Position numbers and translations under genes: made by a program. This document shows, in pieces, positions 1 to 64,000 of a stretch of DNA of 64,000 bases. The notes beneath the pieces are model-generated. The model made no database searches. It saw nothing but the letters and a program-made list of their open reading frames with translations, and was not told the origin of the DNA. The DNA is from Gramella sp. Hel_I_59 (GTDB lineage Bacteria > Bacteroidota > Bacteroidia > Flavobacteriales > Flavobacteriaceae). Each line of letters starts with the position of its first letter. Positions within the stretch are counted from its first letter, which is position 1. The stretch spans positions 1,674,001 to 1,738,000 of the forward strand of contig NZ_VFME01000001.1 in NCBI RefSeq assembly GCF_006714895.1. Reading direction: 5' to 3'.

Positions 1-399
1 GCATTAAAGCTTCAGGGTGCGGAAGTCAAAGTGTGTGGACCCAAAACCTTGCTGCCAAAGCATATTGAATCTCTGGGTGTAAAGGTTGAAACCAATCTCA
101 AAAAAGCTTTGGAATGGTGCGATGTAGCAAATATGTTGCGCGTACAGAATGAGCGTATGGATATTAGTTATTTCCCTAGTACAAGAGAATATGTGAAGCA
201 ATTCGGGCTGAATAAAAAAATGCTGGATAGTCTCAATAAAGAAATTGTGATCATGCATCCCGGACCAATAAATAGGGGAGTGGAGATCACCAGCGATGTG
301 GCAGATTCTGAACATGCGATCATACTTGATCAGGTGCAAAATGGGGTTGCAGTAAGAATGGCTGTAATTTATTTGCTAGCATCCAAGATCAAACAATAA
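1..399 (+). CDS. pyrB: Aspartate carbamoyltransferase catalytic subunit, C-terminal part (partial)
   Basis: The gene enters from the left edge; the frame is open from base 1, so the ATG at 31 is internal. The product condenses carbamoyl phosphate with aspartate, the committed step of pyrimidine synthesis in the cytoplasm. About 132 C-terminal residues are visible. They carry the family signature MHPGPINRGVEI, followed by the ILDQVQNGVAVRMAV helix that closes the aspartate domain, and an upstream RVQNERM segment that contributes to aspartate binding. The stop is followed after 8 bases by a small gene and then rnz, all on the plus strand, so the three are probably co-transcribed. Family assignment is firm; the N-terminal carbamoyl-phosphate domain lies outside the window and cannot be checked. 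Confidence 0.93.
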   Translation, partial: ALKLQGAEVKVCGPKTLLPKHIESLGVKVETNLKKALEWCDVANMLRVQNERMDISYFPSTREYVKQFGLNKKMLDSLNKEIVIMHPGPINRGVEITSDVADSEHAIILDQVQNGVAVRMAVIYLLASKIKQ

Positions 400-407
400 A
401 AGAAATT

Positions 408-740
408 ATGAAAAGAATCGAAAAAGATAATTACATACTTATTTCTGCTGAAGATGCAGGGCTTACAGACTTTACGAGTGAGTTAACCAAACACCATCAC
501 GATTTTAATTCTTCTAATATCGTTGTAGATTTAAGTAAGCATAAGAATTTGGAGAATCAGCAACTGCTGGCTTTTCTAGAAATTTCCAATTTGCATAGAG
601 CAGAAAACAAAAGTTTTGTGATAGTTACTGATGCATTGGGAATTGATGAATTACCGGAAGAATTAGTTGTTGTTCCCACATTACAGGAAGCAGAGGACAT
701 GATACAGATGGACGAGATCCAGCGTGATCTTGGATTTTAA
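408..740 (+). CDS. Small STAS-like protein upstream of rnz
   Basis: A 110-residue cytoplasmic protein without signal peptide or membrane segment. Alternating strands and helices (NYILISAED, NIVVDLSKH, LLAFLEISNLH, KSFVIVTDA) resemble the STAS / anti-sigma-antagonist fold, with the 'VVDLS' strand where these domains place their phosphorylatable serine or threonine. I cannot prove the family from sequence alone. The gene sits 8 bases after pyrB and 2 bases before rnz, so it is almost certainly translated from the same message. Placement beside tRNase Z is, to my recollection, common in Flavobacteriia, where this protein is sometimes mislabelled ribonuclease Z. Its function is unknown; a regulatory or scaffolding role is only inference. 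Confidence 0.75.
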   Translation: MKRIEKDNYILISAEDAGLTDFTSELTKHHHDFNSSNIVVDLSKHKNLENQQLLAFLEISNLHRAENKSFVIVTDALGIDELPEELVVVPTLQEAEDMIQMDEIQRDLGF

Positions 741-742
741 AA

Positions 743-1666
743 ATGGGTAACAGCCAGTTAAAAATTACGATCCTTGGCTGCTATGCCGCTACTCCCAGAA
801 GTTTTACGAATCCAACTTCACAAGTACTGGAGATTAAAAATCAACTTTTTTTAATTGATTGTGGTGAAGGCACTCAGGTTGCTTTGCGTAAGAATAAAAT
901 TAAGTTCTCCAGGATCAAACATATATTTATCTCCCATCTTCACGGTGATCATGTCTTTGGACTGGTAGGACTTGTCTCTACATTTTCATTACTAAACCGG
1001 GAATCTGAACTTCATATTCATGGACCCAAGGGTATCAAAAAATTTATTACCGTACAACTTCAATTAAGCGGAGCGTGGACGAAATTTCCACTAATATTCC
1101 ATGAACTGAGTTCCAGAAAATCTGAGGTTGTTTTAGAAGATGAAGAAGTTACAGTGAGCACTATTCCTTTGAAACATAGAGTTTATACCAATGGATTCTT
1201 ATTTGAAGAAAAAAAAGGTGATCGGAAGCTGTTTATAGATGAAGCCCAGCAAAGAAACATTCACTACACTCTATTTAAAAGTTTAAAAAAAGGTAAAGAT
1301 GTAACTTCGGAAGATGGCATCCTGATAAAAAACGATTTGGTCACTGAGGATCCGGCAGCACCTCTATCTTATGCTTTTTGTAGTGATACCATGTATGATC
1401 CTGAAATAGTTCCACTGATCCAGGAAGTGTCTGCTCTTTATCATGAATCAACCTTTCTCGAAAGCGAAGTGGCGCTCGCAGCTCCTACAAAACATAGCAC
1501 AGCAAAACAAGCTGCTGAAATTGCTAAACTTGCCCGAGTAGGAAAACTGATTCTTGGTCATTATTCTACACGATATGGCGATATTAATAAATTTAAAGAG
1601 GAAGCGATCACCGTTTTCCCAAATGTAATTTTGGGCGACGACGGACAAGAAATTATCGTTGAATAA
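743..1666 (+). CDS. rnz: Ribonuclease Z (tRNA 3'-end endonuclease)
   Basis: tRNase Z cuts the 3' trailer from tRNA precursors so that CCA can be added. The 307-residue length is that of the short, bacterial form. The zinc-binding metallo-beta-lactamase motif HLHGDH is at residues 65-70, after the ThrGly-like 'CGEGTQ' loop (40-45). Further ligands are supplied by the FCSDTMYD segment and the GHYSTRYGD segment near the C terminus, and HSTAKQAAEIA is typical of the family. It follows the STAS-like gene by 2 bases. No terminator is visible in the 170 bases after the stop. Nothing is missing from the active site, so it should be functional. Confidence 0.96.
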   Translation: MGNSQLKITILGCYAATPRSFTNPTSQVLEIKNQLFLIDCGEGTQVALRKNKIKFSRIKHIFISHLHGDHVFGLVGLVSTFSLLNRESELHIHGPKGIKKFITVQLQLSGAWTKFPLIFHELSSRKSEVVLEDEEVTVSTIPLKHRVYTNGFLFEEKKGDRKLFIDEAQQRNIHYTLFKSLKKGKDVTSEDGILIKNDLVTEDPAAPLSYAFCSDTMYDPEIVPLIQEVSALYHESTFLESEVALAAPTKHSTAKQAAEIAKLARVGKLILGHYSTRYGDINKFKEEAITVFPNVILGDDGQEIIVE

Positions 1667-1778
1667 CACATCACCATTCTTTCTGGCATGTATTTAATCG
1701 ACACATAGATAGATAATCAGCCGTAATTTCCTACAGTTTATGTTAAAAAATAGCTATAATTAGTTCTATCTTAAGCGA

Positions 1779-1812
1779 TTGATGTTTTTCGTCGATATAA
1801 TATGTACATTTA
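1779..1812 (+). promoter_or_regulatory. Candidate Bacteroidota promoter for the CAP lipoprotein
   Basis: TTG at 1779-1781 and TACATTTA at 1805-1812 (one mismatch to TAnnTTTG) are 23 bases apart. This leaves a short leader before the ATG at 1840. The match is imperfect, so this is tentative. Confidence 0.4.
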
Positions 1813-1839
1813 TCATCCCAAACTAAATGAACCTCTATT

Positions 1840-2346
1840 ATGACGAAATTTTATTCACCCGGGCTAATCTTGATTTTATGTACTCTGTTTCTTACATCTT
1901 GTTCTAAAGACAATTCTGAAGATGATGTAACCGGGTATGATCAAACTGTAACCAGTCGTGCTTCTTACGAATATAGTGCACTGGAAGTAGAGATTTTAGA
2001 GGATCTCAATATTTACAGAAAAGCTAATGGGTTGAATGAGTTGCAGCCACTTGCTGAAGGTTCCGTTGAATCTGAAGATCATAATTACTATATGATTGAT
2101 GCAGGTGCGGTTAGCCATGATAACTTTTCAGATAGAGCTTCCTATTTAATGAATGCAGTAGGGGCGAGCAAAGTAGGAGAAAATGTAGGCTATGGATATA
2201 GAACTTCTGAAGCAGTTATCAATGCATGGCTAAAGAGTAGAGGTCATAAGGACAACATTGAAGGGAATTATACTCATTTTGGAATTTCTGTTAGACAGGA
2301 TGCTGAAGGGAAAAATTATTTCACGAACATATTTGTAAAAAAATAG
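1840..2346 (+). CDS. CAP/SCP-domain lipoprotein
   Basis: A 168-residue secreted lipoprotein: a hydrophobic signal ends in LTSC, with the lipidated cysteine at about residue 21. The rest is a CAP (cysteine-rich secretory / antigen 5 / PR-1, also called SCP) domain. Visible CAP motifs are an early LNIYRKANGL helix, a histidine in VSHDNF, GENVGYG at 113-119, W..SRGHKDNI near 130-140 and THFGIS at 145-150. CAP proteins occur widely in bacterial envelopes, but their biochemical role is mostly unknown. The gene stands alone; a possible promoter (TTG at 1779, TACATTTA at 1805-1812) precedes it, and a strong hairpin terminator follows at 2372-2406. The family call is good; no specific function can be given. 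Confidence 0.85.
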   Translation: MTKFYSPGLILILCTLFLTSCSKDNSEDDVTGYDQTVTSRASYEYSALEVEILEDLNIYRKANGLNELQPLAEGSVESEDHNYYMIDAGAVSHDNFSDRASYLMNAVGASKVGENVGYGYRTSEAVINAWLKSRGHKDNIEGNYTHFGISVRQDAEGKNYFTNIFVKK

Positions 2347-2371
2347 AACAATATATACACCCCCCAAATCT

Positions 2372-2406
2372 AAAAGGGAACAGGCTAGAGGCTGTTCCCT
2401 TTTTTT
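2372..2406. terminator. Bidirectional intrinsic terminator between the CAP lipoprotein and the S41 peptidase
   Basis: A perfect 8-bp stem (GGGAACAG 2376-2383 with CTGTTCCC 2392-2399) closes an 8-base loop. It is flanked by an A-run on the left and a T-run on the right, so it can act on both converging genes. The loop region CAGGCTAGAGGCTG recurs exactly in the hairpin at 6731-6766. Confidence 0.85.
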
Positions 2407-2449
2407 ATTTTCTCACTTAAAACTTTGTGGAAAAAAATCCAATAATGTA

Positions 2450-3937
2450 TTACTGAATTACTGCTGGAATACGATCTATATACATTTTCTGAAAGTCGGT
2501 ATCATACATTCCGCTTTCACCTAGAAACTCAATCTCCATTCTATTCACTCTTGACTTAGAAATACTGGATCGTCCCAGGATGGTATTAATAGCAACTTCC
2601 AGAAGAGGTTCTGAAGGTTCGCCAAGAACTCCAAGATTATTTAGATCCTCGATATACTCTACATCCGGTTGTAGTCCATTGATGTAATCTGAATTACCAT
2701 CCACATTAATCGATTTGAATACCAATGGCTGCATAGCATAAGTGTGGTTTTCGCTAGCCCCTTCTCTTGTATAGTCATCGCTATCATAAAGCGTAACTGA
2801 AGCCTGGAATTTTCCTACCGTACGATCTCCGATCTGGTTTACAGTAATATATGGATCAAGGCCATTAATGATAAGTTCGCTGGCAGATGCACTGGATCTG
2901 GATGTTAATACATAAACTTCAGATAAGTTCAAGCTGTTTATCGAGGAACCGCTTCTAACATTTCCATCAAATCTATTCAGTAAAGCATCAGGATTCTGAG
3001 CTTCATAATAGGTTTGATATTTATCGTTCCACTGCTCCTTCATAAAGATCTCTCCTTCGAACTGTCCGGTGATCATACTGGCCAGATCAACAGCCGATTC
3101 TACCGAACCACCACCATTATATCTTAGATCTACCACTAGGTCTGTAACACCGTTTGCCTGAAATTCTGCGAATGCTGCATTAAGTTCATCATCGAAGCTT
3201 GCCGTAAAGCTATTGTACATTAGGTAGCCGATTTTTCTACCATCTATATTCAGCGTTTTAGCAATATATACCGGGTTTTCGGTATATGTATCATCAGTTA
3301 GATTCACAACCTGATCTGTGACAATGATCTGGTTGTCCTGGACGTAAGCTATGTTGATGCTAAAACTATCCTGATTTATAAGTTCCATAAAATTTGAAGA
3401 GGTCAATTGCTGACCATCAATTTCAGTGAATACAGTACCACGAGTCAAACCCGCTTCATCTGCAGATGTTCCAGGTAATACATATCGTATAAAACCAAAT
3501 ACAAAATCTGAATTAGAGATCTGCCCAATACCATACTGGATACCAGTAGCACCACTCATTCCTTCAAATCTTTCCTCAAGTTCATTATAATCATCAGTTA
3601 TAAAGCTAAATCTGTCAAAATCGGCAATTAGATCATCAAAGAGAGATTCTGGTGAAGAAGCATCTGCCAGAAATTCCGTTTTTTCCGCAGTGGAGGAGAA
3701 ATAATTATCTGCAAGTTCCGGCACATCCTCCTTATATAAATAGATCTCGTTTAAACCATTATAGACAAAGCTTTCTACCTCTATAGCCTCATCTACTGGT
3801 TCTTCGTTTTCATCGATCACATTTTCAGGAAGATTGGGATTTCTTTCGGTAGGCGTTTCTTCTTTATCGCAGGAAGTAAGAATTCCAAAGCTGAAAAGAA
3901 AGATCACTATTTTACTTTTTATAGTCATGTGTTTCAT
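2450..3937 (-). CDS. S41 family (C-terminal processing) peptidase, lipoprotein
   Basis: A periplasmic serine peptidase of the tail-specific/CtpA type. I choose the ATG at 3937 (3928 is equally possible) because it puts the charged start directly before the signal peptide and its lipobox ILTSC (Cys about residue 23); a longer frame to 3967 adds ten residues that fit no signal. The protein is about 495 residues. Order: acidic linker, N-terminal helical region, PDZ domain (LPGTSADEAGL...G...IDGQQL, about 155-185), then the peptidase core with DLVVDLRYNGGGS and the nucleophile motif SRSSASASEL (about 346-355). The general-base lysine is in GDRTVGK (about 370-376). All expected catalytic elements are present. 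It stands alone on the minus strand; its substrate is unknown. Confidence 0.9.
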   Translation of the reverse strand: MKHMTIKSKIVIFLFSFGILTSCDKEETPTERNPNLPENVIDENEEPVDEAIEVESFVYNGLNEIYLYKEDVPELADNYFSSTAEKTEFLADASSPESLFDDLIADFDRFSFITDDYNELEERFEGMSGATGIQYGIGQISNSDFVFGFIRYVLPGTSADEAGLTRGTVFTEIDGQQLTSSNFMELINQDSFSINIAYVQDNQIIVTDQVVNLTDDTYTENPVYIAKTLNIDGRKIGYLMYNSFTASFDDELNAAFAEFQANGVTDLVVDLRYNGGGSVESAVDLASMITGQFEGEIFMKEQWNDKYQTYYEAQNPDALLNRFDGNVRSGSSINSLNLSEVYVLTSRSSASASELIINGLDPYITVNQIGDRTVGKFQASVTLYDSDDYTREGASENHTYAMQPLVFKSINVDGNSDYINGLQPDVEYIEDLNNLGVLGEPSEPLLEVAINTILGRSSISKSRVNRMEIEFLGESGMYDTDFQKMYIDRIPAVIQ

Positions 3938-4266
3938 TCTTATGTTGGTACAAGGTGTAAAACTCACTAATTATGCCATTTTCGTTCATTAATATTTACG
4001 AGAAATAATAAGATCCGGTTCAATTTTAGAATTCAGATATTAAAAATGACTAATGAGTAGGATGAGATTCTATTTTAAAGAGTAAAAATAGTAGATTAAA
4101 GAGGTATCAAAAATTAGCTGGACGAGAAACTCTACAAGATTTAATTCAGCGCAAATAGCTATTAATTAACATATTAAGTCAGAAACATTAGTTAAAGTAA
4201 ATCTAAGTTATCGTTCTGAACATATGATAAGCTCTATATTACGAAAACCAAAAAAATCAAGGAAAT

Positions 4267-6429
4267 ATGAAAAGAATTTTACTATTGAGTTTGATAGCAT
4301 TTTTCGGATTGACATCTGGAAATATGAATGCTCAAACTGTTAATTTAATTGTCACTTCTACTAGTGACGATACGAACGCAAGAGACGCCAATCCTGGTGA
4401 TGGAATATGCGAAGACAACAACGGCAGATGTACTCTAAGAGCTGCCGTGGATGAAGCAAATGCAAGTTCAGGTATGGATGTAATCATCGTGATTCCCGGG
4501 TTACTTCAGGGTTCGAATTCAGGAAAATTCACCTTAAGTCGTGTGGCTCCAAACGTAGCTTTCAATACTTACGAAGATGATAATGCCTACGGAGATCTTG
4601 ATATTAACGGAGATTTTAATACGTTAACTCTTCAAGGAACTGGGACTCCGGGTCCTTCAATTTCAGTAAGTCCAAATGACAGAATCCTAGATATAGTTTC
4701 CGGTGGAACTGTATATGTAGAAAGAATACAATTTTCCGGTGGTACCGCACGTGCCGGACGAAATGGAAATCCTGATAATTCAGGATCTTATGGAATTGAT
4801 GGTGAAGATGGAGCAGATGGTGGTGCAATGAGAATTAATGACGGTCAGGTCGTAAAGATGGATCAGGTTACTTTCAATTCGAACTTCACTCAAAGTGGAG
4901 GGAACGGTACATCACCGGCAAGCTCAATATCACTTATTGATGGTGGTAATGGAGGTAGCGGTGGAAACGGTGGCGCTATTTATATAGGAACAGGTGCCGA
5001 TGTAGAAATTAACCGTGGAACTTTTTCTGGAAACGGTACCGGTGATGGTGGAAGTCCAGCATCGGGTCAAAGTAACGGAGATCCGGCCGAAGGTGGTCGT
5101 GGCGGAAACGGTGGAAATGGCGGTGCAATATATAGCGCAGGTTCATTACGATTATTAAACTGTACTATTACTGCCAATAATGGTGGTGATCCAACTAGCG
5201 GAGCTGCAGGAGTTAACGGTGGAGATCGAGGAGAAGATGGTGAAGGAGGTTCCGGTGGAGCCATTGCCCTTTCAAGATATATCGATGGTGAGCAGGTTGT
5301 GGAAGGAACAGCCACTTTGCTAAATAATATTATCGCTGGTAATACAGCCGGAGATGATACTAGTGATGGAACACAACCAGGTACAGATTTTTATGATAAT
5401 AAAGGTGGTAAACGTTTTACTTCTGAAGGTTATAATCTTGTTGGAACCAAAAACGCATCAGGTGCTTTTAGAACTAAAACAGGTGATGTTATAGGAAAAG
5501 GTAAGAAAGGTATCGATCCATTGCTGAATGGTTTGAATCAAAATGATAATGAAGCTGTACCTACAAGAAAACCTAGAGCTAATAGTCCAGCTGTAAATTC
5601 AGGGACCAGCACGATGGATAATAATTTTGATGCAAGAGGTTTTCTGAGACCTGCAGATGGTCAGGCAGATAAAGGCGCTCACGAAAGAGAATCTGAGCCA
5701 TTTGTAACCAAATTTGAAATTTCAGATTTTATTGTTACAGATAATGATGGCGAATTCGTTACGATCACTAATACCAGCAATTATCCAGCACAAATGGATG
5801 ATCATGTCCTTGTAGCTTTCCCAAGGGATTACGATGAAGGTGGCTCAAGTTGTCTATCTATTAATTTATACGGAGAACTTGCACCGGGAGAGACTTTTAC
5901 AGTTGCAGATCCGGGAGTGGAATCTAAATTCCATGAGCTACTCTTAGATGCTGTTGGAACCAATTGTGGTTCGAGCGCAACAGATCAATTTGATGATCCT
6001 AGAGGTGCTTTAGCATTGTATAAAGGTGGAGCTGCTAGCTTTCAAGGATTTGTTCTGGGGAACTATGAAGTATCTAGAAAAGCCTTGGTCGAATATGTTG
6101 GTGACGAACCAACTAGTGATGACGAAGTAACTAGTAATGATGGAGCGACTAGCAGAACTTTAAGAGAAACCTCCGGTGTGGAATTCAAAGCATATCCGAA
6201 TCCTAGCAGTGACAGAGTAGAAATTAGTTTTTATGCTTCACAGAAGGCAAATTTTAAACTTAGGCTTTTTGACATGAATGGAAGACAGTTGTTTAATAAA
6301 AACATTAAGGTTTCCAAAGTAGGCGATCGAATAGAGGAATTGCATTTAAAAGATTATCCCAAAGGGATGTATATCGTTCAGATTGTAACTCCTGAAGGAA
6401 AGTTATCCAAATCTGTAGTTCGTAAATAA
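4267..6429 (+). CDS. CSLREA-type, glycine-rich beta-helix surface protein with T9SS type A sorting domain
   Basis: A 720-residue exported protein. The signal peptide covers about residues 1-23 (ends NMNAQ). It is followed by a CSLREA-like segment (DGICEDNNGRCTLRAAVDEAN), which typically opens parallel beta-helix cell-surface proteins. Residues 130-400 are very rich in Gly, Asn and Asp, with repeated GGNGG-type turns (GGNGGSGGNGGAIYIG, GRGGNGGNGGAIYS), as in polymorphic-outer-membrane-protein helices. A lamin-tail-like beta region follows (about 480-600). The last 80 residues form a T9SS type A sorting domain (KAYPNPSSDRVEI ... LFDMNGRQLF ... YPKGMYIVQI), so the protein should be exported by T9SS and anchored on the surface. 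Role is unknown; adhesion or matrix formation is inference. A terminator follows at 6446-6480. Confidence 0.85.
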   Translation: MKRILLLSLIAFFGLTSGNMNAQTVNLIVTSTSDDTNARDANPGDGICEDNNGRCTLRAAVDEANASSGMDVIIVIPGLLQGSNSGKFTLSRVAPNVAFNTYEDDNAYGDLDINGDFNTLTLQGTGTPGPSISVSPNDRILDIVSGGTVYVERIQFSGGTARAGRNGNPDNSGSYGIDGEDGADGGAMRINDGQVVKMDQVTFNSNFTQSGGNGTSPASSISLIDGGNGGSGGNGGAIYIGTGADVEINRGTFSGNGTGDGGSPASGQSNGDPAEGGRGGNGGNGGAIYSAGSLRLLNCTITANNGGDPTSGAAGVNGGDRGEDGEGGSGGAIALSRYIDGEQVVEGTATLLNNIIAGNTAGDDTSDGTQPGTDFYDNKGGKRFTSEGYNLVGTKNASGAFRTKTGDVIGKGKKGIDPLLNGLNQNDNEAVPTRKPRANSPAVNSGTSTMDNNFDARGFLRPADGQADKGAHERESEPFVTKFEISDFIVTDNDGEFVTITNTSNYPAQMDDHVLVAFPRDYDEGGSSCLSINLYGELAPGETFTVADPGVESKFHELLLDAVGTNCGSSATDQFDDPRGALALYKGGAASFQGFVLGNYEVSRKALVEYVGDEPTSDDEVTSNDGATSRTLRETSGVEFKAYPNPSSDRVEISFYASQKANFKLRLFDMNGRQLFNKNIKVSKVGDRIEELHLKDYPKGMYIVQIVTPEGKLSKSVVRK

Positions 6430-6445
6430 AATTAAGGATTATATT

Positions 6446-6480
6446 AAAAAGCTCCATCAGAAATTGATGGAGCTTTTTTT
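6446..6480 (+). terminator. Intrinsic terminator after the CSLREA protein gene
   Basis: A 9-bp stem GCTCCATCA (6451-6459) pairs with TGATGGAGC (6465-6473) over a 5-base loop, preceded by five As and followed by seven Ts. It ends 16-50 bases after the stop codon. Confidence 0.85.
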
Positions 6481-6730
6481 ATGTACTTTTATGTAGAATT
6501 TTGTAAATGATTAGTAAACACTTTCTGATTCCATTTATAAAGGAAGTCGAATTGGTACATTGCTTTATAAGTTTAATTGCAGTGCCATTCAGCTTATTAT
6601 AAGCTCCAATCTAGGAAAATTGTACCTGTGAATGATCTTGATTAATCGAGAAGATTAAATGTTGCAGACTCAAGTATTTTGAAGATATAATGATTTGCCA
6701 TTCAGTGATCAATCGAAATCTATAAAATCG

Positions 6731-6766
6731 AAAAAGGTTCAGGCTAGAGGCTGAACCTTTTTCTTT
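6731..6766. terminator. Terminator hairpin downstream of the adhesin operon
   Basis: The stem GGTTCAG (6736-6742) pairs with CTGAACC (6751-6757), flanked by A5 and T5, so it works in both directions. It most likely ends the minus-strand adhesin/PorP/OmpA operon, whose stop is at 6854. The loop and its closing pairs are identical to those of the terminator at 2372-2406 although the lower stem differs. The rest of 6481-6730 holds no gene that I can see. Confidence 0.75.
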
Positions 6767-6768
6767 TC

Positions 6769-6833
6769 GAATCGATTTGTTGGGGTCGATTTATTCATCA
6801 TATCAACTTTTGTCGATACCCCAGCTTCGATTC
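6769..6833. repeat. Imperfect interrupted inverted repeat 3' of the OmpA-family gene
   Basis: Arms read GAATCGA-x5-TGGGGT-CGA on the left and TCG-AT-ACCCCA-x3-TCGATTC on the right, i.e. about 16 paired bases with two bulges around a central region of about 24 bases. It sits between the gene end (6854) and the terminator (6731-6766). A transcript could fold here; role unknown. Confidence 0.5.
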
Positions 6834-6853
6834 TGGTAGGGTCTTAAAATATT

Positions 6854-8728
6854 TTATTCTGATTCTTTCATTTCAACAACACTAAACATGGATCGTCTGT
6901 TTAATTGATGATCTTTTTCTGAACATCTATCGCAGTCTATCGCCGGTTTATTCTCACCGTAGCCTTTGTATTCCTGAATTCTATTTTCAGCTATACCATT
7001 TGCAACAAGATAGTCGAAGGTTGACTTAGCTCTCCGTTCGGCCAATTTTTCGTTATAAGCATCTGTCCCTCTCCGGTCTGTATGAGAACCAATTGCTATT
7101 ACAAGTTCTGGATACTCATCCTTCATTAGTGCTACAAGTTTATCCAGCTCTTTTGCGGCATCTGTTCTAATATTCGATTTGTCGAAATCAAAATATATAT
7201 TATCAATTTCAGCCAGATATTCAACATCCTTAATTGGGTTTAGCTTAATATCATACTTCAGAGTATCAATTTCATCACTATCTCTGGTATCTATAGTTCC
7301 ATTAAAGGTTTCGTATCTAATCTCTTTGGCTTCCACTGGAAATTCTAAATTTCGGTCAATTTGAGTCTCGTAATAACCATCTTCATTTGTTTCAAGAAAG
7401 GCAAGTTCCTCACCGTTTTCATCCATGATCCTGACAGTAGCAGAACTTATTGGATTTCCATTTACAGCATCAGATACTGTTCCTGCCACCACTAAAGGAT
7501 TTATCTTATTAAAAACGAAAATATTGTCATTATCCCCTTCACGGTTACTTGATATATAACCTTCCTTAGAATCTTCAACCTGGAAATAAGCGAAATCATC
7601 AAGACTACTATTAATTGTCTCTCCAAGATTCTCAACAGTTTCACTGTCTTCTTCTAGTCTGAAGATATCGAATAAACCTAAGCCGGCATGACCATTAGAA
7701 GAGAAGTATAGCGTACCATCAGTATCCATAAAAGGGAAGGTCTCATCAAACTCTGTATTTACCGGAGCTCCCAGATTTTCTGCAGGCCCGTAAGTGTTGT
7801 CTTCATTGATCGCTACTTTATAGATATCTGTTCCACCATTACCATTAGGCATATCAGAAGTGAAGTAGAGTGTTTTGCCATCTCTTGATAGGGAAGGATG
7901 ACCAATGGAATAATCATTGCTATTAAAAGGTAATTCCTTTACATCCATCCATGAACCATTGGAACTGGTAGCTGAATACAATTTTAAGTGATTCGTTTTA
8001 TCCTTATCTCTTTTTCCTTCTTTATTTCCGAAGTAATTATTCCTGGTAAAATAAATAGTACTGCCATCTGGAGAAACTACTGCTGGACCGTCGTGAAGTT
8101 TGGTATTGATATCACCCTGAACAGGCATAATGTTCCCTGTTTCTGAATCCATCACATAAATATCCAGAAAGGGTTCACCATTCCAGCTATACGTTTTCTC
8201 TTTTACATCTACATCCTGAGCTCTGGCGGAAACAAAATAGATCGTTCCATCCATCTCGAATACTCCAAAATCACTGACTTCAGAATTAAAATCTGCTTGC
8301 TGAAGTTTATAAGTTGCCATGCTCTTATATTCATCCTTATTCAGCATGGTTTGTATTCCATCAGAATCTCTTCCTGTTTCGAGGTAACGTTTTAAGAAAG
8401 TTCTGGACTCGTCATATCGCTTTACTCCGCGAAGAGCCTGTGCATACTTGTAGTAATATTCTGGAGAGATGGTAGTGTCTTCAATAACATCTCCGTAATA
8501 ATATACTGCATTTTCAGGACTTCTTAGCATCATATATGCATCACCCAAACGAGTTGAATTGTAGGTGACATTATATTCATCTTCAATTAGATCCTTGTAA
8601 ACTTCAGTAGCTTCAAGATAAGCGAAGTCTTTGTATAGCCTGTCTGCTTTTTTTTGTTTCCCACTTTGAGCCTGCATCCCAAGGGAACAGATAAAGATAG
8701 AAAGGAAAAATATGTAGTAGTTTTTCAT
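6854..8728 (-). CDS. PorE-like OmpA-family protein (TPR, beta-propeller, CRD, OmpA)
   Basis: A 624-residue envelope protein with signal peptide (about 1-20, ending GMQAQ). Domains in order: TPR-like helices (about 25-140); a WD40/PD40-type beta-propeller (about 160-410) with repeats such as AVVSPDGSTIYFTRNN, PSLSRDGKTLYFTSD and PFMDTDGTLYFSSN; a carboxypeptidase-regulatory-like beta-sandwich (about 425-500); and a C-terminal OmpA peptidoglycan-binding domain (NIYFDFDKSNI ... IGSHTDRRG ... LNRRSMF). This layout matches PorE of the type IX secretion system and the OmpA-like protein encoded beside SprF. It is the last gene of an adhesin - PorP/SprF - OmpA operon, 16 bases after the porP gene. 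Probable role: link the PorP/adhesin complex to peptidoglycan. That role is inference from the family. Confidence 0.88.
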   Translation of the reverse strand: MKNYYIFFLSIFICSLGMQAQSGKQKKADRLYKDFAYLEATEVYKDLIEDEYNVTYNSTRLGDAYMMLRSPENAVYYYGDVIEDTTISPEYYYKYAQALRGVKRYDESRTFLKRYLETGRDSDGIQTMLNKDEYKSMATYKLQQADFNSEVSDFGVFEMDGTIYFVSARAQDVDVKEKTYSWNGEPFLDIYVMDSETGNIMPVQGDINTKLHDGPAVVSPDGSTIYFTRNNYFGNKEGKRDKDKTNHLKLYSATSSNGSWMDVKELPFNSNDYSIGHPSLSRDGKTLYFTSDMPNGNGGTDIYKVAINEDNTYGPAENLGAPVNTEFDETFPFMDTDGTLYFSSNGHAGLGLFDIFRLEEDSETVENLGETINSSLDDFAYFQVEDSKEGYISSNREGDNDNIFVFNKINPLVVAGTVSDAVNGNPISSATVRIMDENGEELAFLETNEDGYYETQIDRNLEFPVEAKEIRYETFNGTIDTRDSDEIDTLKYDIKLNPIKDVEYLAEIDNIYFDFDKSNIRTDAAKELDKLVALMKDEYPELVIAIGSHTDRRGTDAYNEKLAERRAKSTFDYLVANGIAENRIQEYKGYGENKPAIDCDRCSEKDHQLNRRSMFSVVEMKESE

Positions 8729-8744
8729 AATCTATAGACTTTGG

Positions 8745-9641
8745 TTAGAAGAAACGTGGAGATTTGTATCTGGTATTTTTAAATCTGAATTCGTAGATAA
8801 GAATGAATTCATGGGATCCGGAAGTATATGGCTGAATATCTGAAATTGAATATTCATACGCATAGCCTGCTCTGAAGCCTGGAAATAACTGTACATCCAG
8901 AAAAGCTCCAATGGCATCATCTATTCTATAATTCGCTCCCAGATAAAACTTCTCATTTAATATAGCCGTTGCAGTCATGTCTACTGAAAGCGGTGCTCCC
9001 AGAGTGGCCTTTACCAGAGTAGAAGGGCGTAGTTTCAGGTTATCGCTTACATCAAACACATAACCAGCTGTTAAGTAATAGTGCACTTGTTCCAGTGCTC
9101 GAAACTCATCAAGTTCATTGTTATCTTTATTGATCAGTTTTGGAGCAGATAAACCAACATACCAGTTCTGTGCTGAAAGATATGCACCTGCACCAAAGTT
9201 TGGAGTCCATCTATTGAAGTCATCTGCAAAAAATGGATCTGTTCCTATGGTAGGATCATCCAGACCATAGTAATACGCTCCAGCCTTAAGACCCAGTCTT
9301 AAAGACACATCTGCACTTAAGTCTACTCTATAAGAGAAATCACCATAAACAAAAGTGGTATTTTCATCACCAATCTTATCGTTGATAACCGATAATCCCA
9401 AACCGATCTTGTCATTTCGCAACGGCGAGTTGATAGAGAGCGTTTGCGTTACTGGTGCTCCATCTACACCAACCCATTGGTTTCGGTTAAGTGCAGTAAT
9501 GGAGAACCCATCTCTACTACCTGCATAAGCGGGGTTGATAGAAACCGTGTTATACATATATTGAGTAAACTGAGGGAGCTGCTGCGAAAATCCTGGGGCC
9601 GCAACAAATAGCATTAATATAATTAGATAAACTTTTTTCAT
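8745..9641 (-). CDS. PorP/SprF family type IX secretion outer-membrane protein
   Basis: A 298-residue outer-membrane beta-barrel with signal peptide (about 1-19, ending GFSQQ) and the family opening LPQFTQYMYNTVSINPAYAGSRDG-like sequence, which is diagnostic of PorP/SprF. Alternating aromatic beta-strands run to a C-terminal strand rich in Phe and Arg (YEFRFKNTRYKSPRFF). In flavobacteria, SprF is needed to put the giant adhesin SprB on the surface, and PorP-like proteins generally pair with cargo carrying the type B C-terminal domain. Here the gene lies only 12 bases after the giant adhesin, whose C terminus is exactly such a domain, and 16 bases before the OmpA-family gene. The pairing is therefore well supported, although I assign no species-level gene name. 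Confidence 0.92.
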   Translation of the reverse strand: MKKVYLIILMLFVAAPGFSQQLPQFTQYMYNTVSINPAYAGSRDGFSITALNRNQWVGVDGAPVTQTLSINSPLRNDKIGLGLSVINDKIGDENTTFVYGDFSYRVDLSADVSLRLGLKAGAYYYGLDDPTIGTDPFFADDFNRWTPNFGAGAYLSAQNWYVGLSAPKLINKDNNELDEFRALEQVHYYLTAGYVFDVSDNLKLRPSTLVKATLGAPLSVDMTATAILNEKFYLGANYRIDDAIGAFLDVQLFPGFRAGYAYEYSISDIQPYTSGSHEFILIYEFRFKNTRYKSPRFF

Positions 9642-9653
9642 GGTTTCCCTTTT

Positions 9654-12600
9654 TTATTTAGTTCCTAAGTAAATATAACCTTGAATTGGTTCGAAGTTAC
9701 CTTCTCTTATTTCCAGAACATAGAAGTATGTTCCTGATGGCAATTGATTTGAGCTTGTGAATGACGAGTCTGAGTATCCATCCCAGTTATTCTGGTAGTT
9801 TTTAGCATCGAATACTTTAGCACCCCATCTATTAAATATCTTAAGATCGTATGTGAAACCACATGCAATGTCTGTATCTATGGTAAAGAAATCGTTGATG
9901 TTATCACCATTTGGAGTTACTGCTTTAGAGATGCTATCTCTTACATCTTCAACACTACAGTCTAAAACCACACAGTCATCGTTGATCATTACGGTTACGA
10001 ATGTACTTTGTGTACAGTTGCCATCGATTTGCAATTCGAAAGTATATGTTCCAAGTTCCAGAGAGCCTGGAGTTACAAATCCGTTATCAAGTGTTCCTGT
10101 GTTATCTGTATCTATCCAATTTCCAACATCTTCGTTATCTGCAATTAGATCGAAAAGATTGAAAGCTGAATCATCGATACAAAGATCAACCACTCCATTA
10201 TCGATTAGTACAATATCTTCAGCAACTGGTTCTGCCAGCACGATCGTAGTAAGATCAGACAATTGACCAAACTCATCCTGAGCAACCACATCATAGGTTC
10301 CTGGACTTAAGTTTGTAAATACTCCGTTCGCCTGGTAGGTTTCACCATCTATGCTATAAGTTAATCCATTTTGAACGTCTACCGTGATCGTTCCTGTTGG
10401 TTCTGAACAGCTCGGTTGTACCACATCTACTTCAGGAGCAGCCGGTGGAGCAGGAGCAGGTTCTTCTTCAACGGTCACTGTAAAGCTACATTCTGAAGTA
10501 TTTCCAGAAGCATCAGTCGCTTCAAAAGTGATCGTGGTCACACCTAGAGGAAACTCTTCACCTGAAGCAATTCCACTAGTCATAGTGATGGTCTCTCCAG
10601 AACAGTTATCTGTCGTTTGAGCCATACTGTATTCCACAATACTACTTTCTATTCCGAAACCAACTGTTACGGTGATATTCTCAGGACACTCTATTACAGG
10701 AGCTTCATTATCTATCACCGCTACAGTGAAAGTAGAAGTTGACGTATTTCCGTTATTATCGGTTGCTGTGTAAGTAACAGTTGTGGTTCCAATCGGAAAC
10801 TCACTTCCAGATTCCATACCTTCAGTCAAAGTAACTTCCGCTAATTCACAGTTATCTGTAGCAGTAGGAGCTTCATAGGTTACAACAGCGCCACATATTC
10901 CGGCATCATTGTTTACAGTGATATTCTCTAAAGCTTCAAGTTCCGGTGCCTGATCATCGGTAACAGTAATATCGAATGAACATTCAGACGTATTTCCTGC
11001 AGCATCGGTAACAGTGAATGTTACAGTTGTTGTTCCTACAGGGAAGGTTTCTCCTGAAGCCAGGCCAGCAGTTTGAGATACCGTAAATTCTCCAGAATTA
11101 TCAGATCCCTGAGGTGTGTTAAATTCAACGACAGCACCACAAATATCCTCATCATTGCTTATTTCAATATCATCCTGGCAAACGATTGTTGGATCTTCGT
11201 TGTCTTCTACCGTTACAGTAAAGCTACATTCTGAAGTATTTCCAGCAGCATCGGTAGCTGTAAAGGTTACGGTGGTAGTTCCAATCTCGAATTGAGATCC
11301 AGAAACCGGTCCGGCAGTTTGTTCTACAGTCACCTCGCAATTATCAGTTGCAGTAGCATCTTCAAAATTAACTGTTGCATAAGAAACGCCAGTTTCAGTA
11401 TTAATAGTCATATTCGCTGGACAGCTGATTTCAGGAGCTTCGTTATCATTTACAGTTACCGTAAAGCTTTCTGTAGTTGTATTACCAGCAACATCGGTTA
11501 CAGTATAAGTTACGGTGGTAGTACCAACAGGGAATTCAGATCCTGAAGTAAGACCTTCGGTAACTTCTACAGATTCCAGTTCACAATTATCAGTTGCTCC
11601 AATTATTCCGAAGTCTACAACGGCGCCACATACTCCCGGGTCATTGTTCACTGTGATATCCTCCATTTCTTCTACTACAGGAGCTTCAGAATCTGTTACG
11701 ATCACATCAAAGCTGCAGAAGCTTGTATTTCCAGAAGCATCGGTAGCAGTAAAGCTTACAGTCGTAGTTCCTACAGGGAAAGTTTCTCCTGAAGCCAGGC
11801 CAGCAGTTTGAGACACCGTAAATTCTCCAGAATTATCAGAGCCGTGCGGTGTATTAAATTCAACAACAGCACCACAAATATCCTCGTCATTGCTTATTTC
11901 GATGTCATCCTGGCAAACGATCGTTGGATCTTCGTTGTCTTCTACTGTTACAGTAAAGCTACATTCTGAAGTATTTCCAGCAGCATCGGTAGCTGTAAAG
12001 GTTACGGTGGTAGTTCCAATCTCGAATTGAGATCCGGAAGCCGGTCCGCCAGTTTGTTCTACAGTTACCTCGCAATTATCGGTTGCAGTTGCATTTTCAA
12101 AATCTACTATTGCATAAGAAACGCCAGTTTCAGTATCAATAGTCATATTGGCTGGACAATTGATTTCCGGAACCTCGTTGTCAGTTACAGTTACTGTAAA
12201 GCTTTCTGTAGTTGTATTCCCAGCAACATCGGTTACAGTATAAGTTACGGTGGTAGTACCAACAGGGAATTCAGATCCGGAAGTAAGACCTTCGGTCACT
12301 TCAACAGATTCCAGTTCACAATTATCAGTTGCTCCAATCATTCCGAAGTCTACAACTGCGCCACATACTCCAGCATCGTTGTTAACTGTAATGTTCTCCA
12401 TTTCTTCTACTACAGGAGCTTCAGAATCTGTTATGATCACATCAAAGCTACAGAAGCTTGTGTTTCCAGCGGCATCGGTGGCAGTAAAGCTTACCGTCGT
12501 AGTTCCTACAGGAAATGTTTCTCCTGAAGCAGGACCGCTAGTTTGCTCTAAGCTTACATCACCAGAATTATCAGATATTTCAGGAAGTGTGAAGTTTATA

Positions 12601-15600
12601 GCTGCTCCACAAATACCTGGATCATTTTCCTGATTAATTGTTTCAGGACAAACGATTGTTGGATCTTCATTGTCTTCTACCGTTACAGTAAAGCTACATT
12701 CTGTAGTATTTCCAGCAGCATCAGTTGCTGTAAAGGTTACGGTGGTAGTTCCAATCTCGAATTGAGATCCGGAAACCGGTCCGCCAGTTTGTTGTACAGT
12801 CACCTCGCAATTATCGGTTGCAGTAGCATTGTCAAAATTAACTGTTGCATAAGAAACGCCAGTTTCAGTATCAATAGTCATATTCGCCGGACAGCTGATT
12901 TCAGGAGCTTCGTTATCATTTACAGTTACCGTAAAGCTTTCTGTAGTTGTATTACCAGACACATCGGTTACAGTATAAGTTACAGTGGTAGTGCCAACAG
13001 GGAATTCAGATCCTGAAGTAAGACCTTCGGTAACTTCAACAGATTCCAGTTCACAATTATCAGTTGCTCCAATCATTCCGAAGTCTACAACGGCGCCACA
13101 TACTCCAGCATCGTTATTAACTGTAATGTCCTCCATTTCTTCTACTACAGGAGCTTCAGTATCTGTTACGATCACATCAAAGCTACAGAAGCTTGTATTG
13201 CCAGCGGCATCGGTAGCAGTAAAGCTAACCGTCGTAGTTCCTACAGGAAATGTTTCCCCTGAAGCAGGACCGCTAGTTTGAAGAATAGTTGCACCTTCAG
13301 CATTATCGGTAAATTCCGGAATTGTAAAGTCTACAACAGCTCCACAAACACCAGGATAGTTGTTAAGATCTAGATTTTCTGGACAGGTAATTTCTGGTCC
13401 TTCAGTATCATTAACCGTGATTGTTACCGTCGCAGTATCTGTTCCACCATTTCCATCAGAAATACTGTATTCGAAAGTATCTACACCCGTGAAGCTATCT
13501 TTAGGAGTATAAGTTATTGTTCCGTTAATATTAATCACAACCTCTCCGTACTCTGGAGTTGTAGTTTCGGTAACCACTAGATCACCACCATCAATATCAG
13601 AATCATTGTCCAAAACTGAAATAGTTACAGCAGTATCCTGATCTGTGGTTGCAGAATCATCTACAGCAATTGGATCGTCATTAACCGGATTTACTGTAAC
13701 TGTTACCGTAGCAGTATCAGTTAAACCATCTTCATCTCTAATCGTGTAGTCGAAAGAATCGGTTCCGTTGAAGTTCTCATTAGGTATATATGTAATAGTA
13801 CCGTCATTGTTGATTACTACTGTTCCGTTTTCAGGAGTTGTAGTAGACACTACGCTAAGATCATCACCATCTGGATCAGAATCGTTATCGAGTACAGAAA
13901 CAGTTATTGCATTGTCTTCATCTGTCTCAACAGCATCGTCTACAGCAATCGGAGCATCATTTTCAGCACCTACAGTTACTGTTACCGTTGCAGTATCAGT
14001 TCCACCATTACCATCAGAAATAGTGTACTTAAAAGAATCTGTTCCATTGAAGTTTTCATTCGGAGTATATGTTACTACGCCATTCTCATCGATAGTTACG
14101 GTTCCATTGGCAGGTTCCTGAGCCTCAGAGATTGTTACTGTAAGCTCATCACCATCAGGATCAGAATCATTATTAAGAACAGTGATCTCAACTGGAGTAT
14201 CTTCAGAAGTTGAAGCCGAATCATCTACAGCAATAGGAGCATCATTCTCAGCACCAATAGTTACGATTACCGTAGCGGTATCAGTTCCACCGTTACCGTC
14301 AGAAATAGTGTAATCGAAAGAATCTGTGCCGTTAAAGTTTTCATTCGGCGTATAAGTTACTGTACCGTCATTGTTGATTACCGCTGAACCGTTTTCAGGC
14401 TCTGTAACTTCAATAACTGTTAGTTCATCACCATCAGGATCAGAATCGTTATTAAGAACAGTGATCTCTACTGGAGTATCTTCAGTTGTTGAAGCCGAAT
14501 CATCTAGAGCAATAGGAGCATCATTCTCAGCACCAATAGTTACGGTTACCGTAGCGGTATCAGTTCCACCGTTACCGTCAGAAATAGTGTAATCGAAAGA
14601 ATCTGTGCCGTTAAAGTTTTCATTCGGCGTATAAGTTACTGTACCGTCATTGTTGATTACCGCTGAACCGTTTTCAGGCTCTGTAACTTCAGTAACTATT
14701 AGTTCATCACCATCAGGATCAGAATCGTTATTAAGAACAGTGATCTCGACTGGAGTATCTTCAGTTGTTGAAGCCGAATCATCTACAGCAATAGGAGCAT
14801 CATTCTCAGCACCAATAGTTACGGTTACCGTAGCGGTATCAGTTCCACCGTTACCGTCAGAAATAGTGTAATCGAAAGAATCTGTGCCGTTAAAGTTTTC
14901 ATTCGGCGTATAAGTTACTGTACCGTCATTGTTGATTACCGCTGAACCGTTTTCAGGCTCTGTAACTTCAGTAACTATTAGTTCATCACCATCGGGATCA
15001 GAATCGTTATTAAGAACAATGATCTCAACTGGAGTATCTTCAGAAGTTGAAGCCGAATCATCTACAGCAATAGGAGAATCATTCTCAGCACCAATAGTTA
15101 CGGTTACCGTAGCGGTATCAGTTCCACAATTTCCATTAGTAACTGCATATTCAAAAGTATCAGTTCCATTGAAGTTTTCAATTGGAGAATAAGAAAATGT
15201 GTTATCCTGATTTTGGGTTACAGTACCATTTGACGGCTGAGTGAAAGAAACGATGTCTAATTCTCCATCTTCTGGATTAAAGTCATTAGAAAGAACATTA
15301 ATATCTACTGAATTGTCTTCATCAGTAGAAGCTGAATCATTATTCGCAATTGCTCCGAATGGTTGCTCCTGAATTACTACTGAAGTAGCTGGTGAAATAC
15401 AACCATCAGCATTTTTAGCAGTTACATTATATGTACCAGCGGCAAGACCTGTAAAAGATCCGCTTGTTTGGTAATCAGTTTCATTGATGCTATAGGTAAA
15501 TCCTTGAGTAGTCGTTACAGTGATGGATCCAGTTGCAGTTTCACAAGTTGGTTGAACTGTATCGGAAACTACTGGAGCATCCGGAGTATTTGGCTGCTCT

Positions 15601-18600
15601 TGAATTACTACTGAAGTAGCTGGTGAAATACAACCATCAGCATTTTTAGCAGTTACATTATATGTTCCAGCGGCAAGACCTGTAAAAGATCCGCTTGTTT
15701 GGTAATCAGTTTCATTGATGCTATAGGTAAATCCTTGAGTAGTCGTTACAGTGATGGATCCAGTTGCAGTTTCACAAGTTGGTTGAACTGTTTCAGAAAC
15801 TACTGGAGCATCCGGAGTGTTTGGTTGCTGATTAATAGATACTAAAGTAGCTGGAGAAATACAACCATCAGCATTTTTAGCAGTTATATTATAAGTTCCA
15901 GCGGCAAGACCTGTAAAAGATCCGCTTGTTTGGTAATCACCACCAATACTATATTGAAGACCATTTACTGTAGTTACAGTGAAAGAACCAGTTGCAGTTT
16001 CACAAGTTGGTTGAACTGTTTCAGAAACTACTGGAGCATCCGGAGTGTTTGGTTGCTGATTAATAGATACTAAAGTAGCTGGAGAAATACAACCATCAGC
16101 ATTTTTAGCAGTTACATTGTATGTTCCAGCGGCAAGACCTGTAAAAGATCCGCTTGTTTGGTAATCACCACCAATACTATATTGAAGACCATTTACTGTA
16201 GTTACAGTGAAAGAACCAGTTGCAGTTTCACAAGTTGGTTGAACTGTATCGGAAACTACTGGAGCATCCGGAGTGTTTGGTTGCTCCTGAATTACTACTG
16301 AAATAGCTGGTGAAATACATCCATCAGCATTTTTAGCAGTTACATTGTATGTTCCGGCGGCAAGACCTGTAAAAGATCCGCTTGTTTGGTAATCACCACC
16401 AATACTATATTGAAGATCATTTACTGTAGTTACAGTGATGGATCCAGTTGCAGTTTCACAAGTTGGTTGAACTGTATCGGAAACTACTGGAGCATCTGGA
16501 GTATTTGGCTGCTGATTAATAGATACTGAAGTAGCTGGTGAAATACATCCATCAGCATTTTTAGCAGTTACATTGTATGTTCCGGCGGCAAGACCTGTAA
16601 AAGATCCGCTTGTTTGGTAATCACCACCAATACTATATTGAAGATCATTTACTGTAGTTACAGTGATGGATCCAGTTGCAGTTTCACAAGTTGGTTGAAC
16701 TGTATCGGAAACTACTGGAGCATCCGGAGTATTTGGCTGCTCTTGAATTACTACTGAAGTAGCTGGTGAAATACATCCATCAGCATTTTTAGCAGTTACA
16801 TTGTATGTACCAGCGGCAAGACCTGTAAAAGATCCGCTTTCCTGGTAATCGCCACCAATACTATATTGAAGACCATTTACTGTATTAACAGTGAAAGAAC
16901 CAGTTGCAGTTTCACAAGTTGGTTGAACTGTATCGGAAACTACTGGGGCATCTGGAGTGTTTGGTTGCTGATTAATAGATACTAAAGTAGCTGGAGAGAT
17001 ACATCCATCAGCATTTTTAGCAGTTACATTGTATGTGCCAGCGGCAAGACCTGTAAAAGATCCGCTTGTTTGGTAATCACCACCGATACTATATTGAAGA
17101 CCATTTACTGTAGTTACAGTAAAAGATCCAGTTGCAATTTCACAAGTTGGTTGAACTGTTTCAGAAACTACTGGAGCATCTGGAGTGTTTGGTTGCTCCT
17201 GAATTACTACTGAAGTAGCTGGAGAGATACATCCATCAGCATTTTTAGCAGTTACATTGTATGTACCAGCGGCAAGACCTGTAAAAGATCCGCTTTCCTG
17301 GTAATCGCCACCAATACTATATTGAAGACCATTTACTGTATTTACAGTGAAAGAACCAGTTGCAGTTTCACAAGTTGGTTGAACTGTATCGGAAACTACT
17401 GGAGCATCCGGAGTGTTTGGTTGCTCCTGAATTACTACTGAAGTAGCTGGTGAGATACATCCATCCGCATTTTTAGCAATTACATTATATGTACCAGCAG
17501 CAAGACCTGTAAAAGATCCGCTTGTTTGGTAATCAGTTTCATTGATGCTATAGGTAAATCCTTGAGTAGTCGTTACAGTGATGGATCCAGTTGCAGTTTC
17601 ACAAGTTGGTTGAACTGTTTCAGAAACTACTGGAGCATCCGGAGTGTTTGGTTGCTGATTAATAGATACTAAAGTAGCTGGAGAAATACAACCATCAGCA
17701 TTTTTAGCAGTTATATTATAAGTTCCAGCGGCAAGACCTGTAAAAGATCCGCTTGTTTGGTAATCACCACCAATACTATATTGAAGACCATTTACTGTAT
17801 TTACAGTGAAAGAACCAGTTGCAGTTTCACAAGTTGGTTGAACTGTATCGGAAACTACTGGAGCATCTGGAGTGTTTGGTTGCTGATTAATAGATACTGA
17901 AGTAGCTGGTGAAATACAACCGTCAGCATTTTTAGCAGTTACATTATATGTTCCAGCGGCAAGACCTGTAAAAGATCCGCTTTCCTGGTAATCACCACCA
18001 ATACTATATTGAAGACCATTTACTGTAGTTACAGTGAAAGAACCAGTTGCAGTTTCACAAGTTGGTTGAACTGTTTCAGAAACTACTGGAGCATCCGGAG
18101 TATTTGGCTGCTCTTGAATTACTACTGAAGTAGCTGGTGAAATACATCCATCAGCATTTTTAGCAGTTACATTATATGTTCCAGCGGCAAGACCTGTAAA
18201 AGATCCGCTTTCCTGGTAATCACCACCAATACTATATTGAAGACCATTTACTGTAGTTACAGTGAAAGAACCAGTTGCAGTTTCACAAGTTGGTTGAACT
18301 GTTTCAGAAACTACTGGAGCATCCGGAGTGTTTGGTTGCTGATTAATAGATACTAAAGTAGCTGGAGAGATACATCCATCAGCATTTTTAGCAGTTACAT
18401 TGTATGTGCCAGCGGCAAGACCTGTAAAAGATCCGCTTGTTTGGTAATCACCACCGATACTATATTGAAGACCATTTACTGTAGTTACAGTAAAAGATCC
18501 AGTTGCAATTTCACAAGTTGGTTGAACTGTTTCAGAAACTACTGGAGCATCTGGAGTGTTTGGTTGCTCCTGAATTACTACTGAAGTAGCTGGTGAAATA

Positions 18601-19937
18601 CATCCATCAGCATTTTTAGCAGTTACATTGTATGTACCAGCGGCAAGACCTGTAAAAGATCCGCTTTCCTGGTAATCGCCACCAATACTATATTGAAGAC
18701 CATTTACTGTATTTACAGTGAAAGAACCAGTTGCAGTTTCACAAGTTGGTTGAACTGTATCGGAAACTACTGGAGCATCCGGAGTGTTTGGTTGCTCCTG
18801 AATTACTACTGAAGTAGCTGGTGAGATACATCCATCCGCATTTTTAGCAATTACATTATATGTACCAGCAGCAAGACCTGTAAAAGATCCGCTTGTTTGG
18901 TAATCACCACCAACGCTATATTGAAGACCATTAACTGTAGTTACAGTGATGGATCCAGTTGCAATTTCACAAGTTGTTTGAACTGTATCGGAAACTACTG
19001 GAGCATCAGGAGAATCTAATATTGTTATTGTAGCCGTACCAGTCTCAACCTCATTACCAGGACAGGTGTTGTTAACGATGACTGCTCTATAACTGGTAGT
19101 AACCAAAACATCGGTGGCAGTATAAGTATTAGAGGTATTAGCGATGTCTGTCCAACCTGATCCCTCATTCTTTTGCCATTTAATAACAGCTCCATAATTA
19201 CCGGATAGAGTTAGAACAGTAGAGTTTTGTGTAGAACAATAAGAAGTTGATCCATCAATGCTTCCATTAGCAGCAATATCAATATCAAAACTTTCATAAT
19301 TACAAACATTCGCAGTGATACTTTTACCAGCAAAAGATATATAAGAACCAAGATTAATATTGAAACCGTCAGCTAAATCACAAACATCGATTATTGAACC
19401 ATCCCCAGATAATGGAATCTTAATCTCTATAAATTTATCATCAGCTGGATTATAATCACCTACCGCTGCAATAATTCCACTACCTGTATAAGTTTCTAAA
19501 CTTGTTCCATTATATTTAAAAACGGAGGCCGTATTACCACTGGCATTGACCTGTAATACGACATCTGCGCCTGGAAAGCTGTAAGACTCGCCTTTAAAAG
19601 TTTCTGAAACCAAATCCAGGGTAGGATCGGTATCTATATAATATCTGAAAGTAGCCTGACCAGCATTACCATTGTAGAATCCAAGTAATAGATAAGGTCC
19701 TTCACTGTCACTTTTAACTACTGTATAAACCTGTTTTACATTACAGGTTCCAGTAGCGTTAAGGTCAATATCTCTTACCTGACCACCTGCATACTCACTA
19801 GGCGTATAATTACCATCAGGTATAAATTGCGCATATGCAGTATCTGCACTGAACAGGAAAATAGCTAAAAAAGCCAGTATTAAGCTCTTAGCAAAAGTTG
19901 GACCTGTAATTTTGGTAAAGGTAGTTTTCCAAATCAT
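9654..19937 (-). CDS. Giant SprB-like repeat adhesin with T9SS type B sorting domain
   Basis: About 3427 residues from the ATG at 19937. I prefer this start to 19961 because it gives MIWKTTFTK directly before a normal signal peptide (cleavage after TAYAQ, about residue 37). Order: a unique N-terminal beta region (38-308); sixteen nearly identical 76/77-residue SprB-type repeats (about 309-1525), each with one Cys in QPTCE and one in NADGCIS; seven ~93-residue tandem-95/cadherin-like repeats with acidic DSDPDGD loops that may bind calcium (about 1527-2174); twelve ~82-residue HYR domains (about 2176-3155); a diverged SprB-type copy (about 3163-3240); and a gliding-motility-associated type B C-terminal domain (AVTPNGDNINDFF ... 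IFNRWGAKVFD). It should be secreted by T9SS and displayed with the downstream PorP/SprF protein. Adhesion or motility is inferred; gliding is not shown by this window. Confidence 0.92.
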   Translation of the reverse strand: MIWKTTFTKITGPTFAKSLILAFLAIFLFSADTAYAQFIPDGNYTPSEYAGGQVRDIDLNATGTCNVKQVYTVVKSDSEGPYLLLGFYNGNAGQATFRYYIDTDPTLDLVSETFKGESYSFPGADVVLQVNASGNTASVFKYNGTSLETYTGSGIIAAVGDYNPADDKFIEIKIPLSGDGSIIDVCDLADGFNINLGSYISFAGKSITANVCNYESFDIDIAANGSIDGSTSYCSTQNSTVLTLSGNYGAVIKWQKNEGSGWTDIANTSNTYTATDVLVTTSYRAVIVNNTCPGNEVETGTATITILDSPDAPVVSDTVQTTCEIATGSITVTTVNGLQYSVGGDYQTSGSFTGLAAGTYNVIAKNADGCISPATSVVIQEQPNTPDAPVVSDTVQPTCETATGSFTVNTVNGLQYSIGGDYQESGSFTGLAAGTYNVTAKNADGCISPATSVVIQEQPNTPDAPVVSETVQPTCEIATGSFTVTTVNGLQYSIGGDYQTSGSFTGLAAGTYNVTAKNADGCISPATLVSINQQPNTPDAPVVSETVQPTCETATGSFTVTTVNGLQYSIGGDYQESGSFTGLAAGTYNVTAKNADGCISPATSVVIQEQPNTPDAPVVSETVQPTCETATGSFTVTTVNGLQYSIGGDYQESGSFTGLAAGTYNVTAKNADGCISPATSVSINQQPNTPDAPVVSDTVQPTCETATGSFTVNTVNGLQYSIGGDYQTSGSFTGLAAGTYNITAKNADGCISPATLVSINQQPNTPDAPVVSETVQPTCETATGSITVTTTQGFTYSINETDYQTSGSFTGLAAGTYNVIAKNADGCISPATSVVIQEQPNTPDAPVVSDTVQPTCETATGSFTVNTVNGLQYSIGGDYQESGSFTGLAAGTYNVTAKNADGCISPATSVVIQEQPNTPDAPVVSETVQPTCEIATGSFTVTTVNGLQYSIGGDYQTSGSFTGLAAGTYNVTAKNADGCISPATLVSINQQPNTPDAPVVSDTVQPTCETATGSFTVNTVNGLQYSIGGDYQESGSFTGLAAGTYNVTAKNADGCISPATSVVIQEQPNTPDAPVVSDTVQPTCETATGSITVTTVNDLQYSIGGDYQTSGSFTGLAAGTYNVTAKNADGCISPATSVSINQQPNTPDAPVVSDTVQPTCETATGSITVTTVNDLQYSIGGDYQTSGSFTGLAAGTYNVTAKNADGCISPAISVVIQEQPNTPDAPVVSDTVQPTCETATGSFTVTTVNGLQYSIGGDYQTSGSFTGLAAGTYNVTAKNADGCISPATLVSINQQPNTPDAPVVSETVQPTCETATGSFTVTTVNGLQYSIGGDYQTSGSFTGLAAGTYNITAKNADGCISPATLVSINQQPNTPDAPVVSETVQPTCETATGSITVTTTQGFTYSINETDYQTSGSFTGLAAGTYNVTAKNADGCISPATSVVIQEQPNTPDAPVVSDTVQPTCETATGSITVTTTQGFTYSINETDYQTSGSFTGLAAGTYNVTAKNADGCISPATSVVIQEQPFGAIANNDSASTDEDNSVDINVLSNDFNPEDGELDIVSFTQPSNGTVTQNQDNTFSYSPIENFNGTDTFEYAVTNGNCGTDTATVTVTIGAENDSPIAVDDSASTSEDTPVEIIVLNNDSDPDGDELIVTEVTEPENGSAVINNDGTVTYTPNENFNGTDSFDYTISDGNGGTDTATVTVTIGAENDAPIAVDDSASTTEDTPVEITVLNNDSDPDGDELIVTEVTEPENGSAVINNDGTVTYTPNENFNGTDSFDYTISDGNGGTDTATVTVTIGAENDAPIALDDSASTTEDTPVEITVLNNDSDPDGDELTVIEVTEPENGSAVINNDGTVTYTPNENFNGTDSFDYTISDGNGGTDTATVIVTIGAENDAPIAVDDSASTSEDTPVEITVLNNDSDPDGDELTVTISEAQEPANGTVTIDENGVVTYTPNENFNGTDSFKYTISDGNGGTDTATVTVTVGAENDAPIAVDDAVETDEDNAITVSVLDNDSDPDGDDLSVVSTTTPENGTVVINNDGTITYIPNENFNGTDSFDYTIRDEDGLTDTATVTVTVNPVNDDPIAVDDSATTDQDTAVTISVLDNDSDIDGGDLVVTETTTPEYGEVVININGTITYTPKDSFTGVDTFEYSISDGNGGTDTATVTITVNDTEGPEITCPENLDLNNYPGVCGAVVDFTIPEFTDNAEGATILQTSGPASGETFPVGTTTVSFTATDAAGNTSFCSFDVIVTDTEAPVVEEMEDITVNNDAGVCGAVVDFGMIGATDNCELESVEVTEGLTSGSEFPVGTTTVTYTVTDVSGNTTTESFTVTVNDNEAPEISCPANMTIDTETGVSYATVNFDNATATDNCEVTVQQTGGPVSGSQFEIGTTTVTFTATDAAGNTTECSFTVTVEDNEDPTIVCPETINQENDPGICGAAINFTLPEISDNSGDVSLEQTSGPASGETFPVGTTTVSFTATDAAGNTSFCSFDVIITDSEAPVVEEMENITVNNDAGVCGAVVDFGMIGATDNCELESVEVTEGLTSGSEFPVGTTTVTYTVTDVAGNTTTESFTVTVTDNEVPEINCPANMTIDTETGVSYAIVDFENATATDNCEVTVEQTGGPASGSQFEIGTTTVTFTATDAAGNTSECSFTVTVEDNEDPTIVCQDDIEISNDEDICGAVVEFNTPHGSDNSGEFTVSQTAGLASGETFPVGTTTVSFTATDASGNTSFCSFDVIVTDSEAPVVEEMEDITVNNDPGVCGAVVDFGIIGATDNCELESVEVTEGLTSGSEFPVGTTTVTYTVTDVAGNTTTESFTVTVNDNEAPEISCPANMTINTETGVSYATVNFEDATATDNCEVTVEQTAGPVSGSQFEIGTTTVTFTATDAAGNTSECSFTVTVEDNEDPTIVCQDDIEISNDEDICGAVVEFNTPQGSDNSGEFTVSQTAGLASGETFPVGTTTVTFTVTDAAGNTSECSFDITVTDDQAPELEALENITVNNDAGICGAVVTYEAPTATDNCELAEVTLTEGMESGSEFPIGTTTVTYTATDNNGNTSTSTFTVAVIDNEAPVIECPENITVTVGFGIESSIVEYSMAQTTDNCSGETITMTSGIASGEEFPLGVTTITFEATDASGNTSECSFTVTVEEEPAPAPPAAPEVDVVQPSCSEPTGTITVDVQNGLTYSIDGETYQANGVFTNLSPGTYDVVAQDEFGQLSDLTTIVLAEPVAEDIVLIDNGVVDLCIDDSAFNLFDLIADNEDVGNWIDTDNTGTLDNGFVTPGSLELGTYTFELQIDGNCTQSTFVTVMINDDCVVLDCSVEDVRDSISKAVTPNGDNINDFFTIDTDIACGFTYDLKIFNRWGAKVFDAKNYQNNWDGYSDSSFTSSNQLPSGTYFYVLEIREGNFEPIQGYIYLGTK
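10470..13410 (-). repeat. Twelve HYR domains arranged as a 735-bp three-domain super-repeat
   Basis: Twelve HYR-type domains of about 82 residues, each starting D(N/S/T)E(A/D)P and containing FPVGTTTV or FEIGTTTV and TDxxGN. They cycle as three types (CPANM..., CPETI/CQDDI..., VEEMEDITV...). The DNA repeats with a 735-bp period: the same 10 bases occur at 11661, 12396 and 13131. Confidence 0.87.
13414..15356 (-). repeat. Seven tandem ~279-bp cadherin-like (tandem-95) units in the adhesin gene
   Basis: Seven units of about 93 residues beginning AxDDSASTxEDTPVE. The central copies are nearly identical in DNA: the same segment occurs at about 14380, 14659 and 14938, exactly 279 bases apart. Each carries an acidic DSDPDGD(E/D)L loop of the kind that binds calcium in this fold. 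Confidence 0.88.
15361..19011 (-). repeat. Sixteen tandem 228/231-bp units (SprB-type repeats) in the adhesin gene
   Basis: Sixteen in-frame copies, 76 residues each; three copies (about 15365-15595, 15596-15826 and 17422-17654) are one codon longer and carry the variant YSINETDYQ instead of YSIGGDYQ. Copies end alternately in SINQQPNTPDAP or VIQEQPNTPDAP. DNA identity is high enough that a rare variant pattern marks larger copied blocks: about 16970-17530 reappears at 18340-18900 (offset 1371 bp = six units), and about 15690-15960 reappears at 17520-17790 (offset 1827 bp = eight units). Length variation by recombination is likely. Confidence 0.9.
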
Positions 19938-20466
19938 ATCAATAATGTTTAGAATTATCAATTCTATTTTTTCTCGGTCTTAGCGAGTTTGTTCGAATAA
20001 TTTCAATAGGGTAACTTCCAGAGAAAAACAATCTTTTCTTCTGATTTGGGGAATACATTAAAATTTGAAAGACAGCCTGTAGTTTTGAGGAACTACTTTA
20101 GAGAAGTGTGGGGGTGACTCTATTATGGTGCAATTCTGAAGTAAAATTAGAGAGAATAAAGGGCTGAAGTGTGTAATAATCAGCTTTTTAGATATAACGT
20201 AATATAATCTCGTTCAAAGGCTGTATACAATCCCTAGATTGCGTGATAAAATACAATCTAAAAAATCATCTGTCAGAATTTTGTAGGAATTTAAGAATCG
20301 CCGCGGAACAAATTTCTTAAATTTGATGTCGTTATAAGGTATAAGTGACTGAATATCAATTATAAAACAAACGTAATTTTTGTAGTCCGTTAAATTTTAG
20401 AATTGTGGGTAAAAAAGAAGATTTGTGTACAATATCCGACAAAGTGCATGTTTTTAACTTCCGGTA

Positions 20467-20499
20467 TGAAATGTGATAGAATCCATCAGAAACATTTCA
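20467..20499. promoter_or_regulatory. 8-bp perfect inverted repeat upstream of pdxH
   Basis: TGAAATGT (20467-20474) and ACATTTCA (20492-20499) are perfect inverted arms around 17 bases, 46 bases before the pdxH ATG. It could be an operator or a leader hairpin. The rest of the 19938-20544 gap is AT-rich, with CAATC/GATTG half-sites at 20228-20260, and I see no gene in it. Confidence 0.4.
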
Positions 20500-20544
20500 A
20501 TCTTACTTTCGAAACTCGTAAATTGCAGGAAAAGCGGCCTATAA

Positions 20545-21189
20545 ATGAACAAAAATCTCAACGATTATCGTAAATCCTACGAAAAGGATCGAATAGAGGA
20601 TAATGCTATTCCTGAAGACCCTTTACAATTTTTTCAGGAGTGGTTCAACCAGGCTGATAATTCAGAAGATATTTTTGAAGCCAATGCAATGAACATCGCT
20701 ACGGTTGGAAAAAATATGATCCCAAAGTCACGGATTATTTTATTAAAAGCTTTCGGACTGGAGGGTTTTCATTTCTATACAAATTACTCTTCAGATAAAG
20801 GAAAAGCACTGGCTGAAAATCCTAACTGTTGCCTTTCATTTTTCTGGCCAGAGCTTGAAAAACAGGTCATCATCCAGGGAACTGCAGTAAAAATTTCCGA
20901 AGAACAGTCGGTAGCATATTTTCATTCAAGACCTAAAGGCAGTCAATTAGGGGCAATGGCTTCAGATCAAAGTTCTGTGATTCCTTCAAGAGCATATCTT
21001 GAAGAAAAATTGTCCAGTCTTGAAGAAAAATATGATTCAGAAGAAATTCCGAAGCCAAAAGACTGGGGAGGATATGTCTTCCAGCCAGAAACATTTGAAT
21101 TCTGGCAGGGAAGGGAAAGCCGCTTGCATGACCGCATACGATACAAAAAAACTACCAACTCCTGGAAATACGAACGTTTAGCACCATAA
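20545..21189 (+). CDS. pdxH: Pyridoxamine 5'-phosphate oxidase
   Basis: Oxidises pyridoxine or pyridoxamine 5'-phosphate to pyridoxal 5'-phosphate using FMN and oxygen; cytoplasmic and a homodimer in the family. The 214-residue length is normal. Characteristic segments are DPLQFFQEWFNQA near the N terminus, the FMN-binding SRIILLKAF and FYTNYSSDKGKAL strands, RPKGSQLGAMASDQS, and the C-terminal PEFWQGRESRLHDR-type signature (here FEFWQGRESRLHDRIRY), followed by the final WKYERLAP. It starts a plus-strand run with sixA-like, ppk1 and ppx genes separated by 3, 5 and -4 bases. This suggests one operon, although vitamin B6 and polyphosphate have no obvious link. Confidence 0.96.
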   Translation: MNKNLNDYRKSYEKDRIEDNAIPEDPLQFFQEWFNQADNSEDIFEANAMNIATVGKNMIPKSRIILLKAFGLEGFHFYTNYSSDKGKALAENPNCCLSFFWPELEKQVIIQGTAVKISEEQSVAYFHSRPKGSQLGAMASDQSSVIPSRAYLEEKLSSLEEKYDSEEIPKPKDWGGYVFQPETFEFWQGRESRLHDRIRYKKTTNSWKYERLAP

Positions 21190-21192
21190 TTT

Positions 21193-21678
21193 ATGAAGCG
21201 ATTAATTTTAGTAAGACATGGCAAATCATCCTGGGCGAATGAACTTCCGGATCACAAACGACCACTAAAGAAAAGAGCTTATAAAGATGCTGAACTAGTT
21301 CTTAAAAACTTCCAGAATTTCTATCAGCAAGGCGGATTGTTCTGGACTAGTTACGCCGTTCGCGCACATGAAACTGCGAAGCTATTTAAGAAGAATTTGA
21401 ATGTAAAAGATCCAGATTTTGTGGTAAAAGAAGAGCTTTACACCTTCAATCAAAATGAGTTACTTAGAGAGATACAGCAATGTCCTGATGATCGGGATCA
21501 ACTTATAGTGTTTGGTCACAATCCAGCTATGACGATCCTTGTTAATTTTCTTGGAGATAAGAAATTCGATAATGTTCCAACAACGGGCCTCACAGTGATC
21601 GATTTTGAAACTGATTCCTGGCAAAGCATTGATGGAGGTAAAACCATTCTGCATCTATTCCCTAAAAATCTCCGCTAA
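21193..21678 (+). CDS. SixA-like histidine phosphatase family protein
   Basis: A 161-residue member of the phosphoglycerate-mutase-like histidine phosphatase superfamily. The catalytic RHGKSSW motif is at residues 8-14, the arginine of the YAVRAHETA segment comes next, and the second catalytic histidine is in VFGHNPAM (about residue 112). The size and the RHGKSSW form fit the SixA subgroup, whose E. coli member removes phosphate from a histidine phosphotransfer domain. No such target is encoded nearby, so the substrate is unknown. It lies 3 bases after pdxH and 5 bases before ppk1 and is clearly co-transcribed with polyphosphate genes; a role connected with phosphate metabolism is only inference. 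Confidence 0.88.
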   Translation: MKRLILVRHGKSSWANELPDHKRPLKKRAYKDAELVLKNFQNFYQQGGLFWTSYAVRAHETAKLFKKNLNVKDPDFVVKEELYTFNQNELLREIQQCPDDRDQLIVFGHNPAMTILVNFLGDKKFDNVPTTGLTVIDFETDSWQSIDGGKTILHLFPKNLR

Positions 21679-21683
21679 AATTT

Positions 21684-23786
21684 ATGGCTAATAAGAAATA
21701 TACGAACCGCGAATTAAGCTGGTTAAGCTTTAACGCGAGAGTTTTACAGGAAGCGGCAGACGAAACAGTGCCTTTGATAGAAAGATTGAGATTCCTGGGA
21801 ATCTTCTCAAATAACCTTGATGAATTCTTTAAGGTGCGTTATGCAACCGTTAAACGGATTGATCTTGCCGGGAAAGCTGCTAAAAGTGTTCTTGGCGGAA
21901 TTAAGGCGAGTAAACTTCTGGAGGCAATTACCAAAATCGTAATAGATCAACAGTCTGAAAGTCTCAAGATCCTTGAAGACATTCAGGAACAGCTAAAGGA
22001 ACACAATATTCACGTTATCAATGAGAATGAAGTAACCTACAAACAGCAGGACTTTATTAAAAACTATTTTTTAAGCAAGGTGAGTCCGGCCCTGGTTACT
22101 ATTATTCTGAATGAACTTCCGGAAATGCCGTCTTTAAAGGATTCCGCAGCATATCTGGCGGTGAAGATGGTTATGACAGAAGAAGTAGAGCAGAAAGATG
22201 GAATAGACAGGATCTTAAAGAGAAAAACTAAGGAAAAACGGTATGTCTTAATTGAGATCCCACGGAATATCGAACGATTTGTGGTACTTCCAGAGGAGGA
22301 TGGTAAGCAATACATTATTCTTCTTGATGACCTCATTCGGTATAACCTGCATACTATTTTCAATATTTTCGATTATGAGAGTCTTTCGGCACACATGATC
22401 AAAATTACACGGGACGCTGGACTGGATCTGGATAGTGACCTTAGTAAAAGCTTTATTGAAAAGATTTCAGATAGTGTAAAGGACCGAATAAAAGGCGATC
22501 CTGTTCGCTTTGTATATGACAAGAATATTGATAGCGAGACGCTTACTTATTTGATGAATAAAATGGGTATCGATTCTACCGATAGTATCATACCTGGCGG
22601 TCGATATCATAACAGGAGGGATTATATGGATTTTCCGAGTCTTGGAGGGCCAGAGCTACAATTCGAAAAACGGGAGCCCCTGCCAATTCCCGGCTTGATT
22701 CTCCAAACAAGTGTTCTAAAGGGTATTGCTGAAAAGGATTACCTATTATATACTCCTTACCAGAGTTTTGCTTATGTAGTTAAATTCTTGAGAGAGGCAG
22801 CCCTGGATCCAAAGGTTAAAACAATTAAGATCACAATCTACAGGCTGGCAAAGATTTCACATATCGCCAGCTCCCTGATCAACGCTGTTAAAAATGGCAA
22901 AAAAGTAACTGTTCAGATCGAATTGCGAGCAAGGTTCGATGAAGTAGCAAATATTCGTTATGCTGAACAAATGCAGGAAGAAGGTGTTAATTTAATTTTT
23001 GGAGTTCCGGGACTTAAAGTACATTGTAAAACCTGTGTGATAGAGCGTGAAGAAGAAGGTAAACTCAAGAGATACGGTTTTATAAGTACAGGAAACTTTA
23101 ATGAAAATACCTCCAAGCTATATACAGATTATACGCTTTTCACCGCAGATGCTGCTATTCTGAAGGAAGTAGATATGCTCTTTGAATTTTTCGAGACGAA
23201 TTACAAGGTTAACAAGTATAAGCATTTGATAGTTTCGCCACATTATACGAGACATGTCATTTATAATCTTATTCAGACTGAAATAGATAATGCGAAGAAC
23301 GGAAAGCCTGCAGGTATCAGATTAAAGTTGAATAGTTTATCAGATAATGGAGTGATTGATAAATTATACATGGCCAGTAAAGCCGGTGTGAAAATTAAAT
23401 TGATTGTTCGCGGAATCTGTTGCCTCAATCCGGGCATTGAAGGAATTAGTGATAATATCGAAGCTATCAGCATTGTAGATAAATTTCTGGAGCATCCAAG
23501 AGTTTATATTTTCGAGAATGGTGGAAATCGTAAGGTTTATATTTCATCTGCAGACCTTATGACTAGAAATCTCGATCAACGGGTTGAAATTTCCTGTCCG
23601 ATTTATGATGAAGATATCAAGCAGGAACTTATTGAAACCTTCGAAATTAGCTGGAGTGATAATGTGAAAGCCAGAACACATTGTAGAGGAATGGACAATC
23701 CTTACAGACGTACCGATGGTGAAAAGGTAAGGTCCCAGTTCGCACTTTATGATTATTATTTAAGAAAAACTGAAATTTACGAATGA
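21684..23786 (+). CDS. ppk1: Polyphosphate kinase 1
   Basis: Reversibly polymerises the gamma-phosphate of ATP into inorganic polyphosphate. At 700 residues it has full length. It opens with the N-domain signature NRELSWLSFNARVLQEA, then a head domain, and two phospholipase-D-like C-terminal domains. The autophosphorylated histidine is in GLKVHCKTCVIER, followed by STGNFNENTSKLYTDYT. The second catalytic histidine is in FLEHPRVYIFENGG, followed by YISSADLMTRNLDQRVE. The stop overlaps the ppx start by 4 bases (ATGA), so kinase and exopolyphosphatase-type partner are translationally coupled. Confidence 0.97.
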   Translation: MANKKYTNRELSWLSFNARVLQEAADETVPLIERLRFLGIFSNNLDEFFKVRYATVKRIDLAGKAAKSVLGGIKASKLLEAITKIVIDQQSESLKILEDIQEQLKEHNIHVINENEVTYKQQDFIKNYFLSKVSPALVTIILNELPEMPSLKDSAAYLAVKMVMTEEVEQKDGIDRILKRKTKEKRYVLIEIPRNIERFVVLPEEDGKQYIILLDDLIRYNLHTIFNIFDYESLSAHMIKITRDAGLDLDSDLSKSFIEKISDSVKDRIKGDPVRFVYDKNIDSETLTYLMNKMGIDSTDSIIPGGRYHNRRDYMDFPSLGGPELQFEKREPLPIPGLILQTSVLKGIAEKDYLLYTPYQSFAYVVKFLREAALDPKVKTIKITIYRLAKISHIASSLINAVKNGKKVTVQIELRARFDEVANIRYAEQMQEEGVNLIFGVPGLKVHCKTCVIEREEEGKLKRYGFISTGNFNENTSKLYTDYTLFTADAAILKEVDMLFEFFETNYKVNKYKHLIVSPHYTRHVIYNLIQTEIDNAKNGKPAGIRLKLNSLSDNGVIDKLYMASKAGVKIKLIVRGICCLNPGIEGISDNIEAISIVDKFLEHPRVYIFENGGNRKVYISSADLMTRNLDQRVEISCPIYDEDIKQELIETFEISWSDNVKARTHCRGMDNPYRRTDGEKVRSQFALYDYYLRKTEIYE

Positions 23787-24685
23787 TCAAACAAAAAAAT
23801 TTCGCCGCTATAGATATTGGATCCAATGCTGTAAGACTATTGGTATCAACTATCACCGAAAAAGAGGGTAAAGAACCAATGTTTCGTAAAACCTCTCTAG
23901 TACGTGTACCTATAAGACTGGGCGCAGATGTGTTCCTGAAGAAGAAAGTTTCAGAAAAGAATACCATGCGTATGATAGATACGATGCATGCCTTTAATCT
24001 TTTAATGAAATCTCATGGCGTGGAAAAATATAAGGCATACGCAACGTCGGCAATGCGGGAAGCAACAAATGGGAACGAGATTGCCACTATAATAAAGGAG
24101 AAATCTGGAATTAATATAGAAATCATTGACGGATCTCATGAAGCTGCGATCATCGCCGCTACAGATCTCCACGCACTTATCCAGAACGATTGTAATTATC
24201 TATATGTGGATGTTGGGGGTGGAAGTACAGAGTACACCATGTATAGTAATGGGAAAACGGTCGCTTCCAGATCGTTCAAAGTTGGAACTGTTAGAATGAT
24301 GGAAGACCTTGTTGAGCATCGTACCTGGGAAGAAATGCGGGAATGGGTTAAAGAAACTACCAGGGATTACGATGATATTGATCTTATAGGTTCCGGAGGA
24401 AATATCAACAATATTTTCAAAACCAGTGCAAAGAAGGAAGGGAAGGCTCTTAGTTTGAAGTATATGAAAGACTATGATGAAAAACTGAATTCTTATACTT
24501 ACGAGGAGCGAATCACCGAACTGGATCTAAAGAATGACCGTGCAGACGTGATCATTCCAGCTACGAAGATCTATGTAAACTCCATGAAATGGGCTCGTGC
24601 CAACTGGATCCATGTACCTAAAATCGGACTTGCAGATGGTATCATTAAATCTCTTTATAATGATTCTAAGAGGAAAAAGGTCTAA
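23783..24685 (+). CDS. Ppx/GppA family exopolyphosphatase-type phosphatase
   Basis: A 300-residue member of the ASKHA fold family that degrades polyphosphate or pppGpp. The phosphate-1 loop is IDIGSNAVRLLV (about residues 11-22), the central loop YATSAMREATNG is typical, and the phosphate-2 loop is LYVDVGGGSTEY (about 146-157). It is the short form: only the two ASKHA domains, with no C-terminal HD-like extension, as usual in Bacteroidota. It overlaps ppk1 by 4 bases, which favours exopolyphosphatase over GppA activity, but sequence alone does not separate the two. Its 3' end overlaps the convergent miaE stop by 4 bases, so no terminator fits between them. Confidence 0.92.
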   Translation: MIKQKNFAAIDIGSNAVRLLVSTITEKEGKEPMFRKTSLVRVPIRLGADVFLKKKVSEKNTMRMIDTMHAFNLLMKSHGVEKYKAYATSAMREATNGNEIATIIKEKSGINIEIIDGSHEAAIIAATDLHALIQNDCNYLYVDVGGGSTEYTMYSNGKTVASRSFKVGTVRMMEDLVEHRTWEEMREWVKETTRDYDDIDLIGSGGNINNIFKTSAKKEGKALSLKYMKDYDEKLNSYTYEERITELDLKNDRADVIIPATKIYVNSMKWARANWIHVPKIGLADGIIKSLYNDSKRKKV

Positions 24686-25266
24686 CCGTGAATACTTTCT
24701 TTAGTTCCCAGGTCTTTCATGATCTTAGCTTCAAATTCCAGTAGATCTTCCCATTTTTGATCTACTACTTTCCGGTCTTCGCCATATTGCCGGGCGAACT
24801 TCAGGAACATCGTATAGTGGTTCGCTTCGCTTATCATAAGGTCACGATAAAATTTTGCCAGATCTTTATTTTCCAGTTCTTCAGAAAGTAGTCTGAAACG
24901 TTCGCAGCTACGGGCTTCGATCAAACCAGCGATAAGAAGACGATGTACCAGTTGAGTGGATCTGCTACCACCCTTAGGGAAAAACTTTAAAAGTTGTATA
25001 ACATATTCATCTTTACGATCCCAACCCATTTTGAATCCCATATTTAGCAGACGGTCGTGTACCATTTTGAAATGCCCCATTTCTTCTCTTGCAAGTGCGG
25101 TCATGGCGTTCACAAGGTCAGAATATTCCGGGAAACTTACGATGAGGGAAATAGCTGTTGAAGCTGCTTTTTGTTCACAGTATGCGTGATCAACAAGAAT
25201 CTCTTCAATATTTTTCTCTGCAATATCAGCCCATCTCGGGTCGGTAGGTAATTTTAATCCTAACAT
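24682..25266 (-). CDS. miaE: tRNA 2-methylthio-N6-isopentenyladenosine(37) hydroxylase (MiaE family)
   Basis: A non-haem di-iron monooxygenase that hydroxylates the isopentenyl group of ms2i6A37 in tRNAs. The 194-residue protein is all helical, with a ferritin-like set of iron ligands: the Glu of DHAYCEQKA, the EExxH of AREEMGHF, the Glu of IEARSCERF and the ExxH of SEANHYTMF. All are present. MiaA and MiaB, which make its substrate, are not in this window. It follows dnaX by 2 bases on the minus strand and its 3' end overlaps the ppx gene by 4 bases. Activity is inferred from family and complete ligand set. Confidence 0.92.
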   Translation of the reverse strand: MLGLKLPTDPRWADIAEKNIEEILVDHAYCEQKAASTAISLIVSFPEYSDLVNAMTALAREEMGHFKMVHDRLLNMGFKMGWDRKDEYVIQLLKFFPKGGSRSTQLVHRLLIAGLIEARSCERFRLLSEELENKDLAKFYRDLMISEANHYTMFLKFARQYGEDRKVVDQKWEDLLEFEAKIMKDLGTKESIHG

Positions 25267-25268
25267 AA

Positions 25269-27194
25269 TTATACATCTAAATCAAAAGTTGCTCGCAATT
25301 GGTCGAGTAGAGGATTGGCCTCTTTCAGTTTTTCGTATTTTTCCTGCGGAGTAAACGCGTACTTTTTAGAAACAGCTTCGTCCACATGAATGATCAGCCT
25401 GATATGCGTATTTCTAAGTCTGGCTTTTAGAAAATTCATCAGTCTGTTTTCTTCCCGTTCCAGATCGATCTTCATCGTTTCATTCGGAAAGGTGAGATGA
25501 ATATCTCTATTTTCAAGGCTGGGTGTTTGCGATTCGAATATAGATGCGAGAATCTTTTCACCTTTATTCTTCAGTTTTTCTGAATAATTTTTCCACTCCC
25601 GTACCATATCTTCTTCGGAAAACTCATCATCCATTACCTCTTCAACAGGTAACATCGCTTTTTGTTTTTCCGCTAGTTCCTTTTTCTTACCAATACTTTT
25701 TAAAGACAGGCCAGAAACCTTTTCCCGTTTGATCTCCGGAAAAATCTTTTTCGTTCCAACAGGTTTCTCTTCAGTAACTTCCCTAACCTCTTGTACTTCG
25801 GTTTTTTCAGTAGCGGTCGATGTCTGCTTCGGAAGGTTTAAAGAATCCTGATTTGCAACTGTTTCAGATTTGGTTTCAGTAGCATTAGTATTAGTATCAG
25901 TTGAAGTTTCCGTAGAATCTGAAGGACTCTCTTTAGAATAATAAGTTGCCTCTTCTGGTTTAGCACACGATTCTGGTGCTTTTTTAGGATCTGGAAGGCC
26001 AATATCTTCAGCAGGAGTAGAGCTGTCATGCTCATTTTCCCTTAGCAATTCCTTCTTCTCGTTCGATATTTGAACCGAATGTTGAGTGAAATGTTCCGGG
26101 GGAACTATGTTGCGATCAGACTTTTTTTTTTGAGTATCGAAAGTGATCGATGCCAGTTGCATTAAGCAAAGTTCAACTAGCAATCTTTGATTCTGACTCG
26201 TTTTATATTTTAAATCGCAGGAATTTGCCAATTCGATTGCTTCCATCAAAAATTGATGTGAAGTTTGTTGAGACTGTTCAAAATAACGAGCTTTCGTCTG
26301 TTCTCCGACTTCTAGCAATTGGATGGTTTTTTGATCTTTGCAAACCAGAAGATCTCTAAAGTGCGAAGCCAATCCTGCAATAAAATGATGTCCATCAAAT
26401 CCTGTAGATAGGATTTCATTAAATTTCAGAAGTGATTGAGGAATATCATTCGCGAGAATCATATCGGTTACCTGCATATAAGTGTCATAATCCAGAACGT
26501 TCAGATTTTCTGTAACTGCCTGTCTGGTAAGCTCATTTCCACTGAAACTAACCACACGATCATAGATAGATAATGCATCCCGCATGGCACCATCAGCTTT
26601 TTGAGCGATAATATGCAAGGCGTCATCTTCTGCTTTTACACCTTCCTGTTCAGCGATATAACCGAGATAGTTCTTCGCATCTGTAACAGTAATTCTCTTA
26701 AAATCAAAGATCTGGCAACGGGACAGGATCGTTGGAATGATCTTGTGCTTTTCTGTCGTGGCCAGTATAAAAATAGCATGTTTTGGCGGTTCTTCTAAAG
26801 TCTTCAGAAATGCATTAAATGCAGAGGCAGATAGCATATGCACCTCATCTATAATATAGACCTTATATTTTCCAACCTGTGGCGGAATACGAACCTGGTC
26901 AATAAGATTTCGAATATCATCTACCGAGTTGTTCGAAGCAGCATCCAGTTCAAAAATATTAAAAGCAAAATCTTCGTCTGGAGCCTGTGTGCCATCATGG
27001 TTGATCATTTTTGCAAGGATACGCGCGCAGGTAGTTTTACCTACACCACGAGGTCCCGTAAATAACAAAGCCTGGGCAAGATGGTTGTTATGGATCGCGT
27101 TCGCGAGCGTATTGGTGATCGCTTGCTGTCCAACAACATCTTTGAATGTTTGAGGCCTGTATTTACGTGCTGATACTACAAAATGTTCCATCAA
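25269..27194 (-). CDS. dnaX: DNA polymerase III subunits gamma/tau
   Basis: Clamp-loader ATPase, 641 residues as read in one frame (tau-like). Walker A GPRGVGKT is at about 47-54, the DELH-type Walker B is IIDEVHML, and sensor 1 is ATTEKHKIIPTILSRCQ. The four-cysteine zinc module normally inserted after Walker A is absent: the sequence passes straight from ARILAKMIN to NIFELDAASNN. Domain III ends near residue 350; an acidic, Thr/Glu-rich linker (about 375-500) leads to a C-terminal tau domain. Codons 355-358 contain A10, where slippage either way gives an almost immediate stop and a gamma-sized protein. A perfect -7 element lies at 27209-27216; the start may be the first or second Met (27194 or 27191). 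Confidence 0.96.
   Translation of the reverse strand: MMEHFVVSARKYRPQTFKDVVGQQAITNTLANAIHNNHLAQALLFTGPRGVGKTTCARILAKMINHDGTQAPDEDFAFNIFELDAASNNSVDDIRNLIDQVRIPPQVGKYKVYIIDEVHMLSASAFNAFLKTLEEPPKHAIFILATTEKHKIIPTILSRCQIFDFKRITVTDAKNYLGYIAEQEGVKAEDDALHIIAQKADGAMRDALSIYDRVVSFSGNELTRQAVTENLNVLDYDTYMQVTDMILANDIPQSLLKFNEILSTGFDGHHFIAGLASHFRDLLVCKDQKTIQLLEVGEQTKARYFEQSQQTSHQFLMEAIELANSCDLKYKTSQNQRLLVELCLMQLASITFDTQKKKSDRNIVPPEHFTQHSVQISNEKKELLRENEHDSSTPAEDIGLPDPKKAPESCAKPEEATYYSKESPSDSTETSTDTNTNATETKSETVANQDSLNLPKQTSTATEKTEVQEVREVTEEKPVGTKKIFPEIKREKVSGLSLKSIGKKKELAEKQKAMLPVEEVMDDEFSEEDMVREWKNYSEKLKNKGEKILASIFESQTPSLENRDIHLTFPNETMKIDLEREENRLMNFLKARLRNTHIRLIIHVDEAVSKKYAFTPQEKYEKLKEANPLLDQLRATFDLDV
26122..26131 (-). 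promoter_or_regulatory. A10 slippage tract inside dnaX (candidate gamma/tau switch)
   Basis: The coding strand reads CAA AAA AAA AAG TCT. One extra A, or a -1 ribosomal shift, gives AAA GTC TGA (stop). One A fewer gives AGT CTG ATC GCA ACA TAG (stop). Both truncate the protein at about residue 360, after clamp-loader domain III. A small hairpin GTTCC-CCC-GGAAC (26093-26105) lies 16 bases downstream. Confidence 0.6.
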
Positions 27195-27208
27195 AATCTA
27201 TTGAACTA

Positions 27209-27216
27209 CAAATATA
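27209..27216 (-). promoter_or_regulatory. -7 promoter element of dnaX
   Basis: On the minus strand this reads TATATTTG, a perfect match to the Bacteroidota TAnnTTTG element, giving a leader of only about 10 bases. No good -33 TTG was found. Confidence 0.6.
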
Positions 27217-27293
27217 AAAATCCCAATTCTAATCGAGGTGAACCGGGGTGTTTTTTATGAACAAATGACTTAAGAAATGAACATAATTTGACT

Positions 27294-27301
27294 TACATTT
27301 G
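27294..27301 (+). promoter_or_regulatory. -7 promoter element of rnpB
   Basis: TACATTTG is a perfect TAnnTTTG match. Its end is about five bases before the first base of the P1 helix of RNase P RNA (27306), which is just where transcription should begin. Confidence 0.75.
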
Positions 27302-27304
27302 CCG

Positions 27305-27616
27305 GAAGCAGGCCGCCTTATCGCTTCGACATATACCTTGGAGAGGAAAGTCCGGACACCACAGGGCAGTATAGTGGGTAACGCCCACCGATCGTGAGAT
27401 CAGGACCAGTGCAACAGAAAGAATGTACAGGTTAAGCTGTAGTGAAACCAGGTAAACTCTATGCGGTGCAATGCCATGTAAACCGGCATTTAAGGATCGC
27501 CCGTCCGTTGCCGGAGGGTAGGCAGCTCAAGATTAGTGGCAACGCTAATTTCAGATAAATGATAAGGAATCCGATCTTTTTATCGGATGACAGAATCCGG
27601 CTTATAGGCCTGCTTT
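27305..27616 (+). ncRNA. rnpB: RNase P RNA (class A type)
   Basis: The catalytic RNA that cuts the 5' leader from tRNA precursors. The conserved 5' core is GAGGAAAGTCCGGAC (from 27351), followed by ACCACAGGGCAG. The 3' core includes CAGAATCCGGCTTATAGGCC. P1 is formed by AAGCAGGCC (27306-27314) and GGCCTGCTT (27607-27615), which fixes both ends and a length near 310 nt. A perfect -7 element precedes it by five bases. Its 3' end abuts the stop codon of the convergent GH16 gene (27617-27619), so the T-run after P1 is shared with that gene's last codons. Confidence 0.95.
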
Positions 27617-28471
27617 TTAATTCTCAATTTGCTGGTACACCCGTACATAATCGATCTTGAATTTCTGCGGAAACTTCGAATCATCGATCTCGCCAGCCCA
27701 TTTCCCTCCAAGTGCTAGATTTATCAGTATAAAGAATGGTTTTCTAAACGGATTGTTACCGGTTCCGGCATTTGCAATTTCAAACGTATGATATACTTTA
27801 TTATCTACCAGAAATTGGATGCGATCCCTGTTCCAGTCTACTGAATACACATGGAATTCTTCTGAAACATTATCGATATATATAGTGTCAGTTTTGGAAA
27901 CCATCTCGTTTTTATCATTGGCATAATGAACACTTCCATGAATTTCTCCCTGGTTTTTCCCAACGTGTTCCATAATATCGATCTCACCAGCTTCCGGGTA
28001 CACTACATCTTCGAAATTTAAACCTAACATCCATATAGCTGGCCAGGAGCCGGCAGCCTTTGGTAAACTCGCTCGAACATCTATTCGGCCATATTTGAAA
28101 TCAAACTTTCCTGAGGTGTGAATGCTACCAGAAGTGTAATTGGTTTCCGGTGTGTTGAGGCGATAATCTTTTATTGCAGGATCGTAATCTGGGTTTTCAT
28201 AATACTCGTTCCTGGCGGTTATAATTAATTTACCATTTCTAACGCGGACGTTTTTCTTTCTAGAAGTATAATACTGTGCTTCCAGATTCCTAATGAATCC
28301 AGTTTCGTAACTCCATTTATTTGGATCTGGTTTTCCTGAATGATTGAATTCGTCTTGCCATACCAGTTTCATTTCCTGAGCATTCATCATCGCGCTTGTA
28401 AAAAGTAGAATAGTAAAAGCAGCGGTTAATTGTAACCCTTTAAAACTTCTAATTCTGGGGCAGCATTCCAT
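27617..28471 (-). CDS. Glycoside hydrolase family 16 (laminarinase-type endo-glucanase)
   Basis: An exported endo-beta-glucanase that probably cuts laminarin-type beta-1,3-glucans. From the ATG at 28471 it has 284 residues; the frame is open to 28591 but the extra residues lie wholly inside the upstream gene and contain no signal. A signal peptide (about 1-32, ending MNAQ) is followed by one GH16 jelly-roll. The catalytic ExDxxE is AGEIDIMEHVG with the nucleophile at about E163, D165 and the acid/base E168; a substrate-binding GSWPAIWMLG precedes it and VDWNRDRIQFLVDN follows. No carbohydrate-binding module or T9SS domain is attached. It overlaps the upstream small gene by 23 bases. GH16 also includes agarases and carrageenases; the EIDIMEH form favours laminarinase. 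Confidence 0.88.
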   Translation of the reverse strand: MECCPRIRSFKGLQLTAAFTILLFTSAMMNAQEMKLVWQDEFNHSGKPDPNKWSYETGFIRNLEAQYYTSRKKNVRVRNGKLIITARNEYYENPDYDPAIKDYRLNTPETNYTSGSIHTSGKFDFKYGRIDVRASLPKAAGSWPAIWMLGLNFEDVVYPEAGEIDIMEHVGKNQGEIHGSVHYANDKNEMVSKTDTIYIDNVSEEFHVYSVDWNRDRIQFLVDNKVYHTFEIANAGTGNNPFRKPFFILINLALGGKWAGEIDDSKFPQKFKIDYVRVYQQIEN

Positions 28472-28829
28472 TAGCCCAGGCAAGAGCTTCAGCTTTGTTG
28501 TCAAACATCTCGAAAGGAATTGTTGCAAACTGTTTTTCAAAATTCGCTGTTGGAGCACCATCATTTTCACCAAGAACAATTGCGATGCCAATTAGAGATT
28601 TCCTCTGTATTAGATCTATATATATAACAGGGTTAACGTTATATTTGTTCTTTCTATTGCTAACATATACCCATTTCCTATCTCCAAAATGATCGTTGAA
28701 GAGCTCCCTCATTTCTTCGATCTGTTCTTTATCAAGAACCTGGTCTTCTTTGATCGTAGAAATTACATATTGCTCATGTAGTTCAAGGTCAGCATACGTG
28801 AGGTTTAGTCTTCTTACCTGATGTGTCAT
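28449..28829 (-). CDS. Hypothetical protein, SpoIIAA/STAS-like
   Basis: A 126-residue cytoplasmic protein with no signal or membrane segment. Strand/helix alternation (WVYVSNRKNKYNVNP, VIYIDLIQRKSLIGIAIVLGE, then a helix with DNKAEALAWANGML) resembles small SpoIIAA-like/STAS proteins of Bacteroidota; the terminal helix 'AEALAWA' is common in that family. No catalytic residues are evident. It lies 16 bases after rsmD and overlaps the GH16 gene start by 23 bases, so it is part of the same minus-strand operon. The family placement is tentative and function unknown. Confidence 0.72.
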   Translation of the reverse strand: MTHQVRRLNLTYADLELHEQYVISTIKEDQVLDKEQIEEMRELFNDHFGDRKWVYVSNRKNKYNVNPVIYIDLIQRKSLIGIAIVLGENDGAPTANFEKQFATIPFEMFDNKAEALAWANGMLPQN

Positions 28830-28845
28830 AGTATGAAGGTAGTAA

Positions 28846-29379
28846 TTATTCGAAGAAACTAAAAACGCTGCTTCCGTATTTTCTTTGATGACTATAATGT
28901 GGCAACTGACTTAGATCGGTGTGTTTGGAATGTTCAATGATCAATGAACCATCCTCGTTTAGCAGGTCACGATCAAAGATGATTCTGGAGATCTTTCCAA
29001 ATTGATCTGCAGTAAAATCGTAGGGAGGGTCTGCGAAAATAAGATCAGATTTCATGGCTCCTTTTTCGAGATACTTATAAACATCGCTTTTAATAGCCAT
29101 TATTGGAAGCTCCAGTTCTTCAGACGTTTTCTTTATAAATTTAACGCAGTCAAAATGAGCATCTACAGCAGTTATATCTTTAGCGCCACGGGAACCGAAT
29201 TCAAATGCTAAATTCCCTGTTCCTGAAAATAGATCAAGTACTTTAAGTTCTGATAGGTGATACTGGTTATTCAGAATATTAAACAGCGCTTCCTTAGCCA
29301 TATCTGTTGTTGGTCTCACTGGCAATTTGGAAGGAGCGGATATACGTCGCCCTTTATGCTTTCCTGATATGATTCTCAT
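28846..29379 (-). CDS. rsmD: 16S rRNA (guanine(966)-N(2))-methyltransferase
   Basis: S-adenosylmethionine-dependent methyltransferase acting on G966 of 16S rRNA during small-subunit assembly. The 177-residue protein has the full set of motifs: the N-terminal MRIISGKHKGRRI signature, a PTTDMAKEALFNIL substrate segment, the SAM loop VLDLFSGTGNLAFEF, and the catalytic DPPY in LIFADPPYDF. Its ATG overlaps the stop of the DUF3822 gene (ATGA, 29376-29379), indicating translational coupling. Assignment is firm. Confidence 0.95.
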   Translation of the reverse strand: MRIISGKHKGRRISAPSKLPVRPTTDMAKEALFNILNNQYHLSELKVLDLFSGTGNLAFEFGSRGAKDITAVDAHFDCVKFIKKTSEELELPIMAIKSDVYKYLEKGAMKSDLIFADPPYDFTADQFGKISRIIFDRDLLNEDGSLIIEHSKHTDLSQLPHYSHQRKYGSSVFSFFE

Positions 29380-30203
29380 GATAGACTTTTAATTGTTAGA
29401 TAATCGGCCAATGGATACTTCGGCTTCGCTTCTTCGGAAAAACTGAAAGTATGAAATACGTCTAAAAAGGAAATATTCGTGATGTATCTGTACGCTATAT
29501 TATATTCTTCTGAATCCTTTTTGATATCACCCAGTAAGATCAATTCTACCTCCTTTGGATCCAACTCAAGTTGTTCAAGAGTAAATAGCAGATAGTAAAT
29601 AAAATCTTCTTTAGTATCAAATTCGAAACTATTAGCGAAGATCAATTTAGAGTTCTGGATCACTACCAATTCGTAATGATGCAAATGAGTATGTAGATAA
29701 ACAATGGGCTTTTCCGAAGAATTTATCTTCAGTAGGCTATCAATAAGAATACTCAGGCTGTGCCGGTATTCAAATTCACCAAACATATCAAAGAAATAGT
29801 TTATGATATTGGCGTAGGGAATATAGACGTTAACCAGTTCGTTATTGATCTCATCATGAGCAATAAAGTCGGTTTTGAGGATCTTGGTATTAAACTTCAG
29901 GAAACTTACTGCATATTCTTCATCAAATAAATCTGAAGGAACCAGCGTGAAAAGTGTGTTGGTAAAAAATAAACTTGCTTCCTGAACCGGTTGCTGAAGT
30001 ATAGGCTCTTCTTCAATAATAAGTTCTATCCTGGAAAGTACTTTTATCGGATCCAGTTGTTTTTCAAAGTTGAAGCTTTTCAAATACTCGATCTCCTGGC
30101 GCTCTTTATCCAAGATACAAAAAGAAAGTCCATCCAGGCTAACCTGAATGGACATTTTTTTATTTGCTTTGATATTATTAGTCGTTGTCGCTATCTCCAC
30201 CAT
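29376..30203 (-). CDS. DUF3822 family protein (actin-like, PilM-like fold)
   Basis: A conserved Bacteroidota protein of about 275 residues. I take the ATG at 30203, which leaves about 16 residues before the conserved KMSIQVSLDGLSFCI opening; 30224 and 30155 are alternatives, the longer one overlapping the upstream gene by 47 bases. The IQVSLDGLSFCILD and VVIQNSKLIFANSFEF strand pairs look like the two phosphate-loop regions of an ASKHA/actin-type ATPase. The family has been structurally compared with such proteins, but it is uncharacterised and lacks clear catalytic residues that I can point to. Coupled to rsmD downstream by a 4-base overlap and overlapping or abutting the membrane protein gene upstream. 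Function unknown. Confidence 0.82.
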   Translation of the reverse strand: MVEIATTTNNIKANKKMSIQVSLDGLSFCILDKERQEIEYLKSFNFEKQLDPIKVLSRIELIIEEEPILQQPVQEASLFFTNTLFTLVPSDLFDEEYAVSFLKFNTKILKTDFIAHDEINNELVNVYIPYANIINYFFDMFGEFEYRHSLSILIDSLLKINSSEKPIVYLHTHLHHYELVVIQNSKLIFANSFEFDTKEDFIYYLLFTLEQLELDPKEVELILLGDIKKDSEEYNIAYRYITNISFLDVFHTFSFSEEAKPKYPLADYLTIKSLS

Positions 30204-30840
30204 ATCTGTCAAACCCATTACCACTGGTACTAACTTCTGTCATACTACCAACGCTAATGTATCTTCCGTTTACATCATCTACAGACTGTACTTCATTTTC
30301 CTGAAGAATTAGAGTTCTATCCTGATCTGATAGTACTACAGCTTTAGGAATTCTAGCTTCGAATACCGGAATTTCATTATCACCTTTTTGAATGGTACCT
30401 GCTCTAAGTTCGAACTTTTCGTTCACACCTTCTACAGGAACATTCATCATAGTTTGATATCTCTCTTTGTCACCTTTAAACAATGAGTCTCTTACTGGTA
30501 CGAAATCTAATGTATCGATGATCACTTTCTCAATGTTCTTATCTACACCGTATGTTTTAGCATACTCTTCATCTAGCATTACAGTATCACGTCTTTGCGT
30601 GATCGCAAATTCAGCAGTGTCAAGGAAACGAACCAGGCTATCCCAGTTACCAGTGAACTTTCCAGTTACTTCCTGATGTGCAAGCTCAGCAGCTCTGATA
30701 TCCTTAAGATTTTTAATTACTTTGGTATATCTTTTTTCCTTAATCTTATTAAATTGTAGTGGTTCGTAAACCGCGTTGAAAGTAAGATATGCCAGGAAGA
30801 TAATAACCAACCAAAGAAGTATCTGAATTACAAATCTCAT
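30178..30840 (-). CDS. Membrane-anchored protein with pseudopilin-like N terminus
   Basis: A 220-residue protein: one N-terminal membrane helix (about residues 4-24), a charged helix (KEKRYTKVIKNLKDIRAAELAHQ), then a soluble domain ending in a Gly/Asp-rich tail. The segment IRAAELAHQEVTGKFTGNWDSLVRF resembles the helix-loop after the transmembrane stem in type II/IV pseudopilins, where a long helix leads to a 'G.Y...WD.L' turn. No prepilin peptidase site (GFTLIE) is seen. It heads the minus-strand operon with DUF3822, rsmD and others, and has a perfect -7 element 44 bases upstream. The pseudopilin likeness is my reading, not an established family. Confidence 0.75.
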   Translation of the reverse strand: MRFVIQILLWLVIIFLAYLTFNAVYEPLQFNKIKEKRYTKVIKNLKDIRAAELAHQEVTGKFTGNWDSLVRFLDTAEFAITQRRDTVMLDEEYAKTYGVDKNIEKVIIDTLDFVPVRDSLFKGDKERYQTMMNVPVEGVNEKFELRAGTIQKGDNEIPVFEARIPKAVVLSDQDRTLILQENEVQSVDDVNGRYISVGSMTEVSTSGNGFDRYGGDSDND

Positions 30841-30883
30841 GCTTTTAAAATTTAGTTTAGTTTAAAGGTTAATGGGTTACACG

Positions 30884-30891
30884 CAAATCTA
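30884..30891 (-). promoter_or_regulatory. -7 promoter element of the DUF3822/rsmD operon
   Basis: Minus strand TAGATTTG, a perfect TAnnTTTG match 44 bases before the ATG at 30840. It shares a short divergent region with the helicase promoter at 30938-30945. Confidence 0.6.
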
Positions 30892-30937
30892 CAACTTTTT
30901 TTTATTCGTAAAAGTTTCTGTCATAAAAATCCATTAG

Positions 30938-30945
30938 TATCTTTG
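30938..30945 (+). promoter_or_regulatory. -7 promoter element of the RecD-like helicase gene
   Basis: TATCTTTG is a perfect TAnnTTTG match 18 bases before the ATG at 30964. It covers the TTG at 30943 that would otherwise be a possible start, so translation must begin at 30964. Confidence 0.65.
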
Positions 30946-30963
30946 AGTTTTTACGCACTTTCT

Positions 30964-32400
30964 ATGGATATACCCACGCCGGATTCCTTCTTCAAATTAC
31001 TTATTCAGGACCTTGAATTTCAACCAACCACAAAACAGGATATAGCTTTACAAATGCTTTCTAAATTCGTTGTGGAAGGAGGGCGAGATAAGTTGTTCTT
31101 ACTGAAGGGTTTCGCTGGTACGGGTAAAACTACCATAATAAGTACGCTTACCAAGAATTTATGGAAGATCCGGAAGTCCGGAATTCTACTGGCACCAACG
31201 GGAAGAGCCGCTAAGGTAATCTCCAATTACTCTAAAAAAGAAGCATTCACTATTCATAAGAAGATCTATTTTCCGAAAAAATCGGGAAATGGCGGTGTTC
31301 AATTTACTTTACAACCTAACAAGCACAAGAACAGCCTTTTCATTGTTGATGAAGCATCGATGATCTCAGATGATGGTGGAAACTCCAAACTTTTCGAAAA
31401 TGGTTCACTGCTAGATGATCTAATCGAGTATGTCTATGCAGGGCACAATTGCCAGCTGATCCTAATAGGAGATACTGCACAGCTACCACCGGTGAAAATG
31501 GATCTTAGTCCGGCACTTGAAGAAGAGAAACTGGGGCTTAACTATAATAAGGAGGTTTCTTTTATTGAACTTGATGAAGTAGTAAGGCAAAGTGAAGGCA
31601 GTGATATTTTGCACAACGCGACTCTTATCCGGGAAAGCCTGCAGGAGGAATTCTATGAGAGCTTTCAATTCGAGCTTTCTAGCAATGCAGATGTGATTCG
31701 ATTAACAGATGGATACGAGATCATGGATGCTATTCAGGATTCCTATGGGGAGAATGGACATGAAGATACTAGTATTATTGTACGGTCCAATAAACGGGCG
31801 AATATGTACAATCAACAAATAAGATCTCGAATCCTGTTCCAGGAAGATGAACTTTCTCCTGGCGATTATTTGATGGTTGTGAAGAATAATTATTTCTGGA
31901 TCAAACCAACCAGTGAGGCCGGGTTTATTGCAAATGGAGATATTGTAAAAGTGCTGGAGATCTTCGGATTTAAAGAATTGTACGGATTCAGATTTGCTGA
32001 AGTGCAGGTGCAAATGGTGGATTATCCTAAAATGAGTCCTTTCGAAACGGTGATCATGCTGGATACACTTACCACAAATACACCTTCGCTTACCTACGAA
32101 GAATCAAACCGACTCTACGAAGAAGTAAAAAAGGATTACGCGCATGAAAGATCTAAGTACAAACAGTTCATGAACGTAAAGAACAATAAATACTTCAATG
32201 CGCTCCAGATCAAATTCTCTTATGCGATCACCTGTCATAAGTCCCAGGGTGGCCAGTGGAAAAATGTATTTATCGAGCAACCTTACTTGCCAAACGGAGT
32301 AGGGAAGGAGTACCTACGATGGTTATATACTGCGATTACCAGAGCCCAGGAGAAATTATATCTTATTGGATTTGGGGACGATTTTTTCGCTGGCAAGTAA
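30964..32400 (+). CDS. RecD-like ATP-dependent DNA helicase (superfamily 1)
   Basis: A 478-residue SF1 helicase. Motif I is GFAGTGKTTIIS, motif Ia LLAPTGRAAKVI, motif II FIVDEASMI, motif III LILIGDTAQLPPV, and the C-terminal UvrD_C_2-type motifs include ITCHKSQGGQW and LYTAITRAQEKL. It is shorter than RecD or RecD2 and lacks the N-terminal extension that binds RecBC, so it is a stand-alone enzyme of the RecD2/Pif1-like group with unknown cellular task, probably repair or recombination. The start at 30964 is set by the promoter element at 30938-30945. kdsB follows after 27 bases. Confidence 0.9.
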   Translation: MDIPTPDSFFKLLIQDLEFQPTTKQDIALQMLSKFVVEGGRDKLFLLKGFAGTGKTTIISTLTKNLWKIRKSGILLAPTGRAAKVISNYSKKEAFTIHKKIYFPKKSGNGGVQFTLQPNKHKNSLFIVDEASMISDDGGNSKLFENGSLLDDLIEYVYAGHNCQLILIGDTAQLPPVKMDLSPALEEEKLGLNYNKEVSFIELDEVVRQSEGSDILHNATLIRESLQEEFYESFQFELSSNADVIRLTDGYEIMDAIQDSYGENGHEDTSIIVRSNKRANMYNQQIRSRILFQEDELSPGDYLMVVKNNYFWIKPTSEAGFIANGDIVKVLEIFGFKELYGFRFAEVQVQMVDYPKMSPFETVIMLDTLTTNTPSLTYEESNRLYEEVKKDYAHERSKYKQFMNVKNNKYFNALQIKFSYAITCHKSQGGQWKNVFIEQPYLPNGVGKEYLRWLYTAITRAQEKLYLIGFGDDFFAGK

Positions 32401-32427
32401 TTCCTATTTTTACATAAAATTTCTCAT

Positions 32428-33180
32428 ATGCAAGATTCTTCAAAATTACGTGTTATTGCAATGATCCCAGCGCGATATGAAGCTTCCAGGTTTCCAGGTA
32501 AATTAATGCAGGATTTAAATGGACAAACGGTAATTGCCACAACCTACGAGGCGGCTAAGAGCACCGGGCTTTTCGATGAAGTTTATGTGGTGACAGATGA
32601 TGATCGTATTTATGATGAAGTGATCAAAGTTGGAGGTAAGGTTGTACTTAGCCAGAAAGAGCACGAATGCGGCAGTGATAGAATCGCTGAAGCTGTAGAG
32701 AATATGGATGTAGATATTGTTGTGAACGTACAGGGAGATGAACCATTTATTGACACCAATAGTCTAACGAAATTACTGGAAGTTTTCCAGCAACCAGGTT
32801 CCCAAGAAATAGATCTGGCAAGTTTAAAAACTGAACTTAAAGATCTGGAGGAGATCAATAATCCTAATAATGTAAAGGTGATCACCGGGAAAGACCAGTC
32901 TGCCTTATACTTCTCTAGATTCCCTATTCCTTACCCAAGAGACACTTCGGTGGAAACTGTTTACTATAAACATGTTGGAATTTACGCATTTAGAAAATCT
33001 GCTTTAATGGATTTCTATCGTTTACCAATGTTGCCATTAGAAGCTTCAGAAAAGATAGAATGTATTCGTTATCTGGAGTATGGCAAGAAGATTAAAATGG
33101 TTGAAACCAGTGTAAAAAGTATTGGGATCGATACTCCGGAAGACCTTGAGAAAGCCAGAAAATTGCTAGCTAATTGCTAA
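32428..33180 (+). CDS. kdsB: 3-deoxy-manno-octulosonate cytidylyltransferase
   Basis: Activates Kdo as CMP-Kdo for lipopolysaccharide core synthesis. The 250-residue protein has the nucleotide-binding opening [15 protein letters not shown], then VVTDDDRI, the NVQGDEPFI metal/CTP segment, [12 protein letters not shown], and the C-terminal [14 protein letters not shown]. All are diagnostic. It follows the helicase gene on the plus strand and its last 11 bases overlap the end of the convergent photolyase gene, leaving no room for a terminator. A KdsC-like phosphatase, also of the Kdo route, is encoded at 45039-45554. Confidence 0.97.
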
Positions 33181-34474
33181 CAGCTTTCTTATAGGTGTCC
33201 AGAGCTCTTTCACGAGCTTCTTTATGATCTACCATTTTCTCAGGATAATCATCGGTTCCAAATTCCGGGACCCACTCCTTAATATATTCGTGGTCCTTAT
33301 CATACTTATCAATTTGAGTGGTAGGATTAAAAATCCTGAAATATGGAGTTGCATCGACACCACTTCCAGCGATCCACTGCCAGTTGCCAACATTTGATGA
33401 CATTTCGTAGTCTAAAAGTTTTTCAGCAAAATAGGCTTCACCCCATCGCCAGTCGATAAGTAAATGTTTACAAAGAAAGGAGCCAACTAACATTCTCACC
33501 CGGTTATGCATGAAACCCGACTCATTTAATTGTCGCATTCCGGCGTCAACCAAAGGATATCCGGTTTCTCCTTTTTTCCATTTTTCAAATTCATCCTTAT
33601 TATTGCGCCACTTTATCCGGTCGTACTTAGATTTAAAAGCATCGGTCACCGTATCTGGATAGTGATACAGAATTTGCATGAAAAATTCTCTCCAAACTAA
33701 TTCCTCAAGAAAGGTTTTATTGTGTTCTTTATCTGCATCCCTTACCATTTGACGCACGCTTACCGTACCAAAACGTAAATGCGAAGCTAATCTTGAAGTT
33801 CCTTCTACAGCTGGAAAATTACGTTTGCCTTCGTAATCTTTGATCAAACCCGGAGTTACCTGGTAATCTGGAACCTTCAAATCTGATTCCTTAAAACCTA
33901 TGTCACTCAAGCTTAAATTAGGCAACCTGCTATTCTCATAGAGATTATCCATGTATCTGGTCGTGTAGTGAAAGTCGAGGTCCTTCTTTTTGAACTCTTC
34001 CATCCAGAGATTCTTGTAAGGAGTGTAAACTTTGTAGGGATCGCCATCTCCTTTAACCACTTCATCTTTTTCGAAGATAACCTGATCCTTAAAATCACAG
34101 AACTCGATCTGTTTCTTTTCCAATAATTCTGAAATTTCCTTATCACGTTCTTTGGCGTAAGGTTCATAATCGCGATTGGTGAAAACCTTTTTGATATCAT
34201 AAGATTCCAGTAGCTCCTGAAATATCTTTTTAGGCTTGCCGTGATACATTGCAATAGAGCTTCCGTTATTCTCCTGTAGCTCATCACGCATTTTTTGTAG
34301 GTTCTCGAAAATAAAAGTCACCCGTGCGTCGTCCTCGGGAAGCTTTTCAAGAATTTCAGAATCAAAAATAAAAATAGGCAGCACAGGATGGTCATCCCGC
34401 AATGCTGCCTTTAATCCTGCATTATCATCTAATCTAAGGTCCCTTCGGAACCAGAAAATATTCACTGTTCTCAT
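33170..34474 (-). CDS. phr: Deoxyribodipyrimidine photolyase (cryptochrome/photolyase family)
   Basis: Repairs cyclobutane pyrimidine dimers using light. At 434 residues it is of class I size. The N-terminal alpha/beta antenna domain starts [14 protein letters not shown]; the helical FAD domain carries the usual ENFxR-like [39 protein letters not shown] and [21 protein letters not shown] segments. Tryptophans for the electron-transfer chain are present in these motifs. The start ATG shares one base with the stop of the SDR gene upstream (TAATG), and an SRPBCC gene precedes that. This trio is a recurrent light/UV-response cluster, usually controlled by a MerR-type LitR regulator in other bacteria, but no regulator gene is next to it here. 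Confidence 0.93.
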
Positions 34475-35172
34475 TAATTAATGTTTAATGTAGAGAGACC
34501 TCCATCTACTCCTAATACCTGCCCGGTGATCCATGAACTTTTTTCAGTAAGTAAGAATCCGGCAAGGTTAGCAATATCTTTCGCCTGTCCAACTCTTTTT
34601 AATGGATGACGTTGATCCATTTTCTTTTTCTTATCGTCATTGGAAAGTAATTTTTCTGCCAGTGGTGTATCTGTAAGCGATGGAGCAATAACATTTACTC
34701 TAAAATTTGGTGCATACTCCGCCGCTAAGGATTTAGCAAAACCTTCAATAGCACCTTTTGCAGCAGCAACGCTGGTATGAAATGGCATTCCAACTTTTAC
34801 CGCTACAGTGCTAAAGAAAACAAGACTTGCCTGTTCAGATTTTTTTAATTTAGGTAATAATCCGTGAACCGAACGTACAAGTCCAAAGAAATTAAGATTC
34901 ATCTCTTTTTCGAAACTCTCAGGTTTCATCATTTTAAAGGGTTTCAGATCTATAGATCCCGGGCAATAAACCAATCCGTCGATTTGCTCCGGAAGATCTA
35001 CTTCTGAAATATCATCTTTTAGCACATCAAATTCGAAATGCTTAACATGATCTGTATCTAAATCTCCTTTTGATCTAGAAAGAGCGTAAACCTCATGATC
35101 TGCTTTCAGCATTTCTGAAATTTCATTTCCTATTCCGCTGCTTCCTCCTATGATAACTATATTCTTCTTCAT
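34474..35172 (-). CDS. SDR-family protein of the photolyase cluster, catalytic Tyr replaced
   Basis: A 232-residue Rossmann protein of the short-chain dehydrogenase/reductase superfamily. The nucleotide loop GGSSGIG is at about 9-15, the NNAG-type strand is LVYCPGSI (about 67-74), the catalytic-serine position is S121 in FFSTVAVKVG, and the YxxxK lysine is K139. The expected tyrosine four residues before it is a valine (V135, SVAAAKG). I therefore doubt ordinary dehydrogenase activity. The C terminus SSWITGQVLGVDGGLSTL is typical. It lies 5 bases after the SRPBCC gene and shares one base with phr. Its role beside photolyase is not known. Confidence 0.9.
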   Translation of the reverse strand: MKKNIVIIGGSSGIGNEISEMLKADHEVYALSRSKGDLDTDHVKHFEFDVLKDDISEVDLPEQIDGLVYCPGSIDLKPFKMMKPESFEKEMNLNFFGLVRSVHGLLPKLKKSEQASLVFFSTVAVKVGMPFHTSVAAAKGAIEGFAKSLAAEYAPNFRVNVIAPSLTDTPLAEKLLSNDDKKKKMDQRHPLKRVGQAKDIANLAGFLLTEKSSWITGQVLGVDGGLSTLNIN

Positions 35173-35177
35173 AATAA

Positions 35178-35687
35178 TTAGTTTAAAATATCGTGTTTTT
35201 GAGTCTGGTTCTGGGTTTCCGGTTCAGTATACTCTCCATATAACTCAATAAGTTTTTCTCTTCTGTAATCAAATATCTCTTTAAGTTTAGGTTCTACTAA
35301 AATTGGATGCGACAGGCGACCAAGAAAACCCATGGGAAGTTTATAATCTACTATATCTTCCATTTCCACACCTCCTGGTATTTCTTTAATAAAGTGTTTG
35401 TGATGCCAAAGCGCATATGGTCCAAATCTTTGTTCATCTATAAAGAACTCGTGATCACGGACCTGTGTGATCTCTGTAACCCATTTTGTTTTAATACCTG
35501 CTACGGGTGTTACTATATATTGAATAAGCTGACCTGGATACATGGGTCTATCTGCTCCTGAAAGTATTTTAAAGCCCATATAATCTGGAGTGATGGTTTT
35601 AAGATTTCGGGGATCTGATAAAAACTGCCAGGCTTCATCCACGGAAATGGGTAATTTTTGTTTGCTTTTCAGGGTATATATTTTCAT
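35178..35687 (-). CDS. SRPBCC family protein of the photolyase cluster
   Basis: A 169-residue START/Bet v 1-like (SRPBCC) protein: YTLKSKQKLPISVDEAWQFLSDPRN opening, GAD/TP loop, central VTEITQVRDHEFFIDEQRFGPYALWHHKHF and the C-terminal long helix (IFDYRREKLIELYGE). Members bind hydrophobic ligands or alter membranes; in photolyase clusters they are sometimes called cell-division-inhibitor-like, without firm evidence. First gene of the SRPBCC-SDR-phr operon. An 8-bp inverted repeat 34-65 bases upstream is a likely operator. Confidence 0.88.
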   Translation of the reverse strand: MKIYTLKSKQKLPISVDEAWQFLSDPRNLKTITPDYMGFKILSGADRPMYPGQLIQYIVTPVAGIKTKWVTEITQVRDHEFFIDEQRFGPYALWHHKHFIKEIPGGVEMEDIVDYKLPMGFLGRLSHPILVEPKLKEIFDYRREKLIELYGEYTEPETQNQTQKHDILN

Positions 35688-35720
35688 CAGATAATATTTT
35701 ATATAAAATTACACGTATAG

Positions 35721-35752
35721 TTGTTTAAAGTAAAATATAAATAGTTAAACAA
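35721..35752. promoter_or_regulatory. Candidate operator (8-bp inverted repeat) of the photolyase cluster
   Basis: TTGTTTAA (35721-35728) and TTAAACAA (35745-35752) form perfect inverted arms separated by 16 bases. The outer flanks are also partly symmetric (ATTACAC left, GTGTAAAT right). It lies 34-65 bases before the SRPBCC start, in the region where a MerR-type light regulator would bind. Confidence 0.5.
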
Positions 35753-35794
35753 AGTGTAAATCTGATGTTTATAGATAATTCAGTCTTAATTAGA

Positions 35795-35828
35795 TTTTGA
35801 TTTAGTTAGCTGAATAAACTTATCTTTA
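35795..35828 (+). promoter_or_regulatory. Promoter of the DUF2911 gene
   Basis: TTTTG at 35795-35799 and TATCTTTA at 35821-35828 (one mismatch) are spaced by 21 bases, close to the Bacteroidota consensus. The ATG follows at 35850. Confidence 0.6.
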
Positions 35829-35849
35829 TTAAAATTTAAACTACTACAC

Positions 35850-36695
35850 ATGAAAAGATTATTAGCATTTGCTTTAGTGCTCTGCACTGGATTCTCGGGA
35901 TTCGCACAGGTTGAAGCACCACAACCAAGTCCGCTTGGAAAAATGGAACAAAAAGTTGGGTTAACCGATATCACGCTTGAATATTCCAGGCCTGCAATGA
36001 GAGGGCGTACGATTTTTGGAGATCTGGTACCTTTTGACAAAGTTTGGAGAACTGGTGCAAATCTGAACACTATTATTACATTTTCTGATGATGTAAAAGT
36101 AGGAGGTAAGGAACTGGCTAAAGGTTCGTATGCTATCTACACTAAACCTCAAAAAGACCAATGGACAATGATGTTCTACGAAACAACGAATAACTGGGGA
36201 GTGCCTCAGGAATGGGATGATTCCAAAGTTGCCCTTACCGCTACTGCAGCGGTAGAGGAGATGCCCTTTAAAATGGAGACTTTCACCATTGTTATCGATG
36301 AACTAAAAAATGATGCTGCAAATCTTAACTTTCTATGGGAAAATACCGTAGCTATTCTGGAAATCGAAGTGCCTACAGATAACCGTACCATGGCGAGTAT
36401 AGATAAGGTAATGAATGGACCAACGGCTCAGGATTATTTCTCAGCTGCCTCTTATTATCACGAAGCCGGGAAAGATATGGAGAAAGCATACACCTGGGTT
36501 AAAAAGGCCAATGAGATGAGCGAAGGTAAAGCATATTGGATGCTTAGAAGACAATCTTTAATCGAAGCGGAGATGGGTAAAACCAAGGATGCTATTGCCA
36601 CTGCCAAAAAATCTCTTTCTGCTGCAGAAGCTGCAAATAATGCAGATTATGTGAAAATGAATAAAGAATCGATAGCGGAGTGGGAAGCTAAATAA
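35850..36695 (+). CDS. DUF2911 domain-containing exported protein
   Basis: A 281-residue secreted protein with signal peptide (about 1-20, ending SGFAQ). Residues 30-175 form a DUF2911 domain, recognisable from SPLGKMEQKVGLTDITLEYSRPAMRGR, IFGDLVPFDKVWRTGANLNT and KGSYAIYTKPQKDQWTMMF. The C-terminal 90 residues are helical and TPR-like (AAASYYHEAGKDMEKAYTWVKKA...). The domain is widespread in Bacteroidota and of unknown function. It is a single-gene unit with its own promoter at 35795-35828 and a strong terminator at 36715-36749. Confidence 0.87.
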   Translation: MKRLLAFALVLCTGFSGFAQVEAPQPSPLGKMEQKVGLTDITLEYSRPAMRGRTIFGDLVPFDKVWRTGANLNTIITFSDDVKVGGKELAKGSYAIYTKPQKDQWTMMFYETTNNWGVPQEWDDSKVALTATAAVEEMPFKMETFTIVIDELKNDAANLNFLWENTVAILEIEVPTDNRTMASIDKVMNGPTAQDYFSAASYYHEAGKDMEKAYTWVKKANEMSEGKAYWMLRRQSLIEAEMGKTKDAIATAKKSLSAAEAANNADYVKMNKESIAEWEAK

Positions 36696-36714
36696 GCTGA
36701 AAACACTATGTATT

Positions 36715-36749
36715 AAAAAAGGCTTCAGTTTGAACTGAAGCCTTTTTTT
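36715..36749. terminator. Bidirectional terminator between the DUF2911 gene and the Gfo/Idh/MocA gene
   Basis: The 10-bp stem GGCTTCAGTT (36721-36730) pairs with AACTGAAGCC (36733-36742) over a 2-base gap, with A6 before and T7 after it. It can serve both converging transcripts. Confidence 0.88.
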
Positions 36750-37719
36750 AATATTCTAATTTAATCTCTTTCCTGATGGAATCCAACAATTGCATTAATT
36801 CCAGGGTGTTTTCTGTAGACCAGATATCACTTTCGGTTTTATTATTCAGAAGCATTTCTCCTACATGCTCCGCTTCGTATGTGTAGCCATTATTTTCTAC
36901 TCCGTAATCACGCACTTCATGCTTACCATCTTTATGCGTAGTGATCGAAGTTGGTTCATGGAACCTTGAATTCATGATCACTTTAGATTCTTCAAATTCC
37001 AGGATAGCTTCAGTAGGAGTTTTTTCCTTAAAAGTTGAAGTGAGTTCTACCTCAATATTCTGGTCATAATGAAATTTGATATCGCAGGATTCGTCAACTC
37101 CGGTTTCTGCTAATTGAGCTTCCGCGGTAATTCTATTAGGCATACCGAGTAAACGATAGGCGAGAAACACTGGATAAATTCCAATATCAAGAAGACTACC
37201 GCCTCCAAGGGATTTATTAAACAGTCTTTTAGTTTCGTCAAATTCTGCAGGAAACCCGAAGTCTGCTTTTAAAGATTTTAGCTTTCCATATTCCATATTT
37301 TTAAACTTGGTTTCCAGGTCACGAAAGTGAGGTAGAAACGCGGTCCAGAGTGCTTCCATAATAAAGACATTCTTTTCCCTGGCCAGGCTTATCATTTCGC
37401 CAGCCTGCTTATAATTTAAGGCAAATGGTTTTTCACAAAGTACAGCTTTGCCATGCTCGATACATTTGATGGCGAGTTCATGATGGAAGGCATGTGGTGT
37501 GGCGATATAAACTACCTGTACCTGTTCATCTTTTAACAGCCCTTCATAACTATCATAAGATTTCTCAGCTTCGAACTCTGCAGCGAATTCTTCAGCTTTA
37601 TTAAGATCACGACTTGCTACTGCATAAAGTTCAGCATTATAGGCATGTTGTAATCCATCACAGAACTTTCCAGCGATCTTTCCAAGACCCAGAATTCCCC
37701 ATTTTATTTTTTGACTCAT
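36748..37719 (-). CDS. Gfo/Idh/MocA family oxidoreductase
   Basis: A 323-residue NAD(P)-dependent oxidoreductase. The Rossmann loop is WGILGLGKIAGKF (about 7-19); the catalytic EKP motif lies in GKAVLCEKPFALN (about 90-102), and VVYIATPHAFHHELA is typical of sugar dehydrogenases. The second-domain GGGSLLDIGIYPVF matches the family, with the Asp and His-type residues that bind sugars. Substrate cannot be assigned. Its start overlaps the symporter stop by 4 bases (ATGA), so it is the last gene of the PIG-L / peptide / symporter / dehydrogenase operon and probably oxidises the imported sugar or sugar derivative. Confidence 0.92.
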   Translation of the reverse strand: MSQKIKWGILGLGKIAGKFCDGLQHAYNAELYAVASRDLNKAEEFAAEFEAEKSYDSYEGLLKDEQVQVVYIATPHAFHHELAIKCIEHGKAVLCEKPFALNYKQAGEMISLAREKNVFIMEALWTAFLPHFRDLETKFKNMEYGKLKSLKADFGFPAEFDETKRLFNKSLGGGSLLDIGIYPVFLAYRLLGMPNRITAEAQLAETGVDESCDIKFHYDQNIEVELTSTFKEKTPTEAILEFEESKVIMNSRFHEPTSITTHKDGKHEVRDYGVENNGYTYEAEHVGEMLLNNKTESDIWSTENTLELMQLLDSIRKEIKLEY

Positions 37720-39416
37720 GTTGTGCTTACTTGAGGTTTATCATTTCGAAAAAGTTGAATAAGTAGCGCTATGGACATTACCAATACGCAACCCAGTACA
37801 TTCAGCCATAAGTAGGGCATTATATCCATTTTAAATACAATGATCACGATGATCTGTGTAATAATCGCTGCTATAAAAACGGCATTGCTTCGCACATATT
37901 TTATAAAAAATGCCAGTAGAAAAATACCTAGAACATTTCCATAAAAGATACTTCCAATGATGTTTACTAACTGAATCAGGTTATCAAATAGATCAGCAAG
38001 ACTTGCAAACAGGATCGCAATAGCTCCCCACATTAATGTAAACCATTTGGAAGCTGCCAGGTAATGCTCATCACTTTTGTTCTCTTTATGATTTCTGCGG
38101 TATAGATCGATCACGGTGGTTGACGCCAGAGCATTTAATTCTGAAGCAGTGGAAGACATTGCAGCTGATAAAATCACAGCAAGCAGCAATCCAATAAATC
38201 CCCTCGGAAGATTATTCAGAATAAAATGAATAAATACGTAATCTTTATCATTGCTTTCAGCTTTTACATCTGAAGCATCAATAAAAGTCTTTGCTTCCTC
38301 CCGAATTGCGAATTGTTCTTTCTCCAGAGCTGAATATTGTTCTCTAAAATTGGCAGTTTCAGTTTCATCGAGTGAAGTTATCGAGGCATATTCGAGTCCG
38401 AGTTCTTTTTTCTTCTCCTGAACATCATCATGCTCCAGCATTAGATCTTTGTACTGCTCGGCATAATCTGAATTTAGAACAGTTTCGGTCGCCGCGGGAT
38501 TGAAATTTAAGGGAGCAGGATTGAATTGATAAAAGACAAAAACCATAACTCCTACCAAAAGAATGAAGAATTGTAACGGTACTTTCAGGAGTCCGTTAAA
38601 GATCATTCCCAACTGACTTTCCCTGACAGATCCACCAGATAAATATCGTTGTACCTGACTTTGATCTGTTCCGAAGTAGGAGAGCATAAGGAAAGTCCCA
38701 CCAATGATTCCACTCCATATCGTGTACCTGTTATTAAAATCGAAGCCAAAATCCAGTATATCCATTTTACCGCTGGTACCAGCAATTTCAAGAGCTTTCG
38801 TGAAAGTTACTTCCTCTGGAAGATAACTAAGAATTATAAAAAAGGCAACGAACATCCCAGTGAGGATCACAGCCATTTGCTGTTTATGAGTGACGCTTAC
38901 CGCTTTAGTTCCTCCTGAAACCGTGTAAATAATTACCAGTACTCCAATCGCGATGGTAAGATAGGTAAGGTTCCAGCCCAGAACGGCGGAAAGAACGATT
39001 GCCGGGGCAAAAATGGTGATCCCTGCCGCCAGTCCACGCTGAATTAAGAATAGTATAGCGGTTAAAGTTCTTGTTTTCTGATCAAAACGTGACTCCAGAT
39101 ACTCATAAGCTGTATATACTTTAAGCCTGTGGTAAATAGGGATAAATACAATACAAATAATAACGATCGCAATGGGCAGGCCAAAATAGAACTGGACAAA
39201 TCCCATTCCGTCATGATAAGCCTGTCCCGGAGTTGATAAAAAGGTAATTGCACTTGCCTGGGTTGCCATAACAGATAAGCCGATGGTCCACCACCTGGCG
39301 TCTTTACCACCTCCAACATAATCTTCAACATTCGAACTTCCGCGAGACTGGTAAACTCCATACCATACGATAAACGCGATCGTACCAATTAGAATGATCC
39401 AGTCTATTAATTCCAT
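37716..39416 (-). CDS. Sodium:solute symporter (SSS family)
   Basis: A 566-residue inner-membrane transporter with about 13 membrane segments. SSS features are YVGGGKDARWWTIGLSVMATQASAITFLSTPGQAYHDG-type TM1 region, YTVSGGTKAVSVTHKQQMAVI and the LLAVILSAAMSSTASELNALAST segment that forms part of the sodium site. A soluble, charged loop of about 100 residues (about 300-390) separates TM7 and TM8. The substrate is probably a sugar or sugar derivative, given the PIG-L deacetylase upstream and Gfo/Idh/MocA dehydrogenase downstream. A 35-aa membrane peptide gene ends one base before this start and may encode a small partner subunit. Confidence 0.93.
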   Translation of the reverse strand: MELIDWIILIGTIAFIVWYGVYQSRGSSNVEDYVGGGKDARWWTIGLSVMATQASAITFLSTPGQAYHDGMGFVQFYFGLPIAIVIICIVFIPIYHRLKVYTAYEYLESRFDQKTRTLTAILFLIQRGLAAGITIFAPAIVLSAVLGWNLTYLTIAIGVLVIIYTVSGGTKAVSVTHKQQMAVILTGMFVAFFIILSYLPEEVTFTKALEIAGTSGKMDILDFGFDFNNRYTIWSGIIGGTFLMLSYFGTDQSQVQRYLSGGSVRESQLGMIFNGLLKVPLQFFILLVGVMVFVFYQFNPAPLNFNPAATETVLNSDYAEQYKDLMLEHDDVQEKKKELGLEYASITSLDETETANFREQYSALEKEQFAIREEAKTFIDASDVKAESNDKDYVFIHFILNNLPRGFIGLLLAVILSAAMSSTASELNALASTTVIDLYRRNHKENKSDEHYLAASKWFTLMWGAIAILFASLADLFDNLIQLVNIIGSIFYGNVLGIFLLAFFIKYVRSNAVFIAAIITQIIVIIVFKMDIMPYLWLNVLGCVLVMSIALLIQLFRNDKPQVSTT

Positions 39417-39417
39417 A

Positions 39418-39525
39418 TTAGGCGAATAGGTTCATGATTAAATAGAAAATAACGATATAAAGAACGTTAACGACCAGGACGATCGTATAGCTTTTCTTCC
39501 ATTGGTATGTTTCTGGCTTTTCCAT
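39418..39525 (-). CDS. Small membrane peptide (35 aa) between PIG-L and symporter genes
   Basis: A short frame not listed by length-limited gene finding: ATG at 39525-39523, stop at 39420-39418. It starts MEKPETYQWKKSYTI and the remaining 20 residues form a single hydrophobic helix ending in MNLFA. Its ATG shares a base with the PIG-L stop (TAATG), and its stop is one base before the symporter start, so all three are translationally coupled. Small helper subunits of SSS transporters are known in other systems (YhdT with PanF, YjcH with ActP); this could be another, which is inference. I have not matched it to a named family. Confidence 0.75.
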   Translation of the reverse strand: MEKPETYQWKKSYTIVLVVNVLYIVIFYLIMNLFA

Positions 39526-42014
39526 TATTTTCCTATAGAGATCATATTAGCAAAAAGTCGATATGCTCCTGGGACTGCCTCAGGAAATTGTCTGAAAAAA
39601 CTGAGTCCGGTATATATATAATATCCTTCACCATATTCAGCGACCAATAAACTTCCTGAAGATGGCTCTTCATTTGGATCATTCATATACAAAGGAGCTT
39701 CAAATTCTTGTGACCAGGAATCGGCGAAGTATAAACCTCTTTCCTGCACCCAATTCTCAAAATCTGAACTTTCCAGTTTATTCGGGGAATTTAAGAGCTC
39801 GTGCTCAGGCAGGTTGAAACCGACTTTCGCATTTTCATTGGTCACTCTATCCCGAGAAAGCTGCAGGTTGAATGGAGCGATCTGGTCTGTAACCAATCCG
39901 CGATTGGTATTGTACTGCAAAATAAGATTCCCGCCTTCTTCTACGTATTTAAATAGTTCTTGTTTCTGAAATTTCAGATCCTCAATAATATTGAAGGATC
40001 TAATTCCAAGAACCACGGCGTCATATTTTTTTAATGAGTTCGCATTAATTGTTGAAGGATCGAGCATGTCTACTTTGTAACCCATCTGGCGTATCGCTTC
40101 CGGCACGACATCACCAGCACCAGCAATGTATCCTACAAGTTCACCCTTTTTCTTGATATCTAATTTAACCAGTTCCAGCTTCGCCTTTTGAATGAGGTTC
40201 TGCCCGGGAATATAATCGTAATCAATGGAAATAACATTTTGATCATAATTGTTATTCTCGGTCTCCAGGACTGGATTTAAAGTTATTTCACTTTGACCTT
40301 CAGGAGGAAAAATTGAAAATTTAAATGTTTGAGCACCACCTTTTGGTGCAATGTTTACTTTAAATTCAGTTGGTGTAAAGCTCCAATCTTTTTCAGAATT
40401 TAATTTTAAAGTTCCCGATAGATCAGCCTGGTTGGCTTGAATGGTGATCTCCGCAGTTTTAGATTCCGAGGAATTAAAGACAAGAATATCTTCGTGTAAA
40501 TTAAGTTCAGCCTTCGGAATCACCTTGAAATTTTCATAAGTTTCTCCGGAAACCGGGTCGTTGAATTTGTAAAGGATCGGTTTCTCAAAAGTTATAGGCT
40601 CGCCATTAATTTCAAGATTGAATATTGCTTTATTCTGAAGTGGTGTTTGAGGTAAACCTCTAAGATTTTGATCATTTACTTGATACATCCCAATGGAACC
40701 TGCAGATTTTAACCAGTATGGATTGGTGAAATCTGCATTTTCCGGAAGTCGGAATTCCAGGTTCTCGTTCCAGGATGAATTATTATTCAAACTTTCTGCT
40801 GGTTCTATTTTCGTATTATTCGGAACAAGCTCTACGGAATTTAATTTAACCTGAGCAGAACTTCTATTGATCGCTTCCAGTTTTATATTAACTTCTTCTG
40901 AAGGTGTTACGGAAGCTCGGTCTGCAATGGCTTCAAGATAAAGCCCGGAACTGGCATAAATGATATCCTTGATCTGCCGGGTTTTTATCTCTTGCCAGTG
41001 TTCATCCTGAAGATTCTGAATGAGTTGGTAAGCTTTAAGAAGTTCTGGTAGACTTTTAGAGGGATCTTCAAAATTGAAGTCATCCTGAACCTTGTTTAAA
41101 ATAGCACCAATTTCTTTCCCTCCCTGAATTCTATTCCAGCTGGTATCAATTCCGTCGAAAATATTAGAATCATCGGTCGGCATTTCACCTTTGATAAGTT
41201 CGATATATTCCATTTGCTTGCCACGACTTCCGGTACTTCCAAAACCCTGTGATTTATGCTGACTTCTACTAAGACTCGCGATCTCAGGATTGGAAAGTCC
41301 TTTTATGGGAAAAAACGTTCCGGTATCAAAGGTCAGGAATCTCGTTTTATCAGCTTCTTCAAATGCTTCACTACCTCCATAGAACCATGGAGAGGTATTA
41401 AAGAAAAGTCTCTTGGGGTCATAGGTTTCAACCAATTCTAGTTGATCCTGATATTTGTTTGCATCACCGGCCATTTCAAAAGCTTCCACGCTCAGCATGG
41501 CAGAAGAAGTGTGGTGTCCGTGAGTACTTCCCGGTGTACGATGATCAAACCTGTTAATGATCACATCTGGCCTGAATTTTCGAATGATCCAGACAACATC
41601 ACTAAGCACCTCATTTTTGTTCCAGATTTCCAGTGTTTCAGACGGAGTTTTGGAGTAACCAAAATCATTCGCGCGGGTAAAAAATTGCTCTCCGCCATCG
41701 ATTTTTCTGGCAGCCAGTAATTCCTGAGTTCTAATCATCCCCAGCTGCTCTCTCAATTCTGGTCCAACAAGATTTTGACCACCATCTCCTCGGGTTAAGG
41801 AAAGGTAAGCAGTTCTGGCGTTCACTTCATTTGAAAAATGAGAGATCAACCTGGTGTTTTCATCATCTGGATGTGCTGCCACATAGAGAACAGAACCTAA
41901 AAAGTTTAGTTTCTGAATTTCTGAATATATATCTGAAGAACTCCATTTTTCAGGAGTCTGTGCATTGGAGAAAGTAAAGCCTAATAAGAATAGGGTAAAA
42001 AGTATTTTCCGCAT
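39525..42014 (-). CDS. PIG-L family deacetylase, large exported form
   Basis: About 829 residues. I use the ATG at 42014, not 42050, because the only good promoter (-7 element at 42032-42039) lies between them. A signal peptide (about 1-19, ending SNAQ) precedes the PIG-L domain (about 35-290) with its zinc motif AAHPDDEN and a second metal site in GHHTSS. The central part is beta-rich, and residues 600-829 resemble a ThuA/glutamine-amidotransferase-like alpha/beta domain (AVVLGIRSFN, GGNLILQYNTNRG). PIG-L enzymes de-N-acetylate GlcNAc-containing sugars, so this periplasmic form may trim an amino-sugar substrate before uptake by the coupled symporter. The substrate is unknown. Confidence 0.88.
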   Translation of the reverse strand: MRKILFTLFLLGFTFSNAQTPEKWSSSDIYSEIQKLNFLGSVLYVAAHPDDENTRLISHFSNEVNARTAYLSLTRGDGGQNLVGPELREQLGMIRTQELLAARKIDGGEQFFTRANDFGYSKTPSETLEIWNKNEVLSDVVWIIRKFRPDVIINRFDHRTPGSTHGHHTSSAMLSVEAFEMAGDANKYQDQLELVETYDPKRLFFNTSPWFYGGSEAFEEADKTRFLTFDTGTFFPIKGLSNPEIASLSRSQHKSQGFGSTGSRGKQMEYIELIKGEMPTDDSNIFDGIDTSWNRIQGGKEIGAILNKVQDDFNFEDPSKSLPELLKAYQLIQNLQDEHWQEIKTRQIKDIIYASSGLYLEAIADRASVTPSEEVNIKLEAINRSSAQVKLNSVELVPNNTKIEPAESLNNNSSWNENLEFRLPENADFTNPYWLKSAGSIGMYQVNDQNLRGLPQTPLQNKAIFNLEINGEPITFEKPILYKFNDPVSGETYENFKVIPKAELNLHEDILVFNSSESKTAEITIQANQADLSGTLKLNSEKDWSFTPTEFKVNIAPKGGAQTFKFSIFPPEGQSEITLNPVLETENNNYDQNVISIDYDYIPGQNLIQKAKLELVKLDIKKKGELVGYIAGAGDVVPEAIRQMGYKVDMLDPSTINANSLKKYDAVVLGIRSFNIIEDLKFQKQELFKYVEEGGNLILQYNTNRGLVTDQIAPFNLQLSRDRVTNENAKVGFNLPEHELLNSPNKLESSDFENWVQERGLYFADSWSQEFEAPLYMNDPNEEPSSGSLLVAEYGEGYYIYTGLSFFRQFPEAVPGAYRLFANMISIGK

Positions 42015-42031
42015 TGAATAATAGGTTTCAT

Positions 42032-42039
42032 CAAATATA
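42032..42039 (-). promoter_or_regulatory. -7 promoter element of the PIG-L/symporter operon
   Basis: Minus strand TATATTTG, a perfect TAnnTTTG match 18 bases upstream of the ATG at 42014. It excludes the longer start at 42050. Confidence 0.6.
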
Positions 42040-42082
42040 AAAGAATTCAAATCGTCCTGAAGCCTATTTGAGATCTTTTAGG

Positions 42083-42622
42083 CTAGAGAGCGTCTTTTCC
42101 TTCGTCTTTACCATCTACCCGGTGTTTTAAAGTAACCGCTTTTTGAAGAATAAGATTGTTAGGATACGTGACAAGTTCTCCTTCTCGTGTTCGAAGATGA
42201 AGATGGAAAGCCTTAATATCCTCGATCTCTGCCTCAATATCAAGATCCTTATCGTGGATCTTTATAGTATCACCTATTTTATATGGAAAGGAAAAGAATA
42301 AAATGATTCCGCTGGTCACATTGCTTAAGATAGACCAAATGGCGAACAATGCGACTCCAATTACCGCGAATACAGATGAGAAGATCAATGATAGATCTGT
42401 TAATCCAACACCCCAGGCTAGTGCCAACAGAAATGCCGCAATAAGAATGATAAGAATATTGATGTATTTAAACATCAACCTGGTGCGGGTGATGTTAATC
42501 TCACTTCTACGACCTACCTTGTTTGCGGCCGTTCTTAGTAAAAACTGTATGAGGAGTAAAATAAAAAGTACTGCAAGAGAATACAGCAATTCGTCGCGGT
42601 AGGTGAGAAGTAATTCCTTCAT
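42083..42622 (-). CDS. Short MscS-type mechanosensitive channel
   Basis: A 179-residue inner-membrane protein with three or four hydrophobic segments (about 12-28, 52-70, 75-92, 97-118), the last being pore-lining-like (SLIFSSVFAVIGVALFAIW). A short beta domain (PYKIGDTIKIHDKDLDIEAEIEDIKAFHLHLRTREGELVTYPNNLIL) matches the middle domain of MscS. It lacks the C-terminal alpha/beta cage of E. coli MscS, so it is a minimal member. The start shares a base with the stop of the upstream lipoprotein gene. It is the last gene of the DUF2520-kdsC-ubiA-maf operon; osmotic release is the family role, and nothing here is specific. Confidence 0.87.
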   Translation of the reverse strand: MKELLLTYRDELLYSLAVLFILLLIQFLLRTAANKVGRRSEINITRTRLMFKYINILIILIAAFLLALAWGVGLTDLSLIFSSVFAVIGVALFAIWSILSNVTSGIILFFSFPYKIGDTIKIHDKDLDIEAEIEDIKAFHLHLRTREGELVTYPNNLILQKAVTLKHRVDGKDEGKDAL

Positions 42623-43509
42623 TAATCTAGTTCTAATTTCTCACGCAAATGTAAATCTTTATTCGAATTTTTATTCCAGTAATCGGTTCTTAATCGTGCT
42701 TTTTTAGTAGCAATGGTCGTTAAAATTCCTGTCTTGGAACTCTTACCTGCCGGAGCTGATTCTTCCCACTTTTCGATTGTAAAAGGCGTTGACTTATTCA
42801 AGTAAATCTTTAAGGCTCGGTTTAATTCCGGATAGTATAACTGGTAGATATGATGCTGCTCGTTGGTAAGAAATTGTCCTTCTGCATTTAATGCTTTTAC
42901 AGGTAGATGATTCAGTCTTAAAAATTCCAATGAAGGCAGCATTTTAAACGATCCTACCGGAACACGATCAAGATCAATTCTCAGCAAATTCCATATCTCG
43001 TTTTCCAGATGAATGGGATTCAATTTCAAATATTGATCTGCTTCTCCGGCGAAATAGGAGTGACTGGTTATATCAAAATCTTCCCGGTTATTTAATTGCA
43101 TATAAACCTGACCGCACCATTCCTGTACTGAAGCTGAAATTTTTAGCGCATGTTCATTTCCGTTGAGAGGAAAGAAGCTGCTCTGCATAATACTGTAAGG
43201 ATAGATGCCTGTATTGAAATTTTTGGTGCTGTTCAGTTTGAGAACAGAAACTTTGTTGAAAGATTCATCGCTTAATTTCACCTGTTCTGTTGCCGAAAAG
43301 TCTTCAGTTACATAAATAAGAGTGGCGGTGCCTTTTCTTAGTTCACCATACCGGGATTGTTCGAGATCGTAAGTAGTAATTTCTGCATTTCCGGAATACC
43401 AGTAATCCTTAAAATCTTCAGTTAATCTGAATTCGTTTCCGTAGGATTCCCTGTCTGCACAGGAAATGATAAGCATTGAAATCGCGAAAAGTGTAAGGTA
43501 TCGTTTCAT
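42622..43509 (-). CDS. Lipoprotein of unknown function next to maf
   Basis: A 295-residue exported lipoprotein: signal LTLFAISMLIISC, with the acylated Cys at about residue 17. The mature part is beta-strand rich with many aromatic residues (DFKDYWYSGNAEITTYDLEQSRYGE, SFFPLNGNEHALK, WCGQVYMQLN). It belongs to a Bacteroidota family regularly found beside maf, which is probably why such genes are sometimes wrongly labelled 'septum formation inhibitor Maf'. No catalytic motif is visible. It sits 15 bases after maf and shares a base with the MscS gene. I do not recognise its function. Confidence 0.78.
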   Translation of the reverse strand: MKRYLTLFAISMLIISCADRESYGNEFRLTEDFKDYWYSGNAEITTYDLEQSRYGELRKGTATLIYVTEDFSATEQVKLSDESFNKVSVLKLNSTKNFNTGIYPYSIMQSSFFPLNGNEHALKISASVQEWCGQVYMQLNNREDFDITSHSYFAGEADQYLKLNPIHLENEIWNLLRIDLDRVPVGSFKMLPSLEFLRLNHLPVKALNAEGQFLTNEQHHIYQLYYPELNRALKIYLNKSTPFTIEKWEESAPAGKSSKTGILTTIATKKARLRTDYWNKNSNKDLHLREKLELD

Positions 43510-43524
43510 CGTTCAGATGACAAT

Positions 43525-44121
43525 TTACGAATTTTCCTCTTTAAGTATGCGTTTCAGGGTTTTATAGACCAGATTCGTAGGTAGACCAACCACATTAAAG
43601 TAGCTTCCGCTAATAGTTTCTATCCCAATTAGTCCTATCCATTCCTGTATTGCGTAACCACCAGCTTTATCGAAAGGTTTATAATTCGTTACGTAGAACT
43701 CGATCTCTTTTTGGGTAAGATCTCCAAATGTTACTTTGGTGGTGTAATTTAAAATTTCTTGCTTATTTCTGTAAGTAAAACATACCGAAGTGATGACTTC
43801 ATGTTCTTTGCCTGAAAGCATATTGATCATTTCCACGGCATGATCGTGATCTCTTGGTTTTCCAAGTGCCTTAGCATCACAATACACAATGGTATCACTC
43901 GTAATCAATATCTGGTTTGCTTGTAGATCCTCAAATGCTTCCGCTTTTAATTTTGAAAGAAAATCTGTGATTTCTTTGCCTTCAAGATCTTCAGGATAGA
44001 TCTCGTCTACAGAGCGCACATCTATGGTTACCGGGATTAGGAGATCTGCGAAAAATTTTTGTCTTCTGGGAGAGCCTGAAGCAAGAATGATTTCGTAGTC
44101 TTTTATCAAATTCTGGATCAT
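43525..44121 (-). CDS. maf: Maf-like nucleoside triphosphate pyrophosphatase
   Basis: A 198-residue cytoplasmic Maf protein, a house-cleaning nucleotide pyrophosphatase (dTTP/UTP or modified pyrimidines). The substrate loop ILASGSPRRQKFF is at about 12-24; ITSDTIVYCDAKALGKPRDH contains the catalytic aspartate and the lysine, and VTFGDLTQKEIEFYV and FDKAGGYAIQE complete the signature. The ITSDTIV form matches the YhdE subgroup. It lies 2 bases after ubiA and 15 before the lipoprotein gene in a minus-strand operon. Confidence 0.94.
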   Translation of the reverse strand: MIQNLIKDYEIILASGSPRRQKFFADLLIPVTIDVRSVDEIYPEDLEGKEITDFLSKLKAEAFEDLQANQILITSDTIVYCDAKALGKPRDHDHAVEMINMLSGKEHEVITSVCFTYRNKQEILNYTTKVTFGDLTQKEIEFYVTNYKPFDKAGGYAIQEWIGLIGIETISGSYFNVVGLPTNLVYKTLKRILKEENS

Positions 44122-44123
44122 AG

Positions 44124-45038
44124 TTAAAGGATTATAAATTGTAGCAGGCCTATAGAAAGTAAACCGAAAAACAATACAGCTTTTAAAAGTTTACTAAGCC
44201 TTGAGTATTCAGATTTTTTTGATGCTGTCCAGATATTTACCTGGAAAAATAATAGGGGAGCGAGCAATAGAAATAATGCGTAGACCACTGCAGCGGTGTT
44301 TCCGAAGAGATATTCATAAACATAATAGATCAGGAAACCTATAGGTGCAAGACCTAATAAAAACAATACCTGGTTTGTGCGTTTTTTACCAAGTGCGATG
44401 GGCAAAGTCTTATAACCGGCGTTGTAATCTCCATCAATATCCTCCTGGTCCTTTACGATTTCACGAAGCAAATTCACCAGGAATGCGAAGATGGAATAAT
44501 CGATTAAAATTGAGAAGATCGTGGATTGTGTGGCTTGATTCTGCGGAGTGATCGCAGGTAGCAGGTCATAAAGTCCAACACCAATTGGGATCAAACCTAC
44601 AATAAGGCTCACGAGAATGTTCCCAATAAGAATGCTTTGCTGAAACTGGGAATTATAGAGGTATAATATCGCCGAGCCAAATATAAAGAATGCTGAAAAC
44701 CCAGCAACACCAACCATATTGGAAACATAAAAACCTAAGCCAACACCAATAATGCTCAATATGAAGAACATGCGGTATGCACTTTTTTCAGAAATACCGG
44801 TTTTAATATAGGTTTTGGATGGCTTATTTTTTTGATCGGCTTCCACATCAAATATATCGTTGATCACGTAACCAGAAGCAGCAACCGAGACTACGGCCAG
44901 AACCAGCATGGAAAATCCGAATAGATTTAAAGTGATTGCCACACCAAATGGTTCGAACAAACCGTATTTGATAAGATACATGGTAAGGGCAATGAACAAT
45001 AAATTCCCCGGCCTTATCAGCTTAAAATAATCCAGCAT
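44124..45038 (-). CDS. UbiA-type prenyltransferase (geranylgeranylglycerol-phosphate synthase-like)
   Basis: A 304-residue polytopic membrane protein, about 8-9 segments. Two aspartate-rich motifs bind prenyl diphosphate: NDIFDVEADQ (about 60-69) and the second one in KDQEDIDGDYNAG, followed by KTLP. This is the UbiA superfamily. The variant resembles geranylgeranylglycerol-phosphate geranylgeranyltransferase-like proteins found in Bacteroidota; a lipid product is likely, but acceptor and prenyl length are not deducible. It lies one base after the KdsC-like gene and 2 bases before maf. A menaquinone enzyme is a possible alternative, less likely in this context. Confidence 0.88.
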   Translation of the reverse strand: MLDYFKLIRPGNLLFIALTMYLIKYGLFEPFGVAITLNLFGFSMLVLAVVSVAASGYVINDIFDVEADQKNKPSKTYIKTGISEKSAYRMFFILSIIGVGLGFYVSNMVGVAGFSAFFIFGSAILYLYNSQFQQSILIGNILVSLIVGLIPIGVGLYDLLPAITPQNQATQSTIFSILIDYSIFAFLVNLLREIVKDQEDIDGDYNAGYKTLPIALGKKRTNQVLFLLGLAPIGFLIYYVYEYLFGNTAAVVYALFLLLAPLLFFQVNIWTASKKSEYSRLSKLLKAVLFFGLLSIGLLQFIIL

Positions 45039-45554
45039 TTATGAATTCTTTTCCATCCATTTTCCCTGAACTTTCATCACTTGCTCGATCACGTCACGAA
45101 CACAGCCTTCTCCGCCATTTTTATGAGATACATACAACGAAATTTCCTTTAATTCTGGAACTGCATCCTGAGGGCAACAAGGTAGTCCTACTATTTTCAT
45201 AGGATAGTAATCTGGAATATCATCGCCCATGTATAATACCTGCTCTGGTTTTATATCGTAGATGTCAAAAAATTCATCCATTTGCTCCACTTTATCGTCC
45301 ACCCCAAGGTAAATATCGGTAATTCCAAGGCCACGAAGTCGCTCGCGAACTCCTTCATTTTTTCCACCGCTTATAATACATATGGTAAATCCAGCTTTTA
45401 AAGCCATTTTCATAGCATAACCGTCCTTGGTATTCATAGTTCTTAAAAGCTCGCCTTTGGTAGAAACCTGTAATGAACCATCGGTTAATACGCCATCAAC
45501 ATCAAATACGAACGTAGTGATCTGGTTGAGGTATTCTTTATAACTTTTTTCCAT
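45039..45554 (-). CDS. KdsC-like HAD phosphatase (3-deoxy-manno-octulosonate 8-phosphate phosphatase)
   Basis: A 171-residue HAD-superfamily phosphatase of the C0 type (no cap), as KdsC. Motif I is FVFDVDGVLTDG, motif II ICIISGG, motif III lysine in VDDKVEQ, and motif IV YMGDDIPDYYPM. KdsC removes phosphate from Kdo-8-P before KdsB acts; kdsB is at 32428-33180. The gene overlaps the upstream DUF2520 gene by 17 bases and is followed after a single base by ubiA. The Kdo assignment is probable; other sugar-phosphate substrates are possible. Confidence 0.88.
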   Translation of the reverse strand: MEKSYKEYLNQITTFVFDVDGVLTDGSLQVSTKGELLRTMNTKDGYAMKMALKAGFTICIISGGKNEGVRERLRGLGITDIYLGVDDKVEQMDEFFDIYDIKPEQVLYMGDDIPDYYPMKIVGLPCCPQDAVPELKEISLYVSHKNGGEGCVRDVIEQVMKVQGKWMEKNS

Positions 45555-46299
45555 GTGTTTTTTGAATAGAGTCGGTTAGTGCTTTATAAATTATTTGTCG
45601 GTCCTCATTCAGCATTTGCAAATGAGTTTCAATCGTTTTTTCGTCGTTTCTCAAGGCTGGACCAGTTTGAGCGTCATATGGTGGCAAATCCTGAATCTTA
45701 TCAAAAGTCTCCTGAATAAGCGGCCTTAAAATATCAAATGGCAATTCGTTTTCATGGCAATAATCTGCCGCGATGGTGAACAGGTGATTTGTGAAATTGT
45801 TTACGATCACTGCGGAAAGGTGCAAAGCTCGCCGCTGTTCCGAATTTACCTCGAAAACCTTTGTAGATATGATATTTCCTAGATCCTTCAGTTTTGCAAG
45901 ATTTTCTTCTGAATTAGCCTCGATACAAAGAGGAATATCTGCAAAACTCACTTCCTTATTTTTACTGAAGGTTTGCAATGGATAAAATATTCCGAAGTTA
46001 TCTAACATCGATAAATTCTCCATCGCTACACTTCCGGAAGTATGAACTACAAGTCCATTGTTAATACTTAATTTTTGAGCGACCTCAGAAATTGCTTCAT
46101 CGCGCACTGCAAGAATGTAAATATCTGCTTCAGCCAGCTCAGTATAATCACTTATAATTTCAGTAGTATTCCCAATAAAGTCTAACTTATTGGATTTACG
46201 GCTAAATAACTGAATAACATCAACTTCAGGAGTCAACTTGAAGCTTTGGTATAAGTGAATACCAACATTGCCAGCACCCAGGATCACTACTTTTATCAT
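45538..46299 (-). CDS. Rossmann-like/DUF2520 domain protein
   Basis: A 253-residue cytoplasmic protein. N-terminal NAD(P)-type loop VVILGAGNVGIHL (about 4-16), followed by a strand DIYILAVRDEAI. The C-terminal half is all helical, with the LHLSAVIVNNFTNHLF segment characteristic of DUF2520, a fold like 6-phosphogluconate or ketopantoate-reductase families. No proven reaction. First gene of a six-gene minus-strand operon through the MscS channel; its 3' end overlaps the KdsC-like gene by 17 bases. Confidence 0.88.
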   Translation of the reverse strand: MIKVVILGAGNVGIHLYQSFKLTPEVDVIQLFSRKSNKLDFIGNTTEIISDYTELAEADIYILAVRDEAISEVAQKLSINNGLVVHTSGSVAMENLSMLDNFGIFYPLQTFSKNKEVSFADIPLCIEANSEENLAKLKDLGNIISTKVFEVNSEQRRALHLSAVIVNNFTNHLFTIAADYCHENELPFDILRPLIQETFDKIQDLPPYDAQTGPALRNDEKTIETHLQMLNEDRQIIYKALTDSIQKTHGKKL

Positions 46300-46393
46300 G
46301 AAGCTAAATTACCAAAAATTTCAAGGTATAGAAATTAACACGTGTTGACTTGAGATTCGAGGTTTTAGCCGCTAAAAAACGATAAAATATCGT

Positions 46394-46401
46394 TAAATTT
46401 G
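46394..46401 (+). promoter_or_regulatory. -7 promoter element of the ResB/CcsA gene
   Basis: TAAATTTG is a perfect match 24 bases before the ATG at 46426. It overlaps the TTG at 46399, so that upstream start is not usable. Confidence 0.6.
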
Positions 46402-46425
46402 CAGCCGTTAAAAAGACACTTTTTC

Positions 46426-49400
46426 ATGCAGAAAAAAATAGCCTCTATCCTTTTTTCTACCCGAATAATGGCCGTCCTGTTTATCATCTTTGCAATTGCC
46501 ATGGCCATGGGAACATTTATAGAAACCTGGTACAGTATCGAAACGGCAAAAATTCTAATTTACAATACCTGGTGGTTCGAAGGGATTATGTTATTTCTTC
46601 TTATCAATTTCGTTGGGAATATAAAGCGATATAAGCTTCATGAAAAAGAAAAATGGAGTAGTCTACTGCTGCATCTTTCATTTATCCTTATTTTAATTGG
46701 AGCATTTATAACCAGGTATATTAGCTACGAAGGGGTGATGCCAATTCGTGAAGGTGAAACCACCAATAAATTTATGACCTATGAGACGTACCTGACCTTT
46801 TTTATGGATGGTGAGATCGATGGTGAAGCGAGAAGAAGAGTGCTACAGGAAGATGTTCTTTTTGGTCCTGAAGTAGAGAACGACTATGTTCTTAATACCG
46901 ATTTTAACGGTGCTCCTGTAAAATTTGAAGTCACTAATTTTATTCACGGAGCAGAAGAAGCTCTGGTTCCTACAGAAGACGGCGAAAATTATCTTAAAAT
47001 CGTAGAAGCCGGTGATGGCTCACGACACGACCATTATCTTAAAGAAGGTGAGGTTAGCAATATTCATAATACTTTGTTTACGCTTAATAGTCCGCAGGAT
47101 GGAGCTATTAATATTCAGCTTACTGAAGATGGGGAATACCAGATAGATTCACCATTTGAAGGAACCTATATGCGTATGGCAGATCAAATGCAGGGGACTT
47201 TGGTTAGTGACTCTACACAAACTCTTATGTTGAGGTCGCTTTATAATATTGGAAGTATGCAATTCGTAATTCCAGAACCAGTGGTTACCGGGGAATACGA
47301 TGTAGTGCCAACAAACCCTAAAACAAAGCAGGATCTTGATGCTGTAACGCTGGATATTACAGCCAATGGTAAAACAGAAACGATCACCTTGCTGGGCGGA
47401 CAGGGAACTGTAGCAGATCCACAGGCGCTCAATTTTAACGGATTGGAGGTTTTCGTGAATTACGGCAGTATTGAAAAAGAACTACCCTTTGCGTTGAAAC
47501 TGAATGATTTCATAGCAGAGAAATATCCTGGTACTGCTGATAGAGCAACTCCTGGTTACGCCAGTTTCAAAAGTGAAGTGGAGATCATTGAGGAAGGAGA
47601 AAAACCTGAACCATACTCTATTTATATGAACCATGTACTGGATCATGAAGGTTATCGCTTCTTCCAGTCTAGTTTTGACCCAGACGAAAAGGGTACAGTG
47701 CTTTCGATAAATCATGATTTCTGGGGTACCTGGTTTACTTATATAGGTTACTTCTTATTGTATTTTGGACTTATGTGGATATTGTTTGACAAAGGTTCCC
47801 GTTTTGGTAATCTTAAAGTAATGCTTGAAAAGATCAAAGAGAAGAAAAAAGCACTTGCTGTAGTAGCTTTAATGTTAATGTCATCTGTCGGTTTCTCCCA
47901 GGATGATGATCACGCTCACAATCAGAATTCCAAACAGCAGATCGATAGTATCATAGTATCTAATGCTGTGAAAGAAGAGCACGCCGATAAATTTGGACGA
48001 TTGATCATTCAGGATGCCGGAGGAAGAATGAAGCCTGCCAATACGTATTCTTCAGAATTACTTCGGAAATTAAGTAAAAGTGATACTTATGCTGGTTTAA
48101 GTTCAGACCAAGTATTGGTTTCTATTACCGAAAATCCTGCTTTCTGGTACCAGGCGCAGGTAATCTATGTAGAAAAAAAGAACGATAGTTTGCATCATAT
48201 ACTAAATGTAGAAGAAGGTAGAAAACACCTTGCTTTGATGGACTTTTTTGATGAAGAAGGAGGTTATAAACTTTCTCCATATCTGGAAGTTGCTTACAAA
48301 GCGGCTGTTCCGAATAAATTTCAGAAAGATTACATAGAAACAGATAAGAAAGTAAACCTGCTATATCAGGCGGTACAGGGAAAAGTGCTAAAAGTATTTC
48401 CTATTCCTGAAGACGAGAATAATAAATGGGTTTCTTATCCTGAACTGGATGAAGCTAACTTTTCAGGAATGGATTCTGTTTACACGAAGCAGATACTTCC
48501 GCTGTATATGAGTGCTCTTAAAACTGCACGTGAGACCAGCGATTATGAAAAAGCAGATCAGTATCTGGAGAGCATCCAGAGCTTTCAGGAGAAATTTGGA
48601 GGAGATGTAATGCCTTCTGAAAGTAAAGTGAACGCTGAGATTCTATACAATGAATATGATGTCTTTAGGAATCTGTTCTGGATGTATATGCTAGCCGGAA
48701 TCATTATGCTGACTATTGTCGTTATTCAAATTTTCAATGATAACAAAATTGTCAGAAATCTTATCAAAGTTGTTGCAATTGCGATCATTGTTCTTTTTGC
48801 AATTCATACGGCAGGACTTGCGGCCAGGTGGTATATTTCAGGACACGCTCCCTGGAGTGATGCTTATGAGTCAATGATCTACGTTGCTTGGGCCACCATG
48901 TTCTTTGGGCTGGCGTTTGGTAGAAAATCAAATCTTACGATCGCATCTACTGCATTTGTGGCCTCAATGATTTTGATGGTTGCCCACTGGAACTGGATGG
49001 ATCCGGCTATTGCGAATCTTCAGCCAGTTCTAGATTCGTATTGGGTAGTTATTCATGTTCCCGTGATCGTAGGTAGTTATGGTCCGTTTACACTGGGAAT
49101 GATCCTTGGTGTGGTTTCGCTGCTGTTAATGATCCTAACCAATGACAAGAACAAGAAGAAAATGGACATTAATATAAAAGAGATCACGATCATTACTGAA
49201 ATGGCATTGACCGTTGGTTTAGTAATGCTAACTATTGGAAACTTCTTAGGTGGCCAGTGGGCTAATGAGAGCTGGGGACGTTACTGGGGCTGGGATCCAA
49301 AAGAGACCTGGGCGTTAATTAGTATTATGGTATATGCTTTTGTGATCCATATGAGATTGGTTCCAGGTTTAAGAAGTAGATGGTTCTTTAACTTAATGGC

Positions 49401-49587
49401 GATCATTGCATTTGCAAGTATCATGATGACCTATTTTGGTGTGAATTTCTACCTGAGTGGTTTGCATTCCTATGCGAGTGGAGATAAGGTCATCACGCCA
49501 ACCTTTATCTATTATACCTTAGGTGCTGTGGCAATTTTAGGTACTGTATCTTACTTTAAATACAAGAAATACTTCGCTAAGAAGTAG
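46426..49587 (+). CDS. Fused ResB-CcsA cytochrome c biogenesis protein
   Basis: About 1053 residues from the ATG at 46426. It carries haem to, and attaches it to, apocytochrome c in system II maturation. The N-terminal half is ResB/CcsB-like, with membrane segments near 15-40, 55-70 and 82-100, a long periplasmic stretch, and a further segment about 440-460. A second soluble region follows (to about 750). The C-terminal part is CcsA-like, with the WWD-type motif GGQWANESWGRYWGWDPKETW that binds haem, plus its flanking His residues (HAPWSDAYE, HVPVIVGSYG). Fusion of both halves in one chain is common in Bacteroidota. A terminator follows at 49611-49645. Confidence 0.92.
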   Translation: MQKKIASILFSTRIMAVLFIIFAIAMAMGTFIETWYSIETAKILIYNTWWFEGIMLFLLINFVGNIKRYKLHEKEKWSSLLLHLSFILILIGAFITRYISYEGVMPIREGETTNKFMTYETYLTFFMDGEIDGEARRRVLQEDVLFGPEVENDYVLNTDFNGAPVKFEVTNFIHGAEEALVPTEDGENYLKIVEAGDGSRHDHYLKEGEVSNIHNTLFTLNSPQDGAINIQLTEDGEYQIDSPFEGTYMRMADQMQGTLVSDSTQTLMLRSLYNIGSMQFVIPEPVVTGEYDVVPTNPKTKQDLDAVTLDITANGKTETITLLGGQGTVADPQALNFNGLEVFVNYGSIEKELPFALKLNDFIAEKYPGTADRATPGYASFKSEVEIIEEGEKPEPYSIYMNHVLDHEGYRFFQSSFDPDEKGTVLSINHDFWGTWFTYIGYFLLYFGLMWILFDKGSRFGNLKVMLEKIKEKKKALAVVALMLMSSVGFSQDDDHAHNQNSKQQIDSIIVSNAVKEEHADKFGRLIIQDAGGRMKPANTYSSELLRKLSKSDTYAGLSSDQVLVSITENPAFWYQAQVIYVEKKNDSLHHILNVEEGRKHLALMDFFDEEGGYKLSPYLEVAYKAAVPNKFQKDYIETDKKVNLLYQAVQGKVLKVFPIPEDENNKWVSYPELDEANFSGMDSVYTKQILPLYMSALKTARETSDYEKADQYLESIQSFQEKFGGDVMPSESKVNAEILYNEYDVFRNLFWMYMLAGIIMLTIVVIQIFNDNKIVRNLIKVVAIAIIVLFAIHTAGLAARWYISGHAPWSDAYESMIYVAWATMFFGLAFGRKSNLTIASTAFVASMILMVAHWNWMDPAIANLQPVLDSYWVVIHVPVIVGSYGPFTLGMILGVVSLLLMILTNDKNKKKMDINIKEITIITEMALTVGLVMLTIGNFLGGQWANESWGRYWGWDPKETWALISIMVYAFVIHMRLVPGLRSRWFFNLMAIIAFASIMMTYFGVNFYLSGLHSYASGDKVITPTFIYYTLGAVAILGTVSYFKYKKYFAKK

Positions 49588-49610
49588 ATATATTTTTAAA
49601 ATTCTAACAT

Positions 49611-49645
49611 AAAAAAAGCCTGCTTCCAGAAGCAGGCTTTTTTAT
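49611..49645. terminator. Bidirectional terminator between ccsA and fumC
   Basis: The stem AAGCCTGCTT (49616-49625) pairs with AAGCAGGCTT (49630-49639) around CCAG, with an A-run before it and a T-run after it. It serves the convergent ResB/CcsA and fumC genes. Confidence 0.88.
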
Positions 49646-49662
49646 TTTTGGTTGAGACTCGA

Positions 49663-51060
49663 TTATTTAAGATTTCCAACCATATCTTTTGGATCTACCC
49701 ATTCCTCAAATTCTTCATTGGTAACATATCCAAGATTGGCAGCTTCTTCTTTCAAGGTAGTACCATTCTTATGAGCGGTGTTAGCAATTTCAGCAGCTTT
49801 GTAATATCCTATTTTGGTATTCAAAGCAGTAACCAGCATCAAAGAGTTGTTTAAATGCTCTTTGATGCGTTTGTCGTTGGCTTCGATCCCACGAGCGCAA
49901 TGTTCCTCGAAAGAGAGACAGGCATCACCAATTAGCTGAGCACTTTGCAGCAAAGCGTTTGCCATTACCGGTTTAAAAACATTCAGTTCGAACTGTCCCT
50001 GCATTCCACCTACGCTCATGGTCACGTCGTTCCCCATGATCTGGGCACATACCATGGTAAGTGCTTCACACTGGGTAGGATTAACCTTACCAGGCATGAT
50101 CGAAGAACCTGGCTCATTCGCCGGAATATTGATCTCTCCAATACCACTTCTTGGTCCGGAAGCAAGCATTCTAATATCGTTTCCAATTTTGTTCAGAGAA
50201 ACAGCGATCTGTTTTAGTGCTCCGTGAGTTTCCACAAATGCATCATGTGCTGCCAGAGCTTCAAATTTATTTCCAGCAGAGATAAAAGGCATCTCCGTAA
50301 ATTTTGCGATAAATTCGGCAACCCTTTTTGAATATCCTTTTGGAGTATTGAGTCCGGTTCCTACCGCAGTTCCACCTAAAGCAACTTCAGATAAATGAGG
50401 TAAAGTATTTTCCAGTGCTTTAATGCCATAATCTAACTGAGCAACGTATCCGCTGAATTCCTGACCAAGGGTTAGGGGAGTGGCGTCCATAAAATGCGTA
50501 CGCCCAATTTTCACGGTATGCTTGAATTCTTCAGATTTCTTCTTAAGAGTATCTCTTAGTTTTTTCAAACCGGGAAGCGTATTCGTAGTCACTTTTTTGT
50601 AAGCAGCAATATGCATTCCGGTTGGGAATGTATCGTTCGAAGATTGAGATTTATTCACATCATCATTTGGTTGAAGTGTTTTTTCCCCTTCACCAATATT
50701 TTTACCTGCGATCTGGTGAGCTCGGTTAGCGATCACTTCGTTCACATTCATGTTACTCTGTGTACCACTTCCAGTTTGCCAGATCACCAATGGAAACTGA
50801 TCATCGTGTTTACCTTCCAGGATCTCATCACAAACCTGAGCGATAAAGTCTCTCTTTTCTACAGGAAGAACTCCAAGTTCACAGTTGGTATATGCGGCAG
50901 CCTTCTTTAAGTAAGCAAAACCATATATAATATCCAGTGGCATGGAGGACGCAGGTCCAATTTTGAAATTATTACGGGAACGTTCAGTTTGAGCACCCCA
51001 GAGTTTATCTGAAGGAACTTTAACTTCCCCCATGGTATCTTTCTCTATTCTATAGTCCAT
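49663..51060 (-). CDS. fumC: Fumarate hydratase class II
   Basis: Interconverts fumarate and malate in the citric acid cycle; iron-independent, homotetrameric. 465 residues, as expected. The family signature [16 protein letters not shown] holds the catalytic serine loop; other segments are [31 protein letters not shown] and [22 protein letters not shown]. The C-terminal [10 protein letters not shown] and [12 protein letters not shown] are typical. Own promoter at 51083-51090. All active-site segments are intact. Confidence 0.97.
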
Positions 51061-51082
51061 ATTTTAAAAATTGGTTGTTTCG

Positions 51083-51090
51083 CAAAGTTA
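51083..51090 (-). promoter_or_regulatory. -7 promoter element of fumC
   Basis: Minus strand TAACTTTG, a perfect TAnnTTTG match 23 bases before the fumC ATG at 51060. Confidence 0.6.
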
Positions 51091-51300
51091 ATATTTCGCT
51101 AATCTTATTAATCTAAAAAAACTTTAAAATTGGTGGTTCTTTTATTCTGAATTATATAAATCTTAAATCGGGCTTTAATCTATTAGAAGAGCTTTGAAAC
51201 ACTCGTTATTTCCCCGCTTTGTAGATTTTAAAATACTGTAAACCAATTATCTAAAGCAAAATAGGGGGAAATTCCCTTTTCATTGCATCACAACTAGCTT

Positions 51301-51308
51301 TATCTTTA
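51301..51308 (+). promoter_or_regulatory. -7 promoter element of the 159-aa lipoprotein
   Basis: TATCTTTA (one mismatch to TAnnTTTG) ends 27 bases before the ATG at 51336; TTG at 51283-51285 is somewhat close as a -33 element. Confidence 0.45.
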
Positions 51309-51335
51309 GACTATTGTTTAACTAAATTCATAATA

Positions 51336-51815
51336 ATGAAAAAACAGCTAGTATTACTCGTTTTTTCATTAGTAGTTTCAATATCCCTCGTAAGTTGTAG
51401 TGCTAATGACGATGGTCCTGCAGATTCAGATCAATTTCTGAATGCTGATGTAAACGGAGTTCTTTTTAACTCATCTAATAATTCTGCTGCTCTTAGCTTC
51501 CGTAAAGATTACAATTCCCTGGGAACAGTTAGTTTTATTCTCGATTTTCAGATCGATAATTTTACCGGGATTGGAATTTATCGACTTGGCGACCAGGTTT
51601 ACAACAAGAACTGGATAAGTTATAGTACTCACGATCATGATCTTTGGGCGATAATGCCTAATGGTGCTCCAAACGATATCACTAACTTTATTGAGATCAC
51701 GAGTAATTCTGATGATCGTATTGAAGGAAAGATTTCCTGTAGTAAATTGTGGAATGAACAACAAAGTAGCTATGCACCAATTGAAGGGCAGTTTAAACTT
51801 AATATTCGGCTTTAA
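51336..51815 (+). CDS. Hypothetical lipoprotein, possibly DUF6252-like
   Basis: A 159-residue exported lipoprotein: signal with lipobox LVSC (Cys about 21). The mature part is all-beta, with an opening ADVNGVLFNSSNNSAA, a central G.YRLGD turn, and a C-terminal NRIEG-type strand (DDRIEGKISCSKLWNEQ ... IEGQFKLNI). This pattern resembles DUF6252 proteins of Bacteroidota, but I am unsure. No neighbours in an operon; the next gene (51939) has its own promoter. Function unknown. Confidence 0.75.
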   Translation: MKKQLVLLVFSLVVSISLVSCSANDDGPADSDQFLNADVNGVLFNSSNNSAALSFRKDYNSLGTVSFILDFQIDNFTGIGIYRLGDQVYNKNWISYSTHDHDLWAIMPNGAPNDITNFIEITSNSDDRIEGKISCSKLWNEQQSSYAPIEGQFKLNIRL

Positions 51816-51903
51816 ATACATCAATCAAAAGGCGAACAATTCCCTAAGTTTAATAATTCTTCAAAAAGTGATCAAATTCCTGTGATAAGCGATCAGGTAT
51901 TTA

Positions 51904-51911
51904 TATCTTTG
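51904..51911 (+). promoter_or_regulatory. -7 promoter element of the 58-aa membrane protein gene
   Basis: TATCTTTG is a perfect TAnnTTTG match 27 bases before the ATG at 51939, supporting this small gene as a separate transcript. Confidence 0.6.
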
Positions 51912-51938
51912 ACCTGATTTAAATCAAACTTTACCATT

Positions 51939-52115
51939 ATGTTCGAATTCGATCAATACCTTGGATTTTTAGCGTTCCTTACGATATTAACGATGGGTTT
52001 CTGGCTTATGATCTTCCTGGTAGCTTTCGTTCCTTATTGGATCGGTGGGTCTGTTGGAGAATTGATCAAAGAAAAACGTGAAGCTCGTAAAAAAGCTAAA
52101 GCGGAAAAAGCATAA
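51939..52115 (+). CDS. Small membrane protein (58 aa), unknown function
   Basis: A short gene missed by length-limited gene finding. It begins MFEFDQYLGFLAF, forms one long hydrophobic helix or hairpin (about residues 7-36) and ends in a basic, alternating Lys/Arg/Ala/Glu helix (KEKREARKKAKAEKA). It has a perfect -7 element (51904-51911) and its own strong terminator starting one base after the stop (52116-52147), so it is transcribed as a single-gene unit. The N terminus probably faces the membrane and the basic tail the cytoplasm. I do not recognise the family. Confidence 0.78.
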   Translation: MFEFDQYLGFLAFLTILTMGFWLMIFLVAFVPYWIGGSVGELIKEKREARKKAKAEKA

Positions 52116-52147
52116 AAAAAAGGGACTTATTTAAGTCCCTTTTTTTA
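52116..52147. terminator. Bidirectional terminator after the 58-aa membrane protein
   Basis: A-run, then AGGGACTTA pairing with TAAGTCCCT (stem of 9 bp, 2-base centre), then T7. It lies between the 58-aa gene and the convergent receptor gene (stop 52168). Confidence 0.85.
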
Positions 52148-52167
52148 TTTCCTTTTATTCCAGATTA

Positions 52168-54729
52168 TTAAAATTCTCCTTCGTCATAATCTTCGTCATT
52201 TCTTCTCTGTTGACGCTGTTTCTTCTGATTAAACCTATAGATAAAGGATACATTCACTGCCTGACCTTGTCTCCATTGGAATTCACTGTCTTGTTCAAAG
52301 AATTCAGTATTCGTATAAGATGATCTCTTTCTACCATTTAGTATATCACTTACATTTAATGCAATGGTAGCTTTTTCATTCAGAATTTCTTTACTTAAGG
52401 CTAAATCTATAGAAAGGATACCATCCTGAGTTCCCTGAATTTCATCTGATGGTCCTCGATAAAAAGCATTAGTTTGCCAGTCAATTTTTAGCGGAAGTGT
52501 CACTTTTGAACTAAATCGCGCGAACCAGCTTGTGTTTTCGGTATTATAACTATCTCCATTAAATTCACCATCCAGCTTAAATCTAAAGTAGTTAAAGCTA
52601 CCATTTAATCTCAACCATTCGGCAGGATTGTATAATACCCCAAGTTCACCACCCATTCTATCGTTTGTCGCCAGGTTAAAAGGGATGCTTCTAATAACTG
52701 TTTGCGGAATTGTTTCTGGTCCCTCTTCAGGAAAATCAGGATTCGCAATCTGTATATCAATTTCCTCCTGCACTCTTTGAAAAGCATCAGTTTCTCTCTG
52801 ATAATAAACTGAAGAAGTTAAAGTAAGTTTCTCCCATCTTTTCAAATATCCAATATCAAAACTGTTTGAATACGCTGGTTGCAGATTTGGATTTCCCTGA
52901 AAAATATTATTTCGACTGCTTCTAGATGGAAACGGATTAATATACCAACCTCGAGGTCTATTAATTCTACGGTTATATCCAAATGTGATATTTTCTTCTT
53001 CCGCGATTTCGTAGATCACATTCAGTGTTGGGAACAAGCCAAAATATTTATTATCAAAATTTGTAGTAATATCAAAACTAAACTCTTCTCTTAATTCTTC
53101 CTGAGTAAGTTCAGAATCAATATCACCTTTTAGTTGTGTATGCTCAGCTCTTAATCCTAAAAGAAAACTAAAATCACCGAATTTAGTACCGTATTGTGTA
53201 TACCAAGCGTGAACATTCTCGTCATAGTCAAAAATATTAGTCTGATTACGATTCAAAATAAAATTATTACTACGGTCCTCTTGCAACAGTGAGTAATCAG
53301 TTACCTCATTTTCAAGGTTTCCTCGATACCCAGCTTCAAATTGCGAATTCTCTCCAATAGGTCTCACATAATCTGCCTGAAGTAAATACTCTTTTTGATC
53401 TTCAGTAGTTAAAGTTCTCTCTCTGGGGATGAAGATCTCTCCAACATTAGTAGTATTAAAATTAATTGGCTCTCGGATAAAAGCTTGTTGCTCTTCCTTA
53501 TCACGTTCAATTTGAAAGTCTGTAGTTAGTTCGTGTCCTTTGTTATCAAACTTATTTACATAATTAATGGAGAATTGCCAACTGTTGTCTTCTTCAACTT
53601 CATTTTCAAGACGTGTGGTTCCAAGCACCCTGTTTCCATCAAGAAAATAGTCGTTTACATTCGTAGTAAGATCTTCATCATCCCCAAGTCTATAGAATAA
53701 AGCTCCGGTTATGGAAGATTGTTCATTCAAATAGTATTCTATTCCTAAATTGGTATTGAAGCCTCTATTGATTCTATCATAATCTCTATCTTCAACATTT
53801 CGATCATATTGAAGACCGTCAAGAAAAGTATCCTCACGAGTATCAAAGTATCGAGTGTCGAAGAACGCTTCGCCCGGAGATTCTCTATATCTATAACCCG
53901 TGGTGGTGAAAAGATTATATTTATCGGTTCGGTAATTAAAGTTTGCGTTGATCCCTGCGTTGGCCGGATTACCACCATTAATTGTTAAGGAACCATTGAA
54001 TCCCAGAGTTTCCTTCTTTCTAAGAATAATATTAATAATTCCAGCAGTACCTTCAGCATCATATCTTGCGGAAGGTGAGGTGATAACTTCAACTCTCTCG
54101 ATAGCTTCAGCTGGTAGTTGGCTTAGAACATCTGTACTACCAAAACCGGCCATTGCAGATGGTTTACCGTTTATCAATATTCTTACATTCTCATTCCCTC
54201 TAAGACTTATACCTCCTTCTATGTCTACAGTGACAGATGGTACGTTATTTAAAGCATCGCTTACAGTTCCTCCGGCAGTGGTAAGATCTTTTCCAATGTT
54301 ATAGATCTTCTTGTCAAGTCTAACATCTACCTGGGTAGTTTCTGCCCGAACAACCACTTCGTCAAGATTTTCAGATCCTAAGCCAAGTAGAATAGTTCCC
54401 AGGTCCAGATCTGAATTTACATTTCGGTTCTTGAAGACTTTAGATTCGTATGAGATAAATTCAACCGTGATCGTATAGGTTCCTTCCTGAACCGTTATTT
54501 CAAATTCGCCATCTATATTGGTAACAGTACCATCTACCTTTGAAGGATCGTTGGTATTCTGAACTGCGACAGTTGCATATTCCAGAGGAACATTTAGCTC
54601 ATCGTCCAGAACCTTACCGGAAATGGTGTATTTTTTAAGAGGTGAAGGGCCCTGAGCATAAGATTTAAAACTCAGCAAGCCGATAAACAGGAATAGTAAA
54701 CTTAAGGTATAGATCTTCCGATTGGTCAT
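52168..54729 (-). CDS. TonB-dependent-receptor-like outer membrane protein
   Basis: An 853-residue outer-membrane receptor. Signal peptide (about 1-25, ending SYAQ), a carboxypeptidase-regulatory-like domain (about 34-112: YTISGKVLDDELNVPLEYATVAVQNT), a plug with VSDALNNVPSVTVDIEGGISLRGNENVRILINGKPSA, and an OMP_b-brl_3-type barrel. The C terminus is an unusual basic/acidic tail (KKQRQQRRNDEDYDEGEF) rather than the classic terminal aromatic strand. No SusD partner is adjacent, so it is not a SusCD pair; peptide, siderophore or other substrate is unknown. Stands between the terminator at 52116 and the small gene at 54841. Confidence 0.87.
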   Translation of the reverse strand: MTNRKIYTLSLLFLFIGLLSFKSYAQGPSPLKKYTISGKVLDDELNVPLEYATVAVQNTNDPSKVDGTVTNIDGEFEITVQEGTYTITVEFISYESKVFKNRNVNSDLDLGTILLGLGSENLDEVVVRAETTQVDVRLDKKIYNIGKDLTTAGGTVSDALNNVPSVTVDIEGGISLRGNENVRILINGKPSAMAGFGSTDVLSQLPAEAIERVEVITSPSARYDAEGTAGIINIILRKKETLGFNGSLTINGGNPANAGINANFNYRTDKYNLFTTTGYRYRESPGEAFFDTRYFDTREDTFLDGLQYDRNVEDRDYDRINRGFNTNLGIEYYLNEQSSITGALFYRLGDDEDLTTNVNDYFLDGNRVLGTTRLENEVEEDNSWQFSINYVNKFDNKGHELTTDFQIERDKEEQQAFIREPINFNTTNVGEIFIPRERTLTTEDQKEYLLQADYVRPIGENSQFEAGYRGNLENEVTDYSLLQEDRSNNFILNRNQTNIFDYDENVHAWYTQYGTKFGDFSFLLGLRAEHTQLKGDIDSELTQEELREEFSFDITTNFDNKYFGLFPTLNVIYEIAEEENITFGYNRRINRPRGWYINPFPSRSSRNNIFQGNPNLQPAYSNSFDIGYLKRWEKLTLTSSVYYQRETDAFQRVQEEIDIQIANPDFPEEGPETIPQTVIRSIPFNLATNDRMGGELGVLYNPAEWLRLNGSFNYFRFKLDGEFNGDSYNTENTSWFARFSSKVTLPLKIDWQTNAFYRGPSDEIQGTQDGILSIDLALSKEILNEKATIALNVSDILNGRKRSSYTNTEFFEQDSEFQWRQGQAVNVSFIYRFNQKKQRQQRRNDEDYDEGEF

Positions 54730-54840
54730 TATATAATTTTACCCTATGACCATAGGAAACCCACTTAGTTTAATGAACGAGGGTTAAAATATTGTTAAGC
54801 GTGAAATTAATTTTTATAAACAACTGCAGCTATTTGTAAA

Positions 54841-55209
54841 TCAGGATTTTCTGGTTAGCTGTTTATTTAAATGAATATATCTATCAAATTGATCCTCATT
54901 CATAAATTTTTGAAGTGATTTGTATTCACTCTTCTGGATAGTTTTCAATTTATTCACTTGCTGTCCTGTTCCTAAACTGGAATTAATGATCTCGTTCTTT
55001 TTGATAGTATATTCTATGATCGCATCTTCCAGAAGTTGCGTCTGGCCCAAGGTCAGGTTTAACTGATTTTTCCAGGTTAGAGCAAGCTCAGAGGCAATTT
55101 CTCTAATTTCTCTGCGATTTTTTTCATGAATATGGATCTGAGAGTATACGAAACCAGCTACTGCCGCAGCGGCCAGACCAATAATTGTAATCCTGTATTG
55201 TAGTTTCAT
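54841..55209 (-). CDS. Small membrane-anchored helical protein (Spy/CpxP-like shape)
   Basis: A 122-residue protein with an N-terminal membrane segment (about 6-24) and a fully helical remainder: a heptad-like region with EKNRREIREIASELALTWKNQL, then LTLGQTQLLEDAIIEYTIKKN and KSEYKSLQKFMNEDQFDRY. The second half resembles the LTxxQ-type helices of Spy/CpxP periplasmic chaperones ('L.L...Q...L.......K...'). No further motif. It follows the arsC-like gene by 11 bases, so it is probably co-transcribed. Function unknown. Confidence 0.72.
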   Translation of the reverse strand: MKLQYRITIIGLAAAAVAGFVYSQIHIHEKNRREIREIASELALTWKNQLNLTLGQTQLLEDAIIEYTIKKNEIINSSLGTGQQVNKLKTIQKSEYKSLQKFMNEDQFDRYIHLNKQLTRKS

Positions 55210-55220
55210 ATGAGTAGTAA

Positions 55221-55565
55221 TTATAGCAATTTATCAATTTCCGCAGCAGGTCTTCCAACTACTGCATTTTTATCATTTTCAACAATAGGTCTTTCGATCA
55301 GTTTAGGGTGTTCCACCATAATATGGATTAATTCATCCTCACTTAGATCTTTCCCCTTGTAATTATCTTTCCAGACCTTTTCTCCAGTTCGCACTAATTG
55401 AATAGGGGTATAACTTAATTTCGCTAGTAGCTGTTCAAGCTCTTTTGCTGAAAGTGGATCTTTAAGGTACTCCCTGATTACAAATTCCTTACCAGAATTC
55501 TTCAGAAGTTCGAGTCCTTCCCTGGATTTCTTACATCTTGCGTTATGGTAAATAGTGTATTTCAT
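55221..55565 (-). CDS. Arsenate reductase (ArsC family, glutaredoxin type)
   Basis: A 114-residue thioredoxin-fold protein of the ArsC/Spx family (start taken as the second Met, 55565). It begins KYTIYHNARCKKSREGLELL with the catalytic CKKS site (about residue 11), then VIREYLKDPLSAKELEQLL, and RPIVENDKNAVVGRP, which contributes the arginines of ArsC. An arsenate reductase is likely; Spx-like or other thiol roles are an alternative. No ars operon genes are nearby. Flanked by prfB upstream and the helical protein downstream. Confidence 0.88.
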   Translation of the reverse strand: MKYTIYHNARCKKSREGLELLKNSGKEFVIREYLKDPLSAKELEQLLAKLSYTPIQLVRTGEKVWKDNYKGKDLSEDELIHIMVEHPKLIERPIVENDKNAVVGRPAAEIDKLL

Positions 55566-55616
55566 CAAGTCTTAATATAAACATTTCAGATTAAACAATA
55601 AAAGCCTTAATATGAA

Positions 55617-56715
55617 CTAATCTTCATTTTTCTGTCCCATCATCATCAAAAAAGCTTTCAGAAAAGGATCAATAGCGCCATCCATTACAGCATCAACATT
55701 TCCGGTTTCTTCCGCAGTTCTAACATCTTTTACGAGTTTATAAGGATGCATCACGTAGTTGCGTATCTGCGAGCCCCATTCTATCTTCATTTTTGAGTCT
55801 TCGATCTCTCTTCGTTGGGCCTGTCTCTTCTGAAGTTCAATTTCAAATAACTGACTCTTTAATAACTGCATCGCCTTGTTCTTATTTTCAAGCTGAGACC
55901 TGGTTTCAGAATTTTCTATAACGATTCCAGTCGGCTCATGTCTAAGACGCACCGCGGTCTCTACTTTATTTACGTTCTGTCCACCAGCTCCGGAAGATCT
56001 CATGGTTTCCCAGCTAAGATCTGAAGGATTGATATCAATTTCTATAGTATCATCTACAAGTGGGTACACATATACAGAAGCAAATGAGGTATGCCGCTTG
56101 GCATTACTATCAAAAGGAGAAATTCTTACGAGCCTGTGAACACCGTTTTCACCTTTTAGCCAACCAAAAGCGAATTCACCTTCGATTTCGAGTGTAACGG
56201 TTTTAATTCCAGCTACATCACCGCCCTGATAATTGAGTTCCCTGATTTTATACTTTCGCTTTTCAGCCCACATCATGTACATGCGCATCAGCATTTCAGC
56301 CCAGTCGCAACTTTCAGTACCACCAGCACCCGCAGTAATTTGCAAAACTGCGCTCATGCTGTCTCCTTCTTCGGAAAGCATATTTTTGAACTCAAGGTCT
56401 TCTATAAGATCAAGAGCATCATCATTTCTTTTCTGAACATCTTCCGCAGAAGCTTCATCCTCTTTATAGAACTCGTAGAGAACCTCAAGATCTTCTACTA
56501 AAGTCTCGGCTTTTGCATATTCATTCACCCAACTTTTTTCAGCATTGACCTCTCTCATAATCTGTTCAGCCTTTTTAGGGTCATTCCAGAAGTCTGGAGC
56601 AAAGGTCTTTTCCTCCATGTTGGTTATTTCAATCTTTTTGGCATCAATGTCAAAGATACCTCCTTAACGCAACCAGGCGCTCTTTGAGATCTCTTATGTT
56701 CTCGGTCGTAATCAT
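55617..56715 (-). CDS. prfB: Peptide chain release factor 2 with programmed +1 frameshift
   Basis: Recognises UAA/UGA and releases the peptide. The open frame starting at 56618 lacks the first residues, but a second frame begins at ATG 56715 and encodes 21 residues ending in CTT, then an in-frame TGA (56652-56650). A +1 slip on CTT-TGA-C continues as [11 protein letters not shown] into the known frame, giving 365 residues. An AGGAGG element precedes the slip site by three bases, as in other bacteria. The body has the GGQ motif ([11 protein letters not shown]) for hydrolysis; the stop-codon recognition region is in the expected place. Autoregulation by RF2 level is therefore predicted. Confidence 0.95.
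56649..56667 (-). promoter_or_regulatory. Programmed +1 frameshift site of prfB
   Basis: Minus strand AAGGAGG-TAT-CTT-TGA-C: an internal Shine-Dalgarno-like element three bases before the slippery CTT-TGA. The TGA is the RF2-dependent stop at codon 22; low RF2 favours the shift and full-length synthesis. Confidence 0.93.
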
Positions 56716-56780
56716 ATGTTCGATTTGACGTAAAAATAGAATTTAGGGGTGTTTCGGGAAAGTATTTAACGAATAATTTT

Positions 56781-56788
56781 TAGCTTTA
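56781..56788 (+). promoter_or_regulatory. Candidate -7 element of the metalloprotease gene
   Basis: TAGCTTTA (one mismatch) ends 23 bases before the ATG at 56811. No clear -33 element. Confidence 0.4.
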
Positions 56789-56810
56789 GACGGCTTTAAA
56801 AAATCCATCT

Positions 56811-59198
56811 ATGCGCTACTTCTTATCTATCCTTCTGGCATTCAGTATATCCATGTCTATAAACGCACAGTTCCTTGAAAAAAAAGAGGATCTTAAATCT
56901 TATGACGGATTTTTTGATTTTCACTATAACGAAAATGAGGACGAGATCTACCTTGAAGTTGACAGCTTAAATACTGCTTTTTTATATACTCAGTTCTTAA
57001 CTACCGGAGTAGGATCAAATGACATTGGACTTGACAGGGGACAACTTGGTAATACGAAGGTTCTGGAATTTAGAAAGGCAGGTAATAAATTGCTATTAGT
57101 AGAGCCCAATCAAAATTATCGTGCAATCACTTCCAATCAGGCTGAAAAGAATAGTGTAAAAGAAGCTTTTGCAGAGTCGGTCATATTTGGTTTTGAAATC
57201 AAAGAGACTAAAGATTCAACCTATATCATTGATCTTACACCTTTTTTATTGGAAGATGCACATGGCGTTAGTGAGAAGCTGAAGAAAGGTAAGTTCGGAT
57301 CTTACAGCCTCGATAAGTCCAAGAGTGCTCTTAGCCTGGATCGAACAGAAGCCTTTCCAGAGAATGTAGAGTTTGAAGCACTTCTTACATTTTCAGGAAA
57401 ACCTACAGGAAGGACAGTAAATTCTGTAGTGCCTGATGCCAGTAATATTACCGTTAAGCAGCATCATTCTTTTGTCAAGTTACCAGATGATAATTATAAA
57501 AAACGTGCATTCGATCCCAGAAGCGGTGCGATTTTCATTTCTTACCAGGACTATGCAAGTCCGGTTTATGAACCAATCACAAAACGTTATGCGATACGGC
57601 ACAGGCTGGAAAAAAAGACACCAGATTCCTTAGTAAGCGAAGCTGTTGACCCTATTATTTATTATTTGGACCCGGGGACTCCGGAGCCTGTTCGCTCTGC
57701 GTTACTTGAAGGTGCATCCTGGTGGAATGAAGCATACGAAGCCATTGGGTATAAAGATGCCTTTCAGGTCAAAATGCTGCCAGAAGACGCTGATCCTTTG
57801 GATGTAAGATATAATGTGATCCAATGGGTTCATAGATCTACCAGGGGTTGGAGCTATGGAGCGAGCGTTGTAGATCCAAGAACTGGAGAGATTATCAAAG
57901 GGCACGTAAGTTTGGGTAGTTTGAGGATTCGCCAGGATTTTATGATCGCACAGGCGCTTTTGAATAAACCATTTGCGAAATCTGATGAGAATATTGAACC
58001 TATGATGAAACTTGCGCTGGCCAGAATTAGACAGTTGTCTGCGCATGAAGTTGGGCACACAATTGGTTTTGCACATAATTTTGCGGCAAGTACGAGTGAC
58101 CGCGCATCTGTAATGGACTATCCTCATCCACAATTCAGTTTGAAAAATGGTGAAATTTCTGCAGAAGATGTCTATGCTACGGGAATAGGAGAGTGGGACA
58201 AGGTTACTGTTCAATATAGTTATGCAGATATTCCGAAGGGAGAGAATGAAAGTGATTTTTTAAATGAGACTCTTGAAGAAGCTCAAAGAAACGGACTCAT
58301 TTTTATATCTGATGCTGACGCCCGGGCTGCAGGAGGAGCAAATGCATTCGCTCACTTATGGGATAATGGTAAAAACGCGGTTGATGAACTTGAAGATGTT
58401 CTAAAGATTCGCAAACAGGCAATACAAAACTTTTCAGCTGATAATATTAGAAATGGAGAGCCATTTTCAGTGCTGGAAGATGTATTTGTACCGCTATATT
58501 TTTTCCATAGGCATCAAACTGAAGCCGCAGTAAAACTTGTGGGCGGACTCGAATATGAATATGCAGTCAAAGGAGCGGAGAACTTAAACGTGAAAATTCT
58601 GGATGGTAATATTCAGAAGAAGGCGATTAAAGAGATATTGAAAACTTTAAAAGCTGAAGAAATCGCAATTCCGAAGGAAAAGTTGGAGCTATTTCCGCCA
58701 CGTGCTTTTGGATATAGTCGTGACCGCGAAAGTTTTAAAAGTAATACCGATGTTGCATTTGATATCCTGGGAGCTCCAGCGACCGCGGCAGGAATGACTA
58801 TGCAATTCCTTTTTCACCCTGCTAGAGCTGAAAGGTTAATTCAGCAGAAGGCAGTAGATAATAATAATCCAGGACTGGAATTTTTGCTGCAGGAAACTGT
58901 TCTCAATACGATCAAGTCAGCCTATATAGATGAGTATCTTGATAGAGTCCAGCAAACGGTAAATTTCGTGGTTTTTAAACACCTTCTAAATCTTGCTGTC
59001 AGTGATAAATCGACGAGCCTGGTAAAATCAATAGCGAACGCTGAAATTGATGGGCTACAACAATGGCTTCGGAAGAATGATTCCGCAGTAAACAGAGAAA
59101 TGCTTAGAAATATTAAAGAATTCAGGGAGCATCCAGAGCAATTTCAGTTGGAAATGAATATTCCAAAGATACCTGATGGTTCACCTATTGGTAATTAG
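56811..59198 (+). CDS. Zinc-dependent metalloprotease (DUF5117/DUF4953 type)
   Basis: A 795-residue exported protein. Signal peptide (about 1-19, ending INAQF); N-terminal DUF5117-like beta region (about 30-200); DUF5118-like linker; and the metzincin-type protease domain with HEVGHTIGFAHNF (HExxHxxGxxH, about 413-423), followed by a conserved ASVMDYPHPQ Met-turn. The C-terminal region is helical, without a T9SS sorting domain. Probably periplasmic or outer-membrane associated. The substrate is unknown. It has no operon partners; its stop is 16 bases from the convergent transglutaminase stop. Confidence 0.9.
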   Translation: MRYFLSILLAFSISMSINAQFLEKKEDLKSYDGFFDFHYNENEDEIYLEVDSLNTAFLYTQFLTTGVGSNDIGLDRGQLGNTKVLEFRKAGNKLLLVEPNQNYRAITSNQAEKNSVKEAFAESVIFGFEIKETKDSTYIIDLTPFLLEDAHGVSEKLKKGKFGSYSLDKSKSALSLDRTEAFPENVEFEALLTFSGKPTGRTVNSVVPDASNITVKQHHSFVKLPDDNYKKRAFDPRSGAIFISYQDYASPVYEPITKRYAIRHRLEKKTPDSLVSEAVDPIIYYLDPGTPEPVRSALLEGASWWNEAYEAIGYKDAFQVKMLPEDADPLDVRYNVIQWVHRSTRGWSYGASVVDPRTGEIIKGHVSLGSLRIRQDFMIAQALLNKPFAKSDENIEPMMKLALARIRQLSAHEVGHTIGFAHNFAASTSDRASVMDYPHPQFSLKNGEISAEDVYATGIGEWDKVTVQYSYADIPKGENESDFLNETLEEAQRNGLIFISDADARAAGGANAFAHLWDNGKNAVDELEDVLKIRKQAIQNFSADNIRNGEPFSVLEDVFVPLYFFHRHQTEAAVKLVGGLEYEYAVKGAENLNVKILDGNIQKKAIKEILKTLKAEEIAIPKEKLELFPPRAFGYSRDRESFKSNTDVAFDILGAPATAAGMTMQFLFHPARAERLIQQKAVDNNNPGLEFLLQETVLNTIKSAYIDEYLDRVQQTVNFVVFKHLLNLAVSDKSTSLVKSIANAEIDGLQQWLRKNDSAVNREMLRNIKEFREHPEQFQLEMNIPKIPDGSPIGN

Positions 59199-59214
59199 AA
59201 ATAGAATACTCTAA

Positions 59215-60087
59215 TTATTGTTGTTGTTGTTGTTGTTGTTGTTGTGCCCTAACGGTTACAGTGTATTCAGTTTCATTATTACCAGAAGAAAATACCATGC
59301 CTTTTAATGGAGGACAGTCTGTATAATCCTTGCCATGAGCAACCTTGATGTGATTCTCTGCGGCGATAAGATTATTTGTTGGATCAAAACCAATCCAGCC
59401 GCTATCAGGCAAGCAACATTCTACCCAGGCGTGCATTTGCGAATCTCCAAAATAACCATTTCCCTGGTGTAGATATCCTGATATATATCTGGAAGGAATT
59501 CCAAATTGTTTGGAGATAGCGATAAATAGATGTGTGAAATCCTGACAAACTCCTTGCTTATTTTTGAGAATATCGTTTAGATCTGTATCGATCCCTGTGA
59601 CATCGGTCTTAAAGGTAAAATTCTCTTTGATCCACGCATTTAAATTCAGTAAATTCTGAAAGAGACTAATTGTTTTATCAAACTGAAATGATACTTCTTT
59701 AAGTAAATTCGTTAGCTCTGTATCTCTAAGAAAAACGTCATGATTAGCTCGAAATTCAATCGATCTCAATCTTTCATATTCTTGTTCTGAAAATTCCTGG
59801 TTGATAGTTTCAAAGATATTTTCAACCGTTTTAGAAAGCTTGAATTCAGCTACAAATTCTATCTCACGGAATCTTTCTCGGGTGTTGATCCGATAGGTTT
59901 GAAAATCATACCCATTAATACTACTTTCTACAGGAATATTGAGGGAATTGGTGAAATCGCTGGAGATTATCTCCTGTGAGTCGTTATCTTCAGGAATTAT
60001 AAGGAATTGCCAAAGAGCTCCATTAGATTCATTTTCATACTTATTATTGGCAACATATTTTATGGTATAATCCAGCTTCATATTCAT
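59215..60087 (-). CDS. Transglutaminase-like protein with poly-glutamine tail
   Basis: A 290-residue cytoplasmic-type protein (no signal peptide; start 60087, or 60081). An N-terminal beta domain (bacterial transglutaminase-like N) is followed by the papain-like transglutaminase core. The catalytic Cys is in NKQGVCQDFTHLFIAI, the His in SQMHAWVECCL and the Asp in GFDPTNN. The protein ends in nine consecutive glutamines, encoded by nine CAA codons directly before the stop; this is unusual for the family. Last gene of the ATP-grasp, alpha-E, transglutaminase operon, 37 bases after the alpha-E gene. Bacterial members are often peptidases or amidases rather than cross-linkers. Confidence 0.9.
   Translation of the reverse strand: MNMKLDYTIKYVANNKYENESNGALWQFLIIPEDNDSQEIISSDFTNSLNIPVESSINGYDFQTYRINTRERFREIEFVAEFKLSKTVENIFETINQEFSEQEYERLRSIEFRANHDVFLRDTELTNLLKEVSFQFDKTISLFQNLLNLNAWIKENFTFKTDVTGIDTDLNDILKNKQGVCQDFTHLFIAISKQFGIPSRYISGYLHQGNGYFGDSQMHAWVECCLPDSGWIGFDPTNNLIAAENHIKVAHGKDYTDCPPLKGMVFSSGNNETEYTVTVRAQQQQQQQQQ
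59218..59244 (-). repeat. (CAA)9 microsatellite coding the transglutaminase poly-Gln tail
   Basis: Nine uninterrupted TTG triplets on the plus strand (CAA on the coding strand). Slippage in threes would change the tail length without breaking the frame. Confidence 0.9.
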
Positions 60088-60124
60088 TTCAAATTAAAAC
60101 TCAAATTAACTTCATTTTCTTTAA

Positions 60125-61069
60125 TTAATAGTGGAAATATTCATTCTGAAGTTTTAATCCAATTTCATTAAGATCATCCAGGATGTTTTGAATAAATGTT
60201 TTTAAATCTATTTCAATTTCTTCAATTACTTTAAATTGATATTTTGCTTTTACTTTACCTATAAGAAATGCTGAAGAATTTTTTCCAGGATGCTTCTCTG
60301 TACTCAAGACCATAATGTGTTTGTAGACCTGGTTCAAAGAATTCATGACAGATCTTGGACAATCGGTATTCAGAATTAGAAATTCCAGTGTAGTAATGCT
60401 AGTGGGTGTCTGCCTGTAAAACCTACGCATCATGTCGTACGATTCAGTACATTTTAGCAAAGTAGTCCATTCATAACTATTTCTTAGTGTATCACCATAA
60501 CTTCCCTGTGCTATCACTGCATCCTTATATTTCGAGTTAATGATCCTTATAACCTGCGTTGCTCTTTCAATATTAACTCCAAGCATGATAATGGCATAGA
60601 CTTCATCATGTAGTAAAGTTCCACGTATCTTACCTCGTAGAATTGAAACATGTTCTGCTACCTGAACGGTAAAGTCATACAGACCTCTTTTTTTGAAGTT
60701 ATCTACCGGATAATTCAGTACGAAATGGTAGAATTTATTAATGGACTCATATAATTCCGTAGAAATTAAATCCCGCGCGCTGTTGGCATTTTCTCTGGCC
60801 AGTTTCACATAATTGATAATTGAATACTGTTTATCGGGATTTAATGCGATATCAAATAATACTTCCTGTTCTTCCAACTGTTCATCATTTGTACTATAAT
60901 CATCTGCCATGAACAGCATAGACTTTAGCACAAATTGCCGGGATTGAGAAAGCTCATTGGGTGCATCCAGGGATGCGAAATAATTTACATTTAAATATCG
61001 TGCTATATGTTCTGAACGTTCGATATATCTACCCATCCAGAAAAGGTTATTGGCTACTCTTGCTAACAT
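60125..61069 (-). CDS. Alpha-E domain protein
   Basis: A 314-residue all-helical protein of the alpha-E family. It opens MLARVANNLFWMGRYIERSEHIARYL, which is diagnostic: the NxxWMGRYxER signature repeats in reduced form within the chain (LGVNIERATQVIRI). No membrane segment or enzyme motif. The family is almost always encoded with a circularly permuted ATP-grasp enzyme and a transglutaminase, as here (3 bases after the ATP-grasp gene, 37 before the transglutaminase). The complex is predicted to make or attach peptide-like products; the alpha-E part is thought to be a scaffold. Confidence 0.92.
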   Translation of the reverse strand: MLARVANNLFWMGRYIERSEHIARYLNVNYFASLDAPNELSQSRQFVLKSMLFMADDYSTNDEQLEEQEVLFDIALNPDKQYSIINYVKLARENANSARDLISTELYESINKFYHFVLNYPVDNFKKRGLYDFTVQVAEHVSILRGKIRGTLLHDEVYAIIMLGVNIERATQVIRIINSKYKDAVIAQGSYGDTLRNSYEWTTLLKCTESYDMMRRFYRQTPTSITTLEFLILNTDCPRSVMNSLNQVYKHIMVLSTEKHPGKNSSAFLIGKVKAKYQFKVIEEIEIDLKTFIQNILDDLNEIGLKLQNEYFHY

Positions 61070-61072
61070 AAA

Positions 61073-62545
61073 TTATTGATTGTTTTTTAAAACCCAGGTA
61101 TCTTTTGAGCCTCCACCCTGAGATGAATTAACGATTAAATTTCCTTTTTGAAGCGCAACACGTGTCAAACCACCTTTGAGAACAAAATCTTTATCCTGTC
61201 CTAAAAGAGTAAAAGTTCTCAGGTCCACATGTCTGGGTTCGAAACAATCTTCATCTTCAATATAGGTGGGATGAACTGAGAGTGACATAATTGGTTGTGC
61301 AATATATTTTCGAGGGCTGGCAGAAATTGTTCGTTTCACTTCTTCGATCTCTTCAGAAGAGAGTCGGTTTCCTATGGAGATTCCGTAGCCACCTGCTTCA
61401 TCTACAGGTTTAACGACCAGCGTTGCTATATTGTCCATTACAAATTTCAATTCATCGGGTCTGCTACAATGATATGTTGGAACATTATTCAAAATAGGTT
61501 CTTCATCAAGATAATATTTAATGATCTCTGGCATATATGTATAGATCGCTTTATCATCTGCCACTCCAGTTCCCGGAGCATTGACCAAACATACATTTCC
61601 TTTTTTATAGGAGGCCATTAGACCTGGTACTCCCAGCGCAGAATCTGGTTTGAATTCGAGCGGATCTATAAATTGATCATCAATCCTGCGGTAAATAACA
61701 TCCACTTTTTGCGGTCCGTTGATAGTCTTCATATACACAAAATCATTTTCAACAAAAAGATCCCGTCCTTCAACAAGTTCCACACCCATCGCTTTTGCGA
61801 GATAAGAGTGTTCATAATAAGCTGAATTATATATTCCCGGGGTAATTACCACGCAATTTGGAACATCCACACCTTTAGGTTTGACGCTCTCCATGATCTC
61901 CAATAGATTTTCAGCATAATCTGTCACAGAATATGCCTGGTAATGATTGAAAACTCCGAATAAAGCTCTCTTCAGGGCGGTACGGTTGCAGATCACATAA
62001 CTTACACCGGAAGGACAGCGAATATTATCTTCAAGCACATAGTATTTGCCATCAGAATGTTTGATAAGATCGGTCCCGGAGATATGATTATAAACTCCAC
62101 CAGGTGGATCAAAACCATTCATCTGGTCTAGATAGTTGGCAGAAGAACTGATAAGATCTAAAGGGACAATCCCTGCTTTAATGATCTTTTTATCATGATA
62201 AAGGTCACGGAGAAACTCATTTAGAGCCTTACTTCTCTGTAATACTCCTTTTTCTATATGTTCCCATTCTTCAGCATCAATAATACGCGGGAAAAGGTCA
62301 AAAGGAAAGATCTTTTCTTTGATCTCATGATCCCCGTAAACCTGGAAAGTAATACCCTGATTAAAGAATGACGATTTTGCCTTATCATTTAATCTTGCAA
62401 AATCCTTCGCAGAATGTTCGCTATATAGATTGAATAAGGTGCGGTATGTTTCTCTTACATTATCATTCTCGTCAAAGATTTCATCATAAAGTTTTGGATC
62501 CCGGTTATAAGATTCAAAGGTTGGATTTTCGGTATTCGATTTCAT
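61073..62545 (-). CDS. Circularly permuted ATP-grasp protein
   Basis: A 490-residue protein of the CP ATP-grasp type (formerly DUF404/DUF407). Recognisable segments are RSKALNEFLRDLYHDKKIIKAG, YYVLEDNIRCPSGVSYVICNR, and VVKPVDEAGGYGISIG, which supplies the nucleotide-binding lysine and glycine loop; FEPRHVDLRTF follows. No signal or membrane helix. ATP-grasp enzymes form amide or peptide bonds by acyl phosphate; this subgroup is predicted to act as an amidoligase whose substrates are unknown. First gene of the triad with alpha-E and transglutaminase. Confidence 0.92.
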   Translation of the reverse strand: MKSNTENPTFESYNRDPKLYDEIFDENDNVRETYRTLFNLYSEHSAKDFARLNDKAKSSFFNQGITFQVYGDHEIKEKIFPFDLFPRIIDAEEWEHIEKGVLQRSKALNEFLRDLYHDKKIIKAGIVPLDLISSSANYLDQMNGFDPPGGVYNHISGTDLIKHSDGKYYVLEDNIRCPSGVSYVICNRTALKRALFGVFNHYQAYSVTDYAENLLEIMESVKPKGVDVPNCVVITPGIYNSAYYEHSYLAKAMGVELVEGRDLFVENDFVYMKTINGPQKVDVIYRRIDDQFIDPLEFKPDSALGVPGLMASYKKGNVCLVNAPGTGVADDKAIYTYMPEIIKYYLDEEPILNNVPTYHCSRPDELKFVMDNIATLVVKPVDEAGGYGISIGNRLSSEEIEEVKRTISASPRKYIAQPIMSLSVHPTYIEDEDCFEPRHVDLRTFTLLGQDKDFVLKGGLTRVALQKGNLIVNSSQGGGSKDTWVLKNNQ

Positions 62546-62743
62546 TGATCAATTTTTCATATAAAGTACAAATTAAATGAGTGGTAATCATATAATTAAT
62601 TAAAAACCTGTGAATTATGTAGTAACACGAATATGTTTCCGATTATATTTCAGAATAAATATTTATAGCCCTGTTTTTTATAGATTTCTAAATACCGCAG
62701 AAAGAATTTTTAAGTTTTTACCTTAGCAAACAGCAAAACTTAT

Positions 62744-63775
62744 TTGATGAAAGAAATAGATTTAAGAAGTGATACGGTAACCAGACCAACAAAAGGAATG
62801 ATGCAGGCAATGATGACTGCGGAAGTTGGTGATGATGTATATAAAGAAGATCCTACTATCAATGCTTTAGAGAAAAAGCTAGCTGATATGTTTGGAATGG
62901 ACGAAGCCTTATTTTTTCCTACCGGAAGTATGGCGAACCAGGCGGCGATCAAATTACATACTCAACCTGGAGAGCAACTCATTTGTGATAAGTGGGCGCA
63001 TGTATTCAATTATGAAGGTGGTGGTGTTTCCTTTAATAGTGGTGTTTCCTGTAAACTTGTAGATGGTGATCGCGGGATGATCACTGCTTCGCAGGTAGAA
63101 GAAAATATCAACGCTCCAGATTTTTATCATAGTCCGTTGACTACTCTTGTCTGCCTTGAAAACACTACGAATAAAGGAGGTGGAGCATGCTATGAACTTG
63201 AAACCATCCAGGAGATTCGTAAAGTGTGCGATCGCCATGAACTTGGTTTGCATCTTGATGGAGCGAGACTTTTCAATGCTTTTGCTGAAAAAGATTATAC
63301 TTCCAAAGACTTCGGAAAAGTTTTCGATACCATTTCGGTTTGTCTATCCAAAGGTTTGGGAACTCCAATGGGTTCAGTTCTTATAGGAAAGAAATCCCTG
63401 ATGAAAAATGCCATTAGAGTACGAAAAGTATTGGGTGGAGGAATGCGCCAGGTAGGATTTATGGCTGCCGCAGGAATCTATGCTCTGGATAATCATCTTG
63501 AGCAGCTGAAGAAAGATAATGATCGCGCAGCAGAACTTTCAGAATTATTAGCGCAACAACCTTATGTCAAAAGTCTTGAACCAACTGAAACAAATATTAT
63601 TATATTCTACCTGAAGGATGAGGTAAAAGAACTGGAGTTTATGCAAAAGCTCGATGAGAAGAACATACGAATAAGTAATATGGGACAGGGAAAACTTAGA
63701 ATTGTAACACATCACGATTATACAGAGGAGATGCACCACTTCTTTAAGGAAACTTTGAAGGAAATACGTTTCTAG
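62744..63775 (+). CDS. Low-specificity L-threonine aldolase
   Basis: A 343-residue PLP-dependent fold-type I enzyme that cleaves L-threonine to glycine and acetaldehyde. It begins IDLRSDTVTRPTKGM, followed by GDDVYKEDPTINALE and FPTGSMANQAAI. The PLP lysine is in SVCLSKGLGTPMGSVLIG (about 199-216), and HLDGARLFNA binds PLP. Length and motifs fit the family; stereospecificity is not determined. It is transcribed away from the ATP-grasp operon. Confidence 0.93.
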   Translation: MMKEIDLRSDTVTRPTKGMMQAMMTAEVGDDVYKEDPTINALEKKLADMFGMDEALFFPTGSMANQAAIKLHTQPGEQLICDKWAHVFNYEGGGVSFNSGVSCKLVDGDRGMITASQVEENINAPDFYHSPLTTLVCLENTTNKGGGACYELETIQEIRKVCDRHELGLHLDGARLFNAFAEKDYTSKDFGKVFDTISVCLSKGLGTPMGSVLIGKKSLMKNAIRVRKVLGGGMRQVGFMAAAGIYALDNHLEQLKKDNDRAAELSELLAQQPYVKSLEPTETNIIIFYLKDEVKELEFMQKLDEKNIRISNMGQGKLRIVTHHDYTEEMHHFFKETLKEIRF

Positions 63776-63854
63776 ACTTTCTTAACTAAATATTAGCAGG
63801 GCTTTATCACAGAAGAAATAGACTTTCCTGTAATTTTCGGAAAAACTTAAAGCA

Positions 63855-64000
63855 ATGAAAAATTTAAGACCAAGACAGGCAGTTCCAGAACTTATAGTGA
63901 AAACTACTAATGGTATGGACTGGAACCTGAGAGATAACCAACCTGAGAATTTCACAATGCTTATTTTTTACCGAGGTATACACTGCCCGGTTTGTAAAAG
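63855..64000 (+). CDS. Peroxiredoxin-like (AhpC/TSA) protein, N-terminal part (partial)
   Basis: The gene starts at ATG 63855 and runs off the right edge; 48 residues are visible. It begins MKNLRPRQAVPELIVKTTNG and contains a redox-active GIHCPVCK motif (a C-P-x-C-like site) after MLIFYRG, typical of the redoxin/AhpC-TSA group and its peroxiredoxin-like branch. A TAATTTTC element is 25-32 bases upstream. The rest and its exact type cannot be judged. Confidence 0.82.
   Translation, partial: MKNLRPRQAVPELIVKTTNGMDWNLRDNQPENFTMLIFYRGIHCPVCK

Follow-up and report, generated by a model that had tools for sequence, protein, structure and literature searches.

To our knowledge, recoding of dnaX has been tested in few bacteria. 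In Escherichia coli, ribosomal frameshifting within the gene is established (PMC1088944; PMC5009743), and the dnaX gene of Thermus thermophilus undergoes transcriptional slippage at a run of nine A (Larsen et al., 2000, as described in PMC1088944 and PMC5009743). According to the second of these accounts, nine consecutive A or T are enough for highly efficient slippage by bacterial RNA polymerase, whose RNA:DNA hybrid spans 9–10 bp (PMC5009743). Antonov et al. (2013; PMC3711429) reported 17 dnaX genes from 12 genera that are split at a frame transition, nine of them with A10, and proposed slippage there; the string ‘Flavobacter’ does not occur in the main text of that article. For Roseiflexus IS630, a stem-loop in the nascent RNA has been described as stimulating slippage (Penno et al., 2015, as cited in PMC5009743). 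Among the open-licence papers listed for slippage or frameshifting in Bacteroidota dnaX, we found no title or abstract describing a family-wide run site or a hairpin on its 5′ side.

We analyzed a 64,000-nucleotide stretch of the genome of Gramella sp. Hel_I_59 (the window), which contains a 640-aa open reading frame with the following features.

25269–27191, minus strand: dnaX, full-length (tau) frame, 640 aa, start ATG at 27191, identified by profile and PDB matches
26145–26528, minus strand: clamp-loader domain III, residues 222–349, Pfam match to PF12169
26133–26154, minus strand: imperfect stem-loop GG.AUCGA-loop-UCGAU.CU (−5 kcal/mol), 3′ end 1 nt before the run
26122–26131, minus strand: putative slippery run of ten A (coding order 26131 to 26122), from the sequence and its conservation in genus and family
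26116–26118, minus strand: TGA stop read in the sequence after gain of one A in the run (or a −1 ribosomal slip), predicted product 358 aa
26105–26107, minus strand: TAG stop after loss of one A from the run, predicted product 361 aa, formed by the ATA codon at 26108–26106 and the G that follows
26093–26105, minus strand: downstream hairpin GTTCC-CCC-GGAAC, 13 nt, −4.9 kcal/mol, 16 nt past the run
25272–26121, minus strand: tau-specific tail (linker and C-terminal domain) as read from the open reading frame, missing from the predicted short products

The 640-aa frame is DnaX, as an earlier note on this DNA had supposed: it scored 717.7 bits against the DNA polymerase III gamma/tau profile NF011531 of NCBIfam, whose cut-off is 685, and also matched TIGR02397, and solved E. 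coli DnaX chains in the PDB matched the protein at E 1.6e-58. Codons 354–358 read CAA AAA AAA AAG TCT in the tau frame, also as claimed, so that the run starts five residues past the end of the domain III match (residue 349). A class A RNase P RNA (RF00010, 213.6 bits; 27305–27620, plus strand) lies divergently, just upstream of dnaX.

As in Thermus dnaX, a single frame encodes tau, a long A run lies past the clamp-loader domains with near stops in both other frames, and the predicted short product is gamma-like. The site differs from that of Thermus, where A9 lies ‘seven-eighths’ through the gene, in that A10 stands at codon 354 of 640 in a member of another phylum and that a hairpin accompanies it on the 5′ side in most of the family. 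On this comparison the locus would be of an already known kind, a Thermus-type dnaX slippage site, and the new part would be the terminator-like stem-loop that abuts the run in the family together with a frame that drifts.

The earlier note had argued that so long a pure A run is hard to keep by chance. The dinucleotide make-up of the window alone gives no such rarity (one A10 seen versus 2.39 expected in dinucleotide shuffles; 84 of 100 shuffles contained one), but the genome and the relatives of the gene bear the argument out. Genome-wide, only five A10 runs occur in 3,436,904 bases, both strands counted. Within the genus, dnaX was present in all 24 genomes searched, that of the window included, and exactly A10 stood at the same codon in every one (24/24). 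Among the lysine columns of dnaX that are invariant in the genus (24), a single codon is kept only in the three within the run; elsewhere in the gene, the codon is invariant in 1 of 25 invariant glutamate columns and in 2 of 13 invariant glutamine columns. By this comparative evidence, the run in dnaX is not a product of chance.

A comparison of the run across Flavobacteriaceae dnaX genes had been proposed as a check, and it turned out in favor of the site. Our family sample comprised 149 genomes, one per genus, of which 144 had dnaX; all 144 were taken, and 143, including the window, could be examined at the site (L236 ends before it). At least nine A were kept in 141 of these 143 (5 A9, 115 A10, 18 A11, 1 A12, and 2 A13), although related loci are not independent and the family and genus counts overstate the evidence. 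The two loci without a run of nine, L237 (A5) and L246 (A8), belong to genomes of 2.2 and 1.6 Mb, respectively, and L237, whose frame is short, may have decayed or may encode gamma only. As a control, we looked elsewhere in these genes: up to the end of domain III, no stretch of A exceeded eight in any of the 143, and 3′ of the run the longest one reached 9 or 10 in 4/143.

The run also extends beyond the family. It reached at least nine A in 70 of 80 named genome records, these being the best 80 of 593 confirmed relatives. The ten records of this set without it (L081, L092, L105, L110, L112, L116, L117, L130, L131, and L136) are mostly Bacteroidales by title, yet other Bacteroidales records carry the run. 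A phylum sample contributed 30 genomes of other families within the same order or class, and 28 of them had at least nine A. Run lengths are those of the longest stretch of A in the ~135 nt that follow domain III. Outside the class this search zone was widened to ~390 nt, which makes the count obtained there, 17 of 40 loci hand-picked from 147 matched genomes, the least certain one. A 41st locus outside the class (L298) was too short and was left out.

Changes in run length lead into stops in both other frames. As predicted in the earlier note, A11 gives AAA GTC TGA and A9 gives AGT CTG ATC GCA ACA TAG, and both would truncate the protein near residue 360, just past domain III (358 and 361 aa; the PF12169 match ends at 349). 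In the genus, the frame reached by gain of one A stops within 3 codons in 24/24 loci, and both off-frame stops fall within 12 codons in 24/24, versus a background of 36%. Among the 116 family loci whose tau frame is continuous across the run, gain of one A leads to a stop within 3 codons in 111, loss of one A to a stop within 12 codons in 114, and both stops fall inside the 12-codon limit in 114/116; at other positions of the same genes the figure is 46%. An I-I-P-like motif ([IVL][IV]P) usually supplies the second stop through an ATA codon. All 24 genus loci have this motif, and 21 of them open it with ATA. In the family it is present in 115 of 139 loci; its first codon is ATA in 88 of these and of the form xTA in 108. 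At the first motif position, ATA is used in 88 of the 90 family loci that encode isoleucine there, versus 25% of isoleucine codons in tau-in-frame genes. Codon choice at the motif favors ATA, and the third-frame stop is constrained. This constraint favors slippage by the polymerase, which yields both longer and shorter runs, since a −1 ribosomal shift uses the first of the two off-frames alone.

The earlier note had pointed to a small hairpin 16 bases downstream of the run. It is present and folds well in the window (0 of 200 shuffles folded as well), but it is not conserved: it was predicted in just 3/24 genus members (L001, L006, and L007). We therefore rejected it as a stimulator, and it is probably incidental. 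In the window, the stem-loop on the other side of the run is about as unusual (2 of 200 shuffles folded as well, for a hand-chosen segment).

Across the family, the 5′ side stands out. The 40 nt upstream of the run had a mean folding z of −1.56, with 38% of loci below −2 (n = 141; mononucleotide shuffles). The commonest form, CTCTATCA-CTTT-TGATGGAG followed by the run, is common to 48 loci. A bulge-free stem of −4 kcal/mol or better ending at most 4 nt from the run was found in 104 of 141 family loci, whereas the nulls gave 12% with synonymous codon replacement and 1.7% at other positions. With bulges allowed and the end at most 2 nt from the run, the count was 113/141 against nulls of 21% (synonymous) and 5.7% (other positions). 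Codon use in the arms departs from that of the family: columns 347, 348, 349, 350, and 353 rank 15, 7, 3, 8, and 9 of 300, while the 3′ arm column 352 ranks 56 and the loop codon 351 ranks last; the top two columns fall elsewhere in the gene, away from the arms. Over 77 distinct sequences, pairing was possible in 0.667 of cells, above the maximum of 0.636 in 500 column shuffles, a control that ignores relatedness. At least 7 of 8 pairs formed in a fixed register in 24 of these 77 sequences, and among those 24 one pair occurs as A-U, G-C, G-U, and C-G. Taken as comparative evidence, these results indicate that the 5′ hairpin is strongly selected across the family.

The hairpin is not evenly spread. 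In the window's genus it occurs in 5/24 loci versus a null of 16%, no enrichment, and three members (L025, L026, and L027) have a strong one while most others lack it. The enrichment is weak in Bacteroidia whose record title or group code places them outside Flavobacteriaceae (28/76 versus a null of 25%) and was not seen outside the class (1/17 versus a null of 18%). Within the family, a hairpin accompanies 104 of 114 A10 loci versus 10 of 25 others, in raw counts that correspond to 5 independent pairs on supported branches. We found no significant link between lack of the hairpin and a G after the run, the base that ends the E. coli heptamer (Fisher p = 0.20), and no resolvable link between frame arrangement and hairpin. 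The closest described logic is that of Roseiflexus IS630, where, as in most of the family, a stem-loop lies directly 5′ of the slippage motif, with a terminator-like logic. That system, in the account cited, slips on T5C5 with a one-base deletion, whereas the present run is A10 in a cellular housekeeping gene, with a hairpin that is imperfect in the window and unenriched in its genus.

In 139 family loci the sequence was long enough to judge the frame of the tau tail, which is in frame in 116 and out of frame in 23; 20 of the latter need one more A and 3 one fewer to restore tau. Among named relatives, two Flavobacterium loci (L070 and L071) show the out-of-frame arrangement. The window does not have this two-ORF form. 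The out-of-frame tails seem intact: the C-terminal domain is present in 22/22 complete out-of-frame family tails and, with all sets pooled, in 62 of 69 complete out-of-frame tails versus 200 of 222 in-frame ones. The tau-frame motif beside the run survives in 18/23 out-of-frame versus 96/116 in-frame family loci, a rate of retention that speaks against both decay and an independent gene with its own internal start. With a tail that is out of frame yet seemingly intact, the 23 loci would need slippage to make tau. For ten Flavobacterium-type tails, a dN/dS comparison gave a median pN of 0.26 and pS of 0.66, which only weakly indicates purifying selection because synonymous sites are near saturation in most listed pairs.

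The run remains A10 in 13 of the 23 out-of-frame family loci, so the frame there is set by flanking changes and not by run length. On a FastTree tree of 141 loci (residues 1–335), the frame arrangement has to change 19 times or more, a count that is inflated by weak support, as few branches are well supported. A few A9 out-of-frame cases could be assembly errors. The overall pattern suggests that the length of the run is maintained even as the frame drifts. These relatives match the two-ORF dnaX genes with A7–A10 of Antonov et al. (PMC3711429), which likewise have a poly-A junction; the window differs in that tau is in frame, and a 5′ hairpin is unmentioned in the part of that article concerned. 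Bacteroidota dnaX genes of these genomes that look split or frameshifted are probably intact.

From these observations we propose, with a probability of roughly 0.77, that A10 is a programmed slippage site through which one gene would give two DnaX proteins, mainly by the action of RNA polymerase. On the T10 template the RNA:DNA hybrid would be all rA:dT and could realign, so that a share of dnaX mRNAs would carry 9, 11, or another number of A. Messages with 10 A (or 7 or 13) would encode tau, 640 aa plus or minus a lysine, and all others would run into an early stop and yield a gamma-like protein of ~358 or 361 aa. This product would keep domains I–III and lack the tau tail, with a presumed gamma-like function. 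In most of the family, the stem-loop abutting the run probably stimulates slippage as a terminator hairpin acts on RNA polymerase; in the window's genus this stimulator would be mostly weak or absent.

An obvious alternative is that the ribosome slips, making gamma by −1 programmed frameshifting at the in-frame A_AAA_AAG as in E. coli. The two sites do share this heptamer with a −1 stop beside it, correctly phased and with the stop within 3 codons in the window and in 24/24 genus members. The bias toward one additional A in the out-of-frame family loci (20/23), equivalent to a −1 ribosomal slip, is also what ribosomal slippage predicts, and an SD-like GGAG touches the run in 82 of 141 family loci, though in 0 of 24 genus loci. 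We read this GGAG as the 3′ arm of the putative 5′ hairpin. Unlike E. coli dnaX, the site has no SD-like stimulator at a distance (a 4-mer 7–20 nt upstream of the run in 0/24 genus and 2/141 family loci) and no conserved downstream stem (mean z −0.56 in the genus and −0.36 in the family, mononucleotide shuffles). Nor does it match RF00382, the E. coli dnaX element, which was not found around the site at E up to 10, in the window at the gathering score, or in any of 20 genomes including the window's own (at most 150 candidates scored in each), whereas the E. coli control was positive. In 106/141 family loci a T or C follows the run, and the heptamer there consequently lacks its final G. Bacteroidia ribosomes are reported not to read SD sequences, those lacking bS21 excepted (PMC9976891), and F. 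johnsoniae has been described as a poor frameshifter at prfB (PMC12421855). The run is also longer here than in E. coli and a third-frame stop is present, and ribosomal slippage requires neither a run of at least nine nor such a stop. The constraint on the third-frame stop, the missing E. coli-type stimulators, and ribosomes blind to SD sequences together favor transcriptional slippage of the Thermus type, with RNA polymerase as the inferred slipping agent, and we consider a mainly ribosomal mechanism unlikely; the ribosome could nevertheless add a share of the 358-aa form at the in-frame heptamer. The earlier note had held that the arrangement matches either logic. A gamma/tau switch by slippage is upheld by the comparative evidence, and the choice of agent narrows toward transcription on account of the third-frame stop and the missing stimulators.

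Three further readings take the run or the frames differently. That the homopolymer flips in length between cells by replication slippage, as in phase variation, would suit the known lability of such tracts, the A9–A13 range of the family, and the repeated changes of frame arrangement on the tree, yet A10 is held in 24/24 genus and 115/143 family genomes, and over half of the out-of-frame loci (13/23) keep it with a frame set by flanking changes, which makes this reading very improbable. Scarcely credible is a run that plays no part in slippage and is kept for the protein, as a patch of lysines following domain III: the run does encode KK or KKK in the loci listed, but only its own lysine codons are invariant in the genus, where the 21 other invariant lysine columns vary in codon, and the off-frame stops and out-of-frame tails would be left unexplained. 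The 22 complete family tails that are open and out of frame could likewise be taken for separate, internally started genes, the tau/gamma split being a fission. The tau-frame motif directly 3′ of the run is kept in 18/23, however, and the distance to the nearest downstream in-frame ATG has a median of 119.5 codons in the 20 loci that need one more A and 95 in the 3 that need one fewer (minimum 21; GTG and TTG excluded), and we give fission just as little credence as the lysine patch.

Programmed transcriptional slippage at A10 invites a broader conjecture, which we regard as evenly balanced between right and wrong. Bacteroidota would make both DnaX forms through a frame-indifferent transcriptional cassette of ~10 A, the length of the hybrid, tuned by the hairpin in Flavobacteriaceae; selection would hold the run, hairpin, and stops while the organization flips between tau encoded directly and the reverse, and the window's genus would have largely lost the hairpin. 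Nearly every sampled genus of the family keeps the site, as do many other loci of the phylum, which suggests that it is a usual Bacteroidota route to gamma and tau. In the hairpin next to the run, a housekeeping gene would have a terminator-like stimulator of slippage, and its many natural variants, along with relatives that lack it, are available for comparison. The genus itself (L001 and L005–L027) offers a natural contrast on the role of the hairpin, with the run in all members and the hairpin in few.

Of the other four A10 sites of the genome, one lies outside any 100-codon frame and three lie inside frames or at their starts: in a 291-aa frame (L342, around 1195), in a 310-aa frame (L340, around 1186), and directly after an ATG (L341, around 1067). 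Such in-frame sites are possible further slippage genes. By inspection, without a family search, the 291-aa protein resembles a putative DNA adenine methylase.
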